Of a stretch of 64,000 nucleotides of DNA, positions 1 to 64,000 are shown one piece after another. Numbering within the stretch: position 1 is the stretch's first letter; the number at the start of each line of letters is the position of its first letter. The notes below the pieces were generated by a model. It was not told the origin of the DNA and searched no databases. It was given only the letters and a program-made list of their open reading frames with translations. Source of the DNA: Acetobacteraceae bacterium (GTDB lineage: Bacteria; Pseudomonadota; Alphaproteobacteria; Acetobacterales; Acetobacteraceae); assembly GCA_027451405.1 (NCBI GenBank), contig DAIDJM010000035.1, positions 1 through 64,000 on the forward strand. The letters are read 5' to 3'. Both the position numbers and the translations under genes were made by a program.

Positions 1-1
1 C

Positions 2-58
2 ACATCGCTGCGCTCGCGTCTGCAGCGCCTGCAATACGCCATGAAGGGAGCCGCCTGA
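2..58 (+). CDS. atpH: ATP synthase F1 delta subunit, C-terminal end only (partial)
   Basis: Only the last 18 codons are in the window. They read into a TGA at 56-58 and end in YAMKGAA, which matches the usual C-terminus of the alphaproteobacterial delta subunit (OSCP homologue, the stator link between F1 and the b subunits). The gene is followed after one base by the atpA start, as expected for the atpHAGDC order. The identification rests on this short tail plus position. Confidence 0.8.
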
Positions 59-59
59 T

Positions 60-1589
<1,530 letters not shown>

Positions 1590-1615
1590 GGCGCCCCTAA
1601 CCTGAGGACCGCCTG

Positions 1616-2488
1616 ATGCCGAGCCTGAAATCCCTGCGGTTGCGGATCAACAGCGTCAAATCGACGCAGAAGATCACCTCTGCGATGAAAATGGTCGCCG
1701 CCTCGAAACTGCGCCGCGCGCAGTTGCAGGCCGAGGCGGCACGCCCCTACGCGGAACGCATGGAGCGGATGCTCGGCACGCTCGCGACCTCGGTCACCGG
1801 GTCGTCGGCGCCGAAGCTGCTGGTGGGCACCGGGCGGGACCAGATCCATCTGCTGCTGCCGGTCACCGCCGATCGTGGCCTCGCCGGCGCGTTCAACACC
1901 AATATCGGCCGCCTGACCCGTAACATCGCCCGCCGCCTCGAGGCCGAGGGCAAGACGGTGCGGATCATGCCGATCGGGCGCAAGGGTCGTGACTATCTGC
2001 GGCGCGAACTCGCCAGCCGCATCGGCGAGGATGTCAGCTTCGCCGGTCGAAAGAGCATCGGCTACGCGGACGCCGAGGCGATCGCGCAGCGCATCGCGGC
2101 GATGGTCGAGGCGGGCGAAGTCGATGTCGTCACCGTCGTCTACAACCGCTTCCACTCCGTGCTCTCGCAGATCCCGACGGAAACGCGGCTGGTGCCGGCT
2201 CCGGTGCCCGAGACCGCGTCGGTGGCCGCCGGCGGCTATGTCGAGGTCGAGCCGAATGAGGAAGAGGTTCTGGCGAAGCTGCTGCCGCAGAATCTCGCGG
2301 TGCAGGTCTACCGCGCCCTGCTCGAGAGCGCCGCCGGCGAGAACGGCGCCCGCATGACCGCGATGGACAACGCGACGCGCAACGCCGGGGACATGATCAA
2401 GCGCCTCACCCTGAACTACAACCGGGCACGGCAGGCGAACATCACCAGGGAACTCATCGAGATCATTTCGGGCGCCGAGGCGCTCTGA
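1616..2488 (+). CDS. atpG: ATP synthase F1 subunit gamma
   Basis: This 290-residue protein is the central rotor shaft that couples proton flow to catalysis in the alpha/beta hexamer. The N-terminal helix begins [20 protein letters not shown] and the C-terminal helix carries [17 protein letters not shown], the two segments that form the coiled-coil shaft. A GAGGACC ribosome-binding-like stretch precedes the ATG at 1616. It sits 26 bases after atpA and 60 bases before atpD. Confidence 0.98.
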
Positions 2489-2506
2489 CGACAGAACGCG
2501 CGGTAG

Positions 2507-3985
<1,479 letters not shown>

Positions 3986-3993
3986 GCCACAAG

Positions 3994-4395
3994 ATGCCGG
4001 TCACGCTCGAGATCGTCAGCCCCGCAAAGCTCCTGCTCTCGCGCGAGGTTGACATGGTCGTGGTGCCGTCCGCCGAGGGCGACCTCGCGGCGCAGGAAAA
4101 CCATGCCCCGATGATCGTGTTGCTGCGCGGCGGCGTGATCACCGTGTATGACGGCGGCAAAGCCGGCGATCAGTTCTTCGTCGCCGGCGGTTTCGCGGAA
4201 ATCACCGGAGACCGGTGCACGGTGCTGGCGGACCAGGCGGTTCCGGTGGCGGAACTGTCGCGGGATGCAGCCCGGGCGCGGCTCGACGACGCCGAGAAGG
4301 GCTGGGAAAACGCGGACAAGCAGGACATCGCCGTGCGGGATGCGGCGCTGGACCGGTTGCTGAGCGCCCGCGAAGAGGTGAGGCTCGCCGGATAG
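3994..4395 (+). CDS. atpC: ATP synthase F1 subunit epsilon
   Basis: The 133-residue protein is the epsilon subunit, which joins gamma to the c-ring and can inhibit ATP hydrolysis. The N-terminal beta-sandwich is clear (LEIVSPAKLLLSREVDMVV followed by the PSAEGDLAAQENHAPM segment). The C-terminal region is helical and charged. It starts 8 bases after the atpD stop and ends the operon. Confidence 0.95.
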   Translation: MPVTLEIVSPAKLLLSREVDMVVVPSAEGDLAAQENHAPMIVLLRGGVITVYDGGKAGDQFFVAGGFAEITGDRCTVLADQAVPVAELSRDAARARLDDAEKGWENADKQDIAVRDAALDRLLSAREEVRLAG

Positions 4396-4538
4396 GCACT
4401 TTTGGTGGGGCAGGGGCGTTGCGCCTGCCTGCGCGGGCTGCGACCCCCGAGCTGGAGTCGACCCCATGCCCCCGTGGCGTGGCTGAGTTTCCCGTCCTAT
4501 GGAGGCTCACTGTGGCTTACTTGCAACGGTCTGCCTCT

Positions 4539-4561
4539 CCGTGCTTTTCAGGCACGGCTTT
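4539..4561 (+). terminator. Possible terminator-like hairpin between the atp operon and the ferritin-like gene
   Basis: CCGTGC at 4539-4544 pairs with GCACGG at 4552-4557 around a 7-base loop, and CTTTGG follows. The T-tract is short, so factor-independent termination is uncertain. The rest of 4396-4634 shows no gene, only another weaker GC-rich hairpin near 4411-4432. Confidence 0.35.
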
Positions 4562-4634
4562 GGCTGGCATTGCAACACGCTGAATAGGGCGTGATGCGCC
4601 GCAACACGGGACAGAATCGGGTAGAACGCCGCGC

Positions 4635-5468
4635 ATGAAGCACTGGCGTCTGGACGACATTGCCTGGGACCGGTTCGACCGGTCACGCCTTGACCCTTCG
4701 CTCGTCGCCATCGTCAAGGCGGCGGCCATGGTGGAGCGCAACGGGACCGATTACGGCACGTATCTCGGCCGCGTGTTCCGCGACGATCCCGCTTTCGTGG
4801 CCGCGGCAGATCACTGGGCGGTCGAGGAGGTGCAGCATGGTGACGCGCTGGGGCGCTGGGCCATGCTCGCCGATCCGACATGGGATTTCGAGGCCGCGTT
4901 CACGCGCTACAAAGCCGGTTACCAGCTGCCGCTGCTCGGCCGCGAGGAGTCGTTGCGGGGCTCGCGCACCGGCGAGTTGATTGCCCGCTGCATCGTCGAG
5001 TCCGGCACCTCAAGCTATTATTCGGCCCTGGCGGACGCGACGGACGAGCCGGTGCTCAAGCAGATCTGCAAGCAGATCGCGGCCGACGAGTTCCGGCATT
5101 TCAAGCTTTTCTACGACCATATGCGGCGTTATTTGCGTCGCGAGAAAATCGGGCTCTGGCGACGGTTGCGCATCGCGCTGGGGCGGGTCGGCGAGAGCGA
5201 GGACGACGAACTGGCCTACGCTTTCCATTGCGGCAACGAGCCCGAAGGCGCGGAATACGCGCATGATCGCTGTATCGCGGGCTACATGGCGCGGGCGATG
5301 GGCGCTTACCGATACCACCATCTCGAGCGCGGGATCGGCATGATCCTGAAGGCGATCGGGCTGCCCCCGCGGGGCCGGCTGTCACGTCTCGTGACCGGGC
5401 TTTCCTGGCGTTTCATGCGCCGCCGGCAGCGGCGCTTCGCGGCTCAGGTTTCGGCGGCGACGGGCTGA
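4635..5468 (+). CDS. Ferritin-like di-iron protein
   Basis: The 277-residue protein shows the spacing of a four-helix di-iron carboxylate site: E34, E65-x-x-H68, E122 and E152-x-x-H155. This is the ligand pattern of ferritin-like oxygenases and acyl-ACP-desaturase-type proteins. The last 30 residues are very basic (MRRRQRRF), which may bring it to membranes or nucleic acids. There is no signal peptide. The substrate is unknown. It is transcribed in the atp direction but 240 bases away, so it probably has its own promoter. Its 3' end overlaps the convergent small gene by 25 bases. Confidence 0.7.
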   Translation: MKHWRLDDIAWDRFDRSRLDPSLVAIVKAAAMVERNGTDYGTYLGRVFRDDPAFVAAADHWAVEEVQHGDALGRWAMLADPTWDFEAAFTRYKAGYQLPLLGREESLRGSRTGELIARCIVESGTSSYYSALADATDEPVLKQICKQIAADEFRHFKLFYDHMRRYLRREKIGLWRRLRIALGRVGESEDDELAYAFHCGNEPEGAEYAHDRCIAGYMARAMGAYRYHHLERGIGMILKAIGLPPRGRLSRLVTGLSWRFMRRRQRRFAAQVSAATG

Positions 5469-5665
5469 CGTTCGGCGGACGGGCGGACCCCGAGATAGGC
5501 CTGACGCGCGAGCCGCCGCGCTTCGTCGAAGGTCGGGCTCACGCTCCCGTCCAATGCCATAGCCCGCGAGTCCGCCGCCACGAAGCGCCAGCCGCCGCAC
5601 TCGCGAGAGGCGACGGCCGTACCGACAAAAATGCCGTTCACTTCGATGACTCGGGATTCGAGCAT
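5444..5665 (-). CDS. Small conserved hypothetical protein
   Basis: A 73-residue product beginning MLESRVIEVNGIFVGTAV, followed by a GWRFVAADSRAMALDGS segment. I recall similar short proteins in Rhodospirillales, but no function is known to me. The frame stays open to 5806, which would add 47 proline- and arginine-rich residues overlapping the end of cysG. The internal ATG at 5665 was chosen because the conserved-looking part starts there and a GGGAG precedes it. It lies downstream of cysG on the same strand and may be cotranscribed. Confidence 0.55.
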   Translation of the reverse strand: MLESRVIEVNGIFVGTAVASRECGGWRFVAADSRAMALDGSVSPTFDEARRLARQAYLGVRPSAERQPVAAET

Positions 5666-5786
5666 GGGCGCAGGCGCTCCCTCTCTGAGAATGAGACGAT
5701 AGCCACGATTCGGGACGAAGCACCAACGGCGGCGGGCAGGCTTGGTTCGTTCCGGCGCGGCAGCGTGCCTAAGAGTTGGGCTGGGA

Positions 5787-7103
5787 TCAACCCTGGCCCG
5801 TGTCACACTCGGGTGCGACCGGTAGGGAAGCGGTGCCGCCGAGAAGGATCAGCACAGGGCCACCCTGGGTCCAGCCCGCCGCGCTCGCCGCCAGAGCGCA
5901 GAGCGGACCCCGGGAGGTGCGGGCCTGGTCGGTGCCGCCGCTTTCGATCATGACGGCAGGCAGGTCGCTCGGCAGTCCTGCGGCCTCGAGCTCGGCGCAG
6001 AGACGGGGCAGGGTTGCCAGGCCCATGTAGATGGCCAAGGTGACGCCGGGCCGGAGCAGGCCGAGATCGATGCCGAGATCGGCACGGCGCCGATGGGCTG
6101 TGACGAATACCACGCTGTGGGCGGCATCCCGGTGGGTGAGCGGGATCCGGGCCGAGGCGGCGCAGGCCAGGGCGGCGGTGACGCCGGGTGTGACGGTGCA
6201 GGGTATCCCCGCGGCATCGAGCGCCGCCACTTCTTCGCCGCCGCGGCCGAACACGAACGGGTCGCCGCCCTTGAGCCGCACCACGCGCTTGCCCTCGCGC
6301 GCGAGCCGGATCAGCAGCGCGTTGATCTCGCGCTGGGGCAGGGTGTGGTCGCCTTGGCTCTTGCCCACATCGATTCGGATCGCGTCCCGGCGCGCGAGCT
6401 CGAGTACGGCCTCGGTGCCGAGCCGGTCATGCACGATCACGTCGGCTTCGCCGAGCAGGCGGAGCGCGCGGAGAGTGGTGAGGTCGGCGGCGCCCGGACC
6501 GGCGCCGACGAGGTGAACGATGCCCTGTTGGCTGGGGCTCTCGTCGAGCGCCGCAGCGAAGGTCCGTTCGGCAGCCTCGTTCTGGCCGGCGAGCGCGAGC
6601 TCGGCAGCGGGGCCCGTGAAGGCGCGTTCCAGCACGCGACGGCGGAGCGCAGGATCGGGAAATCGCCGGCGCGCCTCGCCTTGGAGCCTTTCGGCGATGG
6701 ATGCGAGCCGGCCCCAACCCGGCGCGATCAGCGCCTCGAGCCGTTGGCGGAGAAGCCGGGCGAGCACTGGCGCTGTGCCCGCGGTCGAAACCGCGATCGT
6801 CAGCGGATCGCGGTCCAGGATGGAAGGGGTGAAATACGCGCTGAGATCCGGCCGATCGATGACGTTGACCGGGATGCCCAGCCGGGTGGCCTCGGTAAAG
6901 AGGGCTTGCAGCTCGGCTTCCGGCGCGCCGGTGCCAATCGCAAGCGCGCAGCCTGGCAAAAGCCGTGCATCGAAATGGTCATGTTGCTCCAGGACGGCGC
7001 CGCAATCGGCGAGCGTGGCGGCACGGCGCTCTGCCGCCTCGCCGCTGCCGAGCAGGAACACGCGCCGTCCCCGCAGGTCGAGAAAGATCGGATAGGTCCG
7101 CAT
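5787..7103 (-). CDS. cysG: Siroheme synthase (precorrin-2 dehydrogenase/ferrochelatase and uroporphyrinogen-III methyltransferase)
   Basis: The 438-residue protein has the CysG two-domain architecture. Residues 1-200 are the NAD-binding precorrin-2 dehydrogenase/sirohydrochlorin ferrochelatase part, with a GSGEAA nucleotide-binding loop near residue 18. Residues 200-438 are the S-adenosylmethionine-dependent uroporphyrinogen-III C-methyltransferase, with HLVGAGPGAADLTTLRA, VRLKGGDPFVFGRGGEE and TPGVTAA. It makes siroheme for sulfite or nitrite reductase. No cys or nir genes are adjacent. The ATG at 7103 gives the family-typical start IFLDLRGRRVFLLG. Confidence 0.93.
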   Translation of the reverse strand: MRTYPIFLDLRGRRVFLLGSGEAAERRAATLADCGAVLEQHDHFDARLLPGCALAIGTGAPEAELQALFTEATRLGIPVNVIDRPDLSAYFTPSILDRDPLTIAVSTAGTAPVLARLLRQRLEALIAPGWGRLASIAERLQGEARRRFPDPALRRRVLERAFTGPAAELALAGQNEAAERTFAAALDESPSQQGIVHLVGAGPGAADLTTLRALRLLGEADVIVHDRLGTEAVLELARRDAIRIDVGKSQGDHTLPQREINALLIRLAREGKRVVRLKGGDPFVFGRGGEEVAALDAAGIPCTVTPGVTAALACAASARIPLTHRDAAHSVVFVTAHRRRADLGIDLGLLRPGVTLAIYMGLATLPRLCAELEAAGLPSDLPAVMIESGGTDQARTSRGPLCALAASAAGWTQGGPVLILLGGTASLPVAPECDTGQG

Positions 7104-7249
7104 GGGCCGAGTGTGCGGCGGGTCAGCGCGGCTGGCGAGACGGGTCTCGCACGAGGTCAGGGTGCGTCATTTTTCGGGACTTGCGTTAACGCGATCGCAA
7201 GCGCGTGCCGCGATGTTGCGCCTCGTCGAAAACGCAAAAGGGTGCGGCA

Positions 7250-8443
7250 ATGACCACGTCGGTAAAGCATTTCACGGGCAGCGGCACGGTTGGCAACTGG
7301 AACGACCCGGCGAACTGGGGCGGCCAGGCGCCTGGGGCCAGCGACACCGCCATCGTGTCCACGAGCGCGCTGGAAACAGGCGCTTTCACGACCGGCCGTC
7401 TGATGCTGCTCGGGCAGGAGCAGGTGACGTTCGACGGCGCCATTACGACATTGTCGACGGCCCCCTGCACCAGCCTGATGGTTTGCGACAACGCGGTGGC
7501 CACGTTTGCGCCGGGTTCGTCTGTGCATGTCGCGGGCGGCTTCGTGACGGGCAATGAGGGGGTGGGCACGCTCCACCTGAATGATGCCACCGTCGACGTC
7601 GCCGGGACCTTCAAGCTGGGCAATACAGCGGTCGCGTCGGGCACGGCCACCATGGTAGGCGGCAGTCTCACCGTGCAGCAGAATCTGGTGGTGGGCGGCT
7701 TCGGGAAAGGCAGCTTTACCGTCACGGGTGGCAGCATCAGCGTAGGCGCCGCTCTGATGGTCGCGCACGGGGCCGGTTCCAGCGGGTCGATGTCGCTGAT
7801 CGGCGGTCACGTGACCGCGCAACGGGTCTTGGTCGGGCCCGAAAATCATGGCCCGGGCACGCTTTCGGTGAGCGGTGGCGGCTTGCTGGAGGGGCAGGCG
7901 AAAATCGCGATCGGTTCGGGCAGCGCGCTCGTGCTGGCGAACGGAACCGCCGAGGCGGGCAGCTCGGGCGCCGGGATCGATGTGTTCGCGGGCGCCACGC
8001 TTTCGGGCCATGGGGCGCTCGTGGCACCGGTCGTCACGGTGGATGCGGGCGGGCTGATCGATGCCCAAGGCGGCACTTTGTCGATCGCGGCGAACGTGGC
8101 CGGATCGGGGGAGATCAAAATCGAGGCCGGCAGCACGGTCGCGCTGACCGGGGAGAAGCTCGGCAGCGTGCAGATCGCGTTCGCGGGTTCGAATGCGGCG
8201 CTTGACCTGGCGCACGGGATTTCGAGCGGTGCCACGCTGACGGGGTTCGCCGCGGGCGACAGCCTGGTGATGCCTGGCGTCGATGCGCTCAGCTGGAATG
8301 CGGCCCACGACGTGCTGACGCTCAGCGAGGGGGGCACGGTGGTGGACCGGCTGCATCTGACCGGGAGCTGGGGGCAGGCCGATCCGTTCGTGCTGACGGA
8401 GAGCAGCGCCGGGGCCGTGATCACGCTGGCGCCGCATCTCTGA
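7250..8443 (+). CDS. Beta-strand-repeat surface-type protein, function unknown
   Basis: The 397-residue product is poor in charged residues and rich in G, A, S, T and V. It is built of degenerate repeats of the form GGxLxVxxxLxVGxxGxGxLxVxGG across residues 100-260, which predicts a parallel beta-solenoid. No N-terminal signal peptide and no C-terminal autotransporter barrel are visible. Secretion, if any, would need another route such as type I. The ATG at 7250 was chosen over an upstream in-frame start because the upstream 15 residues are Cys/Lys-rich and unlike the rest. Similar proteins are common in Acetobacteraceae, without known function. Confidence 0.65.
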   Translation: MTTSVKHFTGSGTVGNWNDPANWGGQAPGASDTAIVSTSALETGAFTTGRLMLLGQEQVTFDGAITTLSTAPCTSLMVCDNAVATFAPGSSVHVAGGFVTGNEGVGTLHLNDATVDVAGTFKLGNTAVASGTATMVGGSLTVQQNLVVGGFGKGSFTVTGGSISVGAALMVAHGAGSSGSMSLIGGHVTAQRVLVGPENHGPGTLSVSGGGLLEGQAKIAIGSGSALVLANGTAEAGSSGAGIDVFAGATLSGHGALVAPVVTVDAGGLIDAQGGTLSIAANVAGSGEIKIEAGSTVALTGEKLGSVQIAFAGSNAALDLAHGISSGATLTGFAAGDSLVMPGVDALSWNAAHDVLTLSEGGTVVDRLHLTGSWGQADPFVLTESSAGAVITLAPHL

Positions 8444-8454
8444 GCGGGGGCGGG

Positions 8455-8484
8455 TTGGCAAAGGTGGAAGCGGCTTGGTATAGG
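8455..8484 (+). promoter_or_regulatory. Predicted sigma-70 promoter of tRNA-Lys
   Basis: TTGGCA (8455-8460) and TATAGG (8479-8484) are separated by 18 bases. The tRNA begins 18 bases downstream of the -10 hexamer. Confidence 0.65.
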
Positions 8485-8501
8485 GCCGCTTCCGCGACGG
8501 C

Positions 8502-8574
<73 letters not shown>

Positions 8575-8779
8575 TGTCGGGGCCGGGCCTGGGCCCCAAT
8601 CTCCACGCACTCGGGTGCCTGGGCGACCGCTCGGACTTGGCGGACGGCTGAGTGTGGTGAGTCCCGCCACCCGCAATCGGTGATACGGCAAAAAAATTTG
8701 CGTTTGGATTTGTGTGTTTTCGGGTCACTTTCGACAAACTGCGGCGGCGCCGTTCTATCCGGCCGAGTAGGAAAGTGAG

Positions 8780-9805
8780 ATGACCAATTTGTTACGCGCG
8801 ACGATCGGGCTGGCATTGACGTTGGCGCCGGCATGTCTCGCCGCGACGGCGACGCCAGCCCCTTATCACCTGGTGGAGAGCGTGAAGCTCGGTTCTCCCG
8901 ACAGGTGGGATTATCTCAGCTTCGATGCGAGCAATAAACGGGTTATGCTGGCGCAGGGCGACCGTACGACCCTTCTCGATGCGGCCAACGGCACAATCGT
9001 GGGACACCTTGCGCCGCTCCAGGGCGCGCACGGACAAGTGGCGGTGGCAAACGGCACGATCTTCGCCGATAGCGGCGAGACCGGAACGGTTACGATCTTC
9101 GACGGCAAGAGCCTGGCGCCGCTCAAGACGGTTCCGGCGGGGCAGGACGCCGATGCGGTGGCTTACGAGCCGCTGAGCGGGACTGTCGCCGTGATGAATG
9201 GCGACCCCGGTACAGCAACGCTGCTCGACGGGTCGAGCGGCAAGCGGGTGGCGACCGTGCCGCTCGGCGGATCGCCGGAATCCGCGGCAGCGGACGGGAA
9301 GGGTCGACTATTCATCAATATCGCAAGCACCGGGGAAATGGTGCGCCTCGACAAGGGCGAGGTGGTGGCACGATGGAAGCTGGCGGACTGCGAATCGCCG
9401 CACGGGCTGGCGGTCGATCCCGACAGCGAACTGGCTTTTGTTTCCTGCCGCAACGCCGTGCTCCTGGTCGTGGACGGCAATTCGGGCGCGGTCCGGCAAA
9501 TGCTGCCGATCGGGCGTGGCACCGATGAGGCGGTTTTCGATCCCGGCTCAAAGCGTGTCTTCAGTTCCAACGGGGAGGGCACGGTTTCGGTATTCCAGGA
9601 GACGAAGGGAAAGCTCGCCAAGCTTGCCGAGATGCCCACAGCGCCCGGCGCGCGGACGATGACCGTCGATCCGGCGAGCGGCCGGCTTTACCTGGTGACC
9701 GCAGAAGTTGCCGGGAAGCGGCCCGGCGGCCGGGGGGGTGCGCCGAAATTTTTGTTCAAGCCGGGAACCCTGAAGCTGCTCGTATTCGCGCCGTCCCCGG
9801 GTTGA
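8780..9805 (+). CDS. Exported YncE/YVTN-type beta-propeller protein
   Basis: The 341-residue product starts with a clear Sec signal peptide, MTNLLRATIGLALTLAPACL, with likely cleavage near residue 22. The rest consists of repeated four-strand blade units with D-x-x-N/S-x-x turns (for example FDASNKRVMLAQGDRTTLLD, VDPDSELAFVSC and FDPGSKRVFSSNGEGTVSVF), the pattern of YVTN/NHL-like propellers that work as periplasmic binding scaffolds. A GGAAAGTGAG precedes the ATG. It lies 73 bases upstream of another exported protein, an acid phosphatase, suggesting a joint periplasmic role. The ligand is unknown. Confidence 0.8.
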   Translation: MTNLLRATIGLALTLAPACLAATATPAPYHLVESVKLGSPDRWDYLSFDASNKRVMLAQGDRTTLLDAANGTIVGHLAPLQGAHGQVAVANGTIFADSGETGTVTIFDGKSLAPLKTVPAGQDADAVAYEPLSGTVAVMNGDPGTATLLDGSSGKRVATVPLGGSPESAAADGKGRLFINIASTGEMVRLDKGEVVARWKLADCESPHGLAVDPDSELAFVSCRNAVLLVVDGNSGAVRQMLPIGRGTDEAVFDPGSKRVFSSNGEGTVSVFQETKGKLAKLAEMPTAPGARTMTVDPASGRLYLVTAEVAGKRPGGRGGAPKFLFKPGTLKLLVFAPSPG

Positions 9806-9878
9806 GTTGCGCGGGCGGGTGGCTCCGCGTCTACTGCGTGGGGCTTGGGCACGCGGTTGGGCGCGGCAGGGAGGGCAA

Positions 9879-11096
9879 ATGCTGCAGATAGGCCGCCTTT
9901 GCGTGATATTGGCAATTGCGTTGATGCCCGGCTGGGCGATCGCGGCCCCGGTTCTCGAAAGGGTCGTGATCGTAATGCGGCACGGTGTCCGTGCGCCTAC
10001 TGCGACGCCGGCGGAGTTGGCGAAATTCGCGTCCGCACCTTGGCCCGACTGGCCGGTCGGGCCCGGTGAATTGACGCCGCACGGCGCTGATGGGGCGCAG
10101 CTTCTCGGTGTCTGGCTTCGATCGCATTTCTCCGGTTTGATGACGGGAGCGGAATGCAAGGGCACGGTATCCGTCTGGGCCGATGGTAAGGATGAGCGGA
10201 CCATCGACACCGGGCGTGCACTGATGACCGGGTTCGGCCCGGGTTGCGCTGCCGCGGTCGCACATGGAAAAGTGGGCGCAACCGATCCGGTTTTCTCCGC
10301 CCTCGGGAGTGGCGTCTGTCCCGTCGCCCAGGAGGAAGCCAAGCCAATCCTGAAAGCGATACAAATGTCGATGTCGGGCTTGTCGCCGGCCTATGCGCAA
10401 GGTCTGGAGACTCTGCGCGATGTCCTGCGTCCGCCAGGCTGTTCCGGCGCGGCAGCAAAGACCGCGTGCTGGCTCGACGGCATCAATACGATCCATCTGT
10501 CCGCCAAGGGGGCGAAGATCACGGGTCCGCTTGCCACGGGTGCCACGCTCGCGGAATCCCTGTCTCTCGAGTACCAGCAGGGCATGCAGGGAGATGCGCT
10601 GGGCTGGGGCCGCCTGAGCGAGACGACCCTGGATCGCGTGATGGCGATCCACAACCTCTATTCGGCGATGGTGCGGCGCAACCCGGTGGTCGCGGGGCAT
10701 AACGGGGCTGTGCTTGCCCGGCGCGTGCTGGCGGCGCTGGGCGCGGAACAGGGTCCGACGATTGCGATTTTCGTCGGTCACGACACCAATCTCGACAATA
10801 TGGCAGGAATCTTCGGGCTCGATTGGGCGCATCCGGGTCAGCCGGATGCGACGCCGCCGGATGGGATGCTGGTGTTCGAGCGCTGGCGGGATGGCGGGGG
10901 CGAACCTCAGGTGCGTATCGCGTTCGTCTATCAGACCGCGCAACAATTGCGCGATCTCCTGCCGCTGACGAATGGCCAGGGTCCCGGGATTTCGCCGGTG
11001 ACATCATCAAGTTGCGCCGGCGGGACCTGCGCCATGCCGGTCCTGCAGGGTCTGGCCGACCGGCGGATACCGAAGAGTTGCGCCGCTCATGGCTGA
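9879..11096 (+). CDS. Periplasmic histidine-type acid phosphatase (phytase/glucose-1-phosphatase-like)
   Basis: The 405-residue product has a signal peptide (residues 1-22), then the catalytic RHGVRAP at 34-40 and the proton-donor HD pair in VGHDTNLDN (H301, D302). Both are hallmarks of clade-2 histidine phosphatases, which hydrolyse phosphomonoesters such as phytate or glucose-1-phosphate in the periplasm. Several cysteines suggest disulfides. The ATG at 9879 follows GGGAGGG; the upstream in-frame start would add an arginine-rich leader before the signal peptide. Its stop overlaps the gshB start by 8 bases. Confidence 0.88.
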
Positions 11097-12096
11097 GAGA
11101 TTGCGGGTGGCTGTGCAGATGGACCCGATGGCGTCCATCAACATCGAGGGGGACAGCACCTTCGCGCTGATGCTCGAGGCGCAAGCGCGCGGTCACGCGC
11201 TCTGGCATTATGAGGTGCGGCATTTGTCGCTGCGCGAAGGTGCCGACGGTGCGGGGCGGTTGCGGGCAATCGCGCACCCGGTGCGCGTCGAACGGCTGGC
11301 TGGCGCGCATTTCCTGTTCGGGGAAATGGAAACGCTCGATCTTGCGCGCATGGACGTCGTGCTGATGCGGCAGGATCCGCCCTTCGACATGGCTTACATT
11401 ACCGCCACGCACATGCTGGAGATGATCCAGCCGGCAACGCTCGTCGTGAACGATCCGGGGAGTGTCCGGAATGCGCCCGAGAAAATCCTGGTGACGCGGT
11501 TTCCGGAGCTGATGCCGCCCACATTGATCAGCTGGGATCTGGAAGCGATTCGCGCCTTCCGGCGCGAGTTTCGCGACATCGTGGTGAAGCCATTGTTCGG
11601 CAATGGCGGCGCCGGCGTATTTCGTATTCGCGAGGATGACGAAAATCTCGGCGCTTTGCTCGAGATGCATTTTGCGCGCTCGCGAGAGCCGCTGATGATC
11701 CAGCGCTACGAGCCTGCCGTGCGGCAGGGCGACAAGCGGATCATCTTGATTGATGGCGAGCCGGCCGGCGCGCTGAACCGCGTGCCGGCGGAAGGCGAAG
11801 CGCGCTCGAATATGCATGTGGGAGGGCGGGCCGAGCCAGCCGCACTCTCGGCGCGGGACCGCGAAATTTGCGCGCGGATCGGGCCGTTGTTGCGGGAGCA
11901 GGGGCTGCTGTTCGTCGGCATCGATGTGATCGGGGATTACCTGACCGAAATCAATGTGACGTCGCCGACCGGGTTGCAGGAGATTGCGCGGTTTGAGGGC
12001 GCCAATCTGGCGGGGTTGATCTGGGATCGGATCGAGGCCCGGCATGCCTCCTGCGGGCAGGGGGCTTTGCCCCCTGCACCCCCACTGGGGCCGTAA
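11089..12096 (+). CDS. gshB: Glutathione synthetase
   Basis: The 335-residue ATP-grasp enzyme joins gamma-glutamylcysteine and glycine. Family segments are [19 protein letters not shown] near the N-terminus, [33 protein letters not shown] and the C-terminal [17 protein letters not shown]. The family usually ends about 15 residues earlier. The tail [16 protein letters not shown] is read from interspersed repeat copy A1, and its TAA stop lies in that repeat's second hairpin loop. It overlaps the preceding phosphatase gene by 8 bases, which implies coupling. Confidence 0.95.
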
Positions 12097-12109
12097 GGCC
12101 CCAGACCCC
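12046..12109 (+). repeat. Interspersed palindromic repeat family A, copy A1
   Basis: The element starts GCCTCCTGCGGGCAGG, forms a first hairpin (GCAGGGGGC/GCCCCCTGC) and a second one (GGGGCC-GTAA-GGCCCC), and ends AGACCCC. It covers the last 16 codons of gshB and abuts the phosphatase stop. Copies A2 to A5 are at 12764, 49719, 52058 and 62640. Confidence 0.85.
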
Positions 12110-12753
12110 TATTCTCTGCGGAGGAGTATGTCGTTCACGAAGTTGGCGAAGCCGCTTGAGCGGAAATCCCGGCGCAGGCCTTCTTCGTCGTAGTCGCGCT
12201 CGACCCAGTCCAGAAAGGGTGTGCGGCCCTCGGCTTCATGCGCGTAGAGCAGGAAGAACGCGTCCAGAATTCCGGTGCGGGAGCGGTTGAAATGGCCGTA
12301 GCGCCAGGAGAGCTGGCGCAGGGCTTGGGCGCTTGTTCCGCCTTCAAGAAGGATGGCGAGGCCGGCGGCGAGGCCGGCGCGGTCGGCACCCGATTTGCAG
12401 TGCATGAGCGCCGGTGTTTGCAGCGTGCGGTAGATATCGGCGAAGCGGAGGATGCGGTCGCGGTGCGGGGCGCCGCGGCTTTCGAAGGCCATGTCGATAT
12501 GGGTGAGGCCGAGCCGGGCGGCGGCTTCGCGCGAGAGGGCGTCGCTGCCACAGCGGCGCTGGCCGCGCAGATTGATGAGTGTCTTCAGGCGGTATTGCTT
12601 GGCGAAGGCCGCAAGCCGTCCGGGCGTTGGATGGTTCGAGCGATAGAGCCGCCCCGGAATCACTTCGGCAAAATTCGTCCAGACCGTGCGAAAAATCGCA
12701 TGGTCGACAAACAAACTATCCGTCCAGAGGGCCGCGCGGTTCACAGCACGCAT
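12109..12753 (-). CDS. Cys-based (tyrosine/dual-specificity-like) protein phosphatase
   Basis: The 214-residue product carries the P-loop HCKSGADRAG with catalytic C119 and R125 (CX5R). A preceding GRLYRSNHPTPGRL segment is typical of the bacterial tyrosine-phosphatase-like family. The general-acid Asp may be in the SRGAPHRDR region, but this is uncertain. It is monocistronic and convergent with gshB. It is bracketed almost exactly by inverted copies of repeat A (A1 touches its stop, A2 lies 10 bases upstream of its start). The substrate is unknown. Confidence 0.82.
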   Translation of the reverse strand: MRAVNRAALWTDSLFVDHAIFRTVWTNFAEVIPGRLYRSNHPTPGRLAAFAKQYRLKTLINLRGQRRCGSDALSREAAARLGLTHIDMAFESRGAPHRDRILRFADIYRTLQTPALMHCKSGADRAGLAAGLAILLEGGTSAQALRQLSWRYGHFNRSRTGILDAFFLLYAHEAEGRTPFLDWVERDYDEEGLRRDFRSSGFANFVNDILLRRE

Positions 12754-12763
12754 CTCAAGTCAT

Positions 12764-12828
12764 GAGGTCTGGGGCCTTCCGGCTCCAGCTTGGATGCAAG
12801 GGGCAGAGCCCCTTGCCCGCCGGAGTCC
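12764..12828 (-). repeat. Interspersed palindromic repeat family A, copy A2
   Basis: This copy is inverted relative to A1. On the plus strand it runs from GAGGTCTGGGGCC through a hairpin (AAGGGGC/GCCCCTT) to GCCCGCCGGAGTCC. Read on the minus strand it begins right after the sdhB stop. Confidence 0.8.
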
Positions 12829-12831
12829 ATT

Positions 12832-13614
12832 CTACCCCTTCCGCTCCGAAATCAACTGCTTGATCTCGCCGATCGCCTGCGCCGGATTGAGCCCTTTCGG
12901 ACAGGACTGCGTGCAGTTCATGATCGTGTGGCAACGATAAAGCTTGAACGGGTCTTCTAGCGCATCGAGACGGTCGCCGGTGCGTTCGTCGCGGCTGTCG
13001 GCGATGAAGCGGTAGGCGGCGAGCAGCGTGGCAGGGCCGAGATAGCGGTCGCCGTTCCACCAATAGCTCGGGCAACTGGTGGTGCAGCAATAGCAGAGAA
13101 TGCACTCCCAGAGCCCGTCGAGCTTCTGGCGTTCCTCGGGCGATTGCGGGCGCTCGGCGTCCGGCGGCGCCGGGCTGTCGGCCTGCAGCCAGGGTTCGAC
13201 GCTTTGCAGTTGCGCATAGGCATTCGTGAGGTCGGGCACGAGGTCGCGGATCACCGGCATGTGCGGCAGCGGATAGATGGTGATGCGGCCGGACGTCTCA
13301 GCGATCGGCTTGAGGCAGGCGAGCGTGTTGCCGCCATCGATATTCATGGCGCAGCTGCCGCAGATGCCTTCGCGGCAGGAGCGGCGGAAGGCGAGCGTGG
13401 GGTCGATTTCGTTTTTGATATAAATCAGCGCATCCAGCACCATGGGGCCGAAACGGTCTAGATCGACTTCGTAACTGTCGAGCCGCGGGTTGGCCTCGTC
13501 ATCGGGAGACCAGCGATAGACGCGCAGGGTTTTCTTGCGCACGGCACCGTCGGCCACCTTGTAGGTGCGGCCGGGGACCACGCGGCTGTTCTTGGGCAGA
13601 GCAAGTTCGACCAT
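12832..13614 (-). CDS. sdhB: Succinate dehydrogenase iron-sulfur subunit
   Basis: The 260-residue protein passes electrons from the flavin to ubiquinone. The [2Fe-2S] site is in [21 protein letters not shown], one residue pair longer than a simple CxxC motif; the [4Fe-4S] site is [12 protein letters not shown]; the [3Fe-4S] site is [17 protein letters not shown]. It is the last gene of sdhCDAB, 13 bases after sdhA. Confidence 0.98.
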
Positions 13615-13627
13615 CGATCGGCGGCTT

Positions 13628-15439
13628 TCAGTAGACGCGCTGTTTGGGCGGGATCACACTCACCTCGTTGGTCAGCGTCTGCATGCGCACCGGGCGGTAG
13701 CCGAGATGCACGCCCCCATCGTCGCCGACCCAGGCGAGCGTGTGTTTCATCCAGTTCTCGTCGTCGCGTTCGGGATAATCGTCATGCGCCTGTGCGCCGC
13801 GGCTTTCGTGACGCGCTTCGGCGCTGACCATGGTCGCCATGGCGTTGCGCATCAAATTTTGCAATTCGAGCGCTTCGACGAGGTCGGTATTCCAGATCAG
13901 GCTGCGGTCGCTCACACGCATGTCCGGCAGCGCCGACCAGATGTCGGACATTTTCGCGACACCCTCGGCGAGCGACCGGCTGTTGCGAAAGACCGCGGCA
14001 TGCTGCTGCATCGTGCGCTGCATATGGTCGCGCAAGGTGGCAACGCTCGTCTCGCCGCTGGCATGGCGCGTCCAGTCGAAACGGTCGAAGCTGGCTTCGC
14101 CCGCGCGCGGCGGCAGCGGCGCCTGGGTCGCGCCGGGCTGCACCAGCTGGGCGGCACGGCGGGCAGCGGCTCGGCCGAACACCACGAGGTCGAGCAGCGA
14201 ATTGGTGCCGAGACGGTTGGCGCCATGGACCGAAACGCAGGCCGCTTCGCCGACCGCCATCAGGCCGGGCACGACCGCGTCCGGGTCCCGCGCAGTCGGG
14301 TTCAGCACCTCGCCATGATAATTCGTGGGAATACCGCCCATGTTGTAATGCACGGTCGGCAGCACCGGGATCGGCTGCTTCGTCACATCGACGCCAGCGA
14401 AGATGCGCGCGGTCTCGGAGATGCCGGGCAGCCGCTTGTGCAGCAGATCAGCGCCGAGATGTTCCAGATGCAGGTGGATATGGTCGCGATCGGGGCCGAC
14501 GCCACGGCCTTCGTTGATCTCGATGGTCATCGAGCGGCTGACCACGTCGCGGGAGGCCAGGTCGCGGGCATTCGGCGCGTAGCGTTCCATGAAGCGCTCG
14601 CCCTCGCCGTTCGTGAGATAGCCGCCTTCGCCGCGCGCGCCTTCGGTGATGAGGCAGCCCGCCGGGAAAATGCCGGTCGGGTGGAATTGCACGAATTCCA
14701 TGTCTTGCGCGGGCAGGCCCGCGCGCATCGCCATGCCGCCACCATCGCCGGTGCAGGTGTGCGCGCTCGTGCAGGATTGGAAGGCGCGGCCGTAGCCGCC
14801 GGTCGCGAGGATCGTGAGCTGGGCGCGGAAACGATGCAGTGTGCCGTCGGCGAGCGACCAGGCGGTGACGCCGCGGCAGACACCCTCGTCGTCGATGAGC
14901 AGATCGAGCGCGAAATATTCTATGAAGAATTGCACCTCGTGCTTGAGGCATTGCTGATAGAGCGTGTGCAGCATCGCGTGCCCGGTGCGGTCGGCGGCAG
15001 CGCAGGCGCGCAGCGCGGGTTCGCGGCCGAAATCCTTCATGTGGCCGCCGAACGGGCGCTGATAGATGCGGCCGTCCTCGGTGCGGCTGAAGGGCATGCC
15101 GAAATGTTCCAGCTCGTAAACGGCTGGGATCGCCTCGCGGCACATATATTCGATGGCGTCCTGGTCGCCGAGCCAGTCCGACCCTTTGACGGTGTCGTAC
15201 ATGTGCCAGCGCCAATCATCCTCGCCCATGTTCCCGAGGGCGGCACCAATGCCGCCCTGGGCCGCGACCGTGTGGCTGCGGGTCGGGAATACCTTCGTGA
15301 TGCAGGCCGTGCTCAGGCCGGCGGCACTCGTCCCGAGTGTCGCGCGAAGCCCCGAGCCGCCGGCGCCGACGACGATCACGTCGTAGCTATGGTCGATGAT
15401 CTCGTAGGCGCCGTTCGAGGGCTTGCTGATTGCGTTCAT
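13628..15439 (-). CDS. sdhA: Succinate dehydrogenase flavoprotein subunit
   Basis: The 603-residue product oxidises succinate to fumarate in complex II. The FAD dinucleotide-binding site is [17 protein letters not shown], followed by [20 protein letters not shown], which includes the flavin-linked histidine. The catalytic region [20 protein letters not shown] is present. The ATG at 15439 ([20 protein letters not shown]) gives the family length; the frame stays open upstream into sdhD but that is a shadow. Confidence 0.98.
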
Positions 15440-15486
15440 TCGAGAACCTAACCGAGACGTCCCGGAGTCGGGCCGGGAAGCGTTCG

Positions 15487-15906
15487 TCAATGCGGAGCGG
15501 TGACCGCCAGTTTGAGCACGGCGACGGCGGCCGCGAGGCCCAGCAGCAACGCCAGAAACCGAGTGAGCAGGATGGCCGTGGCCAGCACGGCCTTGCGATG
15601 GATGTAGTCCTCGTAGACCACCTGCAAACCCAGCACGGCATGCTGGAACGTGAGCGCAATCAAGGCCAGCAGCAGCGCCGCATTCCAGGGTCGCGCGATC
15701 CAGCCCGCGACGGCTGGCTGATCCGCACCCAGTCGGGCAAGGACGGAACCCACGAACCAAAGGGTGAGCGGGACGAGCGCCAGCGCCGAGATGCGCTCGG
15801 CCTGCCAATGGTGCGCGCCGGCACGGGCCGGGCCGAGGCCGCGGACGCGGCCGAGCGCGCTGCGCATCACCGGGCGGTGCCGGGGCATGGGAGCCATGTC
15901 AGCCAC
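15487..15906 (-). CDS. sdhD: Succinate dehydrogenase membrane anchor subunit D
   Basis: The 139-residue protein has three predicted transmembrane helices (about residues 40-58, 70-92 and 104-130). It contains [19 protein letters not shown], which matches the SdhD N-terminal quinone-side region, and a [16 protein letters not shown] segment with heme- and quinone-proximal residues. It overlaps sdhC by 8 bases. Confidence 0.93.
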
Positions 15907-16336
15907 CGAAAACCGCGTAGCCCGCGATCCAGACGGCTGCTGTCGCGCCGAGCGTGAGCGCGAAAATCGCCAGGGCGCCAGGATTGAGCGAGCGTTTGGC
16001 GGTGCCGATGCCGATGTCCCAGCCGAGATGCCGAATGCCGCTGAAGAGATGGAAGAACAGGGAGAGTGTCCAGCCGAGCAGAAGCAAGAGCCCGATCGGC
16101 GATGCGATGAATGCCTGTACGCCTGCGAAGGCGACGGGGCCCGCGGCTGCCGCCACCAGCCACCAGACCAGCAGGAGCGTGCCGATCGAGATGGCGATGC
16201 CGGTCGCTCGGTTGAGGATCGATCCGACCATGCTGAGGGGCCAGTGATAGATCCCGATATGCGGAGAGAGGGGGCGCCGGATCAGGCGCCCGTCACTGGC
16301 TTTCCCAAGGAAAACCGCGTCGTCGGCGTCTGACAT
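15899..16336 (-). CDS. sdhC: Succinate dehydrogenase cytochrome b556 subunit C
   Basis: The 145-residue membrane anchor has three hydrophobic segments. It carries RPLSPHIGIYHWPLSM and SILNRATGIAISIG, the conserved SdhC N-terminal motifs, and HLFSGIRHLGWD with the heme-ligand histidine. It is the first gene of the sdhCDAB operon, with a promoter about 43 bases upstream. Confidence 0.95.
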   Translation of the reverse strand: MSDADDAVFLGKASDGRLIRRPLSPHIGIYHWPLSMVGSILNRATGIAISIGTLLLVWWLVAAAAGPVAFAGVQAFIASPIGLLLLLGWTLSLFFHLFSGIRHLGWDIGIGTAKRSLNPGALAIFALTLGATAAVWIAGYAVFGG

Positions 16337-16378
16337 CGGGGAACACTCCGGCGCGGCCGCATTGTGCGCTGCACCGCT

Positions 16379-16407
16379 GATCTAGGTCAGGGTGCCGCAT
16401 GCGTCAA
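16379..16407 (-). promoter_or_regulatory. Predicted sdhCDAB promoter with overlapping palindrome
   Basis: On the minus strand TTGACG (16407-16402) and TAGATC (16384-16379) are separated by 17 bases, a good sigma-70-type match. The -10 region lies inside a 14-bp near-palindrome, CTGATCTAGGTCAG (16377-16390; 12 of 14 positions symmetric), which could be an operator. Confidence 0.6.
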
Positions 16408-16474
16408 TCTGAGGGCCCGCTTGACCCGCGGCCCGTACGCGCTTGTTCTCGCCCGCAAGCGTGAGGCGACGAAT

Positions 16475-17602
16475 TTGAAGACGCTGGTTTTCTGCACGGC
16501 GTATGCGCGGAGCGCGGGCGACTGGGGGACGCGCTATCGCCTCTGGCTGCGCGCGGCACAGCGGCCGGCCCTTGGGGCCACCACAATTCTGATCGTCGAT
16601 GACGGGTCGGATTCTTTGCCGGGCTGGCCCTCCCTCGTCATCCGATCCGGGAATGGCCTCGAAGAGGTGTCCGGCACGCCGCGTCCGCACCTGCTGCTGT
16701 TTCATTTCCGGAACCGGCTGGGTCGCGCCGATCTCTATGATTTCCCGGGCTGGCACCGCAGCTTTGCTTTTGCCGCTCTTTACGGCGAGGCCCATGGCTT
16801 CGATCGGATCATCCACCTCGAGTCGGATGCGCATCTGCTGTCCGAGCGCGCGCATGCCTGGTGCCGTGCGTTCCAGGATGGCTGGGCTGCGCTGTGGTCG
16901 CCGCGCTATCAATTCCCGGAGATGGCGATCCAGGTCGCCGCTGGCAGCGGCATCGCCCGCCTCGCCGCCTTCGCCCGGCAGCCTTATGACGAGATCCGGC
17001 ACCGGGTGCATGAGACGGCCCTGCCTTTCACCCATGTCGAACGGGGCTTGACGGGCGACCGATACGGCGAGAATCTCGACGAGGTGCCAGCCTACGCCGA
17101 TTATTGCACCCAGGTCCAGCCGTTCCGCGAGCCGGCCTATTATTGGTGGCTGAATGGAACGGCTTCCGACCGTCCGGAGCCGCTGATCGACTGGCGCTTC
17201 GGCTCCGATGGCGATCTTGCTGCGCCGCTCTGGGATGGCTGGAGCAACCCGGAACCGCGGATGCGCTGGATGATGGGGCTCGAAAGCGGCATGCTGCTCC
17301 CCAATCTGCCGGATGGCCGCGACTTCACGTTGATTCTGACTGTGGCGCCCCACGTCCAGCCGGAGCGGCTCCCGCGACAGCGTCTGATCGCTTTCGTGAA
17401 CGATCATAAAGCGGGTGAATACGAGGTGGCGCAGCCCGCCCAGCTCGCTTTTCGCATCCCCCGGGCCGCCCTGCGGCGCAACGGGTGCGATCGGCTGCGC
17501 CTGTTTCACCCCGATGCGCGGCCGCCGAGCGCGTTTGGAGGCACCGATTCGCGTTGGCTGTCCTTGGCGGTGATGCGGGCCCGCATCGTCGCGGACGGAT
17601 AG
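16475..17602 (+). CDS. Glycosyltransferase-like protein with C-terminal carbohydrate-associated domain
   Basis: The 375-residue product, if started at TTG 16475 (MKTLVFCTAYAR), has a GT-A-like N-terminal half: TTILIVDDGSDSLPGW, then RIIHLESDAHLL with an acidic ESD in the place of a DxD. The last 90 residues (from about residue 285) form a separate domain with LPRQRLIAFVN, FRIPRAAL and RLFHPDARPPSAFGG, a segment I associate with Acetobacteraceae sugar-transferase proteins. The frame is open back to 16364, but the extra part overlaps the sdh promoter. Acceptor and donor are unknown. Confidence 0.55.
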   Translation: MKTLVFCTAYARSAGDWGTRYRLWLRAAQRPALGATTILIVDDGSDSLPGWPSLVIRSGNGLEEVSGTPRPHLLLFHFRNRLGRADLYDFPGWHRSFAFAALYGEAHGFDRIIHLESDAHLLSERAHAWCRAFQDGWAALWSPRYQFPEMAIQVAAGSGIARLAAFARQPYDEIRHRVHETALPFTHVERGLTGDRYGENLDEVPAYADYCTQVQPFREPAYYWWLNGTASDRPEPLIDWRFGSDGDLAAPLWDGWSNPEPRMRWMMGLESGMLLPNLPDGRDFTLILTVAPHVQPERLPRQRLIAFVNDHKAGEYEVAQPAQLAFRIPRAALRRNGCDRLRLFHPDARPPSAFGGTDSRWLSLAVMRARIVADG

Positions 17603-17608
17603 GTGCGA

Positions 17609-18283
17609 TCAGGGGCCGGCGGCGGCTTCGACAGCGGCGACGTCGAGCAGGCGCTCGATCACCTCCGGCTCCTGCGCCCCGGCGATGGCATGGGTCCCGG
17701 CTACCACGAAGCAAGGCACGCCATTGATGCCGAGCCGGTGCGCGCGAAGATTGTCGGCGTGGACGGCGTCGATTTCGTCGTCTCCGGTCAGGAATGCGCG
17801 GAGCGCGGCGCTGCGCAGCCCGCAGCTCTGAGCGATCGCGGCCAGCACCGAAGCATCGCCGATATCGCGCCCGTCGCTGAAATGCGCGGCAAAGATCGCC
17901 TCTACCATCTCCGGGGCCCGACCGAACCGCGCCGCCCAGCGGACGGCGCGGTGCGCGTCCAGGCTGCAGGGGGTGCGGCGGATCCGGTCGAAGCGGAACA
18001 TCAGCCCCTCGGAACGGCCGATTTCGGCGATGGAACCATAGAGCCTGCGCGCGCGCTCTTCCCCGCCGAACTTGCGCACCACGTAGTCGGCTCGCGGCAT
18101 GCCGGCGCGCGGCATGTCGGGATTGAGCAAGAAAGGGCGCCAGGTGAGATCGACGCGCAAATCGGGGCGCCGGGTCAGCGATCGGAACAGACGTCGAATC
18201 CCGAGATAGCACCAGGGGCACACGAGGTCGTGAACCACCTCGATGCTGAGCCGTGCCGGAGCAGGTGCCAGAACGTTCACCAC
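17609..18283 (-). CDS. DsbA-family thioredoxin-fold oxidoreductase (FrnE-like)
   Basis: The 224-residue protein has CPWC at residues 22-25 after the beta strand SIEVVHDLV. It then has DLTWRPFLLNPDMPRAG and GINGVPCFVVAG, the cis-proline loop. This matches the FrnE/DSBA-like family of cytoplasmic disulfide isomerases. There is no signal peptide. The start is GTG at 18283 or the adjacent GTG at 18280. It is convergent with the glycosyltransferase-like gene (6 bases between stops) and divergent from the GST. Confidence 0.85.
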   Translation of the reverse strand: MVNVLAPAPARLSIEVVHDLVCPWCYLGIRRLFRSLTRRPDLRVDLTWRPFLLNPDMPRAGMPRADYVVRKFGGEERARRLYGSIAEIGRSEGLMFRFDRIRRTPCSLDAHRAVRWAARFGRAPEMVEAIFAAHFSDGRDIGDASVLAAIAQSCGLRSAALRAFLTGDDEIDAVHADNLRAHRLGINGVPCFVVAGTHAIAGAQEPEVIERLLDVAAVEAAAGP

Positions 18284-18348
18284 TGCACCATAGCGCCGGC
18301 GCGGCGGCAGAGACAGGTGCAGACGCGGTTCAGGCAGGGAAGGTGGCG

Positions 18349-19038
18349 ATGCTGGAGCTGTACGAGCTGGCGGGCATTCATCCGGATCACCGGTTCAGCC
18401 CCTATTGCTGGCGGATCCGCATGGCGCTGGCGCACAAGGGCCTCGAGCCGGTCACGGTGCCGTGGCACTTCGGCGAAGCCGCCCTGCTGCCCGGCGCGCC
18501 GCGCGTCGCAACCGTGCCGGTGCTGGTGGATGATGGCCAGATCGTCGCCGATTCCAGCGAAATCGCCGTCTATCTGGAAACGGCCTATGAAAATCGCCCG
18601 AGCCTGTTCGGTGGGCCGGTGGGAGAGGCGCATGCGCGTTTCGTGATCGGCTGGGCCGATACGGTGCTCCAGCCGCAGCTTTTTCCGATCCTTGCTCCCG
18701 ATATCGCACGGTTCGTGCGTCCCGAGGCGCTGGATGCGTGGCGGCGTACCCGTGAAGCCCGGCTCGGCATGACCCTGGAGGCCGCCCGAGCTCAGCGCGA
18801 GGCCAAGTTGCCGGGGGTCCGGGCGGCACTCGCGCCGATGCGGCGCGCGCTCGACGCCGCTCCGTATCTAGGTGGCGACGAGCCGAGCTATGCGGATTAC
18901 GCAGTCTTCGGCGCGTTTCAATGGGCGCGCTGCGTGAGCGATCGCGATATTCTGGAAGAGGGCGACATCGTGGGTGATTGGCGCGACCGGATGCTCGATC
19001 TGTTCGACGGCCTGGCGAGACAAGCGCCGACCGGATGA
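18349..19038 (+). CDS. Glutathione S-transferase family protein
   Basis: The 229-residue protein has an N-terminal thioredoxin-like domain (SPYCWRIRMALAHKG, VATVPVLVDDGQ and the glutathione-binding turn DSSEIAVYLE near residue 65) and a C-terminal all-helical domain ending YADYAVFGAFQWARC. It probably conjugates or isomerises small molecules in the cytoplasm. The ATG at 18349 starts MLELYELAG. Its TGA overlaps the ATG of the next gene. Confidence 0.88.
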   Translation: MLELYELAGIHPDHRFSPYCWRIRMALAHKGLEPVTVPWHFGEAALLPGAPRVATVPVLVDDGQIVADSSEIAVYLETAYENRPSLFGGPVGEAHARFVIGWADTVLQPQLFPILAPDIARFVRPEALDAWRRTREARLGMTLEAARAQREAKLPGVRAALAPMRRALDAAPYLGGDEPSYADYAVFGAFQWARCVSDRDILEEGDIVGDWRDRMLDLFDGLARQAPTG

Positions 19039-19718
19039 AACGCTTCTGGAAGCAGGCGGAAGCGAGCGGCACGCAGGTGCTGCTCGATGGCAAGCCCCTG
19101 CGGATCCCGGAGAGCGGCGTCTTGACGCTGCCGACCACGGCCTTGGCCGAGGCGGTGGCCGCTGAATGGGATGCGGTCGAGGGCGAGATCGTCCGGGAGC
19201 GGCTTCTCCTCACCCAACTCGCCACCACGGCGGCGCAGCGTATCGCGCCGGAACCGGGGCGGACGGTGGCCGCGCTCGCCGCCTACGCCGCGAACGACCT
19301 GCTCTGCTATCGCGCGGAGGCGCCTCCCGCCCTCGTGGCCGCGCAGGATGGCGCCTGGCAGTCCTGGCTCGACTGGGCGGCCGAACGGTTCGCTGCGCGG
19401 CTCGTCGTGCAGCGCGGCCTGATGCCCGTTTCCCAACCTGGGGCCGCGCTAGAGTCGTTTCGGTCTGAGCTGGCGGCGCTCGACGCCGTCACCCTCGCGG
19501 CGCTGGGCGTGCTGGTCCCGGCTTATGGCAGCCTCGTGCTCGGTCTGGCCGTGGCCGAGGGCGCCATCGAGGCGGGGGCCGCCTACGATCTCTCGACCCT
19601 GGACGAGCGCTTTCAGGAATCGGTCTGGGGTGAGGATCGTGAGGCCATAGCCCGGCGCCGGGCGATTCGGGACGATGTCGCCGCCGCTGCGCGGTTCCTG
19701 GCCTTGGCCCGGCTGTGA
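19035..19718 (+). CDS. ATP12-type F1-ATPase assembly chaperone
   Basis: The 227-residue product begins MKRFWKQAEAS and has LLDGKPLRIPESGVLTLPT, typical of the ATP12 family found in mitochondria and alphaproteobacteria. ATP12 binds F1 alpha before hexamer assembly. The C-terminal part contains LGLAVAEGAIEAGAAYDLS and the conserved acidic FQESVWGEDREA end. The ATG overlaps the GST stop. Its client operon atpAGDC is in the same window, 15 kb away. Confidence 0.9.
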   Translation: MKRFWKQAEASGTQVLLDGKPLRIPESGVLTLPTTALAEAVAAEWDAVEGEIVRERLLLTQLATTAAQRIAPEPGRTVAALAAYAANDLLCYRAEAPPALVAAQDGAWQSWLDWAAERFAARLVVQRGLMPVSQPGAALESFRSELAALDAVTLAALGVLVPAYGSLVLGLAVAEGAIEAGAAYDLSTLDERFQESVWGEDREAIARRRAIRDDVAAAARFLALARL

Positions 19719-19987
19719 AAGCCAAGCGTCTCCGGATCAGCGGGCGGGTGCAGGGGGTGGGCTACCGGGATTGGATGTGCGGCGAGGCGGCTCGGCTGGG
19801 CGTGTCTGGCTGGGTCCGCAATGCGGGTGGCGCGGTCGAGGCGCTGATCTATGGCGAGATCGACGCGGTCGAGGAGATGGTGCGGGCCTGCCGGCGCGGG
19901 CCGCGGGGAGCGCACGTGGCCGCTATCGAGGAGACGCTGGCCGAGCCGCCCGAGACCGACGGGTTCCAGCGCCAACCCTCGGTTTGA
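19715..19987 (+). CDS. acyP: Acylphosphatase
   Basis: The 90-residue enzyme hydrolyses acyl phosphates. The catalytic motif GRVQGVGYRDW contains R18, and GWVRNAGG contains the catalytic N36. The start is GTG at 19715, overlapping the ATP12 stop (GTGA). It is followed by tRNA-Leu after 53 bases with no clear promoter between them, so the tRNA may be part of the same transcript. Confidence 0.93.
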   Translation: MKAKRLRISGRVQGVGYRDWMCGEAARLGVSGWVRNAGGAVEALIYGEIDAVEEMVRACRRGPRGAHVAAIEETLAEPPETDGFQRQPSV

Positions 19988-20040
19988 GCGCTGGACGTCC
20001 GGGGGGTTCGAGGGTAACTCCCCCGCTCTTTCCAGACGCA

Positions 20041-20125
20041 GCGGGCGTGGTGGAACTGGCAGACACGCCAGATTTAGGTTCTGGTGGCGCAAGCCATGGG
20101 GGTTCAAGTCCCTCCGCCCGCACCA
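20041..20125 (+). tRNA. tRNA-Leu (anticodon TAG)
   Basis: The acceptor GCGGGCG pairs with CGCCCGC. The anticodon stem CCAGA/TCTGG encloses TTTAGGT with anticodon TAG. The long variable arm expected of tRNA-Leu is present, the discriminator is A, and CCA is encoded at 20123-20125. The tig start codon follows only 17 bases downstream. Confidence 0.97.
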
Positions 20126-20142
20126 GGTTCAGGATGCGAGGC

Positions 20143-21561
20143 ATGCAGGTTACCGAGACGCTTTCCGAAGGGCTTCGCCGCAGCTTCGCGGTCACTGTGC
20201 CGGCCGCCGACATTGAGCGGCAGGCCCAGAAGAAACTGGCGGACCTCTCCAAGACGCTGCGCCTGCCGGGCTTCCGCCCGGGCAAGGTGCCGCTCAATCT
20301 GGTCCGCAAGCGCTATGGCGGATCGGTGCTGGCCGAGGTTCTGCAAAGCGAGCTCGACCGGGCGTCGGACCAGGTGATCCAGGAGCGCGGGCTGCGGCCC
20401 GCCGGCCAGCCCCGCATTGCGCTGACCGGCGAGGCGCCGAAGCTGGAGACTGGCGAAGCAAGCGATCTCTCCTTCAGCCTCGATCTCGATCTGTTGCCCG
20501 AGATTACCGTTCCCGATCTGGCCGCGCTCGCGCTCGAGCGGCTGAGCGCCGCGCCCGACCCGGGCCGGATCGACGAGGCGCTGGCGCGGATCGCGGCGCA
20601 ACAGGGCTCGCTCGAGGACATCGCGGATCGCGGTGCCGACGCCGGCGACCGGCTGGTCGTGGATTTCGTCGGCCGTGTCGACGGGATCGAGTTCGAAGGT
20701 GGCTCGGCGAAGGATGTCACCATCGAGGTGAACGGGCCGGGTTTCATTCCCGGTTTCACCGAGCAGCTCGAAGGGCTGCGGCCCGGCGAGAGCCGCACCA
20801 TCCAGGTGACGTTCCCGGAAGGTTACGGGGTGGCGGAGCTGGCGGGAAAGCCGGCCGAATTCGCGATCGAGGCGAAGGCCTTGAAGCGGCTCGTGCCGGC
20901 GGCGGTCGAGGACGCGCTCGGGGAGAGGCTCGGGTTCGGCAATCTGGCGGAGCTGCGCGAGGCGGTGCAGGGGCAAATGCAACGCGAGCTCGATCAGCTC
21001 GGGCGGCTTCGCATCAAGCGCCAGCTGCTCGATGCGCTGGCCGAGCGGGCGGATTTCCCGGCGCCGCAGAATCTGGTGGAGGCCGAGTTCGCGGCGATCT
21101 GGCAGCGCGTGGAGGCCGACCGCGCGCAGGGGCGCGAGGACGAGGAGGATCGCGGCAAGGACGAAGCCACCCTCAAGGCCGAGTATCGCGCGATCGCCGA
21201 CCGGCGGGTGCGCCTCGGACTGCTGCTCTCGGAGATCGGGCGCCGGAACAGCATCCAGGTCCAGCAGGGCGAATTGCAGGCCGCGCTCCGTCAGGAGGCG
21301 TCACGCTATCCTGGGCAGGAGATGCAGGTGGTTGAGTTCTTCCGGAAGAATCCGGGGGCCTTCGAGCAGCTGCGCGGGCCGATATTCGAGGACAAGGTGG
21401 TCGATTTCATTCTCGGGGCAGCGCAGGTGACGGTCCGCGAGGTGACGCCCGAAGCCTTGGCGGAAGCTGCGGCCGAGGCGGGAGCCTCGGAGTTGCCGAG
21501 CGCCGCTTCTTCCGAGAGTCCGTCGGAGTTGACCGCTGAACCTGCCGAAGCGGCGGGGTAG
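20143..21561 (+). CDS. tig: Trigger factor (ribosome-associated chaperone, peptidyl-prolyl isomerase)
   Basis: The 472-residue protein has the ribosome-binding N-domain ([16 protein letters not shown], a form of the trigger-factor signature), the FKBP-type isomerase domain at about residues 160-245 ([27 protein letters not shown]), and a helical C-domain ending in an acidic Ala/Glu/Ser tail. [10 protein letters not shown] at 20143 is the standard start; an ATG nine bases upstream is also in frame. It leads the block tig-clpP-clpX-lon, a conserved order. Confidence 0.97.
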
Positions 21562-21576
21562 GGCCCGTCTTCAACT

Positions 21577-21609
21577 CGCCGCGCCCGCGCCTATTTGACA
21601 GGCGCGGCG
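21577..21609 (+). terminator. Hairpin downstream of tig
   Basis: CGCCGCGCC (21577-21585) pairs perfectly with GGCGCGGCG (21601-21609) and is followed only by ATTT. It may be a weak terminator or attenuator before clpP. The loop also contains TTGACA, but no convincing -10 follows. Confidence 0.4.
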
Positions 21610-21674
21610 ATTTCCGGCCGCATCCCCCCGATCGTAACCGGTTCAGCCCGACCCGGGCCGCCTATGGAGCGCGT

Positions 21675-22319
21675 ATGAGGGATCGTCATCCCGCTGAATG
21701 GTACAGCCAAGCTCTCGTGCCGATGGTGGTCGAGCAGACCGCGCGCGGCGAGCGGGCGTTCGACATCTACTCGCGGTTGCTCAAGGAGCGAATCATTTTC
21801 CTGACTGGGCCGGTTTTCGACCAGATCAGCGCGCTGATCTGCGCCCAGCTGCTGTTTCTCGAGAGCGAGAATCCCTCGAAGGATATCTCCTTCTACATCA
21901 ACAGCCCGGGCGGCGTGGTTTCTGCCGGGCTCGCGATCTACGACACGATGCAATATGTGCGCTGCCCGGTGAGCACGGTCTGCATCGGCCAGGCAGCTTC
22001 GATGGGTTCGCTGCTGCTCGCGGCTGGGGCCCCCGGTAAGCGCTACGCGCTGCCGAACAGCCGGGTCATGGTCCATCAGCCGAGCGGTGGGGCGCAGGGG
22101 CAGGCGGCCGATATCGAGATTCAGGCGCGCGAGATCCTGACGCTGCGGCATCAGCTCAACGAGATCTACCGGCGCCATACCGGGCAGAGCCTCGAATCGA
22201 TCGAGGCAAAGCTGGAGCGAGATACCTATATGTCAGCCGAGGAGGCGCAGGCCTTCGGCATCGTCGACGCGGTGGTCGAGAACCGGCCGGCCGTGGCCGA
22301 GGAAGCGGCGAAGGGCTGA
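21675..22319 (+). CDS. clpP: ATP-dependent Clp protease proteolytic subunit
   Basis: The 214-residue serine protease forms the 14-mer chamber used by ClpX and ClpA. The catalytic triad is S109 (GQAASMGS), H134 (VMVHQPSGG) and D183 (LERDTYM). [20 protein letters not shown] is the family signature. The ATG at 21675 fits the usual N-terminus. clpX follows after 187 bases. Confidence 0.98.
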
Positions 22320-22430
22320 GCGGTTGGCCCCGGCCGGTCCGGCACGGGTCCTCCGGAACGACGAAGGCGGGGTTCTGGCCGGTGCCCGGAGGGGCCGGCG
22401 AGGACAGCCGCGTGCGAGGCGCTCGCGTCC

Positions 22431-22460
22431 TTGTGGTTTGGGAAAGCGCGGGCGTAGTAT
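22431..22460 (+). promoter_or_regulatory. Candidate clpX promoter
   Basis: TTGTGG (22431-22436) and TAGTAT (22455-22460) are separated by 18 bases, 46 bases upstream of the clpX start. This would allow clpX expression apart from clpP. Confidence 0.45.
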
Positions 22461-22506
22461 TCCGCGTTAAGGCCTCCGGGGCGGCCCCCCGGGGCGGGAG
22501 ACGGCA

Positions 22507-23772
<1,266 letters not shown>

Positions 23773-23837
23773 TCGCGGGCATGCGCCCGTCCGAAACCGG
23801 TCTTGCCGCGTTTTTCCGCTTTTCGCGGCGGGTCCGG

Positions 23838-23865
23838 CTTGTTCCTGACTTCTGGCCGCCGATAT
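23838..23865 (+). promoter_or_regulatory. Candidate heat-shock (sigma-32-type) promoter of lon
   Basis: CTTGTTC at 23838-23844 and CCGATAT at 23859-23865 are separated by 14 bases, similar to the CTTG...CCxAT pattern of RpoH promoters. It lies 73 bases upstream of the lon start. Mapping of the transcript start would be needed. Confidence 0.4.
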
Positions 23866-23938
23866 CCCAAACCCTTCGAGAGGTTCCGTGCCGTCTTTGG
23901 GCGGAGCCTTCTCTGACTGTCCCGAGAGGAGGTCTCTG

Positions 23939-26347
<2,409 letters not shown>

Positions 26348-26372
26348 GCGGTTCGCCAGAGAACCGGAAAGA

Positions 26373-26413
26373 AGCCCGGACCGCTCAAAAATGGCGGTTT
26401 TCCGGGCTTTTTC
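26373..26413 (+). terminator. Rho-independent terminator after lon
   Basis: AGCCCGGA (26373-26380) with CCGC pairs with GCGG and TCCGGGCT (26401-26408), and TTTTTCC follows. It separates lon from the HU gene. Confidence 0.85.
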
Positions 26414-26529
26414 CTTTGACGGCGCGCCCGGCCGGACCCTAGTGTCCGGCCGCCGGCAGGACCAAGCTGCGGGCCGGCCCCAGTGAGGTGTTCCGGGGTC
26501 GCGTCGCCAACAGGAAAGCAGGATCAGTC

Positions 26530-26859
26530 ATGTCCGAGACGCCGAGCACCGAAAAGCTCTTCAACCGCAAGGACCTCGTCACCTCGGTAGCAGAGAAGAC
26601 CGGTCAGCCGCGCGCGAAGGTGACGGCCAGTGTCGACGCCGTGTTCAAGGCACTCGAGGACGCGCTGCAGGGAGGCTACGAAATCCGCTTGACCGGCTTT
26701 GGTGTGTTCGTGGTGCGGGAGCGCAAGGCAGGCAAGGGGCGCGATCCGCGAACCGGGGCGGAAATCGACATTCCGGCCAGCCGGACAGTGCGCTTCCGTC
26801 CGGGCAAACAGCTCAAATCGGCTCTTGATGGCACCGAGGTGGCTGGCACGGCCGACTGA
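26530..26859 (+). CDS. hup: HU-family DNA-binding protein
   Basis: The 109-residue nucleoid protein bends DNA nonspecifically. The dimerisation region LTGFGVFVVRERKAGKG and the DNA-binding arm RDPRTGAEIDIPASRTVRF are canonical, followed by PGKQLK. It has about 10 extra residues at each end (MSETPSTEK and DGTEVAGTAD) compared with the 90-residue core. The ATG at 26530 follows AGGATCAGTC. The tRNA-Val gene starts 11 bases after the stop, so both are probably on one transcript. Confidence 0.95.
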   Translation: MSETPSTEKLFNRKDLVTSVAEKTGQPRAKVTASVDAVFKALEDALQGGYEIRLTGFGVFVVRERKAGKGRDPRTGAEIDIPASRTVRFRPGKQLKSALDGTEVAGTAD

Positions 26860-26869
26860 TTGCGTCTGC

Positions 26870-26944
26870 GGGCGGTTGGCTCAGCGGTAGAGCGTCTCGT
26901 TTACACCGAGAGGGTCGGCGGTTCGAATCCGTCACCGCCCACCA
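26870..26944 (+). tRNA. tRNA-Val (anticodon TAC)
   Basis: The acceptor GGGCGGT pairs with ACCGCCC. The anticodon stem TCTCG/CGAGA encloses TTTACAC with anticodon TAC. The T-arm is CGGCGGTTCGAATCCGTCA-like, the discriminator is A, and CCA is encoded. Confidence 0.97.
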
Positions 26945-26992
26945 GCCTCAGTCGTGTGCAGCGACGGGCGCGCGGGATGGACGGTTGACCGC

Positions 26993-27021
26993 TTGACCGG
27001 CGGTGAGACGAGCCCTAGACC
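26993..27021 (+). promoter_or_regulatory. Candidate tRNA-Asp promoter
   Basis: TTGACC (26993-26998) and TAGACC (27016-27021) are separated by 17 bases, and the tRNA begins 21 bases downstream. It may also serve the nuo operon if transcription reads through. Confidence 0.45.
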
Positions 27022-27042
27022 CAGCGCCGCCCTGCGAGGATT

Positions 27043-27119
<77 letters not shown>

Positions 27120-27229
27120 CGGCCCTCACGGCAGTGTGCGTTCCGGCTCGGCATTTTCGCGAGCGGGAACGTCCTTCCTGCAGTGTTTTGGAGCTGCGGC
27201 GTCGTTGTCGTGGATGTGCTGGGAGTCCG

Positions 27230-27595
27230 ATGCAGCCTGTTTTGTCGGCCTATTTTCCGGTGCTTGTGTTTCTCGCCGTCGCCGCGGCGATTGCCCTTCT
27301 TATGGTCGGGGGTTCGCTTCTGGCAGCGCGGCAGCGCCCGTATCCGGAGAAATTGTCGGCTTACGAATGTGGCTTCGAACCGTTCGACGACGCTCGTCGG
27401 CGTTTCGATGTGCGGTTCTACCTTGTCGCGATTTTGTTCATCATCTTCGACCTCGAAGTTGCGTTCCTTTTCCCGTGGGCGGTGAGTCTCTCCCGCATCG
27501 GGCTGTTCGGCTTCTTCAGCATGATGGGCTTTCTGGGCGTTCTCACGGTCGGGTTCATCTATGAGTGGCGCCGCGGCGCACTGGAGTGGGAATAG
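27230..27595 (+). CDS. nuoA: NADH-quinone oxidoreductase subunit A
   Basis: The 121-residue membrane subunit has three transmembrane helices and the signature [20 protein letters not shown] followed by [14 protein letters not shown]. It helps form the quinone-site region together with NuoH. It is the first gene of the 14-gene nuo operon. The ATG at 27230 ([14 protein letters not shown]) follows GGGAGTCC. Confidence 0.97.
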
Positions 27596-27597
27596 AC

Positions 27598-28158
27598 ATG
27601 GCGGCGGACGGATCGAGCCAGATCGCCTGGAATCGCGAAAGCCTGTCACCGGGTGTCGAGCAGGATGCGGTGGTGCGGAGCATCACCGGTGAGATCACGG
27701 AGCGCGGGTTCGTCGTTGCCAATATCGATCGTCTCGTCAATTGGGGGCGCACCGGCAGTCTCTGGCCGATGACATTTGGGCTCGCCTGCTGTGCGGTCGA
27801 GATGATCCACGCTTACATGCCGCGATACGATCTTGATCGGTTCGGGATTTTTCCGCGCGCTTCGCCAAGGCAGAGCGACGTCATGATCGTCGCCGGCACA
27901 TTGACCAACAAAATGGCCCCGGCGTTGCGGCGAGTATACGATCAGATGCCGGAGCCTCGTTGGGTCATCAGCATGGGAAGCTGCGCCAACGGGGGTGGCT
28001 ATTATCATTACTCCTACTCGGTCGTCCGCGGCTGCGACCGGATCGTTCCGGTCGACGTTTACGTACCCGGCTGCCCGCCAACGGCTGAGGCGCTCGTCTA
28101 TGGGATCATGCAGCTCCAGAAGAAGATTCACCGGACCGGGAGCATTTTACGTGGCTGA
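27598..28158 (+). CDS. nuoB: NADH-quinone oxidoreductase subunit B
   Basis: The 186-residue subunit holds cluster N2, the last [4Fe-4S] before quinone. Ligands are in [11 protein letters not shown] (tandem Cys), [12 protein letters not shown] and [11 protein letters not shown]. The ATG at 27598 lies two bases after the nuoA stop. The last 8 bases overlap nuoC. Confidence 0.97.
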
Positions 28159-28783
28159 TGATCGGCTCAGTTTGCTCGCCGAGACAGTCGTCCAAATCAT
28201 TCCGGGTGTGCGGTGCGCTGGCCTGGAGCAGGGCGAACTGGTGGTACGTATCGAGCGGGATGCCGTCCCAGAAGCGATGCGCCTATTGCGGGATGACCCA
28301 CATTTCGCGTGCGAGCAGATGATGGATCTCTGCGGCGTCGATTGGCCGGACCGCGCCGAACGCTTCGAAGTCGTTTACAATCTTTTAAGCGTCTCCCTGA
28401 ACCACCGGGTGCGTGTGATTGTACAGAGCGATGGCCAGACGCCGGTTCCGAGCGTCTCCGGCGTCTGGCCTTGCGCTACGTGGTGGGAGCGCGAATGTTG
28501 GGACCTGTTCGGAGTCTCATTCGAAGGATTGGCCGACCATAGGCGGATTCTTACGGATTACGGCTTCGAGGGGCATCCGTTGCGGAAAGATTTCCCGATG
28601 ACCGGCCTCGTCGAAGTCCGGTTCGACGAAGAAAGGAAGCAGGTAATTTACGAGCCCGTCCGGCTCACCCAGGACTTCCGTAACTTCCAATTCCTTTCGC
28701 CTTGGGAGGGCATGACGAGCTTGCCAGGCGACGAGAAAGCGCACCTCGCCCGGATCGGCTTGCAAGAGCGGTCCCCGTCGTGA
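28151..28783 (+). CDS. nuoC: NADH-quinone oxidoreductase subunit C
   Basis: The 210-residue peripheral-arm subunit is collinear with the 30-kDa family: [41 protein letters not shown]. The start is GTG at 28151 (MADDRLSLL), overlapping nuoB by 8 bases. NuoC and NuoD are separate genes here, not fused as in Escherichia coli. Confidence 0.96.
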
Positions 28784-30012
28784 GCGTTGTCGAGCCCATC
28801 GATCTGCCGCAATCGGAGGCGGATGTTGCGCGCCGCCGTCAGGTCGTGATTGACAGCCACGCCATTAATTTCGGTCCGCAGCATCCTGCGGCTCATGGCG
28901 TCCTGAGGCTAGTGCTCGAGATGGATGGTGAAGTCGTCGAGCGTGCCGACCCGCACGTCGGGCTGCTCCATCGCGGCACGGAAAAATTGATGGAGTATCG
29001 CACTTACACGCAAAATACTCCGTATTTCGACCGGCTCGATTACGTTTCGCCGATGTCGAACGAACATGTATTCGTGCTCGCAACGGAGAAGCTGCTCGGC
29101 ATCGCGCCGCCCGAGCGGGCCCTGTGGATTCGCACGATGTTTGACGAGATTACGCGGATCCTCAATCATCTGCTCAACATCACCAGCTTCGCTATGGATG
29201 TCGGCGCTCTGACACCTCCTTTGTGGGGGTATGAGGAGCGTGAGAAGCTTATGGAGTTTTACGAAGCGGCTTCCGGTGCGCGGCTGCATGCGAACTATTA
29301 CCGGCATGGCGGCGTGAGCCGCGACCTGCCTGCCGGATTGCCCGAGCAGATTTGGGAGTGGTCGGAGCGCTTTCCCCGCTTCATTGATGATTTGTGGAAT
29401 CTACTGACCGAGAACCGGATCTGGAAGCAGCGGACGGTCGATATCGGGGTGATGGATGCCGAGCAGGCACTGGCCTGGGGGTTCTCCGGCCCCAACCTGC
29501 GCGCGAGCGGCGTGCCTTGGGATCTCCGTAAGTCCCAGCCCTATGCCATGTATGAGCATGTGGCATTTGACATCCCGGTTACCCGTAACGGCGATTGCTA
29601 TGACCGTTATCTGGTCAGAATGATTGAGATGCGGGAGAGCGTCAAAATCATTCGGCAGTGTTTGGAACGTATGAAGCCGGGTCCGGTGAAAGTGGAAGAC
29701 CGGAAATTCACGCCTCCAAAGCGTGAAGAAATGAAGCGATCGATGGAGGCGCTGATCCATCATTTCAAACTGTTCACGGAGGGGTTCCACGTTCCGGCCG
29801 GTGCGACCTACACTGCGGTTGAAAGCCCCAAAGGGGAGCTTGGTGTGTATCTAGTCGCGGACGGGACCAATCGCCCTTATCGCTGCAAGATACGCCCAAC
29901 CGGCTTCTCTCATTTGCAGGCGATTGAAGTCATGACGCGCGGGCACATGCTTGCGGATGCCGTAGCGGTCATCGGTTCGATCGATCTTGTGTTCGGTGAA
30001 GTGGACCGTTGA
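28780..30012 (+). CDS. nuoD: NADH-quinone oxidoreductase subunit D
   Basis: The 410-residue 49-kDa-type subunit shapes the quinone cavity. Key segments are [43 protein letters not shown] and the C-terminal FGEVDR end. The start is GTG at 28780, overlapping the nuoC stop. The stretch [12 protein letters not shown] just before the conserved core is normal for alphaproteobacteria. Confidence 0.97.
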
Positions 30013-30043
30013 CGCCGTGAGCGGGGCTTCTGAGAGCGACAAT

Positions 30044-30676
30044 ATGAGCCGTGGCACGGTGAAGCAGCCTGAAGAGGTGCCTTCCGCGTTTGCCTTCGAT
30101 CTGGAGAGCGAGGCCGAGATAGTCCGCGTCCTCGCGTGCTATCCGGAGGGGCGCCAGGCAAGTGGCGTTTTGCCGCTGCTCTACATCGCGCAGACGCAGA
30201 TGCGCCGGCAGACCGGCAGCGGTTGGCTTCCCCGTGTCGCCTTGGATGCGATCGCTGGGCGTCTCGGCGTCGCGCCGATCCGCGTCTACGAGGTCGCTAC
30301 CTTTTACTCGATGTTCAACACAGAGCCGGTTGGGAAATATCATCTGCAGATCTGCACAACGACGCCTTGCTGGCTCCGCGGGTCGGATGCCGTTGTTGCC
30401 GCCTGTCGTCGCGTGACGGGTATCGAGGGATGGCATGAAACGAGCCCCGACGGTCTTTTTACGATGACCGAGGTCGAGTGCCTTGGTGCTTGCGTCAATG
30501 CTCCTGTTCTGCAGATCAATGACAATTACTATGAAGACCTTGATGGAGCACGGACCGAAGCGTTGCTTCGCGACTTGCAAAGCGGGGGGACGTTGCCGCC
30601 GGCCGGTACAACGGTGGAGCGACTGAATTCGGCGCCCGAAGGGGGAATGACCACGCTGCTCGATGTGACGGGCTGA
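30044..30676 (+). CDS. nuoE: NADH-quinone oxidoreductase subunit E
   Basis: The 210-residue 24-kDa-type subunit binds a [2Fe-2S] cluster with ligands in [10 protein letters not shown] and [29 protein letters not shown] is the family core. The start is most likely ATG 30044 (MSRGTVKQ); GTG 30017 is an in-frame alternative adding nine residues. Confidence 0.95.
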
Positions 30677-30680
30677 TGCG

Positions 30681-32006
30681 ATGCTGAGCGATTCGGATCG
30701 GATATTCACGAACCTTTACGGCCAGCACGATTGGCGACTTCCTGGCGCGCGGCGCCGCGGCGATTGGGACGGAACCGCTGCGATCCTCGCGAGAGGCCGT
30801 GAGTCCATCATCGAGGAAGTCAAGGCGTCCGGTTTGCGAGGGCGCGGTGGGGCTGGTTTCCCGACCGGCATGAAATGGTCCTTCATGCCCAAGGTGTCGG
30901 ATGGCCGGCCCGCCTATTTGGTCGTGAATGCGGATGAGAGTGAGCCCGGAACGTGCAAGGATCGTGATATTCTTCGCCACGATCCGCACAAACTGATCGA
31001 AGGCTGCCTGATCGCTAGTTTCGCGATGGGCGCGCACGCCTGCTACGTTTATATCCGCGGCGAGTTTTTTAATGAGGCGCGACAACTCCAGCAGGCGATC
31101 GACGAGGCTTATGAAGCTGGCCTGATCGGCGGAAACGCCTGTGGCAGCGGCTGGGATTTCGACCTTTACGTGCATCGTGGTGCCGGGGCGTATATCTGCG
31201 GCGAAGAAACGGCGTTGCTCGAGAGTTTGGAAGGCAAAAAGGGGATGCCCCGGCTGAAGCCGCCTTTTCCGGCAGCGGTTGGCCTCTATGGATGCCCGAC
31301 TACGGTCAACAACGTTGAAAGCATTGCGGTGGTTCCGGCCATCATGCGACGCGGCGCTTCCTGGTTTTCTGCGCTTGGCCGGCCAAAAAACACCGGGACG
31401 AAATTGTTCTGTATCTCTGGGCACGTGAACAAGCCTTGTAACGTCGAAGAGGAGCTCGGAATTCCGTTACGAGAGCTCATTGATCGCTACGCGGGCGGCG
31501 TGCGCGGCGGATGGGAGAATTTGTTGGCGGTCATACCGGGTGGGTCGTCTGTCCCGTTGATCCCGAAAGATATTTGCGACAACGTTTTGATGGATTTTGA
31601 TAGCTTGCGAGATGTCAAATCCGGTCTGGGCACGGCGGCTGTGATCGTGATGGATCGCTCAACCGACATCGTTCGCGCGATCGCCCGGCTGGCGCAGTTT
31701 TATAAGCATGAAAGTTGCGGTCAGTGCACGCCATGCCGGGAGGGTACCGGCTGGATGAAGCGCATGATGGATCGCATGGTAGAGGGGCGCGCTGACATTG
31801 CCGAAATCAACCTGCTCGATCAGGTTACCCGTCAGATCGAGGGCCACACGATTTGTGCCCTGGGTGATGCGGCAGCCTGGCCTATACAGGGGTTGATCCG
31901 TCATTTCCGGCCGGTCATGGAGGCGCGGATCGAGGCTTACAATGCCCGCCGTGTGCCAAAGCCGCTTGCGGCGACGCCTGAAGCACTCCCGGCGGCGGCG
32001 GAGTAG
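30681..32006 (+). CDS. nuoF: NADH-quinone oxidoreductase subunit F
   Basis: The 441-residue 51-kDa-type subunit binds NADH and FMN and holds cluster N3. [17 protein letters not shown] is the NADH/FMN glycine-rich loop. [15 protein letters not shown] and [13 protein letters not shown] supply the [4Fe-4S] cysteines. The ATG at 30681 is four bases after nuoE. Codon choice here is looser than in the atp genes, with many TTG and T-ending codons. Confidence 0.98.
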
Positions 32007-32031
32007 CCGACGTGCAGCAGGCAGGGGCGGG

Positions 32032-34077
32032 ATGGCCATGGTGAAACTCACCATCGACGGCGAAGAGGTTGAGGTGGCTGCCGGGAGCACGGTGCTTCAG
32101 GCGTGCGAGCAGGTTGGCCGTGAAATTCCGCGCTTCTGCTACCATGAGCGGTTATCCATTGCCGGCAATTGCCGCATGTGCCTGGTCGAACTCGAGCGTG
32201 CTCCGAAACCCATTGCCAGCTGCGCTTATCCGGTGGCGGATGGAATGGTCGTGCGTACCGACAGCGAAATGGTCCGGCAGGCGCGGCGCGGGGTCATGGA
32301 ATTCCTGCTGATCAATCACCCGCTTGACTGTCCGATCTGCGACCAGGGCGGCGAATGCGATCTGCAGGATCAGTCCTTTGCCTACGGCATGGACCATTCG
32401 CGCTACGCGGAAGAAAAGCGCGCCGTCAAAGACAAGTATCTTGGTCCGCTCGTCAAAACCGTCATGACCAGGTGCATTCAATGCACGCGTTGCGTTCGTT
32501 TTGCGACGGAGATAGCGGGAGTTCCGGAGCTGGGCGCCACGGCGCGTGGCGAAAATCTCGAAATCACCACGTATGTTGAGAAAGCACTTACATCCGAATT
32601 ATCAGGTAACTTGATCGACATCTGTCCGGTCGGCGCCCTCACGAGCAAGCCGTATGCATTTGTCTCTCGTCCTTGGGAGTTGTCGAAGATCGACAGCGTC
32701 GACGTTCTGGATGCCCTCGGTACTCCCATTCGGATAGATGCCCGGGGCTCGGATGTGCTTCGTGTTCTGCCGCGATCCGACGACACGTTGAATGAGGAGT
32801 GGCTGTCCGATAAGTCGCGCTTCGCGATCGACGGGTTGAAGCGGCGGAGGCTGGATCGGCCGTGGGTGCGTCGCAACGGCAAATTGGAGCCTGCCAGTTG
32901 GTCAGAAGCATTCTCGGCGATTGCGCAGCGGGTGCCGGGAGCGCGGATCGGGGCTGTGGCAGGTGATCTCTGTGATGCCGAAAGTATTTTGGCGCTGAAG
33001 GATCTACTTGGTAACCTTGACTCAGACCGTGTGGAATGTCGTCAAAAAGGCGAATCGCTCGATCTGTCGCGTCGAGAGTTTTATCTTTTCAACAGTGGCG
33101 TAGCGGGTATCGACGAAGCGGACGCATTGCTTTTGATCGGCTGCCATCCACGGCACGAAGCGCCCGTGTTGAATGCGCGGATCCGACGGCGGTGGGTAGA
33201 GTCGGGCTTGCCCGTGGGCACTATCGGGGTTGTCCCGAGCGACTTGACCTATCCGGCGACGGAACTGGGGCAAAGCGCCGCCGCGCTGCTCGGATTGCAT
33301 GGGTCGGGATCGGTGTTTGGCCAGGTTTTGCGCGCCGCGCAACGACCCATGATTGTAGTGGGGCAGGGTGCGCTGCTGCGCGACGATGGAGCCGCTATTC
33401 TTGCTTCGGCCTGGGCGCTGGCCGATAAGGTCGGCGCACTGAAGCCCGACTGGAACGGGTTCAATGTTCTGCACACGGCAGCCTCACGCGTGGGCGCCCT
33501 CGACCTTGGTTTCGTCAGCTCGGGTGGCATTCACAGCATGCTCGACGACGGGGTCGACTTTCTGTGGCTTCTTGGCGCCGATGAACTCGATTTCGCCGGC
33601 ATCGGGCGGCGCACGTTCGTCGTTTACCAGGGACATCATGGCGACCGCGGTGCTGCGCGCGGCGATGTCATCTTACCGGGAGCAGCCTACACCGAAAAGG
33701 CTGGGACGTACGTCAACACGGAAGGCCGTGTGCAACAAGGTTTCGGCGCCGTGGTCCCGCCAGGAGAGGCGCGTGAGGACTGGCGGATCTTGCGAGCGTT
33801 CAGCGAATTCGTCGGCAGGCGCTTGCCCTATGACGATATCGACTCTCTCCGCCGGCGCCTTTTTGAGGTCAATCCGGTGTTTGCGAGACAAGGGCTCTCC
33901 CGATTTGGGATAACCGATCGGCGCGGCCCCGAGGGTGATGGCCGCGCCATCCACGATTCGGCTCTCACGCCCGCTATTCATGATTACTACCGTACGGACG
34001 CAATCAGTCGCGCGAGTGCTACGATGGCCGAATGCTCGCGGATTTACGCCCAACCGATGCCAGCCGCCGCCGAATAG
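32032..34077 (+). CDS. nuoG: NADH-quinone oxidoreductase subunit G
   Basis: The 681-residue 75-kDa-type subunit carries three Fe-S sites: [15 protein letters not shown] ([2Fe-2S]), [19 protein letters not shown] with one His ligand, and [11 protein letters not shown] with [10 protein letters not shown]. The C-terminal half is the molybdopterin-oxidoreductase-like domain without cofactor. The start is ATG 32032 ([14 protein letters not shown]), with ATG 32038 as an alternative. Confidence 0.97.
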
Positions 34078-34079
34078 CC

Positions 34080-35093
34080 ATGCGAGACTTTTTCCTTCAC
34101 ACCGAAGTGGGGAGCGGGCTCCTGACGCTCTTCGAGACGCTCGGCATCCTGGTGCCGGTGCTCATCCTGATGGCCTACTCGACCTACTTCGAGCGGAAGG
34201 CTCTGGGCGCGTTCCAGCTCCGGCTCGGGCCCAATCGGGTGGGCTGGTTCGGCCTGGCCCAGCCCTTTGCCGACGCCGTCAAGGTTTTCACCAAAGAGAC
34301 GATCATTCCTGCTGGTGCGAACCGGTTTCTTTTTCTTCTCGCGCCCTCGATTACGTTCATCCTGGCCTGTATGGCCTGGGCGGTCATCCCTGTGCAGAAC
34401 GGATGGGCCGTTGCCAACATCAATGTTGGAATTCTCTACCTGTTCGCCATCAGCTCTTTGGGCGTCTATGGTATCATCATCGCGGGTTGGGCTAGTAATT
34501 CGAAATATGCGTTTCTGGGCGCGATGCGGTCGGCCGCGCAGATGGTCAGCTACGAAGTGTCAATCGGTTTCGTGCTGGTCTCGGTTTTGCTTTGCGTGGG
34601 CAGTCTTAACCTGAATGACATCGTTTTGGCGCAGTCCCGGCATTGGTTTGCCTTCACGCCCCTCTTTCCGATGTTCATTGTCTTCCTGATCTCGATGCTG
34701 GCGGAGACCAATCGCGCGCCGTTCGACTTGCCGGAAGGCGAAAGCGAAATCGTCGCTGGGTTCTTTGTCGAGTACAGTGCCATGGCTTTCGCGCTGTTTT
34801 ATCTCGGCGAATACACGAACATGATTATGATGTCCGCGTTTGCCAGCATTCTTTTTCTCGGCGGTTGGCAGGCGCCGTTCGGGCTGACTTTCATCCCGGG
34901 TGTTTTTTGGCTCCTCGCCAAGATCAGCCTCATCATGTTCTTCTTCTTCTGGGTACGCGCGACGTTCCCGCGCTACCGCTACGACCAGCTGATGCGGCTC
35001 GGATGGAAAGTTTTCCTTCCGCTATCGTTGTTGTGGCTGGTGCTGACCGCCGGGTTCCTTGAATTCTTCCACATGCTGCCGCGGAGCAGCTGA
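34080..35093 (+). CDS. nuoH: NADH-quinone oxidoreductase subunit H
   Basis: The 337-residue membrane subunit links the peripheral and membrane arms and lines the quinone channel. There are eight hydrophobic segments, with [20 protein letters not shown] and [20 protein letters not shown] as signatures. The ATG at 34080 lies two bases after nuoG; an upstream in-frame ATG at 34032 lies inside nuoG. Confidence 0.98.
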
Positions 35094-35095
35094 GC

Positions 35096-35584
35096 ATGGC
35101 CAAACGCCCCTCTGTCGCGTGGCGCCTCCTCCTGCCCGAGCTGCTGGCTGGGCTCGGGATCACGCTGCGCTATTTCTTCAAGCCGAAGGTGACGATCAAC
35201 TATCCCTATGAAAAGGGACCCATCAGTCCGCGTTTCCGTGGAGAGCACGCGCTGCGGCGCTACCCGAACGGAGAGGAGCGATGCATCGCGTGCAAGCTCT
35301 GTGAGGCGATATGCCCAGCCTATGCCATCACCATTGAGGCGGAGCCTCGCGAAGACGGATCCCGCCGGACGACGCGCTACGATATCGATATGACGAAGTG
35401 CATCTATTGCGGGCTGTGTGAAGAGGCCTGTCCGGTCGATGCGATCGTCGAGGGGCCGAATTTCGAGTTCTCGACCGAGACCCGGGACGAGTTGATGTAC
35501 GACAAGGCGCGCTTGCTTGCCAACGGCGACCGCTGGGAAGCGGAGCTCGCGAAGCGGCTCGAAATGGACGCACCGTATCGATGA
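35096..35584 (+). CDS. nuoI: NADH-quinone oxidoreductase subunit I
   Basis: The 162-residue subunit has two [4Fe-4S] ferredoxin motifs, [12 protein letters not shown] and [12 protein letters not shown], clusters N6a and N6b. It sits between the hydrophobic nuoH and nuoJ. It starts two bases after nuoH and overlaps nuoJ by four bases (ATGA). Confidence 0.98.
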
Positions 35585-36255
35585 TAACCCTGTTCTTCTA
35601 TCTTTTCTCGGCCGTTTTGCTCGGCGCCTCGGCCATGGTGGTCACGAGTCGGAATCCCGTCCACGCAGTCCTTTTTCTTATACTTGCGTTCCTCAACGCG
35701 GCCGCTTTGTTTTTGATTGCCGGAGCCGAGTTCCTGGCGCTCACCCTTGTCGTCGTCTATGTCGGTGCCGTTGCGGTCTTGTTCCTTTTCGTTGTGATGA
35801 TGCTCGACGTTGATTTCGTACAGTTGCGCGAAGGATTCCAACGCTATGCCCCCGTCGGGGCCGCGGTTGGCCTTGTTTTGTTTGGCGAACTGGCGGCCGT
35901 TCTGTTTGGATGGGAAGCCTGGAGCGGCTCGTTCGCCGTGAGAGGATCAGCTACGCCCTCATCGGTCAGCAACACGGTCGCCCTCGGGCAGGTCCTCTAT
36001 ACCCATTATGTCTACTTGTTTCAGTTGTCCGGCTTGATACTCCTGGTCGCGATGATTGGCGCAATCGTGCTGACCCACCGCGAGAGACGCGGCGCGCTCC
36101 GGCAGGATATCGGGCGGCAGCAGGCGCGCAGGGTGGACGAGACGCTGGAAATACTGCAGGTGCCGAGCCGAGCTGGCGCCGGTCAGATCGGCCTGTTCCG
36201 CCCGAAGCACCTGCCGTCTCCGGTCCGTGACCGTGAGCCAGTCGAGAGGGCCTGA
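35581..36255 (+). CDS. nuoJ: NADH-quinone oxidoreductase subunit J
   Basis: The 224-residue membrane subunit has five predicted helices and the family segment [20 protein letters not shown], with [19 protein letters not shown] polar tail of about 55 residues ([16 protein letters not shown] onwards) makes it longer than the Escherichia coli protein, as often seen in alphaproteobacteria. Confidence 0.96.
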
Positions 36256-36258
36256 GCC

Positions 36259-36582
36259 ATGACCTCAGGTGTGCTCGCGGTGGGACTGGGTAAGTTCCTT
36301 TTCGTTTCCGCAGTCTTGCTCGTGCTCGGTGTCTTCGGTATATTTCTTAACCGAAAGAACATCATTGTCATTCTGATGTCGATTGAGCTCATTCTGCTCG
36401 CGGTGAATATCAACCTCGTAGCGTTTTCAGGCGCATTGGGCGATTTGGCCGGACAGGTGTTGGCAATGTTTGTCCTCACCGTGGCCGCGGCAGAAGCCGC
36501 TATCGGGCTGGCGATTGTCGTAGTCTATTTCCGCAACCGCGGGTCGATTGAGGTCGAAGACGTGACCATGATGAAGGGCTGA
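36259..36582 (+). CDS. nuoK: NADH-quinone oxidoreductase subunit K
   Basis: The 107-residue subunit has three transmembrane helices with conserved glutamates ([17 protein letters not shown] and [13 protein letters not shown]), part of the proton path. It lies three bases after nuoJ and two bases before nuoL. Confidence 0.97.
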
Positions 36583-36584
36583 CG

Positions 36585-38516
36585 ATGTTGTTCGCGATAG
36601 CCGTATTCGCACCGCTCATCGGTGCACTGATCGCGGGTCTGCCTGGTCGCGTCATGGGTGACCGGGCGGCCCAACTCATCGCCATCGCTTTTATGGTGCT
36701 CGCCTCGATCTGCGGAATCGTGAGCTGGACCGGCCATATATGGGGTGGGATCGGCAACGGGACTGTTCCAATCACGACTTGGATCACAGCGGGAAACTTC
36801 CGGCTCGACTGGAGCCTACAATACGATTCGCTTTCCACTACGATGGTGGCGATGGTCACCACGGTTGCGACGCTCATCCATGTCTACAGCGTCGGCTACA
36901 TGGCGCATGAACATAGCACCACCTCGCGCTTCTTTGGTTACCTGTCGCTTTTCACCTTCGCGATGCTCATGTTGGTGACGGCGAACAACCTCGTGCAGCT
37001 GTTTTTCGGCTGGGAGGGGGTGGGCCTCGCGAGCTATCTGCTGATCGGGTACTGGTATGACCGGCCGAGCGCGTGCCGGGCTGCGGTCAAGGCTATGATC
37101 GTGAACCGGGTCGGCGACCTTTCGTTCGCCGTCGGCATCGCCCTGGTTTTCCTGTTGTTCGGCGCCGTCGATTTTCCCACGATTTTCGCTGCTGTCCCGC
37201 AGCATATGAGCGATACCTACCATCTCTTCGGAACGCGCTGGCGGGCCTATGAGGTGGCGGGCGTGCTGCTGTTCATCGGCGCCATGGGCAAATCCGCGCA
37301 GATTTTCCTGCACACCTGGCTGCCCGACGCAATGGAAGGACCTACCCCGGTCTCGGCCCTGATCCATGCCGCGACCATGGTGACGGCGGGCGTGTTTCTG
37401 ATCGCCCGCATGTCGCCATTGCTGGAATTCGCCCCCGCAGCACTCGGGTTTGTCACGTTCATTGGCGCCACCACCTGCCTGTTCGCCGCCACGATCGGCT
37501 GCGTGCAGAACGACATCAAGCGTGTGATCGCCTATTCGACCTGCTCGCAGCTCGGCTATATGTTCCTCGCCGCCGGCGTTGGCGCCTACCAAGTGTCGAT
37601 CTTTCACCTGATCACCCATGCCTTCTTCAAGGCGCTCTTGTTCCTCTGCGCCGGCTCCGTGATCCATGCGATGTCCGACGAGCAGGATATGCGGCGGATG
37701 GGCGGGCTCTGGCGACACATTCCGGTGACGTATGTGACGATGTGGCTCGGCAGCCTGGCGTTGGCTGGCATTCCGCCGTTTGCCGGTTACTGGTCGAAGG
37801 ATGCGATCCTTGAAGCTGCCTACGCGGCGGGGACACCGCTTGGCACCTACGGCTATGTATGCGGCACGCTTGCGGCGTTACTCACGGCTTTCTATTCCGG
37901 TCGGTTACTGTTCCTGACTTTCCACGGCAAGCCCCGCGCCGAGCCGCATGTGGTCGACCACGTCCATGAAAGCCCATCCTCGATGCTCGGCCCCCTCGTG
38001 CTGCTCTCGATCGGTGCGGTTTCGGCAGGCTTTCTGCTGAAAAACCTGTTCATCGGCGATGGGCATACAGCCTATTGGCAGGGCGCCCTGTTCAATGCGC
38101 CGACCAACCATATTCTCGCCCATCTCGAGGAACAGCCCCTTCTAATCGACAAGCTGCCGATTTTGGTCGGACTTGCCGGCTTGGCGGTATCCGCCTGGTT
38201 CTATCTGCTGGCCCCCAGCGTGCCCGCCTGGCTCGCGGCGCGGTTTCGGCCAGTCTATCTGTTCCTGCTGAACAAATGGTATTTCGACGAACTCTATGAC
38301 GCGATTTTCGTCCGGCCGGCGATGTGGCTCGCACGCGAACTCTGGCAGGTCGGCGATGCGACGCTGATCGACGGCGTGCCGAATGGGCTCGCATCGGCCG
38401 CCGAAGGGGGCGCGCTCACCGTGGTGCGTATCCAGACCGGTTCGATCGCGGTTTATGCTTTCACGATGCTGATCGGGCTCGTCGCCATGGTCAGCGTGTT
38501 CCTCATCTTGCGCTGA
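36585..38516 (+). CDS. nuoL: NADH-quinone oxidoreductase subunit L
   Basis: The 643-residue antiporter-like proton pump has the Mrp-type core ([39 protein letters not shown]) and the long lateral helix region near the C-terminus. Collinearity is full length. From this gene onward codon use is more GC-biased than in nuoB to nuoG. Confidence 0.98.
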
Positions 38517-38524
38517 CCGCTGTC

Positions 38525-40063
38525 ATGGCCGACCTCAACCAAGCCGGTTTCCCGGTGCTCTCCCTAGTAACGTTCCTCCCGTTGCTGGGAGCCGCCGCGA
38601 TCGCGTTTCTGCGCGGCGACGAGGCGGCCACTGCCCGGAATGCGCGTTGGATCGCACTCTGGACTTCACTTATCGTATTCGCCGTATCGCTCGTGCTCTG
38701 GTTCGATTTCGATCCGGCAAATTCAGGTTTCCAGTTCCGGGAAAATGTACCCTGGCTGCCTGAATTCGGCGTCGGCTACCGGATGGGCGTGGACGGCATC
38801 TCCGTTCTCTTCGTGCTGCTCTCGACCGCACTGACGCCAGTTTGCGTGCTGGCAAGCTGGGACGCGATCCGCTCGCGCGTGCGCGAGTACATGATCGCCT
38901 TCCTGGTGCTTGAGACCATGATGGTCGGCATGTTCGCGGCGCTCGACTTCCTGCTTTTTTATGTATTCTTTGAGGGCGTGCTGCTGCCGATGTATTTGAT
39001 CATCGGTGTCTGGGGCGGGCCGCGCCGGGTGTACGCGTCGCTCAAATTCTTCCTCTATACCTTCGCCGGTTCCGTGCTGATGTTGCTGGCGCTGCTTGCC
39101 ATGTGGCATCGCGCGGGCACGACGGATATCCAGGTTCTGCTGCACACGCCGTTCCCGTACGCGATGCAGGTCTGGCTTTTCCTCGCTTTTCTCGCGTCTT
39201 TCGCGGTGAAGGTGCCGATGTGGCCGGTTCATACCTGGCTGCCAGACGCGCATGTCGAGGCGCCCACCGCCGGATCCGTGATCCTGGCAGGCGTGTTGCT
39301 GAAGATGGGCGCCTATGGCTTCATCCGGTTCTCGGTGCCGATGCTGCCGCTGGCGTCGGCACATTTCGCGCCGCTGATGTTCGCGCTTGGTGTGGTCGCG
39401 GTGATCTACACCTCGCTCGTGGCGCTCGCTCAGCAGGACATGAAAAAGCTGATCGCCTATTCCTCGGTCGCTCATATGGGCGTCGTGGTGATCGGCATCT
39501 TCACCTTCAACCAGCAAGGCGTCGATGGCGCGCTGGTCCAGATGCTCTCTCACGGCATCGTTTCCGCCGCGCTCTTCCTTTGCGTCGGCGTCGTCTATGA
39601 CCGGATCCATACCCGCGAGATCTCCCGGTATGGCGGGCTCGCCGACCGCATGCCGGCCTACGCCCTGATCTTTATGCTGTTCACCATGGCCTCGATCGGA
39701 TTGCCGGGCACCTCGGGCTTCGTGGGCGAATTCCTGGTCCTGGTTGGGGCGTTCCAGATCAGCTTGTGGCTGGCGCTGCTCGGGAGCCTCGGGATGGTGC
39801 TGGGCGCCGCTTACATGCTTTATCTCTACCAGCGCGTGATTTTCGGTCGTATCACGCGCGATGATCTGCGGAGCATTCTCGATCTGACCCCTCGGGAGGT
39901 CGCCGTATTCGCTCCGCTCGTTGTTCTGACCCTGTGGCTCGGCATCTACCCCAGCAGTTTCATGCGCATATTCGACGCAAGCACGGGCGCGCTTGTGCAG
40001 CAGCATCAGCAGGCAATGCTCGCCCAGCATAGCGTGAAACTTGCCCAGGGAATGCAGCCATGA
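38525..40063 (+). CDS. nuoM: NADH-quinone oxidoreductase subunit M
   Basis: The 512-residue antiporter-like subunit has [20 protein letters not shown] and [13 protein letters not shown], the discontinuous-helix signatures of NuoM. The ATG at 38525 ([16 protein letters not shown]) is eight bases after nuoL. Its TGA overlaps the nuoN ATG. Confidence 0.98.
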
Positions 40064-41481
40064 ACTGGCAAGCAGCCGCGCCGGAAATCTTCCTTGCCTG
40101 CAGTGGGCTTGTCATTCTGCTCCTGGGCGTGTCGCTGAGGCAGGACCGGTCGAAACTGTGCACCTGGCTTACGCTCGGCGCCTTCGGCGTGGCCGGCTGG
40201 CTCGTTGTCGGGACTTCCCCTGCCACCGCCTATGAAGGGCTCTATGTTGCGGACGGGTTCGCGGGATTCGCGAAACTGCTGATCCTCGCCGGCGGCGCTC
40301 TCTCGATGATCCTTGCGCTCGATTATAACGCGCAGCAGCGCATTGCCCGTTTCGAATTTCCGGTGCTCGTCCTGTTCAGCACGGTCGGCATGATGACCAT
40401 GGCTTCTGCCGCCAATCTCATGACGCTCTATATCGGGCTCGAACTGCAATCGCTCGCGATTTACGTTCTGGCGGCGTTCGCGCGGGACGACATCCGTTCC
40501 TCCGAAGCGGGCCTGAAATATTTCGTTTTGAGCGCGCTGGCTTCCGGGCTGCTGCTGTACGGCATCTCGCTGGCCTATGGTTTCGCAGGCACGATGCAGA
40601 TCGGTCAGCTCGCGACGGCCATGACCGATCCGGCCAATTTGCCGGCGGGCGTCGCCGTGGCGGTTGCGTTCGTCATCGCTGGGCTGGCGTTCAAGCTCTC
40701 GGCGGTGCCGTTCCATATGTGGACGCCCGATGTTTACCAGGGCGCGCCGACCCCGGTGACGGCCTTCATGAGCACGGCACCAAAGGTTGCCCCCTTTGTT
40801 GTCCTGCTTCGCGTCATGCTGGTGGGTTTCGGTCATGTCGGGGCGCAATGGCAGCCGATCATCGAAATCGTCTCCATTGCCTCGATGATCCTGGGCAGCC
40901 TCGCGGCGATCGCGCAGAGCAACATCAAGCGTCTGATGGCATATTCGTCGATCGGCCACATGGGCTACGCGCTTATCGGGCTCGCGGTCGGCACCGAGGC
41001 TGGCGTGCGCGGTGTTCTGATTTATCTGCTGACTTACATCGTGATGTCCGCCGGCACGTTCGCCTGCATCATCGCGATGCAGCGGCGGGGTCAGCAGGTC
41101 GATCGCATTGCCGATCTTGGCGGGCTGGCACGCAACGATCTGCCGCTCGCCGCCGTGATGGCGATCTTCATGTTCTCGATGGCGGGCTTGCCGCCGATGG
41201 CGGGCTTTTTCGGCAAGGTCTATGTTTTCCTGGCCGCCGTGCAGGCAGGCTTCTGGACGCTCGCGATCATTGGCGTGCTGACGAGCGTCGTCGGGTGCTT
41301 CTATTACCTTCGTGTTATCAAGGTGATGTTCTTTGACGGCGCCGAGGCTGCCTTCGACCGGCGGACCGCGAGCGTCTCCGCGGTTGCCTTCGCAGCGGGC
41401 GCTTTCACGCTGTTCTTCTTCGCCATGCCCGCACCGTTCGTCGGTGCCGCTGCGCGGGCAGCGCGCGTGCTGCTAGGGTGA
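40060..41481 (+). CDS. nuoN: NADH-quinone oxidoreductase subunit N
   Basis: The 473-residue antiporter-like subunit has [38 protein letters not shown] and [13 protein letters not shown]. It closes the 14-subunit complex I set. Its TGA overlaps the GTG of birA, so translation probably continues directly into the next gene. Confidence 0.98.
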
Positions 41482-42125
41482 CAGGCCGCACGGCGCCATC
41501 TCATCCAAGAGGCCCGGGGCCGTTTGGCGCCGGTCCGGTCCAGAGGCAAAGCCCGCGGCCGCCGAAGGCCGCGTGGCGTGTGACATATTTCGACGAGGTT
41601 CCGTCCACCCAGGATATTGCGATTGCCGAAGCCATGGCCGGTGCGCCCGGCCGTTTGCTGGTGCTCGCCGGAAGCCAGAGCGCCGGCCGCGGCCGTGACG
41701 GCCGCCTCTGGCGCTCTCCTGCCGGCAATCTCTATGCCTCGCTCCTGCTGCGCCCCATGCCCGAAGCCCCCCTCGGCGCCTGCTGGTCGGCCCTGGCCGG
41801 GGTCGCTCTGTTCGATGCGGTAGCACCCCACGCTACCGGCCGGCTCGTATTGAAAGCCCCGAACGATTTGCTGCTCGACGGCAGCAAGCTCGCTGGACTT
41901 CTTGTCGATACCGCCATGGCGGCGGCCGGCTTCCTCGACTGGGTTGTGATCGGCGCCGGCGTGAATCTGGCCACCGCACCCGATCTGCCGGACCGGCCGA
42001 CGGCCTCACTCGGTGCTGCGATCGGCGCGAGGCCGCTGGCCTTGGCTTTTGCCGCCGCGCTGGACGCGTGGCTCGCCGCCGGGTGGGACGCCGTATGGGC
42101 CGCGTATAACGCGCGACTCGCCTGA
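41478..42125 (+). CDS. birA: Biotin-[acetyl-CoA-carboxylase] ligase, C-terminally short
   Basis: The 215-residue enzyme activates biotin as biotinyl-AMP and attaches it to carboxylase carrier protein. The biotinyl-AMP loop is [17 protein letters not shown], followed by [20 protein letters not shown]. It lacks the N-terminal DNA-binding domain, as in other alphaproteobacteria. It also ends at [13 protein letters not shown], without the C-terminal SH3-like domain of most BirA proteins. The start is GTG 41478, overlapping the nuoN stop; its TGA overlaps the coaX ATG. Confidence 0.88.
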
Positions 42126-42937
42126 TGCTGCTCGTCATAGACGCCGGCAACACGAATGTCGTCTTTGCCGTCCATGATGGGCATGGCTGGGCTGGCAGTT
42201 GGCGGATCGCGACGGAGCCACAGCGCACGTCCGACGAATATGCGGTCTGGCTGCTCGCCTTGCTGCAGCACCGGCAGATCGCCCCTGCTTCCATCGAGCG
42301 GGCGGTCATTGGCACCGTGGTGCCGGCGGCCCTCTATCATTTGCGCCGGCTCTGCCGCGACTGGTTCGAGGTCGAGCCTCTCATCGCGCGCTCGACCCTG
42401 GATTGGGGCTTTGAGATCCGGGTGGCGCAGCCCGAAGAGGTCGGGGCCGACCGGTTGCTCAATGCGCTCGCCGCCTACCGGTATTTTCGTCAGGCGCTAA
42501 TCGTCATCGATTTCGGAACGGCGACGACATTCGATGTGGTGAGCGCGGATGGCGCCTATCTCGGCGGCGTGATCGCGCCCGGCATCAATCTCTCCATCGA
42601 GGCCCTGCACCAGGCGGCAGCGCGCTTGCCGCGGATCGGCATCGGCCGGCCGCAGGCGGTGATCGGAACGGCGACCGTGCCGGCGATGCAGTCCGGGATC
42701 TATTGGGGTTATGTGGGGCTCATCGAGGGGCTCGTGACCCGCATCCGCCGCGAGCTCGACGGGACGGTTCCCAAAGTCATCGCGACCGGCGGCTTGGCTC
42801 CGCTCTTTTCGGAGGGCACGGATATTTTCGACCGCATCGACCCCGATCTCACGCTTGACGGGTTGAGGCTGTTGGCGGAACGCAACCCCGCACCCAGATT
42901 AGCCCGCGACAGAACCAGAACAATCGAAGGTCTTTGA
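42125..42937 (+). CDS. coaX: Type III pantothenate kinase
   Basis: The 270-residue enzyme phosphorylates pantothenate, the first step of coenzyme A synthesis. [16 protein letters not shown] is the acidic phosphate-binding motif; [15 protein letters not shown] and [11 protein letters not shown] complete the ASKHA active site. It overlaps birA by one base and rnj by one base (TGATG in both cases). Confidence 0.95.
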
Positions 42938-44586
42938 TGGAGGCGGATCCCGGCGGACTCGCCTTCCTGCCCCTGGGCGGGACGGGCGAAATTGGCATGA
43001 ACCTGAATCTGTATCGATCCGGCGGGCGCTGGCTCGCGATCGATTGCGGCATCGGCTTCGGCGGCAACGAACTGCCCGAAGCCGAGGTGATCATGCCGGA
43101 CCCAGTCTTCATCGCCGAGCGGCGGGAGCAACTGGCCGGGCTCGTGATCACGCATGCCCACGAGGACCATGTTGGCGCCGTGGCGCATCTCTGGCCGCGG
43201 CTACGCTGCCCCGTCTATGCCTCGCCCTTCACGGCGGCCGTGTTGCGGCGCAAGCTGGGGGAAGCCGGGCTGGCCGGGGAGGTGCCGGTCCATATCGTGC
43301 CGCTCGGCGGCCGGCTCGACCTGCCTCCCTTCGCGCTCCAGTTCATTCCGGTGGCGCACTCCACGCCCGAGGCCCAGTCGCTCGCGATCCGCACACCCGC
43401 GGGCCTGATCGTGCATACCGGCGACTGGAAGATCGACCCGCACCCGCTGGTAGGCCCTCCCACCGATGAGGCTGCGTTCGCCGCGCTCGGCGAGGAGGGG
43501 GTGCTCGCCCTCATCTGCGACAGCACGAATGCGCTGGTCGAAGGCCATTCCGGCTCGGAGGGGGAGGTACGGCGCTCGCTTGCGAGCCTCATCCGCTCCA
43601 TTCCCAGCGGACGCGTGGTGGTCACGTGCTTTGCCAGCAACGTCGCCCGCGTCGAAAGCGTGGCGCTCGCGGCACGCGAGGCGGGACGGTCGGTCGCGCT
43701 TATCGGCCGTTCGCTGCGCAACCTGGAAGCCGCCGCCCGCGACACCGGGTATCTGAAGGCCCTGCCACCGTTCCTCACCGAGGATTCGATGGCCGATGTG
43801 CCGGATGACAATCTGCTGATTCTGATCACCGGCAGCCAGGGCGAGGCACGGAGCGCGCTCTCACGGGTCGCGGCCGACACGCATCAGACGCTGTCGCTCG
43901 GCGAGGGGGATACCGTGATCTTCTCGTCGCGCCAGATCCCGGGCAACGAACGCGCGATCGCGACCGTGCAGGACAACCTCGTCCGCCGCGGCGTCCGCGT
44001 CATGACCGACGACGATCACATGGTGCATGTGAGCGGCCATCCGGCGCGCGACGAGTTGCGCCGGCTGTATCGGCTGGTGCGGCCGCGTTACGCCGTGCCG
44101 GTGCACGGCGAGTGGCGGCACCTCGCGGCCCATGCGGCGTTGGCCCGCGAGCTCGGGGCGGAGCCGTTGATGATGGAGGATGGGGACATCCTCCAGCTCG
44201 CGCCGGGCCGGCCGGAAATCGTCGATTCGGCGCCCGTGGGAAAATTGGCGCTCGACGGCAATCGTGTCGTGCCGCTCGCCGGGGGCGTGATGTCGGCTCG
44301 ACGGCGGATGCTTCAGAGCGGGATCGTGCTCGGCAGCCTGGCCGTCGATTCGGGCGGCCGACTGATGGGGGAACCCCGCGTCAGCGCGCCCGGCCTCTTT
44401 GATCCGCAAGATCCGGAAAGCGAGCGGCTCAACCGCGATTTCGGTATTGCCGTGTCGGAATTGCCCGCGCCGCTGCGCAGGGACGACGCGGCGCTGCTGG
44501 ACGCCGCGAAGGCCGCGTTGCGGCGAGCGCTGGGAAAGCGCCTGGGCAAACGGCCGATGGTGGACGTGCATTTGCTGAGGGTTTGA
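42937..44586 (+). CDS. rnj: Ribonuclease J
   Basis: The 549-residue metallo-beta-lactamase/beta-CASP nuclease has FLPLGGTGEIGMNLNLY at the N-terminus and the zinc motif HAHEDH at residues 73-78. The beta-CASP motifs follow (DSTNALVEGHSGSEG, CFASNVARVES, ITGSQGEARSAL). It matures and degrades RNA from the 5' end. The place after birA-coaX is conserved in alphaproteobacteria. The ATG at 42937 overlaps the coaX stop. Confidence 0.96.
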   Translation: MEADPGGLAFLPLGGTGEIGMNLNLYRSGGRWLAIDCGIGFGGNELPEAEVIMPDPVFIAERREQLAGLVITHAHEDHVGAVAHLWPRLRCPVYASPFTAAVLRRKLGEAGLAGEVPVHIVPLGGRLDLPPFALQFIPVAHSTPEAQSLAIRTPAGLIVHTGDWKIDPHPLVGPPTDEAAFAALGEEGVLALICDSTNALVEGHSGSEGEVRRSLASLIRSIPSGRVVVTCFASNVARVESVALAAREAGRSVALIGRSLRNLEAAARDTGYLKALPPFLTEDSMADVPDDNLLILITGSQGEARSALSRVAADTHQTLSLGEGDTVIFSSRQIPGNERAIATVQDNLVRRGVRVMTDDDHMVHVSGHPARDELRRLYRLVRPRYAVPVHGEWRHLAAHAALARELGAEPLMMEDGDILQLAPGRPEIVDSAPVGKLALDGNRVVPLAGGVMSARRRMLQSGIVLGSLAVDSGGRLMGEPRVSAPGLFDPQDPESERLNRDFGIAVSELPAPLRRDDAALLDAAKAALRRALGKRLGKRPMVDVHLLRV

Positions 44587-44668
44587 CGCGCGCCTCCGGC
44601 GCCCAGATCGCTACCCTGAACCCGCTTGGGTTGAGAGACCCCGTACTCCATGCCTCGGAGATGGCGAT

Positions 44669-44929
44669 ATGGGATGGTTTACCGCATCCGTCTTGTTCGT
44701 CCTGATCTGGTGGACCGTGCTGTTCGCGGTGCTGCCGCTCTGGGTCGAACCCGAGGCGCGGCCCGACCCAGCGACAGGCTGGCGCGGAGCGCCGAAACAT
44801 CCGCGACTCGGGCGCAAGCTGCTCGTCACCACGCTGCTGACGGCGCTGATCTGGGCTGGGTCGGTGGCCGTGATCGAGAGCGGGTGGATCAGCTTTCGAC
44901 GCGCCGCCCAAAGTCTGCCCGACGAGTAG
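44669..44929 (+). CDS. DUF1467 family two-helix membrane protein
   Basis: The 86-residue protein has two transmembrane helices, MGWFTASVLFVLIWWTVLF and LLVTTLLTALIWAGSVAVI, around a polar loop with GWRGAPKHPRLGRK. This matches DUF1467, whose gene follows rnj in many alphaproteobacteria, usually before proS. proS is not present here. The function is unknown. The ATG at 44669 follows GGAGATGGCGAT. Confidence 0.85.
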   Translation: MGWFTASVLFVLIWWTVLFAVLPLWVEPEARPDPATGWRGAPKHPRLGRKLLVTTLLTALIWAGSVAVIESGWISFRRAAQSLPDE

Positions 44930-45411
44930 GCGGGAATCTGCGCAAGCTGCTCAAACCCGCAGCACTTCCTGTCCAACCCAGGAAGAAAGCACGAAAAATA
45001 CAGTGAATTTCGGTGGACGCAGGATAGGGAACGGCCGAATCATCACCGGCAGGACGAGGCGATTGCCTCTTCCTGCCGTGTGACTGGCGTTTCCTCCCTA
45101 AACTCGGCCCTGCGTGCCGCCGGTGCGCAGGGCCATCTTGTTACCAGAGGTTTGCATTATTGTCATCAAGCATTAAGAAACTTTACATCGGTTAACACTG
45201 ATTTTCTTGAGTCATCTGTATTGCGCCGCAGCATCTTCCTCATCGCGTTATTGTGAGTGTGATCAGCAAGACTGGGCGTCGGGCCGGTTTTCCATCGCCA
45301 TCCGGGCCCCGGGGCAGGGTTCGCCTGACGATGTCAGGCAGATGCACTCGTGCTGCTTGTTGAGCGAGCAACTTTGTCAGTTCGACCGTTCCCGGTCAGG
45401 ACGACGTTGCC
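44930..45411. other. Gene-free interval with two strong hairpins and an AT-richer core
   Basis: No convincing coding region is seen in these 482 bases between the convergent DUF1467 and DUF445 genes. GGCAGGACGAGGC (45048-45060) pairs with 45065-45077 with one mismatch. GGCCCTGCG (45106-45114) pairs perfectly with CGCAGGGCC (45126-45134), and ATCTTGTT follows. Bases 45140-45250 are clearly AT-richer than the surroundings. A small RNA or a bidirectional terminator is possible; neither is proven. A 112-codon frame at 45207 runs into the DUF445 gene and looks random. Confidence 0.5.
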
Positions 45412-46683
45412 CTAGAAAGCCACCCGGCCGAACAGTGCGAGCAGTGCGGCGTAGGCGAGCGCGCCCACCAGAAAACCCACCAGAGTGCCGTTCATGCGCA
45501 CATATTGCAGATCCTTGCCGACCCGGAGTTCCAGCCGGTCGGTGATGGTCGCCGTGTCCCAGGAGGCCACCACGTCGCCGATGAAGGACGCGATCTGCGG
45601 CTGCGCAGCCGGCAACAGTCCGCGCAGGAAGCGCTCCAGCGTTCGCTCGACTCGGGCCCGCGTATCCGGATCGCTTGCCATCAACGCACCCAGGTTGCGC
45701 AGCGCGGTTTCCAGCACGGAGGCAACGCGCCCCTCGGGCCGGCCCACATCGGTCTCCAGCGCCAGGCGCAGCCGCGCCCAGACATCCCAGGCCCAGGCCT
45801 GCACCGATGGGTGTGCCAGCAGCCGCCGCATCCCACGGCCGATATCGGCGGCGCGTTCGGGATCGTGCTCGATGCGGTCGATCTCGCGCCGGACCCATTC
45901 GTCGAACGCATCGCGCAGGCCCGAATCGTCTTCGCCGATCCGCTCGAACTCCGTGTTGACGTAGGCCAGGATGCGCGTCGCGATCGTGGCGCCCACCGCC
46001 CAGCCTACCAGCCGGCCCCCGGTCTCACGAATACGCGCTTCGATGATGTCGCGTAGCTCGAGTTCTTTGGCGCGCATCGCCTGACGCAGTTTCTCGAGCG
46101 TGAAGGTGAGCACCTCCTGGTGTCGTCCGCCCTCGACCAGGGTGCGCAGCGCGCGTGCCACGACACGGCCCGTGCCGGCGCCGCCGATCAGGCGAGGCAC
46201 CAGCCGCGCCATCAGACGCCGGGCGCGACCGTCCTCGACCGTGGCAAGCACGCGCGGCACGTAGCCCGCCAGCGCCTGGGAGAGCGGCTTCACCACGGCG
46301 GGATCGGTCAGCAGCACCTGAAGCAGCTCGCCCACATCGAGCCGGGCGAGCATCCGATGGATTTCCTTCTCGGCGATCACATGCCGCGACACAAAGCGGC
46401 CCAGCGCGAGGCCAAGGCGAGCCTTCTCGCGGGGGATGATGGCGGTGTGGGGGATCGGCAAACCCAGCGGCCGGCGGAATAGCGCCGTCACCGCGAACCA
46501 ATCGGCGACCCCGCCGACGAATCCGGCCTTGGCGCCGGCCTGGAGCAGGTCGGTCCAATAGGTCCGGGGGAGGTAGTAGGAGACGATCGTGAGGGCTGCC
46601 ATGAGGATCAGGAGCAGCGTCGCGATCGTGCGATGCCGGCGCAGCGTGCGCCGGGCGATCCGGTCGGGATCGGGTTCGGTCAT
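45412..46683 (-). CDS. DUF445 family membrane protein
   Basis: The 423-residue protein has an N-terminal transmembrane helix (about residues 18-38), then AGAKAGFVGGVADWFAVTALFRRPLGLP, here best given as AGFVGGVADWFAVTALF, the DUF445/YheB-like signature. A long amphipathic helical middle and a C-terminal transmembrane segment (GFLVGALAYAALLALFG) follow. The biochemical function is unknown to me. The ATG at 46683 overlaps the RidA-like stop, making it the last gene of the purC-led operon. Confidence 0.85.
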   Translation of the reverse strand: MTEPDPDRIARRTLRRHRTIATLLLILMAALTIVSYYLPRTYWTDLLQAGAKAGFVGGVADWFAVTALFRRPLGLPIPHTAIIPREKARLGLALGRFVSRHVIAEKEIHRMLARLDVGELLQVLLTDPAVVKPLSQALAGYVPRVLATVEDGRARRLMARLVPRLIGGAGTGRVVARALRTLVEGGRHQEVLTFTLEKLRQAMRAKELELRDIIEARIRETGGRLVGWAVGATIATRILAYVNTEFERIGEDDSGLRDAFDEWVRREIDRIEHDPERAADIGRGMRRLLAHPSVQAWAWDVWARLRLALETDVGRPEGRVASVLETALRNLGALMASDPDTRARVERTLERFLRGLLPAAQPQIASFIGDVVASWDTATITDRLELRVGKDLQYVRMNGTLVGFLVGALAYAALLALFGRVAF

Positions 46684-47066
46684 CCCTCGACGGCGCGATA
46701 GGCGGTGACTTCGATCTCGATTTTCATGCGCGGATCGGCGAGGCCGGCGCTGATCATGGTAGCGGCCGGCGGATGGCGGCCGAAGGCTTCCCGAAGGAGC
46801 GGCCAACAGGGTTCGAAATCCGCCGGATCGGGCAGGAGGTAATGGACGCGGACGATGTCGGCGAACCCGGCGCCGGCGCCGGCGAGCGCTGTCTCGATGT
46901 TGCGCAGCGTCTGCGCGCATTGCGTGACGACGTCGCTCGCGATCGACATGGTCGCGTAATCGAAACCGGTGCAGCCGCTGACGAAGATCCAGCCATTGAG
47001 GCAGACGGCGCGCGCATAACCGATCTCTGCCTCGAAGCGGGAGCCCGACGAGATCGAAACCCGCAC
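46680..47066 (-). CDS. RidA/YjgF/Rid family protein lacking the catalytic arginine
   Basis: The 128-residue protein has the Rid fold: YARAVCLNGWIFVSG, QTLRNIETALAGAGAG and MKIEIEVTAYRAVEG. Where RidA imine deaminases have the Arg of an ARS motif, this protein reads PPAATMISAG, so it probably belongs to a non-deaminase Rid subgroup. The start is GTG 47066, four bases after the upstream gene's stop. Confidence 0.88.
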   Translation of the reverse strand: MRVSISSGSRFEAEIGYARAVCLNGWIFVSGCTGFDYATMSIASDVVTQCAQTLRNIETALAGAGAGFADIVRVHYLLPDPADFEPCWPLLREAFGRHPPAATMISAGLADPRMKIEIEVTAYRAVEG

Positions 47067-47070
47067 GGAA

Positions 47071-47436
47071 CTAGTGGGCGCAGGGAAAGGCGCGCGCCAA
47101 TGCCTCCGTGGCGAGCGCGCCGGCGGGCCGTTCGGTGGCTTCGGGACGCGCGCGCAGATCTTTCAGCACCACCGCCACGAGTTGCGGGGTGGTGACGGCG
47201 AGCGGAATGCAGGCGGCAGCGCGGCCGGGTCCGGCCGCGGCGATCGCGTCGGCGATGCCGGAGATGTAGGCTTCGCATTGGAGCCGGCCTGGCGGAGCGG
47301 TGAGCCCGGGGCGCAGCGGCGCGGGTGCCCGCGTCTCACACATCTGCAGGAGACGGTTGCCGTCCACCTTCGAGAAACGCTGCGCATGCGCCGGCAACGC
47401 GAAGGCGAGCGGAAGCAACAGAACCCAGGCTCTCAT
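47071..47436 (-). CDS. Exported Rap1a/Tai-like protein
   Basis: The 121-residue product has a signal peptide, [19 protein letters not shown], and a mature part with four cysteines and LQCEAYISGIADAIAAA plus VTTPQLVAVVLKDLRARPE. These resemble the Rap1a/Tai family, whose best-known members are immunity proteins against type VI effectors. No type VI genes are near, so an immunity role is doubtful. The ATG overlaps the purS stop. Confidence 0.7.
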   Translation of the reverse strand: MRAWVLLLPLAFALPAHAQRFSKVDGNRLLQMCETRAPAPLRPGLTAPPGRLQCEAYISGIADAIAAAGPGRAAACIPLAVTTPQLVAVVLKDLRARPEATERPAGALATEALARAFPCAH

Positions 47437-47675
47437 GGCTCGATCCTCACCTCGTAGCGCTCGATCACCGTATTTGCGAGCAGCCGCTTGGCCATGGCCT
47501 CGGCCTCGGCCCGCGCCGCCTCGGGATCGGTCTCCTGCAGCGTGAATTCGATGATCTTGCCCGCACGCACGTCGGCGACGTTCGCAAAACCGAGTGTGTG
47601 CAGCGCGTGTTCGATCGCGCGCCCCTGCGGATCGAGCACGCCTTCCTTCAACCGCACCGTGACGGCGGCCTTCAT
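47433..47675 (-). CDS. purS: Phosphoribosylformylglycinamidine synthase subunit PurS
   Basis: The 80-residue protein bridges PurL and PurQ in the FGAM synthase complex. [20 protein letters not shown] and [18 protein letters not shown] are the family motifs. The ATG at 47675 overlaps the purC stop by four bases. purQ and purL, which often follow, are not in the window. Confidence 0.95.
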
Positions 47676-48436
47676 TGCATCATCTCCGGCCCCTTGAGAT
47701 CGCGCATGCCGGCCTCCGGCAGAATGCCGAGCCGTTTGGCGACTTCCTGATAGGCTTCCTCGACGCGGCCGAGGTCGCGGCGGAACCGGTCCTTGTCCAT
47801 CTTCTCGTGCGTGCGCACGTCCCACAACCGGCAATTATCCGGGCTGATTTCGTCGGCGAGCACGATGCGCATCTCGTCGTTTTCCCAGAGCCGGCCGAAC
47901 TCGAGCTTGAAATCGACCAGCGTGATACCGACGCCAAGAAAAAGGCCGGTGAGGAAATCGTTGATGCGGAGCGTGAGCGCCACGATGTCGTCAATATCCA
48001 TGGTGCTTGCCCAGCCGAAGGCGGTGATGTGCTCCTCGGCCACCATGGGATCGCCGAGCGAATCGTTCTTGTAATAGTATTCGATGATCGAGCGCGGCAG
48101 CCGCGTGCCTTCCTGGATGCCGAGCCGTGTGCAAAGCGACCCGGCAGCGACGTTCCGCACCACGATCTCGAGCGGAATGATCTCCACTTCGCGGATCAAC
48201 TGCTCACGCATGTTGAGCCGACGGATGAAATGGTTTGGGATGCCGATCTCGGCGAGCCGCATCATCAGATATTCGCTGATGCGGTTATTGAGCACGCCCT
48301 TGCCGGTGATGATGCCCTTCTTGGTGCCGTTACCCGCGGTCGCGTCGTCCTTGAAATATTGCACGAGCGTGCCGGGCTCGGGGCCCTCGAACAGGATTTT
48401 GGCTTTGCCCTCATAGAGCTGGCGGCGGCGGGCCAT
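47672..48436 (-). CDS. purC: Phosphoribosylaminoimidazole-succinocarboxamide synthase
   Basis: The 254-residue enzyme makes SAICAR in purine synthesis. [49 protein letters not shown] and [10 protein letters not shown] are canonical. It is the first gene of purC-purS-Rap1a/Tai-ridA-like-DUF445, in which every junction is an overlap or a gap of four bases. Confidence 0.97.
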
Positions 48437-48517
48437 GGGTCTCAGGTCCCTCGAGGCGGGTTGGGGCGCACGGCACGGCCGGCGGGTTGGGCGGGCGGTA
48501 TAGCAGGCGCCCTGCCG

Positions 48518-49513
48518 CTAGGCCACTTGCCCCCCGGCGAGCGCCAGCCAGCGCCGGGCGATCTCGGGCCAGCCCGGCTGCGGTTCGGCAAGGCAGGCCA
48601 CATGCATCCGGGCCCAAAGCGCATCGTCAGAGAGGAGTGCGATGGTGTGCGCGGCCATGTCCCGCGCACTGCGCGCCAGGAACCCGGTGGCGCCGTGACG
48701 CACCCGCTCGCGCAGGGCGCCGCGGCCTCGGGTCACGACCGGTATGCCGCAGGCGATCGCTTCGGCGGCGGCAAGGCAGAAGGTTTCGGAGCGATGGCCG
48801 GGCGCGAGCCACACCCGGGCGCGGCGAAGCAGGGCCGATACCTCCGCGTTCGGCAAGCGTGACCCGATCGTGATGTTGGATCCAGGCGGGGGGTAAGCAG
48901 CGACATCCTGGGCGGCGATGCGGGCCTCCAGCCGCGCCTCCGGCAGCACGGGCGCGATGTGACGGGTCCAGAGCCCGAGCACCTCGTCGAGCCCGCGATA
49001 GGCCTGGCTCGTGAAAAGCGCCAATGGTGGGGCAGGGGGGCTTGGCGGTGAAACCCCGCCGGCCAGGTCGGCGCGAAGCCCGAGCGGGATCGTCGCGCGC
49101 GCCCGAAAGGGCAGGAGCCGGCTCGCGGAAGCCGCCTGCGACCGGCCCACGAAAACCGCCACGGGGCGATGGCGCCGAAGCGCCGGCAACCGCCCCCGGC
49201 GCCACTCGCGTGCCAGCGTCACCTCGTTGTGGAACCACACCACCGGAAGCCCCGCGCGGCTTGGCAACAGCCGCGCATCGTTCACGGCGACCGCCGCCCC
49301 GGCGGTCCCCCCTGCCTCCGCCACCAGTTCGACGGCACCCATCCTCGCGGCAATCCGCGACGCGCCGGCGATCCGCACGGCGGCACCGGCATCCGCCAGC
49401 GCGGCGGCCAGCGAGAGGACCGCCTGCTCCGTCCCGCCAAACGACGCGTTTTCCGGCGGCGCCCCGGCCAGGAACGGCCGGCCGCACAGGAAGAGAAAGT
49501 CGGGCGCGCTCAG
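48518..49513 (-). CDS. GT-B type glycosyltransferase, apparent CTG start
   Basis: The 331-residue product has a Rossmann-like N-terminus DFLFLCGRPFLAG, FGGTEQAVLSLAAALADAG, and the GT4-style C-terminal site ETFCLAAAEAIACGIPVVT (E243 and E251). No ATG, GTG or TTG is in frame upstream of the first conserved strand. The only plausible start is the CTG at 49513, which overlaps the stop of the upstream small membrane protein (CTGA). Donor and acceptor are unknown; surface polysaccharide synthesis is likely. Confidence 0.72.
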   Translation of the reverse strand: MSAPDFLFLCGRPFLAGAPPENASFGGTEQAVLSLAAALADAGAAVRIAGASRIAARMGAVELVAEAGGTAGAAVAVNDARLLPSRAGLPVVWFHNEVTLAREWRRGRLPALRRHRPVAVFVGRSQAASASRLLPFRARATIPLGLRADLAGGVSPPSPPAPPLALFTSQAYRGLDEVLGLWTRHIAPVLPEARLEARIAAQDVAAYPPPGSNITIGSRLPNAEVSALLRRARVWLAPGHRSETFCLAAAEAIACGIPVVTRGRGALRERVRHGATGFLARSARDMAAHTIALLSDDALWARMHVACLAEPQPGWPEIARRWLALAGGQVA

Positions 49514-49713
49514 CCGATCTGCCGCGCCAGCCGGCGGGACAGGAGCCAGCCGATCAGCCCGGCGGCGGGCGCGGCCGGGATCACCAGCAGGAAGCCCGCG
49601 TAGACGCCGCGGGTCGCGAGGCCCAGGCCGATGCCGAGCATCAGGCCGGAGACCAGGCTTCCGGTGACGGCGGCGCTGATGCCGAGCCAGACGATGTCGG
49701 TGCGTTGGATCAT
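49510..49713 (-). CDS. Small two-helix membrane protein, unknown function
   Basis: The 67-residue product from ATG 49713 (MIQRTDIVWLGISAAVTG) has two hydrophobic helices rich in Gly, Ala and Leu, followed by a basic end. I do not recognise a family. Its Shine-Dalgarno GGAGG (49724-49720) lies inside repeat copy A3, six bases before the ATG. It probably couples translation to the glycosyltransferase. Confidence 0.55.
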   Translation of the reverse strand: MIQRTDIVWLGISAAVTGSLVSGLMLGIGLGLATRGVYAGFLLVIPAAPAAGLIGWLLSRRLARQIG

Positions 49714-49718
49714 TGATT

Positions 49719-49775
49719 GCCTCCGGCAGGCAGAGGCTTCGCCCTTGCCCCCTGTGGCCATAAGGCCCCAGACCC
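49719..49775 (+). repeat. Interspersed palindromic repeat family A, copy A3
   Basis: This copy starts GCCTCCGGCAGGCAG and ends GGCCATAAGGCCCCAGACCC. It is more diverged in the first hairpin. On the minus strand its end supplies the GGAGG of the 67-residue membrane protein. Confidence 0.75.
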
Positions 49776-49812
49776 GTCCCCGTGAAGGGGCCCGGCGCAG
49801 GCCAGGGCTCGG

Positions 49813-49839
49813 TTGCGTCAGGTCGGGGCTTCGTATAGT
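49813..49839 (+). promoter_or_regulatory. Candidate rpsD promoter
   Basis: TTGCGT (49813-49818) and TATAGT (49834-49839) are 15 bases apart, a short spacer. The 130-base leader that follows contains a CGGGTC-TTCGG-GACCCG hairpin (49868-49884) and might carry S4 autoregulation, but no known S4 site was recognised. Confidence 0.4.
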
Positions 49840-49971
49840 TACCGCCGCTTACGGCCGGGAACGTGGCCGGGTCTTCGGGACCCGTGCCCGTCGCATGCGC
49901 GAGCGTGCGGCCTACCGGTGCAACACAGCCAGGCCTCACCGTCCGGCGCCAGAACCAAGGAGTGGCTGCGC

Positions 49972-50589
49972 ATGACCAAGCGCACCGAAAGCAAGTATAA
50001 GATCAACCGCCGGCTCGGCGTCAATCTTTGGGGCCGCTCGAAAAGCCCCGTCGCCAAGCGCGATTACGGTCCCGGCCAGCACGGGCAGCGCCGCAAGGGC
50101 AAGCCGTCCGACTTCAATATTCAGCTCAAGGCCAAGCAGAAGCTCAAGGGCTATTACGGCAATATCGGCGAGAAGCAGTTCCGCAAATATTACGAAGAGG
50201 CGGTGCGCCGGCGTGGCGACACGTCGGAGAACCTGATCGAGCTGCTCGAGCGCCGGCTCGATGCCGTGGTTTACCGCATGAAGTTTGCGGTGACGCCGTT
50301 CGCCGCGCGGCAGTTCGTCAGCCACGGGCATGTCACGGTCAATGGCCGCAAGGTGAACATTCCGAGCTTCCTGGTGCGCGACGGGGACGTGATCGAGGTC
50401 AAGGAAAAGTCGAAGCAGATGGTCGTGCTGCTCGATGCGGCGCAGAGCAACGAGCGCGACGTGCCCGAATATATCGAGGTCGATCATCGCATGATGAAGG
50501 GCCGCTTCGTGCGCTCGCCGAAGCTCACCGACGTGCCGTATCCGGTGACCATGGAGCCGAACCTGGTCGTCGAGTTCTACTCGCGCTGA
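49972..50589 (+). CDS. rpsD: 30S ribosomal protein S4
   Basis: The 205-residue protein nucleates 30S assembly. It begins [20 protein letters not shown] and has [16 protein letters not shown] and the S4 RNA-binding domain with [20 protein letters not shown]. The ATG at 49972 follows AAGGAGTGGCTGCGC. It is monocistronic and of the zinc-free type, since the N-terminal cysteines of zinc-bearing S4 are missing. Confidence 0.98.
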
Positions 50590-50608
50590 CGCCGGCGCGA
50601 TCCCGGGC

Positions 50609-52126
50609 TTGACCCTTCTCGAGCGGCTCAGCCGGCTCCGGTGGGAAGAGCCCGGGATCGACCGGGCCTATGCGCGCGCGCCGCATCCGGCGCTGACGGT
50701 GACGGCCGAGGGAAGCGGACCGCGCATCGCGGTATTGATGCCGGTGTGCGACACGCGCGAGGGTTGGTTGCGCGAGGCGATCGCTTCTGTCCGTGCGCAA
50801 TCCTGGCCGCATTGGGAATTGTGCATTGCGGACGACGTCTCGACGGCGCCGCACGTGGCGGCGATCCTCGAGGAGGCATGCGGCAGCAACCCGCGCATCC
50901 GGATGGTGCGTCTCGCGGCGAGGAGCGGGATCGCGGCGGCGACGAACGCGGCCGCGCGCCTGGCGTCGGCCGGGTATGTCGCGTTCCTCGATCACGACGA
51001 TGTTCTGGCACCCGAAGCGCTCGCGGTGATGGCGCGGGCGGCGCGGGCGCATCCGGAGGCGGGGCTGCTTTTTTCCGACGAGGATCAGCTCGTGGGCGGC
51101 GCGCGGCGGGCGCCGTATGTCAAGCCGGGCTGGAATCCGGATTTGCTTCTGCAACAAAATCTGGTCTGTCACCTGGCGGTCTGCCGGCGTGACCTGTTCG
51201 AGGCGCTCGGCGGGATGCGGGAAGGCTACGAGGGCGCGCAGGATCATGATTTCGCGTTGCGCGCGGCGCGGCATCTAGGCCCGGGCGGCGTCCGCCATGT
51301 GCCGGGCGTGCTCTATCACTGGCGTCAGGACCCCGGCTCGTTCTCGGCCGCTTCGGCGGCGCGCTGCCGCGAGTCGGCGGCCCGGACGATCCGCGAGCAT
51401 GCCGGCGAGGGCGCGCAATTCGTGACGGATCCGGATCTGCCGGGCTGGCTTGCCGTTGCTTACCCATTCCCGGGGAATGTCGGGCAGATCGCGATTCTGC
51501 CGCCGGGCGCGAGCGCGGGCGTGGATGACGACGGCGTTCTGGTGTTTCTCTCGCCGACGCTGCGGCCGATGTCGACCGACGCCATCGAGCGTCTGGCGGC
51601 CCAGGCGCTTCAGCCTGGCGTGGGGGTTGCCGGCGGGCGGCTCGAGGATGGGCGAGGGCGCATCCTGCATGGGGGCGACAGTGTCGATCCCATGCGGGTT
51701 GCGGTCGCGGCACGCGGCGCGGTGGGAGATCCCGGTTACCGCGGCAGGTTCCGGCTGGCGCGCACCGTGGCCGCCGTGTCGGGCGATTGCCTGGCGATCC
51801 GGGCCGATCGGTTCCGCGCGCTCGGCGGCTGGCGCTCTGAGGCCGGCGATTTTGCCGCCGTCGATCTTTGCCTGCGCGCCGCCGAGGCCGGCTGGCGAAC
51901 CGTGTGGACCCCAGTTGCCCGCTTCGCTTATGCGCAAGGACCGCGTGAGCGCCGCCGGGGCCGCGACTGGATGCGCCGGCAATGGCGTGCGCAACTCGCC
52001 GCCGATCCCTATCTCAACCCGCACCTTTCCCTTCGCGCTGGAAAACTCCAATGGAAAGGGGTCTGGGGCCGCCGGCCCCAGCGGAGCGCAGAGGCGGAGC
52101 CTCTGCCCGCCGGAGGCAAACCATGA
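50609..52126 (+). CDS. Family 2 glycosyltransferase with repeat-derived C-terminus
   Basis: The 505-residue product has a GT-A domain: RIAVLMPVCDTREGW (from residue 39), ELCIADDVSTAPH, and AFLDHDDVLAPEAL with the DHDD metal-binding motif. A second, reduced glycosyltransferase-like half follows (GDCLAIRADRFRALGGW). The last 22 residues (KGVWGRRPQRSAEAEPLP and on) are read from repeat copy A4. The start is TTG 50609. Its TGA overlaps the prfC ATG. It probably builds surface polysaccharide. Confidence 0.82.
   Translation: MTLLERLSRLRWEEPGIDRAYARAPHPALTVTAEGSGPRIAVLMPVCDTREGWLREAIASVRAQSWPHWELCIADDVSTAPHVAAILEEACGSNPRIRMVRLAARSGIAAATNAAARLASAGYVAFLDHDDVLAPEALAVMARAARAHPEAGLLFSDEDQLVGGARRAPYVKPGWNPDLLLQQNLVCHLAVCRRDLFEALGGMREGYEGAQDHDFALRAARHLGPGGVRHVPGVLYHWRQDPGSFSAASAARCRESAARTIREHAGEGAQFVTDPDLPGWLAVAYPFPGNVGQIAILPPGASAGVDDDGVLVFLSPTLRPMSTDAIERLAAQALQPGVGVAGGRLEDGRGRILHGGDSVDPMRVAVAARGAVGDPGYRGRFRLARTVAAVSGDCLAIRADRFRALGGWRSEAGDFAAVDLCLRAAEAGWRTVWTPVARFAYAQGPRERRRGRDWMRRQWRAQLAADPYLNPHLSLRAGKLQWKGVWGRRPQRSAEAEPLPAGGKP
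52058..52117 (-). repeat. Interspersed palindromic repeat family A, copy A4
   Basis: On the plus strand this inverted copy runs from GGGTCTGGGGCCGCCGGCC through a hairpin (GAGGC/GCCTC) to GCCCGCCGGAGGC. It encodes the end of the GT2 protein and carries the GGAGG (52112-52116) six bases before the prfC ATG. Confidence 0.85.
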
Positions 52127-53655
52127 CGCCGCTCACCGCCGAGATCGCCCGCCGCCGCACCTTCGCGATCATCTCCCACCCCGACGCCGGCAAAACGACG
52201 CTGACCGAGCGTCTGCTGCGCGCCGGCGGCGCCATTCAGCTCGCCGGCAATGTGCGCGCCAAGGGCGAGCGCCGCCGCACGCGGTCGGACTGGATGAGCA
52301 TCGAGCGCGAGCGCGGCATTTCGGTGGTCACGTCGGTGATGACGTTCGAGCATGGCGGCTGCGTCTTCAACCTGCTCGACACGCCGGGCCATGAGGATTT
52401 CTCGGAGGACACGTATCGCACGCTGACCGCGGTCGATTCCGCGGTGATGGTCATCGATGCGGCGAAGGGCATCGAGGCGCGCACCCGCAAGCTGTTCGAG
52501 ATCTGCCGGCTGCGGGATATTCCGATCATCACCTTCATCAATAAGATGGACCGCGAGAGCCAGGATGTTTTCGGGCTGCTCGACGAGGTGGCGAGCACGC
52601 TGGCGCTCGATGTGGCGCCGGCGAGCTGGCCGGTGGGGCGTGCCGCCGATTTCATCGGCACTTATGGAATCGCCAGGCGTGAATTGCGCGTGGCCGAGCC
52701 GGTGGCGCAATCCGATCCGCGCATGCAGGCGCTCGGCGAGGAGCTCGAGCTGGTGCAGGCGGCGCTGCCGGCCTTCGATCCTGAAAGTTTCATGGCGGGG
52801 CATCTGACGCCTGTTTATTTCGGTAGTGCGATCAAGGAAATCGGCGTCACCGATCTGCTCGATGCGCTGGCGAGCTTCGGGCCCAAGCCCCGGGCGCAGG
52901 CCGCCGATACGCGGGTGGTGGCGGCCGATGAGCCGCAGCTCACCGCGCTCGTTTTCAAGATCCAGGCGAACATGGATCCGAACCATCGCGACCGGATGGC
53001 GTTCGCGCGCATCTGCTCGGGCCGGCTCGAGCGCGGCATGAAGCTGAAGCAGGTGCGGACGGGCAAGCAGATCCCGCTGAACGCGCCGCAATTCTTCTTC
53101 GCGCGCGATCGTCAGATCGCCGAGGCGGCCTATGCCGGCGACGTGGTCGGGATTCCCAATCACGGCACGCTCAGGATCGGCGACACGCTGACCGAGAGCG
53201 AGGAGCTTCGCTTTCTGGGCGTCCCGTCCTTCGCGCCGGAAATCCTCCGGCGTATCCGGCTCGACGATGCGATGAAGGCGAAGAAGCTGCGGCAGGCGTT
53301 GCAGGAACTCGCCGAAGAGGGGGTCGTGCAATTGTTCCGCCCGCTCGATGGCAGTCCGCCGATCGTGGGCGTGGTGGGCACGCTGCAGCTCGACGTGCTC
53401 GTGGCGCGGCTGGCCGCGGAATATAGTGTGCCGATCGGTCTCGATCCGACGCCGTTCAGCCAGGCGCGCTGGATCAGCGGCGAGAAAATGGCACTGGCGC
53501 GCTTCCTCGCCGAGCAGCGCAGCGCGATCGCCGAGGATGTGGACGGCGACCCGGTGTTCCTCGCGACGTCCGCTTTCATGATGCGGCGCGCCAGCGAGAT
53601 GAATCCGGCGATCGCGTTTCACGACGTCAAGGATCACCGGGAGATGGCCGCGTGA
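52123..53655 (+). CDS. prfC: Peptide chain release factor 3
   Basis: The 510-residue GTPase recycles RF1 and RF2 from the ribosome. G1 is SHPDAGKTTLTE, the switch region is VTSVMTFEHGG, G3 is DTPGHEDFSEDTYRT and G4 is NKMDRESQD. The full RF3 C-terminal domain follows. The ATG at 52123 overlaps the GT2 stop. Its Shine-Dalgarno sequence belongs to repeat A4, so the repeat controls translation of a core translation factor. Confidence 0.97.
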   Translation: MTPLTAEIARRRTFAIISHPDAGKTTLTERLLRAGGAIQLAGNVRAKGERRRTRSDWMSIERERGISVVTSVMTFEHGGCVFNLLDTPGHEDFSEDTYRTLTAVDSAVMVIDAAKGIEARTRKLFEICRLRDIPIITFINKMDRESQDVFGLLDEVASTLALDVAPASWPVGRAADFIGTYGIARRELRVAEPVAQSDPRMQALGEELELVQAALPAFDPESFMAGHLTPVYFGSAIKEIGVTDLLDALASFGPKPRAQAADTRVVAADEPQLTALVFKIQANMDPNHRDRMAFARICSGRLERGMKLKQVRTGKQIPLNAPQFFFARDRQIAEAAYAGDVVGIPNHGTLRIGDTLTESEELRFLGVPSFAPEILRRIRLDDAMKAKKLRQALQELAEEGVVQLFRPLDGSPPIVGVVGTLQLDVLVARLAAEYSVPIGLDPTPFSQARWISGEKMALARFLAEQRSAIAEDVDGDPVFLATSAFMMRRASEMNPAIAFHDVKDHREMAA

Positions 53656-54629
53656 GCGGCGATTTCTTCGCGAACCGGTTTACGACGCTGCGCGACGGGC
53701 TGGCGTTCGACAGGCTTGCCGGCCTCGAGATCGGTCCGCTCGACAATCCGATCGTCCGCAAGTCCGAAGGCGACATCACCTATATCGACGTGGCCGATGC
53801 CGAGGCGCTGCGCCGGCAATATGACGGCCAGGTCGATACCTCGAAGATCGTCGAGATCGATGCGATCTGGGGCGAGCGGAGCCTTGCCGAGTGCGTGGGC
53901 GGCCGGAAGTTCGATTACGTGATCGCGAGCCATGTCGCCGAGCATGTTCCGGACCTCGTCACCTGGCTGCGGGAAGTGCAGGCGGTGCTCAAGCCGGAGG
54001 GCGAGTTGCGGCTGGCGATGCCGGATTGCCGGTTTTCGTTCGACGTGCTGCGCGACGAGACGCGGCTGGTCGATGTGCTGACCAATTACGTGCTGCGCGC
54101 GCGGCGGCCGACGGTTGCGAACGTGCTGGATTTCCGGCTTCATTACGCGCCGGATATGAGCGGGCATGGCCGCTATGAGGGCCGCCTGTCGCCGAGAGAG
54201 GTCAAGGCGCGTCACAGTTTTCAGCTTGCGCTCGATTCGGCCGGCTGGGCGCGCGACATGCCCGACCGGTATTTCGACGTGCATTGCTGGGTGTTTCAGC
54301 CGCGCTCCTTTGCCACCGTGATGGCGCGGCTGGCGGAGGAAAATCTCGTGCAGATGGCCTGCACGCGGCTTCTCGATCCGTCGCTGCCGCTGCTCGAGTT
54401 CTACGCCTTTCTCCAGCCCTGCGCGGAGGCGGCCCGCACCGTGGCGAGCTGGCGCGATGCCGCGGCGGCGGCGCGGGATCCGCTCCCCGGATCGGCGGAA
54501 GCGAGGCCGGTCGCTGATCCGGAACTGGCTGCCCTGCGCGCCCGGTTGGCGGCGATCGAAAACTCGACCTCGTGGCGCGTCACGGCGCCGCTGCGCCGGA
54601 TCGCGTCGCGGCTCAAGCGCCCGCTTTAG
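53652..54629 (+). CDS. Class I SAM-dependent methyltransferase with glycan-cluster C-terminal motif
   Basis: The 325-residue protein has motif I LEIGPLDNPIV and motif IV FDYVIASHVAEHVPD, then MPDCRFSFD. The C-terminus has ENSTSWRVTAPLRRIASRL, a motif frequent at the ends of polysaccharide methyltransferases and glycosyltransferases. It probably methylates a sugar or a lipid-linked glycan. The start is GTG 53652, overlapping prfC. Its TAG stop (54627-54629) is the left end of repeat B1. Confidence 0.82.
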   Translation: MSGDFFANRFTTLRDGLAFDRLAGLEIGPLDNPIVRKSEGDITYIDVADAEALRRQYDGQVDTSKIVEIDAIWGERSLAECVGGRKFDYVIASHVAEHVPDLVTWLREVQAVLKPEGELRLAMPDCRFSFDVLRDETRLVDVLTNYVLRARRPTVANVLDFRLHYAPDMSGHGRYEGRLSPREVKARHSFQLALDSAGWARDMPDRYFDVHCWVFQPRSFATVMARLAEENLVQMACTRLLDPSLPLLEFYAFLQPCAEAARTVASWRDAAAAARDPLPGSAEARPVADPELAALRARLAAIENSTSWRVTAPLRRIASRLKRPL

Positions 54630-54736
54630 AGCTACATCACCCAGACCGGAATCGGTCTCGGTGATAACGTTGCTCGCCAAATCAAAGAATCTAGAGCGGG
54701 TTCACTCTGACCACGGTCAGAGTGAACCCGCTCTAG
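54627..54736. repeat. Interspersed palindromic repeat family B, copy B1 (complete)
   Basis: The element is bounded by TAGAGC and GCTCTAG. Its left half holds an imperfect palindrome (54635-54665) and the segment GTTGCTCGCCAAATCAAAGA. Its right half is a perfect 22-bp inverted repeat with a 2-base centre (54691-54712 and 54715-54736). Both flanking genes take their TAG stop from its ends. A second copy is at 62566. Confidence 0.85.
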
Positions 54737-55230
54737 CCCCCAAGCGGCACCCGGATCGCGGTCAGGCCCGCCGCCAGCACGCTCCTGAGCGCGGCCGGCT
54801 CGAGCGCGATGCAGCCTTCGGTCGGCGTGAAATCGGGTGCGGCCACGTGCAGGAAAATCGCGGAACCGCGGTCGGCTTCGGGCGGTGCGTCGTTCCAGCC
54901 CAGCACGCCGATCATATCGTAGAGGTGGTCGGTGCGCCAAAGCTCTTCGTGGTGCCCCGCATAAGGCAGCGTCACGAAGCGGTTGTAGGCGGCGTCGCGA
55001 GGATCGTCGCACCAGCCGTCGCTCGGCGCCAAGGGTTCCACCGGCACCGGCGCGGCGGGGCGGGCGACCCGGTCGGCGCGATAAAAAACGCGGCGGAGGG
55101 GCAACAAACCCGCGGGCGTGGCGCCGTCGCCCTCGCGCTTCGCCTGCGTGACGCCGCTGCGGCCGATCGCGCAGCGGAATGTGTCGCGGCCGAAGGTCAG
55201 GGCCGGGCCGGGGATGAGGGTGGCGATCAT
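54733..55230 (-). CDS. L,D-transpeptidase (YkuD) family protein
   Basis: The 165-residue protein has the YkuD active site FLHVAAPDFTPTEGCIAL with H128 and C140. These enzymes make 3-3 peptidoglycan crosslinks or attach lipoproteins. No signal peptide is seen from ATG 55230. The longer frame back to 55350 would add a lysine-rich stretch read from the A/T palindromes and was rejected. The TAG stop lies in the right terminus of repeat B1. Confidence 0.83.
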   Translation of the reverse strand: MIATLIPGPALTFGRDTFRCAIGRSGVTQAKREGDGATPAGLLPLRRVFYRADRVARPAAPVPVEPLAPSDGWCDDPRDAAYNRFVTLPYAGHHEELWRTDHLYDMIGVLGWNDAPPEADRGSAIFLHVAAPDFTPTEGCIALEPAALRSVLAAGLTAIRVPLGG

Positions 55231-55245
55231 CGGAAGGGAAGAATT

Positions 55246-55360
55246 CTTCTTTTTCTGAAGAAAAAGAAGCAAAAAGACTTCATCCCCTAGGGACGGGGCG
55301 GTTGGACCCCCGGTCAAATGCGGAAAGTTTTTTTGGTTCTTTTTTTTCAAAAAAAAGAAC
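55246..55360. repeat. Pair of A/T-rich perfect palindromes
   Basis: CTTCTTTTTCT (55246-55256) pairs with AGAAAAAGAAG (55259-55269). GTTC plus eight T (55336-55347) pairs with eight A plus GAAC (55349-55360). They lie between the ribA-like and L,D-transpeptidase genes, both on the minus strand, and stand out in this GC-rich DNA. They may end ribA transcription, but the downstream T-tract expected for that direction is poor. Confidence 0.6.
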
Positions 55361-55368
55361 GACTCTTT

Positions 55369-56370
55369 CTAATCCAAAAGATGCCCGAACCGGCGAGCCT
55401 TGGTTTCGAGATAGGCGTCGTTCACGCCGTTCGCCGCGAACCGCAGCGGCACGCGTCCGGCGATTTCGATGCCGCAGGCGGCCAGGCCCGCGAGTTTCTG
55501 CGGATTGTTGGTCAAGAGCCGGATGCGGGGGATGCCCAGCGCGCGGAGCATGTCGGCCGCCGGCGCGAAACTGCGTTCGTCGGCGGCGAAGCCGAGAGCC
55601 AGGTTCGCCTCGAGCGTATCCAGGCCGGAATCCTGCAGCGCATAGGCGCGGAGCTTGTTCACGAGGCCGATGCCCCGCCCTTCCTGCGCGAGATAGAGCA
55701 GCACGCCGGCGCCCTCGGCCGCCATGCGCTGGAGCGCGCCGTGGAGTTGCGGCCCGCAGTCGCAGCGGAGGCTGCCGAGCAGGTCGCCGGTGAAGCACTC
55801 GGAATGGAGCCGGACCAGGGGGGCGGGAGTTTGCTCGGGATGGCCGATCAGGACCGCGAGGTGCTCGATGCCGCCGTCGTCGGGGCGAAAGGCGACGACG
55901 CGGCAAGCCTGCGCTTCGGCCAGCGGCACGGCGGCTTCGACGACGCGGGCGAGCGTCTGGGATTGAGGGTGGAAGGCGGCGATGCTGGCCGGAGCGACCC
56001 GAAGCAGATCGGCGCCATCGTCGGCGAACGGAGCCATGAGGACGGCCGGCAGCAGGAGCGCGGTGCGGGCTAGCTTCAGCGCGGCGTGGGCGTGGGGCGG
56101 CACCGGAAGCCGCGCCTGCGGCGCCGGGATACGGCCGGGATGGGCCAGAGCGCGCAGTCGTCCGGGGGTCAGATCGGCGGGCGCGACGGCCGTCGCGATC
56201 GGGTCGGCGGCGGCGCCGGAGAGCAGAAGGGTCGGAAAGCCCGCGCTGCCCGCCGCGAATTCGGCGAGCGCGGCTTCGGTGGCGGTTTCGATCGCGAGCA
56301 GGATCTGCGGTCGGGAGGCCTCCAGCACGACGGGCGTGCCGGCGCGCAGATCCTGGGCTGCCCGCCTCAC
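55369..56370 (-). CDS. ribA: GTP cyclohydrolase II with degenerate N-terminal domain
   Basis: The 333-residue protein converts GTP to the first riboflavin intermediate. The C-terminal 200 residues carry the zinc site SECFTGDLLGSLRCDCGPQL, LLYLAQEGRGIGLVNKLRAY and LLTNNPQKLAGL. The N-terminal 140 residues occupy the place of a dihydroxybutanone phosphate synthase domain but show none of its motifs that I recognise. The start is GTG 56370. No other rib genes are adjacent. Confidence 0.9.
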   Translation of the reverse strand: MRRAAQDLRAGTPVVLEASRPQILLAIETATEAALAEFAAGSAGFPTLLLSGAAADPIATAVAPADLTPGRLRALAHPGRIPAPQARLPVPPHAHAALKLARTALLLPAVLMAPFADDGADLLRVAPASIAAFHPQSQTLARVVEAAVPLAEAQACRVVAFRPDDGGIEHLAVLIGHPEQTPAPLVRLHSECFTGDLLGSLRCDCGPQLHGALQRMAAEGAGVLLYLAQEGRGIGLVNKLRAYALQDSGLDTLEANLALGFAADERSFAPAADMLRALGIPRIRLLTNNPQKLAGLAACGIEIAGRVPLRFAANGVNDAYLETKARRFGHLLD

Positions 56371-56605
56371 GGCGCGGCCGTGCCTGGCGGTGGCGAGCGG
56401 CGGAGCGGCTTCGAGGGGAAGCAGGACGGCGGACTCCGTTCAGCGATGCGGCTTAGGTCGGCTCCCTCGGCGCGGAAACAAGAGCCGCGACCGTCTCACC
56501 TACCAACGTATTCAGATGGGCGATTCCATTCGACAAAACGGGAATCTTTTTTTGAGATAACGCCGTTATGTGCAACGTCCGACTCATTTACGGGTTAGGG
56601 TGTCA

Positions 56606-56620
56606 CTCACGGTCCGTGAG
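56606..56620. promoter_or_regulatory. Perfect palindrome upstream of the response regulator
   Basis: CTCACGG-T-CCGTGAG lies 36 bases before the response-regulator start and is extended on both sides by imperfect GGTG...CACC complementarity. It could be an operator or a leader hairpin. The rest of 56371-56656 shows no gene. Confidence 0.45.
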
Positions 56621-56656
56621 CACCACCTTAGGGGGGTGTGGAGGGGAGGTTTTCAC

Positions 56657-57367
56657 ATGGCGGGTGGCCGTATGGTGCTGATCGTCGACGACGATCATGC
56701 GTTGCGGGAAGAGCTGGCGACACAATTCCAAGCCAATGGCGAGTTCATCGTGGCCCAGGCCGGGTCGGTGGCCGAGGCGGAAGCCCAGCTCGCCAATAAG
56801 GATGTCCGGTTCGAGGGGATCATTCTCGACGTGACCCTGCCGGACGGCGACGGGCGGGATTTCTGCGCGGATCTGCGCCGGCAGGGTGTCCGGGTGCCGA
56901 TCCTGATGCTGACCGGGTCGGATGATGAAGCCGATGTGGTCCGGGGGCTCGAATCGGGCGCCAACGACTATCTGGCCAAGCCTTTCCGGCTGGGCGAGCT
57001 GCTTGCGCGCTTGCGGGCGCAGATGCGCATCTTCGAGAATTCGGAAGACGCGGTGTTCAGCATCGGGCCCTATATGTTCCGGCCGTCGGCGAAGCTGCTG
57101 CAGGAAGTGCCGCGCAACCGGCGGATCCGCCTCACGGAGAAGGAGGCGGCGATCCTGAAATTCCTCTATCGGGCAGGCACCAAGCCGGTCGCGCGGCAAA
57201 TCCTGCTGAACGAGGTCTGGGGCTACAACGCCGCGGTCACCACGCACACGCTCGAGACGCATATCTACCGGCTGCGGCAGAAGATCGAGCCCGATCCGGC
57301 GAATGCGCGGCTGCTGGTGACGGAGGGTGGCGGCTACCGGCTGGACCCGGCGGGCTTGCCGGCCTGA
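56657..57367 (+). CDS. OmpR-family DNA-binding response regulator
   Basis: The 236-residue protein has a receiver domain (VLIVDDDHALREELA with acidic residues D11-D13, phospho-acceptor D58, T86 and K108 in LAKPFRLGELLARLRAQ) and a winged-helix output domain (RIRLTEKEAAILKFLYRAG, ETHIYRLRQKIE, LVTEGGGYRL). The ATG at 56657 follows GAGGGGAGG. No histidine kinase gene is adjacent, so its partner and regulon are unknown. Confidence 0.92.
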   Translation: MAGGRMVLIVDDDHALREELATQFQANGEFIVAQAGSVAEAEAQLANKDVRFEGIILDVTLPDGDGRDFCADLRRQGVRVPILMLTGSDDEADVVRGLESGANDYLAKPFRLGELLARLRAQMRIFENSEDAVFSIGPYMFRPSAKLLQEVPRNRRIRLTEKEAAILKFLYRAGTKPVARQILLNEVWGYNAAVTTHTLETHIYRLRQKIEPDPANARLLVTEGGGYRLDPAGLPA

Positions 57368-57408
57368 GCCGGTGGCAGCAGGGGCCTGACGGCCGACTCG
57401 TCCCCCGT

Positions 57409-58380
57409 TCAGTGCATGCGCGGCGCGCGCAGCATGCTGACGCGATCCACCGAATGGACCGTCACCTGCAGGCGCTGCTCCGCCCGGCCGATCGCGAGCC
57501 GCACGCGCGCGCCGGCCGTCCCGGCGCTCCATATCCGGCGCCAGAGCGTGGCCAGGTCGTTGACCTCCTCGCCATCGACGGCCAGCACGCGGTCGCCGGT
57601 GCGCAGGCCGGCCCGATCGGCGGGACCGTCCTCCGCGACGCCGCCGATCACGACGGTGTCGTCGCTCTCCAAGGCGAAGAGACCCAGCCAGGGCCGGGCG
57701 GGCCGGCGCGTGCGTCCGAACAGCCGAAGCTCGTCGAGGACCGGCGTGAGCAGTGACACCGGCACGACCATGTTCATGTCGGTGCGGCGGCCGCCTTCCT
57801 CGCCCTGCTGCAGGATCAGCGAGGCGATGCCCAGGAGCTTGCCATCCTCGCCGATCAGGCCGGCGCCGCCCCAGAAAGGGTGAGCGGGAGCCGTAAAGAG
57901 CGCGTCTTCGATCAGATATTCCCAGTAGCCGGCGAATTCCTGCCGGCCGACCAGACGCGTCTCGATCGTGCGCTGCCGGCCGCCGGCGCCTGCGAGCAGC
58001 AGGGGCGCGCCCACCGCGAGCGGTTGCGGATCGCCGAGCGGAAGTTCCGGGATTTTGAGGGACGTGAAGGGCTGGATCAGCCCGAAGCCGGTTTCGAAAT
58101 CGATCGCCAGCGCGTGGCCCGGGACGACACGGCCGTCCGACGTGGTCAGCCAGATGCTTTCCGCTTCGAGGATCAGATAGCCCATCGTCAGGACCAGGCC
58201 GCCCGGGATGGCGACCGCGCTGCCGCTCCGCTCGGTGCCGAGCGCGCCTGCGGTGGAGGCGTCCTCGGGGACATCGGCGCGGATCGCGACAATCGCATGC
58301 AGCGCGTTGTCGAGGTCGAAGGGCCAGTCCGCGTTGCGCGGCTGGAGGCTTGCGGGAATATCGCGGGCGGATTTCGCCAT
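57409..58380 (-). CDS. HtrA/DegP-like trypsin-fold protein with PDZ domain, catalytic triad lost
   Basis: The 323-residue protein has the two-barrel HtrA layout (residues 25-215) and a PDZ domain (about 230-310: DGPADRAGLRTGDRVLAVDG). All three catalytic positions differ: the His of LTNxH is Y68 (LTMGYLI), the Asp of TDLA is G98 (ETGFGLIQ), and the Ser of GNSGG is W170 (HPFWGGAG). No signal peptide is seen. It is probably a non-proteolytic peptide-binding protein in the cytoplasm. Confidence 0.8.
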   Translation of the reverse strand: MAKSARDIPASLQPRNADWPFDLDNALHAIVAIRADVPEDASTAGALGTERSGSAVAIPGGLVLTMGYLILEAESIWLTTSDGRVVPGHALAIDFETGFGLIQPFTSLKIPELPLGDPQPLAVGAPLLLAGAGGRQRTIETRLVGRQEFAGYWEYLIEDALFTAPAHPFWGGAGLIGEDGKLLGIASLILQQGEEGGRRTDMNMVVPVSLLTPVLDELRLFGRTRRPARPWLGLFALESDDTVVIGGVAEDGPADRAGLRTGDRVLAVDGEEVNDLATLWRRIWSAGTAGARVRLAIGRAEQRLQVTVHSVDRVSMLRAPRMH

Positions 58381-58450
58381 CAGGTTGAGATTGCTTCTTG
58401 CCGGGGCGTTGCGCGAGGCCGAGTATCGGACCTGACGGGGGTAACGCTCA

Positions 58451-59695
58451 ATGGCGTCACCGGGGCGCAGGGCAGGCGGCGGCGGAGCGGCGGGCTATCT
58501 GCCGGTGCTCGACGGGGTGCGGGCGGTCTCGATCCTGCTGGTCGTCGGATCGCATCTGGGGTTGGGGCGCGTGATCCCGGGGGCATTCGGTGTCACGTTG
58601 TTCTTCTTCCTCAGTGGCTATCTGATCACGCGGCAGCTGCTCGCGACGCTGCGCGACCGGGGCACGATCGATTTCGGGCGGTTCTATGCGCGGCGTGCCG
58701 CCCGGCTGATGCCGGCGGCGATGGTCTATGTCGCGGTCGCCGGCGGGCTTTTCTGCGCGATCGGGGGACGGATCACGCCCGCCGGCTGGATCGCGGCGTT
58801 GTTCTACGGGGCCAACTATTTCGATCTGCTCCAGCACTACCATTCGGTGCTGACCGGCGTGCGGCACCCGTTCAACGTGCTCTGGTCGCTGGCCATCGAA
58901 GAACATTTCTATGCGATCTGGCCGCTCGTGCTGCTGCTGATCGGCCGGTGGCGGTGGGCGGTGACCGCGGTGTGGGCCCTGTGCGCGGCGGCGCTGGCGT
59001 GGCGATTGTGGCTGCTCGGCCATTGTTTCGGTGGCGCGGGGGGCTGGGTTTGCGGTCCGATCAATCCCAATCCGCTCTGGCGGTACAACCGGCTCTATCT
59101 CGCGACCGACACGCGGTTCGATTCGATACTCTACGGCGCGGCGATGGCGCTGGCCGAAGCGCGGTCGGGAGCTGCGCGGGGGCATTGGGCGGGCGGCGCT
59201 CTGCTGCTTGCGACCAGCTTTGCGCTGCCGGGAGCCGCCGGCCGCTTCGCCTGGCGGCCCTCGGTGCAGGGTGTCGCACTCGGGCTGCTGATGCCGGCCC
59301 TGTTGTCGCGCGAGAGCGTCGTCAAACGGGCGCTGTGCGCTCCAGCCGCGCTGTATGTGGGGCGGCTCAGCTACTCGCTCTATCTGTGGCATGCGGGAGC
59401 GCTGATGCTCGCGGATTATGCGGTGCCGGGCGGCGGGCTCGCCTGGCTCGCGGTCGCCTTGGCAGGATCGGCGGGCGGGGCGATGCTGTCCTATCATGCC
59501 GTCGAGCAGCCGATGTTGCGCCTGCGCCGGCAGCTTGGCTCGCATGCCCCGGACGAGACGATGCCCGTCTTTGCCCAAGCGATCCGGGAGACGCGCGCGG
59601 GCTGGGGTTTTATCCGGCGCGAGGCCGACGGTCTGCCAGGAGCGGCGAATTCACATGCCACGCCATCGCGAAATTCCCTATTTCATCGCCAATAG
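58451..59695 (+). CDS. Acyltransferase 3 family membrane protein
   Basis: The 414-residue protein has about ten transmembrane helices. It begins LPVLDGVRAVSILLVVGSHL, with the usual His, then GVTLFFFLSGYLITRQLL and SLAIEEHFYAIWPLVL, and ends with YSLYLWHAGALML. This family O-acylates surface sugars (OafA/ExoZ type). The C-terminal 50 residues are soluble and overlap the next gene by 41 bases. Confidence 0.9.
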   Translation: MASPGRRAGGGGAAGYLPVLDGVRAVSILLVVGSHLGLGRVIPGAFGVTLFFFLSGYLITRQLLATLRDRGTIDFGRFYARRAARLMPAAMVYVAVAGGLFCAIGGRITPAGWIAALFYGANYFDLLQHYHSVLTGVRHPFNVLWSLAIEEHFYAIWPLVLLLIGRWRWAVTAVWALCAAALAWRLWLLGHCFGGAGGWVCGPINPNPLWRYNRLYLATDTRFDSILYGAAMALAEARSGAARGHWAGGALLLATSFALPGAAGRFAWRPSVQGVALGLLMPALLSRESVVKRALCAPAALYVGRLSYSLYLWHAGALMLADYAVPGGGLAWLAVALAGSAGGAMLSYHAVEQPMLRLRRQLGSHAPDETMPVFAQAIRETRAGWGFIRREADGLPGAANSHATPSRNSLFHRQ

Positions 59696-60485
59696 CTTCC
59701 AGCGCCTGGCATTCAGGGCGTTCGGCGATCCGCATGCGCCGCCGGTGCTCTGCGTGCACGGGCTGTCCCGCAACGGCCACGATTTCGATGTGCTGGCGGA
59801 AGCGCTGTCGGACGAATTCTATGTGATTTGTCCGGACTTGCCCGGGCGGGGCGCATCGTCGTGGCTGCCCGATGCCGCGCTCTACCAGCCGATGGTGTAC
59901 GTGGCGGCGCTCTCTCATCTGCTCGCCTTTCTGGATCGGGAGGTTTGCTGGATCGGCACCTCGCTGGGCGGCATTTGCGGGATGGTGGTGGCGGCTGCGG
60001 GCGGCAATCCGGTCCGGCGCATGGTGCTGAACGATATCGGGCCGCATGTCCCGAAGGCGGCGTTCGAGCGGATTGTGGCGTATGTGGGCGCGATGCCGGA
60101 TTTCGGCGATCTCGAGGAAGCCGAGGCCTATGTTCGCCGTGTGCACGGGCCGTTCGGGCGCCTCTCGGATGCGCAATGGCGGCACATGGCGCAGACCAGC
60201 GTCCGGCCCATGCCGAACGGGCGCCTGGCATTGCATTACGATCCTAAACTGATCGAACCCCTGGTCTCGCAGCCGATCCGGGACACCGATATGTGGCCTT
60301 ACTGGGACCGGATCACCTGTCCGATGCTCGTGCTGCGCGGCGTGGAGAGCGATCTCCTCACGACGGAAACGGCGGCACGGATGGCGGTGAAGGCTCGGGT
60401 GCATGAGGTGGAGGGAGCGGGACACGCGCCCGCCATCATGGATGCGCCGACGATCGCCGTCGTCCGGCAGTTTCTCCAGGGATGA
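59655..60485 (+). CDS. Alpha/beta hydrolase
   Basis: The 276-residue enzyme has the oxyanion segment LCVHGLSRNGHDFD, the nucleophile elbow GTSLGG, a late aspartate in LRGVESDLL and the catalytic His in VEGAGHAP. The substrate is not identified. The ATG at 59655 (MPRHREIPYFIANSFQ) follows AGGAGCGGCGAATTC and lies inside the end of the acyltransferase gene. Confidence 0.88.
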   Translation: MPRHREIPYFIANSFQRLAFRAFGDPHAPPVLCVHGLSRNGHDFDVLAEALSDEFYVICPDLPGRGASSWLPDAALYQPMVYVAALSHLLAFLDREVCWIGTSLGGICGMVVAAAGGNPVRRMVLNDIGPHVPKAAFERIVAYVGAMPDFGDLEEAEAYVRRVHGPFGRLSDAQWRHMAQTSVRPMPNGRLALHYDPKLIEPLVSQPIRDTDMWPYWDRITCPMLVLRGVESDLLTTETAARMAVKARVHEVEGAGHAPAIMDAPTIAVVRQFLQG

Positions 60486-60488
60486 TCG

Positions 60489-61337
60489 TCAGACCCGCTC
60501 GAGCAAGCCCCAGTTTTGCAGCGCGTGCCGGACGGCCGGTGCGCGGCGGACCGCGATCGGGTCTTCGGCGTCGTTGCGATCATATTCATCGAATTCGGAA
60601 AGCTTGCGCGTCGCCACATCGCTCGGGTAGCCGCGCTTCAGCTTGGCGAGCCAGTGAGCGCGCGAGCGGGTGAAATAATGATTGACCCGGGCGGCCGAAT
60701 AATCGGGAGCGGCGCGGCTGACGCCGCGAAGCACGCCGTCGGGAGATTCCGGGGCCCGGTGCCAGAGCATGTAGCGTCCGTGCGCGTCGCAATAATGGCC
60801 GTCGATATCCTCGCGCATGTGGAAATAATGCGGGTTGGGACAAGAGACGGCGAGCCGGGGGCGGATGACCGACTTGACGTGGTGCGCCGGAAAGAAGTCC
60901 GGTTCGGCCCGTCTCGTGAACGCCTCGATGACCAGGTTGCGCGGAAAATCCTCGTGCCCGTTCGCGCCGTAGACGGCCCAGTTCAGGGCGATGGCGCTCC
61001 AGCCCTCGAAGCGCGCCAGAAACCGGTTGACGGGTTCGTCATCGGCCGTAACGAAAAACTCGTCCGAATCGATGAAGGCGATCCAGTCGAACTCGAGCTT
61101 GTAGGCTTCGCATGCCGCTTCGTAGGCCAAGGTCTGCGACTGGGCCGACATGTTTTCCCAGTGATGGTAGCGGACGTCGACATGACGCGCCGCCTCGCGC
61201 AGAACCCCGGCCGTGCCGTCGTCGGATTGGTTGTCGAAGATGATGAGCGAGTCGAAACCGGCGATCGCGTGGTAGGCGATCCATTCCGCGATGTCGCGGG
61301 CTTCGTTCTTCACGATCAGGCAGACGGCGGACTTCAT
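60489..61337 (-). CDS. Glycosyltransferase (GT2/GT92-like, Glyco_tranf_2_4 type)
   Basis: The 282-residue protein begins MKSAVCLIVKNEARDIAEWI, followed by SLIIFDNQSDDGT and DWIAFIDSDEFF with the DSD metal-binding motif at residues 90-92. This is the pattern of the glycosyltransferase-2-like family near GT92. It is convergent with the hydrolase gene (3 bases) and divergent from the GT11-like gene (17 bases). A role in surface glycan synthesis is inferred from the neighbours. Confidence 0.85.
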   Translation of the reverse strand: MKSAVCLIVKNEARDIAEWIAYHAIAGFDSLIIFDNQSDDGTAGVLREAARHVDVRYHHWENMSAQSQTLAYEAACEAYKLEFDWIAFIDSDEFFVTADDEPVNRFLARFEGWSAIALNWAVYGANGHEDFPRNLVIEAFTRRAEPDFFPAHHVKSVIRPRLAVSCPNPHYFHMREDIDGHYCDAHGRYMLWHRAPESPDGVLRGVSRAAPDYSAARVNHYFTRSRAHWLAKLKRGYPSDVATRKLSEFDEYDRNDAEDPIAVRRAPAVRHALQNWGLLERV

Positions 61338-61354
61338 GGGACGGAGACCATGAG

Positions 61355-62569
61355 ATGAGGGCGGGCGAATCTGACGCAGGGATGGCGACCGGGCAAGCGG
61401 GGACACCGATCGTTCATGTTTCGACGATGGGTGCGCTCGCGAACCAGATGATCCAGTATATGGTGGCGGTCGCGCTCGCCGAGCGATCCGGCATTTCCCG
61501 CATCTCGAACGTGGACCTGCCGATATGGGGAGTTCATCACCCTTGGATCCATGGGGAGTTTCCGCGCACGGAAATCGTGACCAGTGACACGGTGCCGCTC
61601 GACCTCCTGGCACGCGCGCTGACGGTGGGACAGCTCGACCGGGTCGATATACGGACATACGGTCAAAAAATCGAAAATTTTCCGGAACTGGATACCTGCC
61701 GGGCGCTGTTCCGGCATGACGGCACCGCCTATGCCGGAACCGGGCCGGACGAGCTCCTCTGCAGCATCCGCCAGGGCGACGTGCTGGATGCGAGGCATCC
61801 GGACTATGTGCTGCTGCCGGCGGAGTTTTATGCGGAGCTCGCGGAGCTCACCGGCAAGCGGCTCGTCTTCATGGGACAGCTCGAAGACAGTCCCTATCTG
61901 ATGGAGCTGCGCCGCCGCTTCCCGGACGCGCGCTTCCTGCCGACCCGCGGGCCGGCCGGCGATTTCGAGCGTATCCGGCGCTCCGTCCATATCGTGCCCT
62001 CGGTCAGCACCTTCGCGTGGCTCGCGGCCTGGCTGTCCGAGGCAGAAACCATCCATCTGCCGGTCGTGGGATTGTTCCACCGGTTCCAGGCGCGCGGGGC
62101 AAACCTGCTCCCCGTCTCCGATCCCCGTTACCGTTTTTACCTCTTTCCGATTCATTATGCGGTTCCGGTGGCGCTCTATCCGGAGGCGCACGCGGCTCTG
62201 CGGGGCCTCTGGCGCTACATGCCGTCCGAGGCGATCGCCACCTGGTTCGCGCGACCGGCGCCGGAACGGTCGAAACCCGCCTATCTCGAAATGTTCGACG
62301 AGGCGTTCTACCGTGCGGTGCATCCCGACATTGCCCTGGCGATCGCCGCGGGCGACCTGCCGGACGGGCGGCATCACTATGAACATTTCGGCTTCGAGGA
62401 GGGGAGGGAGGGTTTCGCCCTCGATCGCGCCTGGTATTGCCGGCAATACCCGATCGCCGCGATCGAGATTTCGCAGGGCGATTATGCCGATGCCGATCAC
62501 CATTGGCTCGCGATCGGACGAGCGCGCGGCTACCGGCGGGGGCCAGGGGAAGCCGCGCCGAGCAGCTAG
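61355..62569 (+). CDS. GT11-like glycosyltransferase with C-terminal repeat domain
   Basis: The 404-residue protein has STMGALANQMIQYMVAVALA near the N-terminus, similar to the GxxxNQxxQY motif of GT11 fucosyltransferases, and SVSTFAWLAAWLS at the place of the later GT11 motif. From about residue 310 a separate domain with FDEAFYRAVHPDIALAI, HYEHFGFEEGREGF and a second partial unit is seen, common in Acetobacteraceae glycan proteins. The start is ATG 61355 (ATG 61382 possible). Its TAG stop is the left end of repeat B2. Confidence 0.6.
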   Translation: MRAGESDAGMATGQAGTPIVHVSTMGALANQMIQYMVAVALAERSGISRISNVDLPIWGVHHPWIHGEFPRTEIVTSDTVPLDLLARALTVGQLDRVDIRTYGQKIENFPELDTCRALFRHDGTAYAGTGPDELLCSIRQGDVLDARHPDYVLLPAEFYAELAELTGKRLVFMGQLEDSPYLMELRRRFPDARFLPTRGPAGDFERIRRSVHIVPSVSTFAWLAAWLSEAETIHLPVVGLFHRFQARGANLLPVSDPRYRFYLFPIHYAVPVALYPEAHAALRGLWRYMPSEAIATWFARPAPERSKPAYLEMFDEAFYRAVHPDIALAIAAGDLPDGRHHYEHFGFEEGREGFALDRAWYCRQYPIAAIEISQGDYADADHHWLAIGRARGYRRGPGEAAPSS

Positions 62570-62640
62570 AGCAGTATCACCCAGACCGGAATCGGTCTGG
62601 GTGATACAGTTGCTCGCCAAATCAAAGAGCCTAGAGCGGG
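62566..62640. repeat. Interspersed palindromic repeat family B, copy B2 (right half missing)
   Basis: CTAGAGC opens the element. A perfect 15-bp palindrome with a GAAT centre follows (62575-62589 and 62594-62608), then GTTGCTCGCCAAATCAAAGA and CTAGAGCGGG. Where B1 continues into its 22-bp inverted repeat, this copy passes directly into repeat A5. Confidence 0.85.
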
Positions 62641-62700
62641 CCTCCGGCGGGCAGGGGGCTTTGCCCCCTGCACCCCCACTGGGGCCTTTCGGCCCCAGCG
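62640..62700 (+). repeat. Interspersed palindromic repeat family A, copy A5
   Basis: GCCTCCGGCGGGCAGG, the hairpin GCAGGGGGC/GCCCCCTGC and GGGGCC-TTTC-GGCCCC match copy A1 nearly base for base. It directly follows B2. Bases 62701-62794 show no gene. Confidence 0.88.
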
Positions 62701-62794
62701 GGCTCGCCATCGCGGGCGCCATCGGTTCAAGCACCGGTGGGGCGAGCCAGAGGCCGGGCCGCCGGCGGCGCGCCACGATCCACTCCTTGTCGGT

Positions 62795-63226
62795 TCAGTA
62801 ATATTTCAAACGGAACCGGATCGTCACACCTTGCGGAGGAACGGTGAAGGACGCTGCCTCGAAGCGCGGCGGACCGAAATACATGCGGGCGTCGTTGGAA
62901 AACCCCATGCCCTCCTCGGGAAGCCCCAGGAGATTGCGGTCGAGCCGCCCATTGTCGTTCGCGTCCTGAAAGGCCTGCGCCGCGTAGAGGCCCGGAGGCA
63001 CGCCCCGGACCACCACAATCGTCTCGCCCATGTGAGACGGTGCGTTGCCCTTCCAGCCGCAATGCGGGTGCAGGAAATCCGCGCGCGAGCAGATGGCGAC
63101 CAGCACATGGCCGCGGTCGCTGCGCACGTTCTGCACGACGATGGTCACCGTTGCCGCCTGCGCGTGCCAGGCAAAGGCAACGGCAAAGGCGAGCGCGGCC
63201 GCCTGCCGGAGACGCAGGCGCGGCAT
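62795..63226 (-). CDS. Exported DUF2141 family protein
   Basis: The 143-residue protein has a signal peptide (RQAAALAFAVAFAWHAQA) and a mature part with VTIVVQNVRSDRGHVLVAIC, VRGVPPGLYAAQAFQDANDN and GFSNDARMYFGPP, the DUF2141 pattern of small secreted beta-sandwich proteins. The function is unknown. The ATG at 63226 overlaps the last base of the upstream glycosyltransferase stop. Confidence 0.87.
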   Translation of the reverse strand: MPRLRLRQAAALAFAVAFAWHAQAATVTIVVQNVRSDRGHVLVAICSRADFLHPHCGWKGNAPSHMGETIVVVRGVPPGLYAAQAFQDANDNGRLDRNLLGLPEEGMGFSNDARMYFGPPRFEAASFTVPPQGVTIRFRLKYY

Positions 63227-64000
63227 CAACCCTGTGCCGGATAGGCCCGGCCTCGCCAGGTGGCGGGGCGTCCGCGGGCGGCGCGGATCAGGGCCGCCCA
63301 TTGCACGATCAACAGGGCGAGGACGCCGATCGGATGCAGCGCCGCGCTCAGCCAGGATTGGCGGAAGCGCGCGGCGAGCGCGAAACGCAGGCCGAGGCTG
63401 CAGGCGCAGGCGGCGATCGCCGCCATGGAGCCCGCCGGCGCGAGCAGGAACGGCAGGACATGGCCGCCGGCGAGCAGGGCCGACCAGATTGGGAGGGCAA
63501 GCGGCTTCGCCATGCCCTCGGTGGCGTTCTTGGTCAGCCCTTCCCAGAGCGAGGCACTGTTGTCGTACATGCGACAGGAAGCGAGCGTTGTCGCGTCGAA
63601 CAGGCCGGTTCGGAAACCGGAACGACGGAAGGCGCGTGGCAGTGTCACGCCGTCATGAAGGGAGGCGCGGATGGCCGCGTGTCCGCCGGCGGCCCGATAG
63701 GGCGTGCGCCGTGCGACGAAGAGCTGGCCACAGCCGGCGCCGAACCCGGGAGAAGGGCTACGTTCCATTTGCGCCATCGGCAGGTAGCCGAGCAGCAGGA
63801 AATGGATGAGAGGCAGAAGCAGCTTTTCGGACCAGGTGATGGTGATCTGGCGCGGGAAGCCGCTGGCCAGCGCCATTTCCGGATGGCGCTCCATGTAGCC
63901 GGCGATCCGCGTGAGCGCATCGGGCGCGAGTCTGACATCGGCGTCGACGAACACCATCAGTTCCGCGTCCGTGAGGGACGCGAGCGTGGCGCAGGCATGC
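63226..64000 (-). CDS. Family 2 glycosyltransferase, membrane-anchored (partial, N-terminus outside the window)
   Basis: At least 258 residues are visible; the frame runs past 64000. MVFVDADVRLAPDALTRIA carries the DAD metal-binding motif, and GAGCGQLFVARRTPYRAAGG with LPRAFRRSGFR follows. The C-terminus has four hydrophobic segments (for example ALLAGGHVLPFLLA and GVLALLIVQWAAL). It resembles membrane GT2 enzymes of carotenoid and lipid glycosylation. It is coupled to the DUF2141 gene. Confidence 0.85.
   Translation of the reverse strand, partial: HACATLASLTDAELMVFVDADVRLAPDALTRIAGYMERHPEMALASGFPRQITITWSEKLLLPLIHFLLLGYLPMAQMERSPSPGFGAGCGQLFVARRTPYRAAGGHAAIRASLHDGVTLPRAFRRSGFRTGLFDATTLASCRMYDNSASLWEGLTKNATEGMAKPLALPIWSALLAGGHVLPFLLAPAGSMAAIAACACSLGLRFALAARFRQSWLSAALHPIGVLALLIVQWAALIRAARGRPATWRGRAYPAQG

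Follow-up and report, generated by a model that had tools for sequence, protein, structure and literature searches.

A probable HtrA-like pseudoprotease family, found mainly in Alphaproteobacteria, that has lost its catalytic His and Asp and retained its PDZ domain

A large family of non-catalytic HtrA-like proteins is present mainly in Alphaproteobacteria, and one of its members is encoded in the window analyzed here (the whole stretch of 64,000 nucleotides, positions 1 to 64,000 of contig DAIDJM010000035.1 in assembly GCA_027451405.1 of an Acetobacteraceae bacterium). The gene (57409..58380, minus strand, ATG start, an open reading frame of 323 aa) encodes a protein in which the catalytic His and Asp have been lost, and these losses, together with that of the Ser in most members, are conserved in the family. 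With a probability of about 93%, we consider the product to be a pseudoprotease maintained by selection, as the first-pass annotation of this DNA had proposed; that proposal is borne out by the near-fixed substitutions of His and Asp in 160 aligned sequences, by low dN/dS values among relatives and by the lack of a signal peptide.

The domain order, a trypsin-like barrel followed by a PDZ domain, is that of the HtrA/Deg architecture and was recovered by both Pfam and structure matches. Pfam assigned residues 53-185 to the Trypsin_2 barrel (57826..58224, on the minus strand like all features of this gene given below; E 6.7e-10) and residues 237-308 to the PDZ domain (57457..57672; PDZ_2, E 4e-13). 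These domains are preceded by an N-terminal segment (residues 1-52, 58225..58380) that contains the motifs IPxxxQP and LGTER, and are followed by a C-terminal tail (residues 313-323, 57412..57444) at the very end of which model confidence is lower. An AlphaFold model, which is a single-chain prediction from a 47-sequence alignment, reached a pLDDT of 91.7 and a pTM of 0.89, and its top Foldseek matches were DegQ and DegP structures. VIA-align comparisons gave tied rows for plant Deg1 (3qo6_B; Z 25.3, rmsd 5.8 over 282 residues) and DegP (8f0a_A; Z 24.8, rmsd 9.0 over 278 residues), in which the large rmsd may be read as a different angle between barrel and PDZ domain in the model. The Pfam domains and the structure matches of this confident model uphold the earlier description of an HtrA-like protein with an intact barrel framework and PDZ domain. 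The scores against the NCBIfam HtrA models were far under their cut-offs, namely 64.9 of 416.2 bits for TIGR02037 (Do/HtrA), and the cut-offs of the DegS and HhoA/HhoB/HtrA models were missed as well (TIGR02038, 48.7 of 422.95 bits, and NF041521, 47.3 of 450 bits).

In the AlphaFold model, the sequence QEFAGYWEY (residues 147-155, 57916..57942; placed by alignment and model) forms the turn of a long hairpin that joins predicted strands 138-151 and 155-164, and we take these residues to stand at the position of HtrA loop LD. The PDZ domain starts with PWLG (residues 230-233, 57682..57693; alignment), which is presumably the position of its carboxylate loop, and the retention of PWLG and of the domain would be compatible with peptide binding.

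The register of the catalytic triad was derived from two alignments, one made by HMMER to a DegP-like protein of solved structure and one made by MAFFT that includes two intact HtrAs encoded in the same genome (L082 and L083). Both alignments agree with the first-pass annotation in placing Tyr68 (58177..58179) at the catalytic His (TMGY here versus TNNH in intact HtrAs) and Gly98 (58087..58089) at the catalytic Asp (ETG versus RTD or LTD). However, its assignment of Trp170 to the Ser position was off by one: in both alignments, Trp170 (57871..57873) stands opposite the Asn of GNSGG and Gly171 (57868..57870) opposite the Ser, in a stretch that is gapless from 165 to 184. The correction matters because residue 171, unlike Tyr68 and Gly98, varies across the family. 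Where active S1C proteases have their triad, this protein thus has Tyr68, Gly98, and Gly171; in addition, Ser187 (57820..57822) occupies a position at which the two intact HtrAs have Thr.

The genome searches took in relatives at E<=1e-30; weaker ones, in the range from 1e-30 to 1e-15, may have retained the triad. Of 494 loci found in a scan of named genomes, the best 80 were taken as relatives (50-70% identity). They come from Acetobacteraceae, other Rhodospirillales, Bradyrhizobium, Methylobacterium, and others, which fits Alphaproteobacteria as the class and Acetobacteraceae as the family of the window. Tyr68, Gly98, and Trp170 were present in all 81 sequences formed by these 80 relatives and the query, a conservation that may be inflated because the scan used peptide patterns including QEFAGYWE and AIDFETGF. 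Since such patterns favour some motifs, 79 pattern-free sequences were added from genome searches at E<=1e-30, for which part of the matches were fetched; among them, Tyr68 was found in 77, Gly98 in all 79, and Trp170 in 61. The combined set of 160 sequences contains no pair that is 98% identical or more over residues 26-315. In this set, Gly98 is invariant and Tyr68 is present in 158 sequences, far more than chance would give, the two exceptions having His (L137) or Phe (L132) together with Gly98. The substitutions at the His and Asp positions are thus conserved among relatives, unlike the residue at the third catalytic position, where Gly occurs in 114, Ser in 31, Ala in 7, Gln in 3, Pro in 2, Asn in 2, and Thr in 1 of the 160. 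At the adjacent position 170, Trp is found in 142, Phe in 12, His in 4, and Tyr in 2. A complete catalytic triad is present in 0/160 members. In L137, which alone carries His at 68, this His is accompanied by Gly at 98 and by Pro at 171.

Conservation extends well beyond the former active site, with 46 columns that are at least 95% identical (n=160). Trp153, Glu154, and Tyr155 of the hairpin turn, whose motif takes the form (Q/R)EFAGYWEY, are invariant in the 160 sequences, and so are Arg51, Thr65, Glu72, Asp94, Asn203, Gly233, and Arg313; Ser187, Pro230, and Trp231 are found in 159 and Asp263 in 158. The median dN/dS was 0.169 (range 0.03-0.64) in 264 pairwise comparisons between named relatives (dS < 1.5), which indicates purifying selection among these relatives; the pairs overlap and hence are not independent, and none includes the window's gene.

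These alignments also bear on whether the protein might still be enzymatically active, through a catalytic site that was rearranged or moved elsewhere. Such a reading could draw on the 31 of the 160 sequences that have Ser at 171 and on the near-universal Ser187 (159/160) and universal Asp94 (160/160), but 129 sequences have no Ser at 171 and there is no family-wide His, and we regard it as very improbable. A relocated active site, considered as a candidate in its own right, was rejected, as no His column is common to the whole family (n=160): the best ones are 167 (137 sequences), 323 (115), and 89 (105). Within the clade of the query, a site using His167 would formally be conceivable as a variant of this idea, judging from the alignment, and the 31 sequences with Ser at 171 leave room for residual or atypical activity in part of the family.

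In a sample of the class, a relative at E<=1e-30 was detected in 73 of 289 genomes, 25 of which have two copies; in a sample of the phylum it was detected in 41 of 397, two of the 41 lying outside the class; and in a sample of 100 genomes from the taxonomic family to which the window belongs, it was detected in 58. This patchiness in class and family, and an internal stop in one row of the family sample (G735), are what a decaying gene heading for loss might show. However, the low dN/dS among relatives, the 46 highly conserved columns, and the lack of an internal stop in any row of the class or phylum samples make decay almost inconceivable.

In a phylogenetic tree, the clade of the query comprises 116 sequences, a split with a modest support of 0.84, and the remaining 44, which may be more than one clade, lie outside it; an earlier midpoint-rooted tree divided the set 128 to 22. 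Bacterial HtrAs are typically exported to the periplasm. No signal peptide was found at the N-terminus of the pseudoprotease itself (residues 1-52), and a hydropathy rule, rather than a trained predictor, called a signal-like N-terminus in 0 of the 116 sequences of its clade versus 33 of the 44 others, 11 of which fail the rule; the earlier statement that a signal peptide is absent thus applies to this protein and to its clade. The difference between the two groups implies that the family seems to serve two compartments. Two exported-type relatives that were examined have the same Pfam domains as the pseudoprotease. A relative with a signal-like N-terminus and 33% identity (L150) sits in a compact genome of 1.2 Mb on one contig (G083), and its retention there suggests a role worth keeping under genome reduction. 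With odds that we put slightly short of even, the family as a whole would be a previously unrecognised two-compartment set of pseudoproteases, comprising a cytoplasmic signal-less branch and exported relatives, both descended from HtrA, which would share a catalytic site plugged by conserved residues and use the hairpin at loop LD as a new binding surface, acting as ATP-independent holdases or scaffolds. If this is true, quality control or scaffolding by the HtrA fold would take place in the bacterial cytoplasm.

For the protein of the window, we propose a non-catalytic mechanism in the cytoplasm. Tyr68 and the aromatic residue at 170 would plug the dead active site, as far as the alignment alone can indicate; the hairpin with the FAGYWEY turn, replacing loop LD, may serve for binding or for contacts between subunits; and the PDZ domain would still bind C-terminal peptides. 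The protein could then form oligomers and work as a scaffold or holdase, gathering clients or partners without cutting them. We favour this mechanism of a cytoplasmic PDZ scaffold or holdase over the other readings but hold it to be only about as likely as not, and the patchy distribution (73/289 in the class, 58/100 in the family) and the lack of a shared neighbour are points against it. In its own genome (3.37 Mb, 67 contigs), the pseudoprotease gene is the sole match at E<=1e-30, and five weaker matches range from E 1.2e-15 to 5e-4. Three of these, with E values of 1.2e-15, 1.6e-13, and 2.7e-11, span barrel and PDZ; these three (L082, L083, and L084) possess the His (NNHV), Asp (TD), and Ser (GNSGG) of the triad, as seen by alignment for L082 and L083 and by eye for L084, so proteolysis can be done by others in this genome.

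Compared with DegP, DegQ, DegS, and other S1C HtrAs, the pseudoprotease is alike in fold and in the order of barrel and PDZ, but differs from them in that Asp is replaced by Gly in 160/160 and His is replaced in 159/160 sequences, that a conserved hairpin takes the place of loop LD, and that the query clade has no signal-like N-terminus. Non-catalytic HtrAs are already known elsewhere, and two of them serve as precedents for dead HtrAs in non-catalytic roles: MamO as an activator and metal binder, and PflC as the builder of a scaffold lattice. MamO of Magnetospirillum magneticum is, like the present protein, an HtrA-derived alphaproteobacterial pseudoprotease, with non-catalytic roles; its triad positions are His116, Asp149, and Thr225, and it has a C-terminal TauE transporter domain (PMC4794232). 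MamO retains the His and Asp that are lost here, whereas the present protein has a PDZ domain after the barrel, ends at residue 323, and has no TauE match in Pfam. PflC, a part of the flagellar medial disk of Campylobacter jejuni, is described as a triad-less HtrA homologue with a C-terminal PDZ domain that forms a scaffold lattice, in which at least Asn65 and Ser122 are said to line up with residues of the triad (PMC12222027). The two proteins are likened by description only, and they differ in that PflC is a periplasmic flagellar component whereas the pseudoprotease has no signal peptide. The plant proteins AtDeg6, AtDeg16, and AtDeg7 show a truncated barrel, the loss of an Asp, or an inactive second barrel next to an active one, and the inactive barrel of AtDeg7 reportedly participates in trimerisation (PMC3473262); these inactive Degs resemble the present protein, by description only, in being HtrA barrels with triad residues lost. 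More broadly, a survey of 91 genomes counted 42 inactive serine protease homologues (PMC2605481). MamO and PflC are absent from the structure-match lists (50 VIA-align rows, and 60 listed of 362 matches), which excludes nothing. In the open-access literature, outside of which most subscription papers lie, no paper among the matches listed was recognised as describing this family.

MamO also offers a precedent for a sensor, in which the former active-site cleft would bind a small molecule, peptide, or metal, for instance through His89, His167, and His323: MamO binds metal via the di-histidine His148/His263 (PMC4794232). The query clade retains His167 in 115/116, His89 in 103/116, and a His at the chain end in 108/116 sequences. 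However, the other 44 sequences keep them far less (22, 2, and 7, respectively), and the equivalent of MamO His148, the residue before the catalytic Asp, is Thr97 here, with Thr in 111 and Ser in 49 of the 160 sequences, and we judge a sensor of this type to be unlikely. To a similarly low degree we credit the pseudoprotease with regulating an active protease, either as a dead subunit or as an adaptor that delivers clients. Such a role would accord with the presence of three HtrAs with the triad in place in the host genome and with the report that MamO promotes MamE-dependent proteolysis (PMC4794232). Against it, L083 and L084 start with N-termini that are signal-like by eye while the query clade has none, which makes a direct partnership with them unlikely and would require a cytoplasmic ATP-dependent protease instead, but no ATP-dependent protease was seen among the shared neighbours of the compared loci.

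As the first-pass annotation had noticed, a response regulator adjoins the gene in this window: it lies at 56657..57367 on the plus strand (its ORF is listed from 56570, and 56657 was chosen as start), is convergent with the pseudoprotease gene, and has its stop codon 41 bp from that of the latter. It is of the OmpR/PhoB type, and its scores are under the cut-off of all 25 families listed of 49 matched. No kinase was noticed beside it at 56657-57367. A functional link between the two found no support, as the regulator is adjacent in 0 of 80 relatives' loci. Of these 80 loci, 76 extend 900 bases or more beyond the gene on the downstream side and 76 do so on the upstream side; a tblastn search over all 80 detected the regulator only as two weak matches (35-36% identity), at distances of about 4 to 5 kb. 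In the family sample, the regulator is present in 54 of the 57 other genomes with the pseudoprotease and in 40 of the 42 without it. Its occurrence in 95 of the 100 family genomes implies that it is probably a conserved regulator there. In the four family genomes with both genes on one contig, these are about 100 kb or more apart; most genomes of this sample are drafts, in which location on separate contigs is compatible with nearness. The partnership with the response regulator was therefore rejected, in view of the 0/80 adjacent cases and its presence with and without the pseudoprotease alike, and we place this neighbour outside the system.

On the opposite flank of the gene is a diverging ORF at 58451, presumably acyltransferase-like. 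An MBL-fold hydrolase (Pfam Lactamase_B for the copy at L024) was observed downstream in 17 of the 80 loci, within 100 bases in 15 of the 17. We rejected it as an operon partner and take the arrangement as local gene order, because the hydrolase is present in 83 of the 100 family genomes and its copy in the window's own genome is about 16 kb from the pseudoprotease gene. Each of the remaining neighbour proteins that were tried occurs in at most 12 of the 80 loci, mostly in one lineage. The gene caller overlooked the pseudoprotease gene in 12 of 81 loci, and tblastn was later applied to all 80. Among 52 loci, made up of L116-L165 and those of two intact HtrAs, the most frequent neighbours occur in 9, 7, and 7 loci, and we assume those to include UvrD-like (9 loci) and GGDEF-like (7 loci) proteins. 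No gene neighbour common across the family was found in the 80 and 52 loci compared, and the pseudoprotease gene seems to stand alone.

Matches to the pseudoprotease were also found in 26 plasmid records, of which 20 are listed, and the four among these 20 that have a gene at the match all name it 'S1C family serine protease', a label that appears unsupported by the sequence. If this label is equally common in other databases, the lists of proteases for these bacteria have to be corrected. The family, with its cytoplasmic-seeming and exported-seeming relatives, constitutes a natural experiment on the HtrA scaffold without cutting, and named relatives are present in Azospirillum, Methylobacterium, and Bradyrhizobium, which should be amenable to deletion tests.

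Elsewhere in the window, an interspersed repeat of 74 bases that contains an inverted-repeat core was observed at 54627-54700 and 62567-62640, the core in the second copy (62567-62640) being ACCCAGACC...GGTCTGGGT. It has 21 matches in its own genome at E<=0.001, of which 17 cover at least 71 of the 74 bases. A 59-base G+C-rich repeat is located at 12046-12104 and 62640-62698 (93% identical), and its second copy (62640-62698) adjoins the 74-base repeat.
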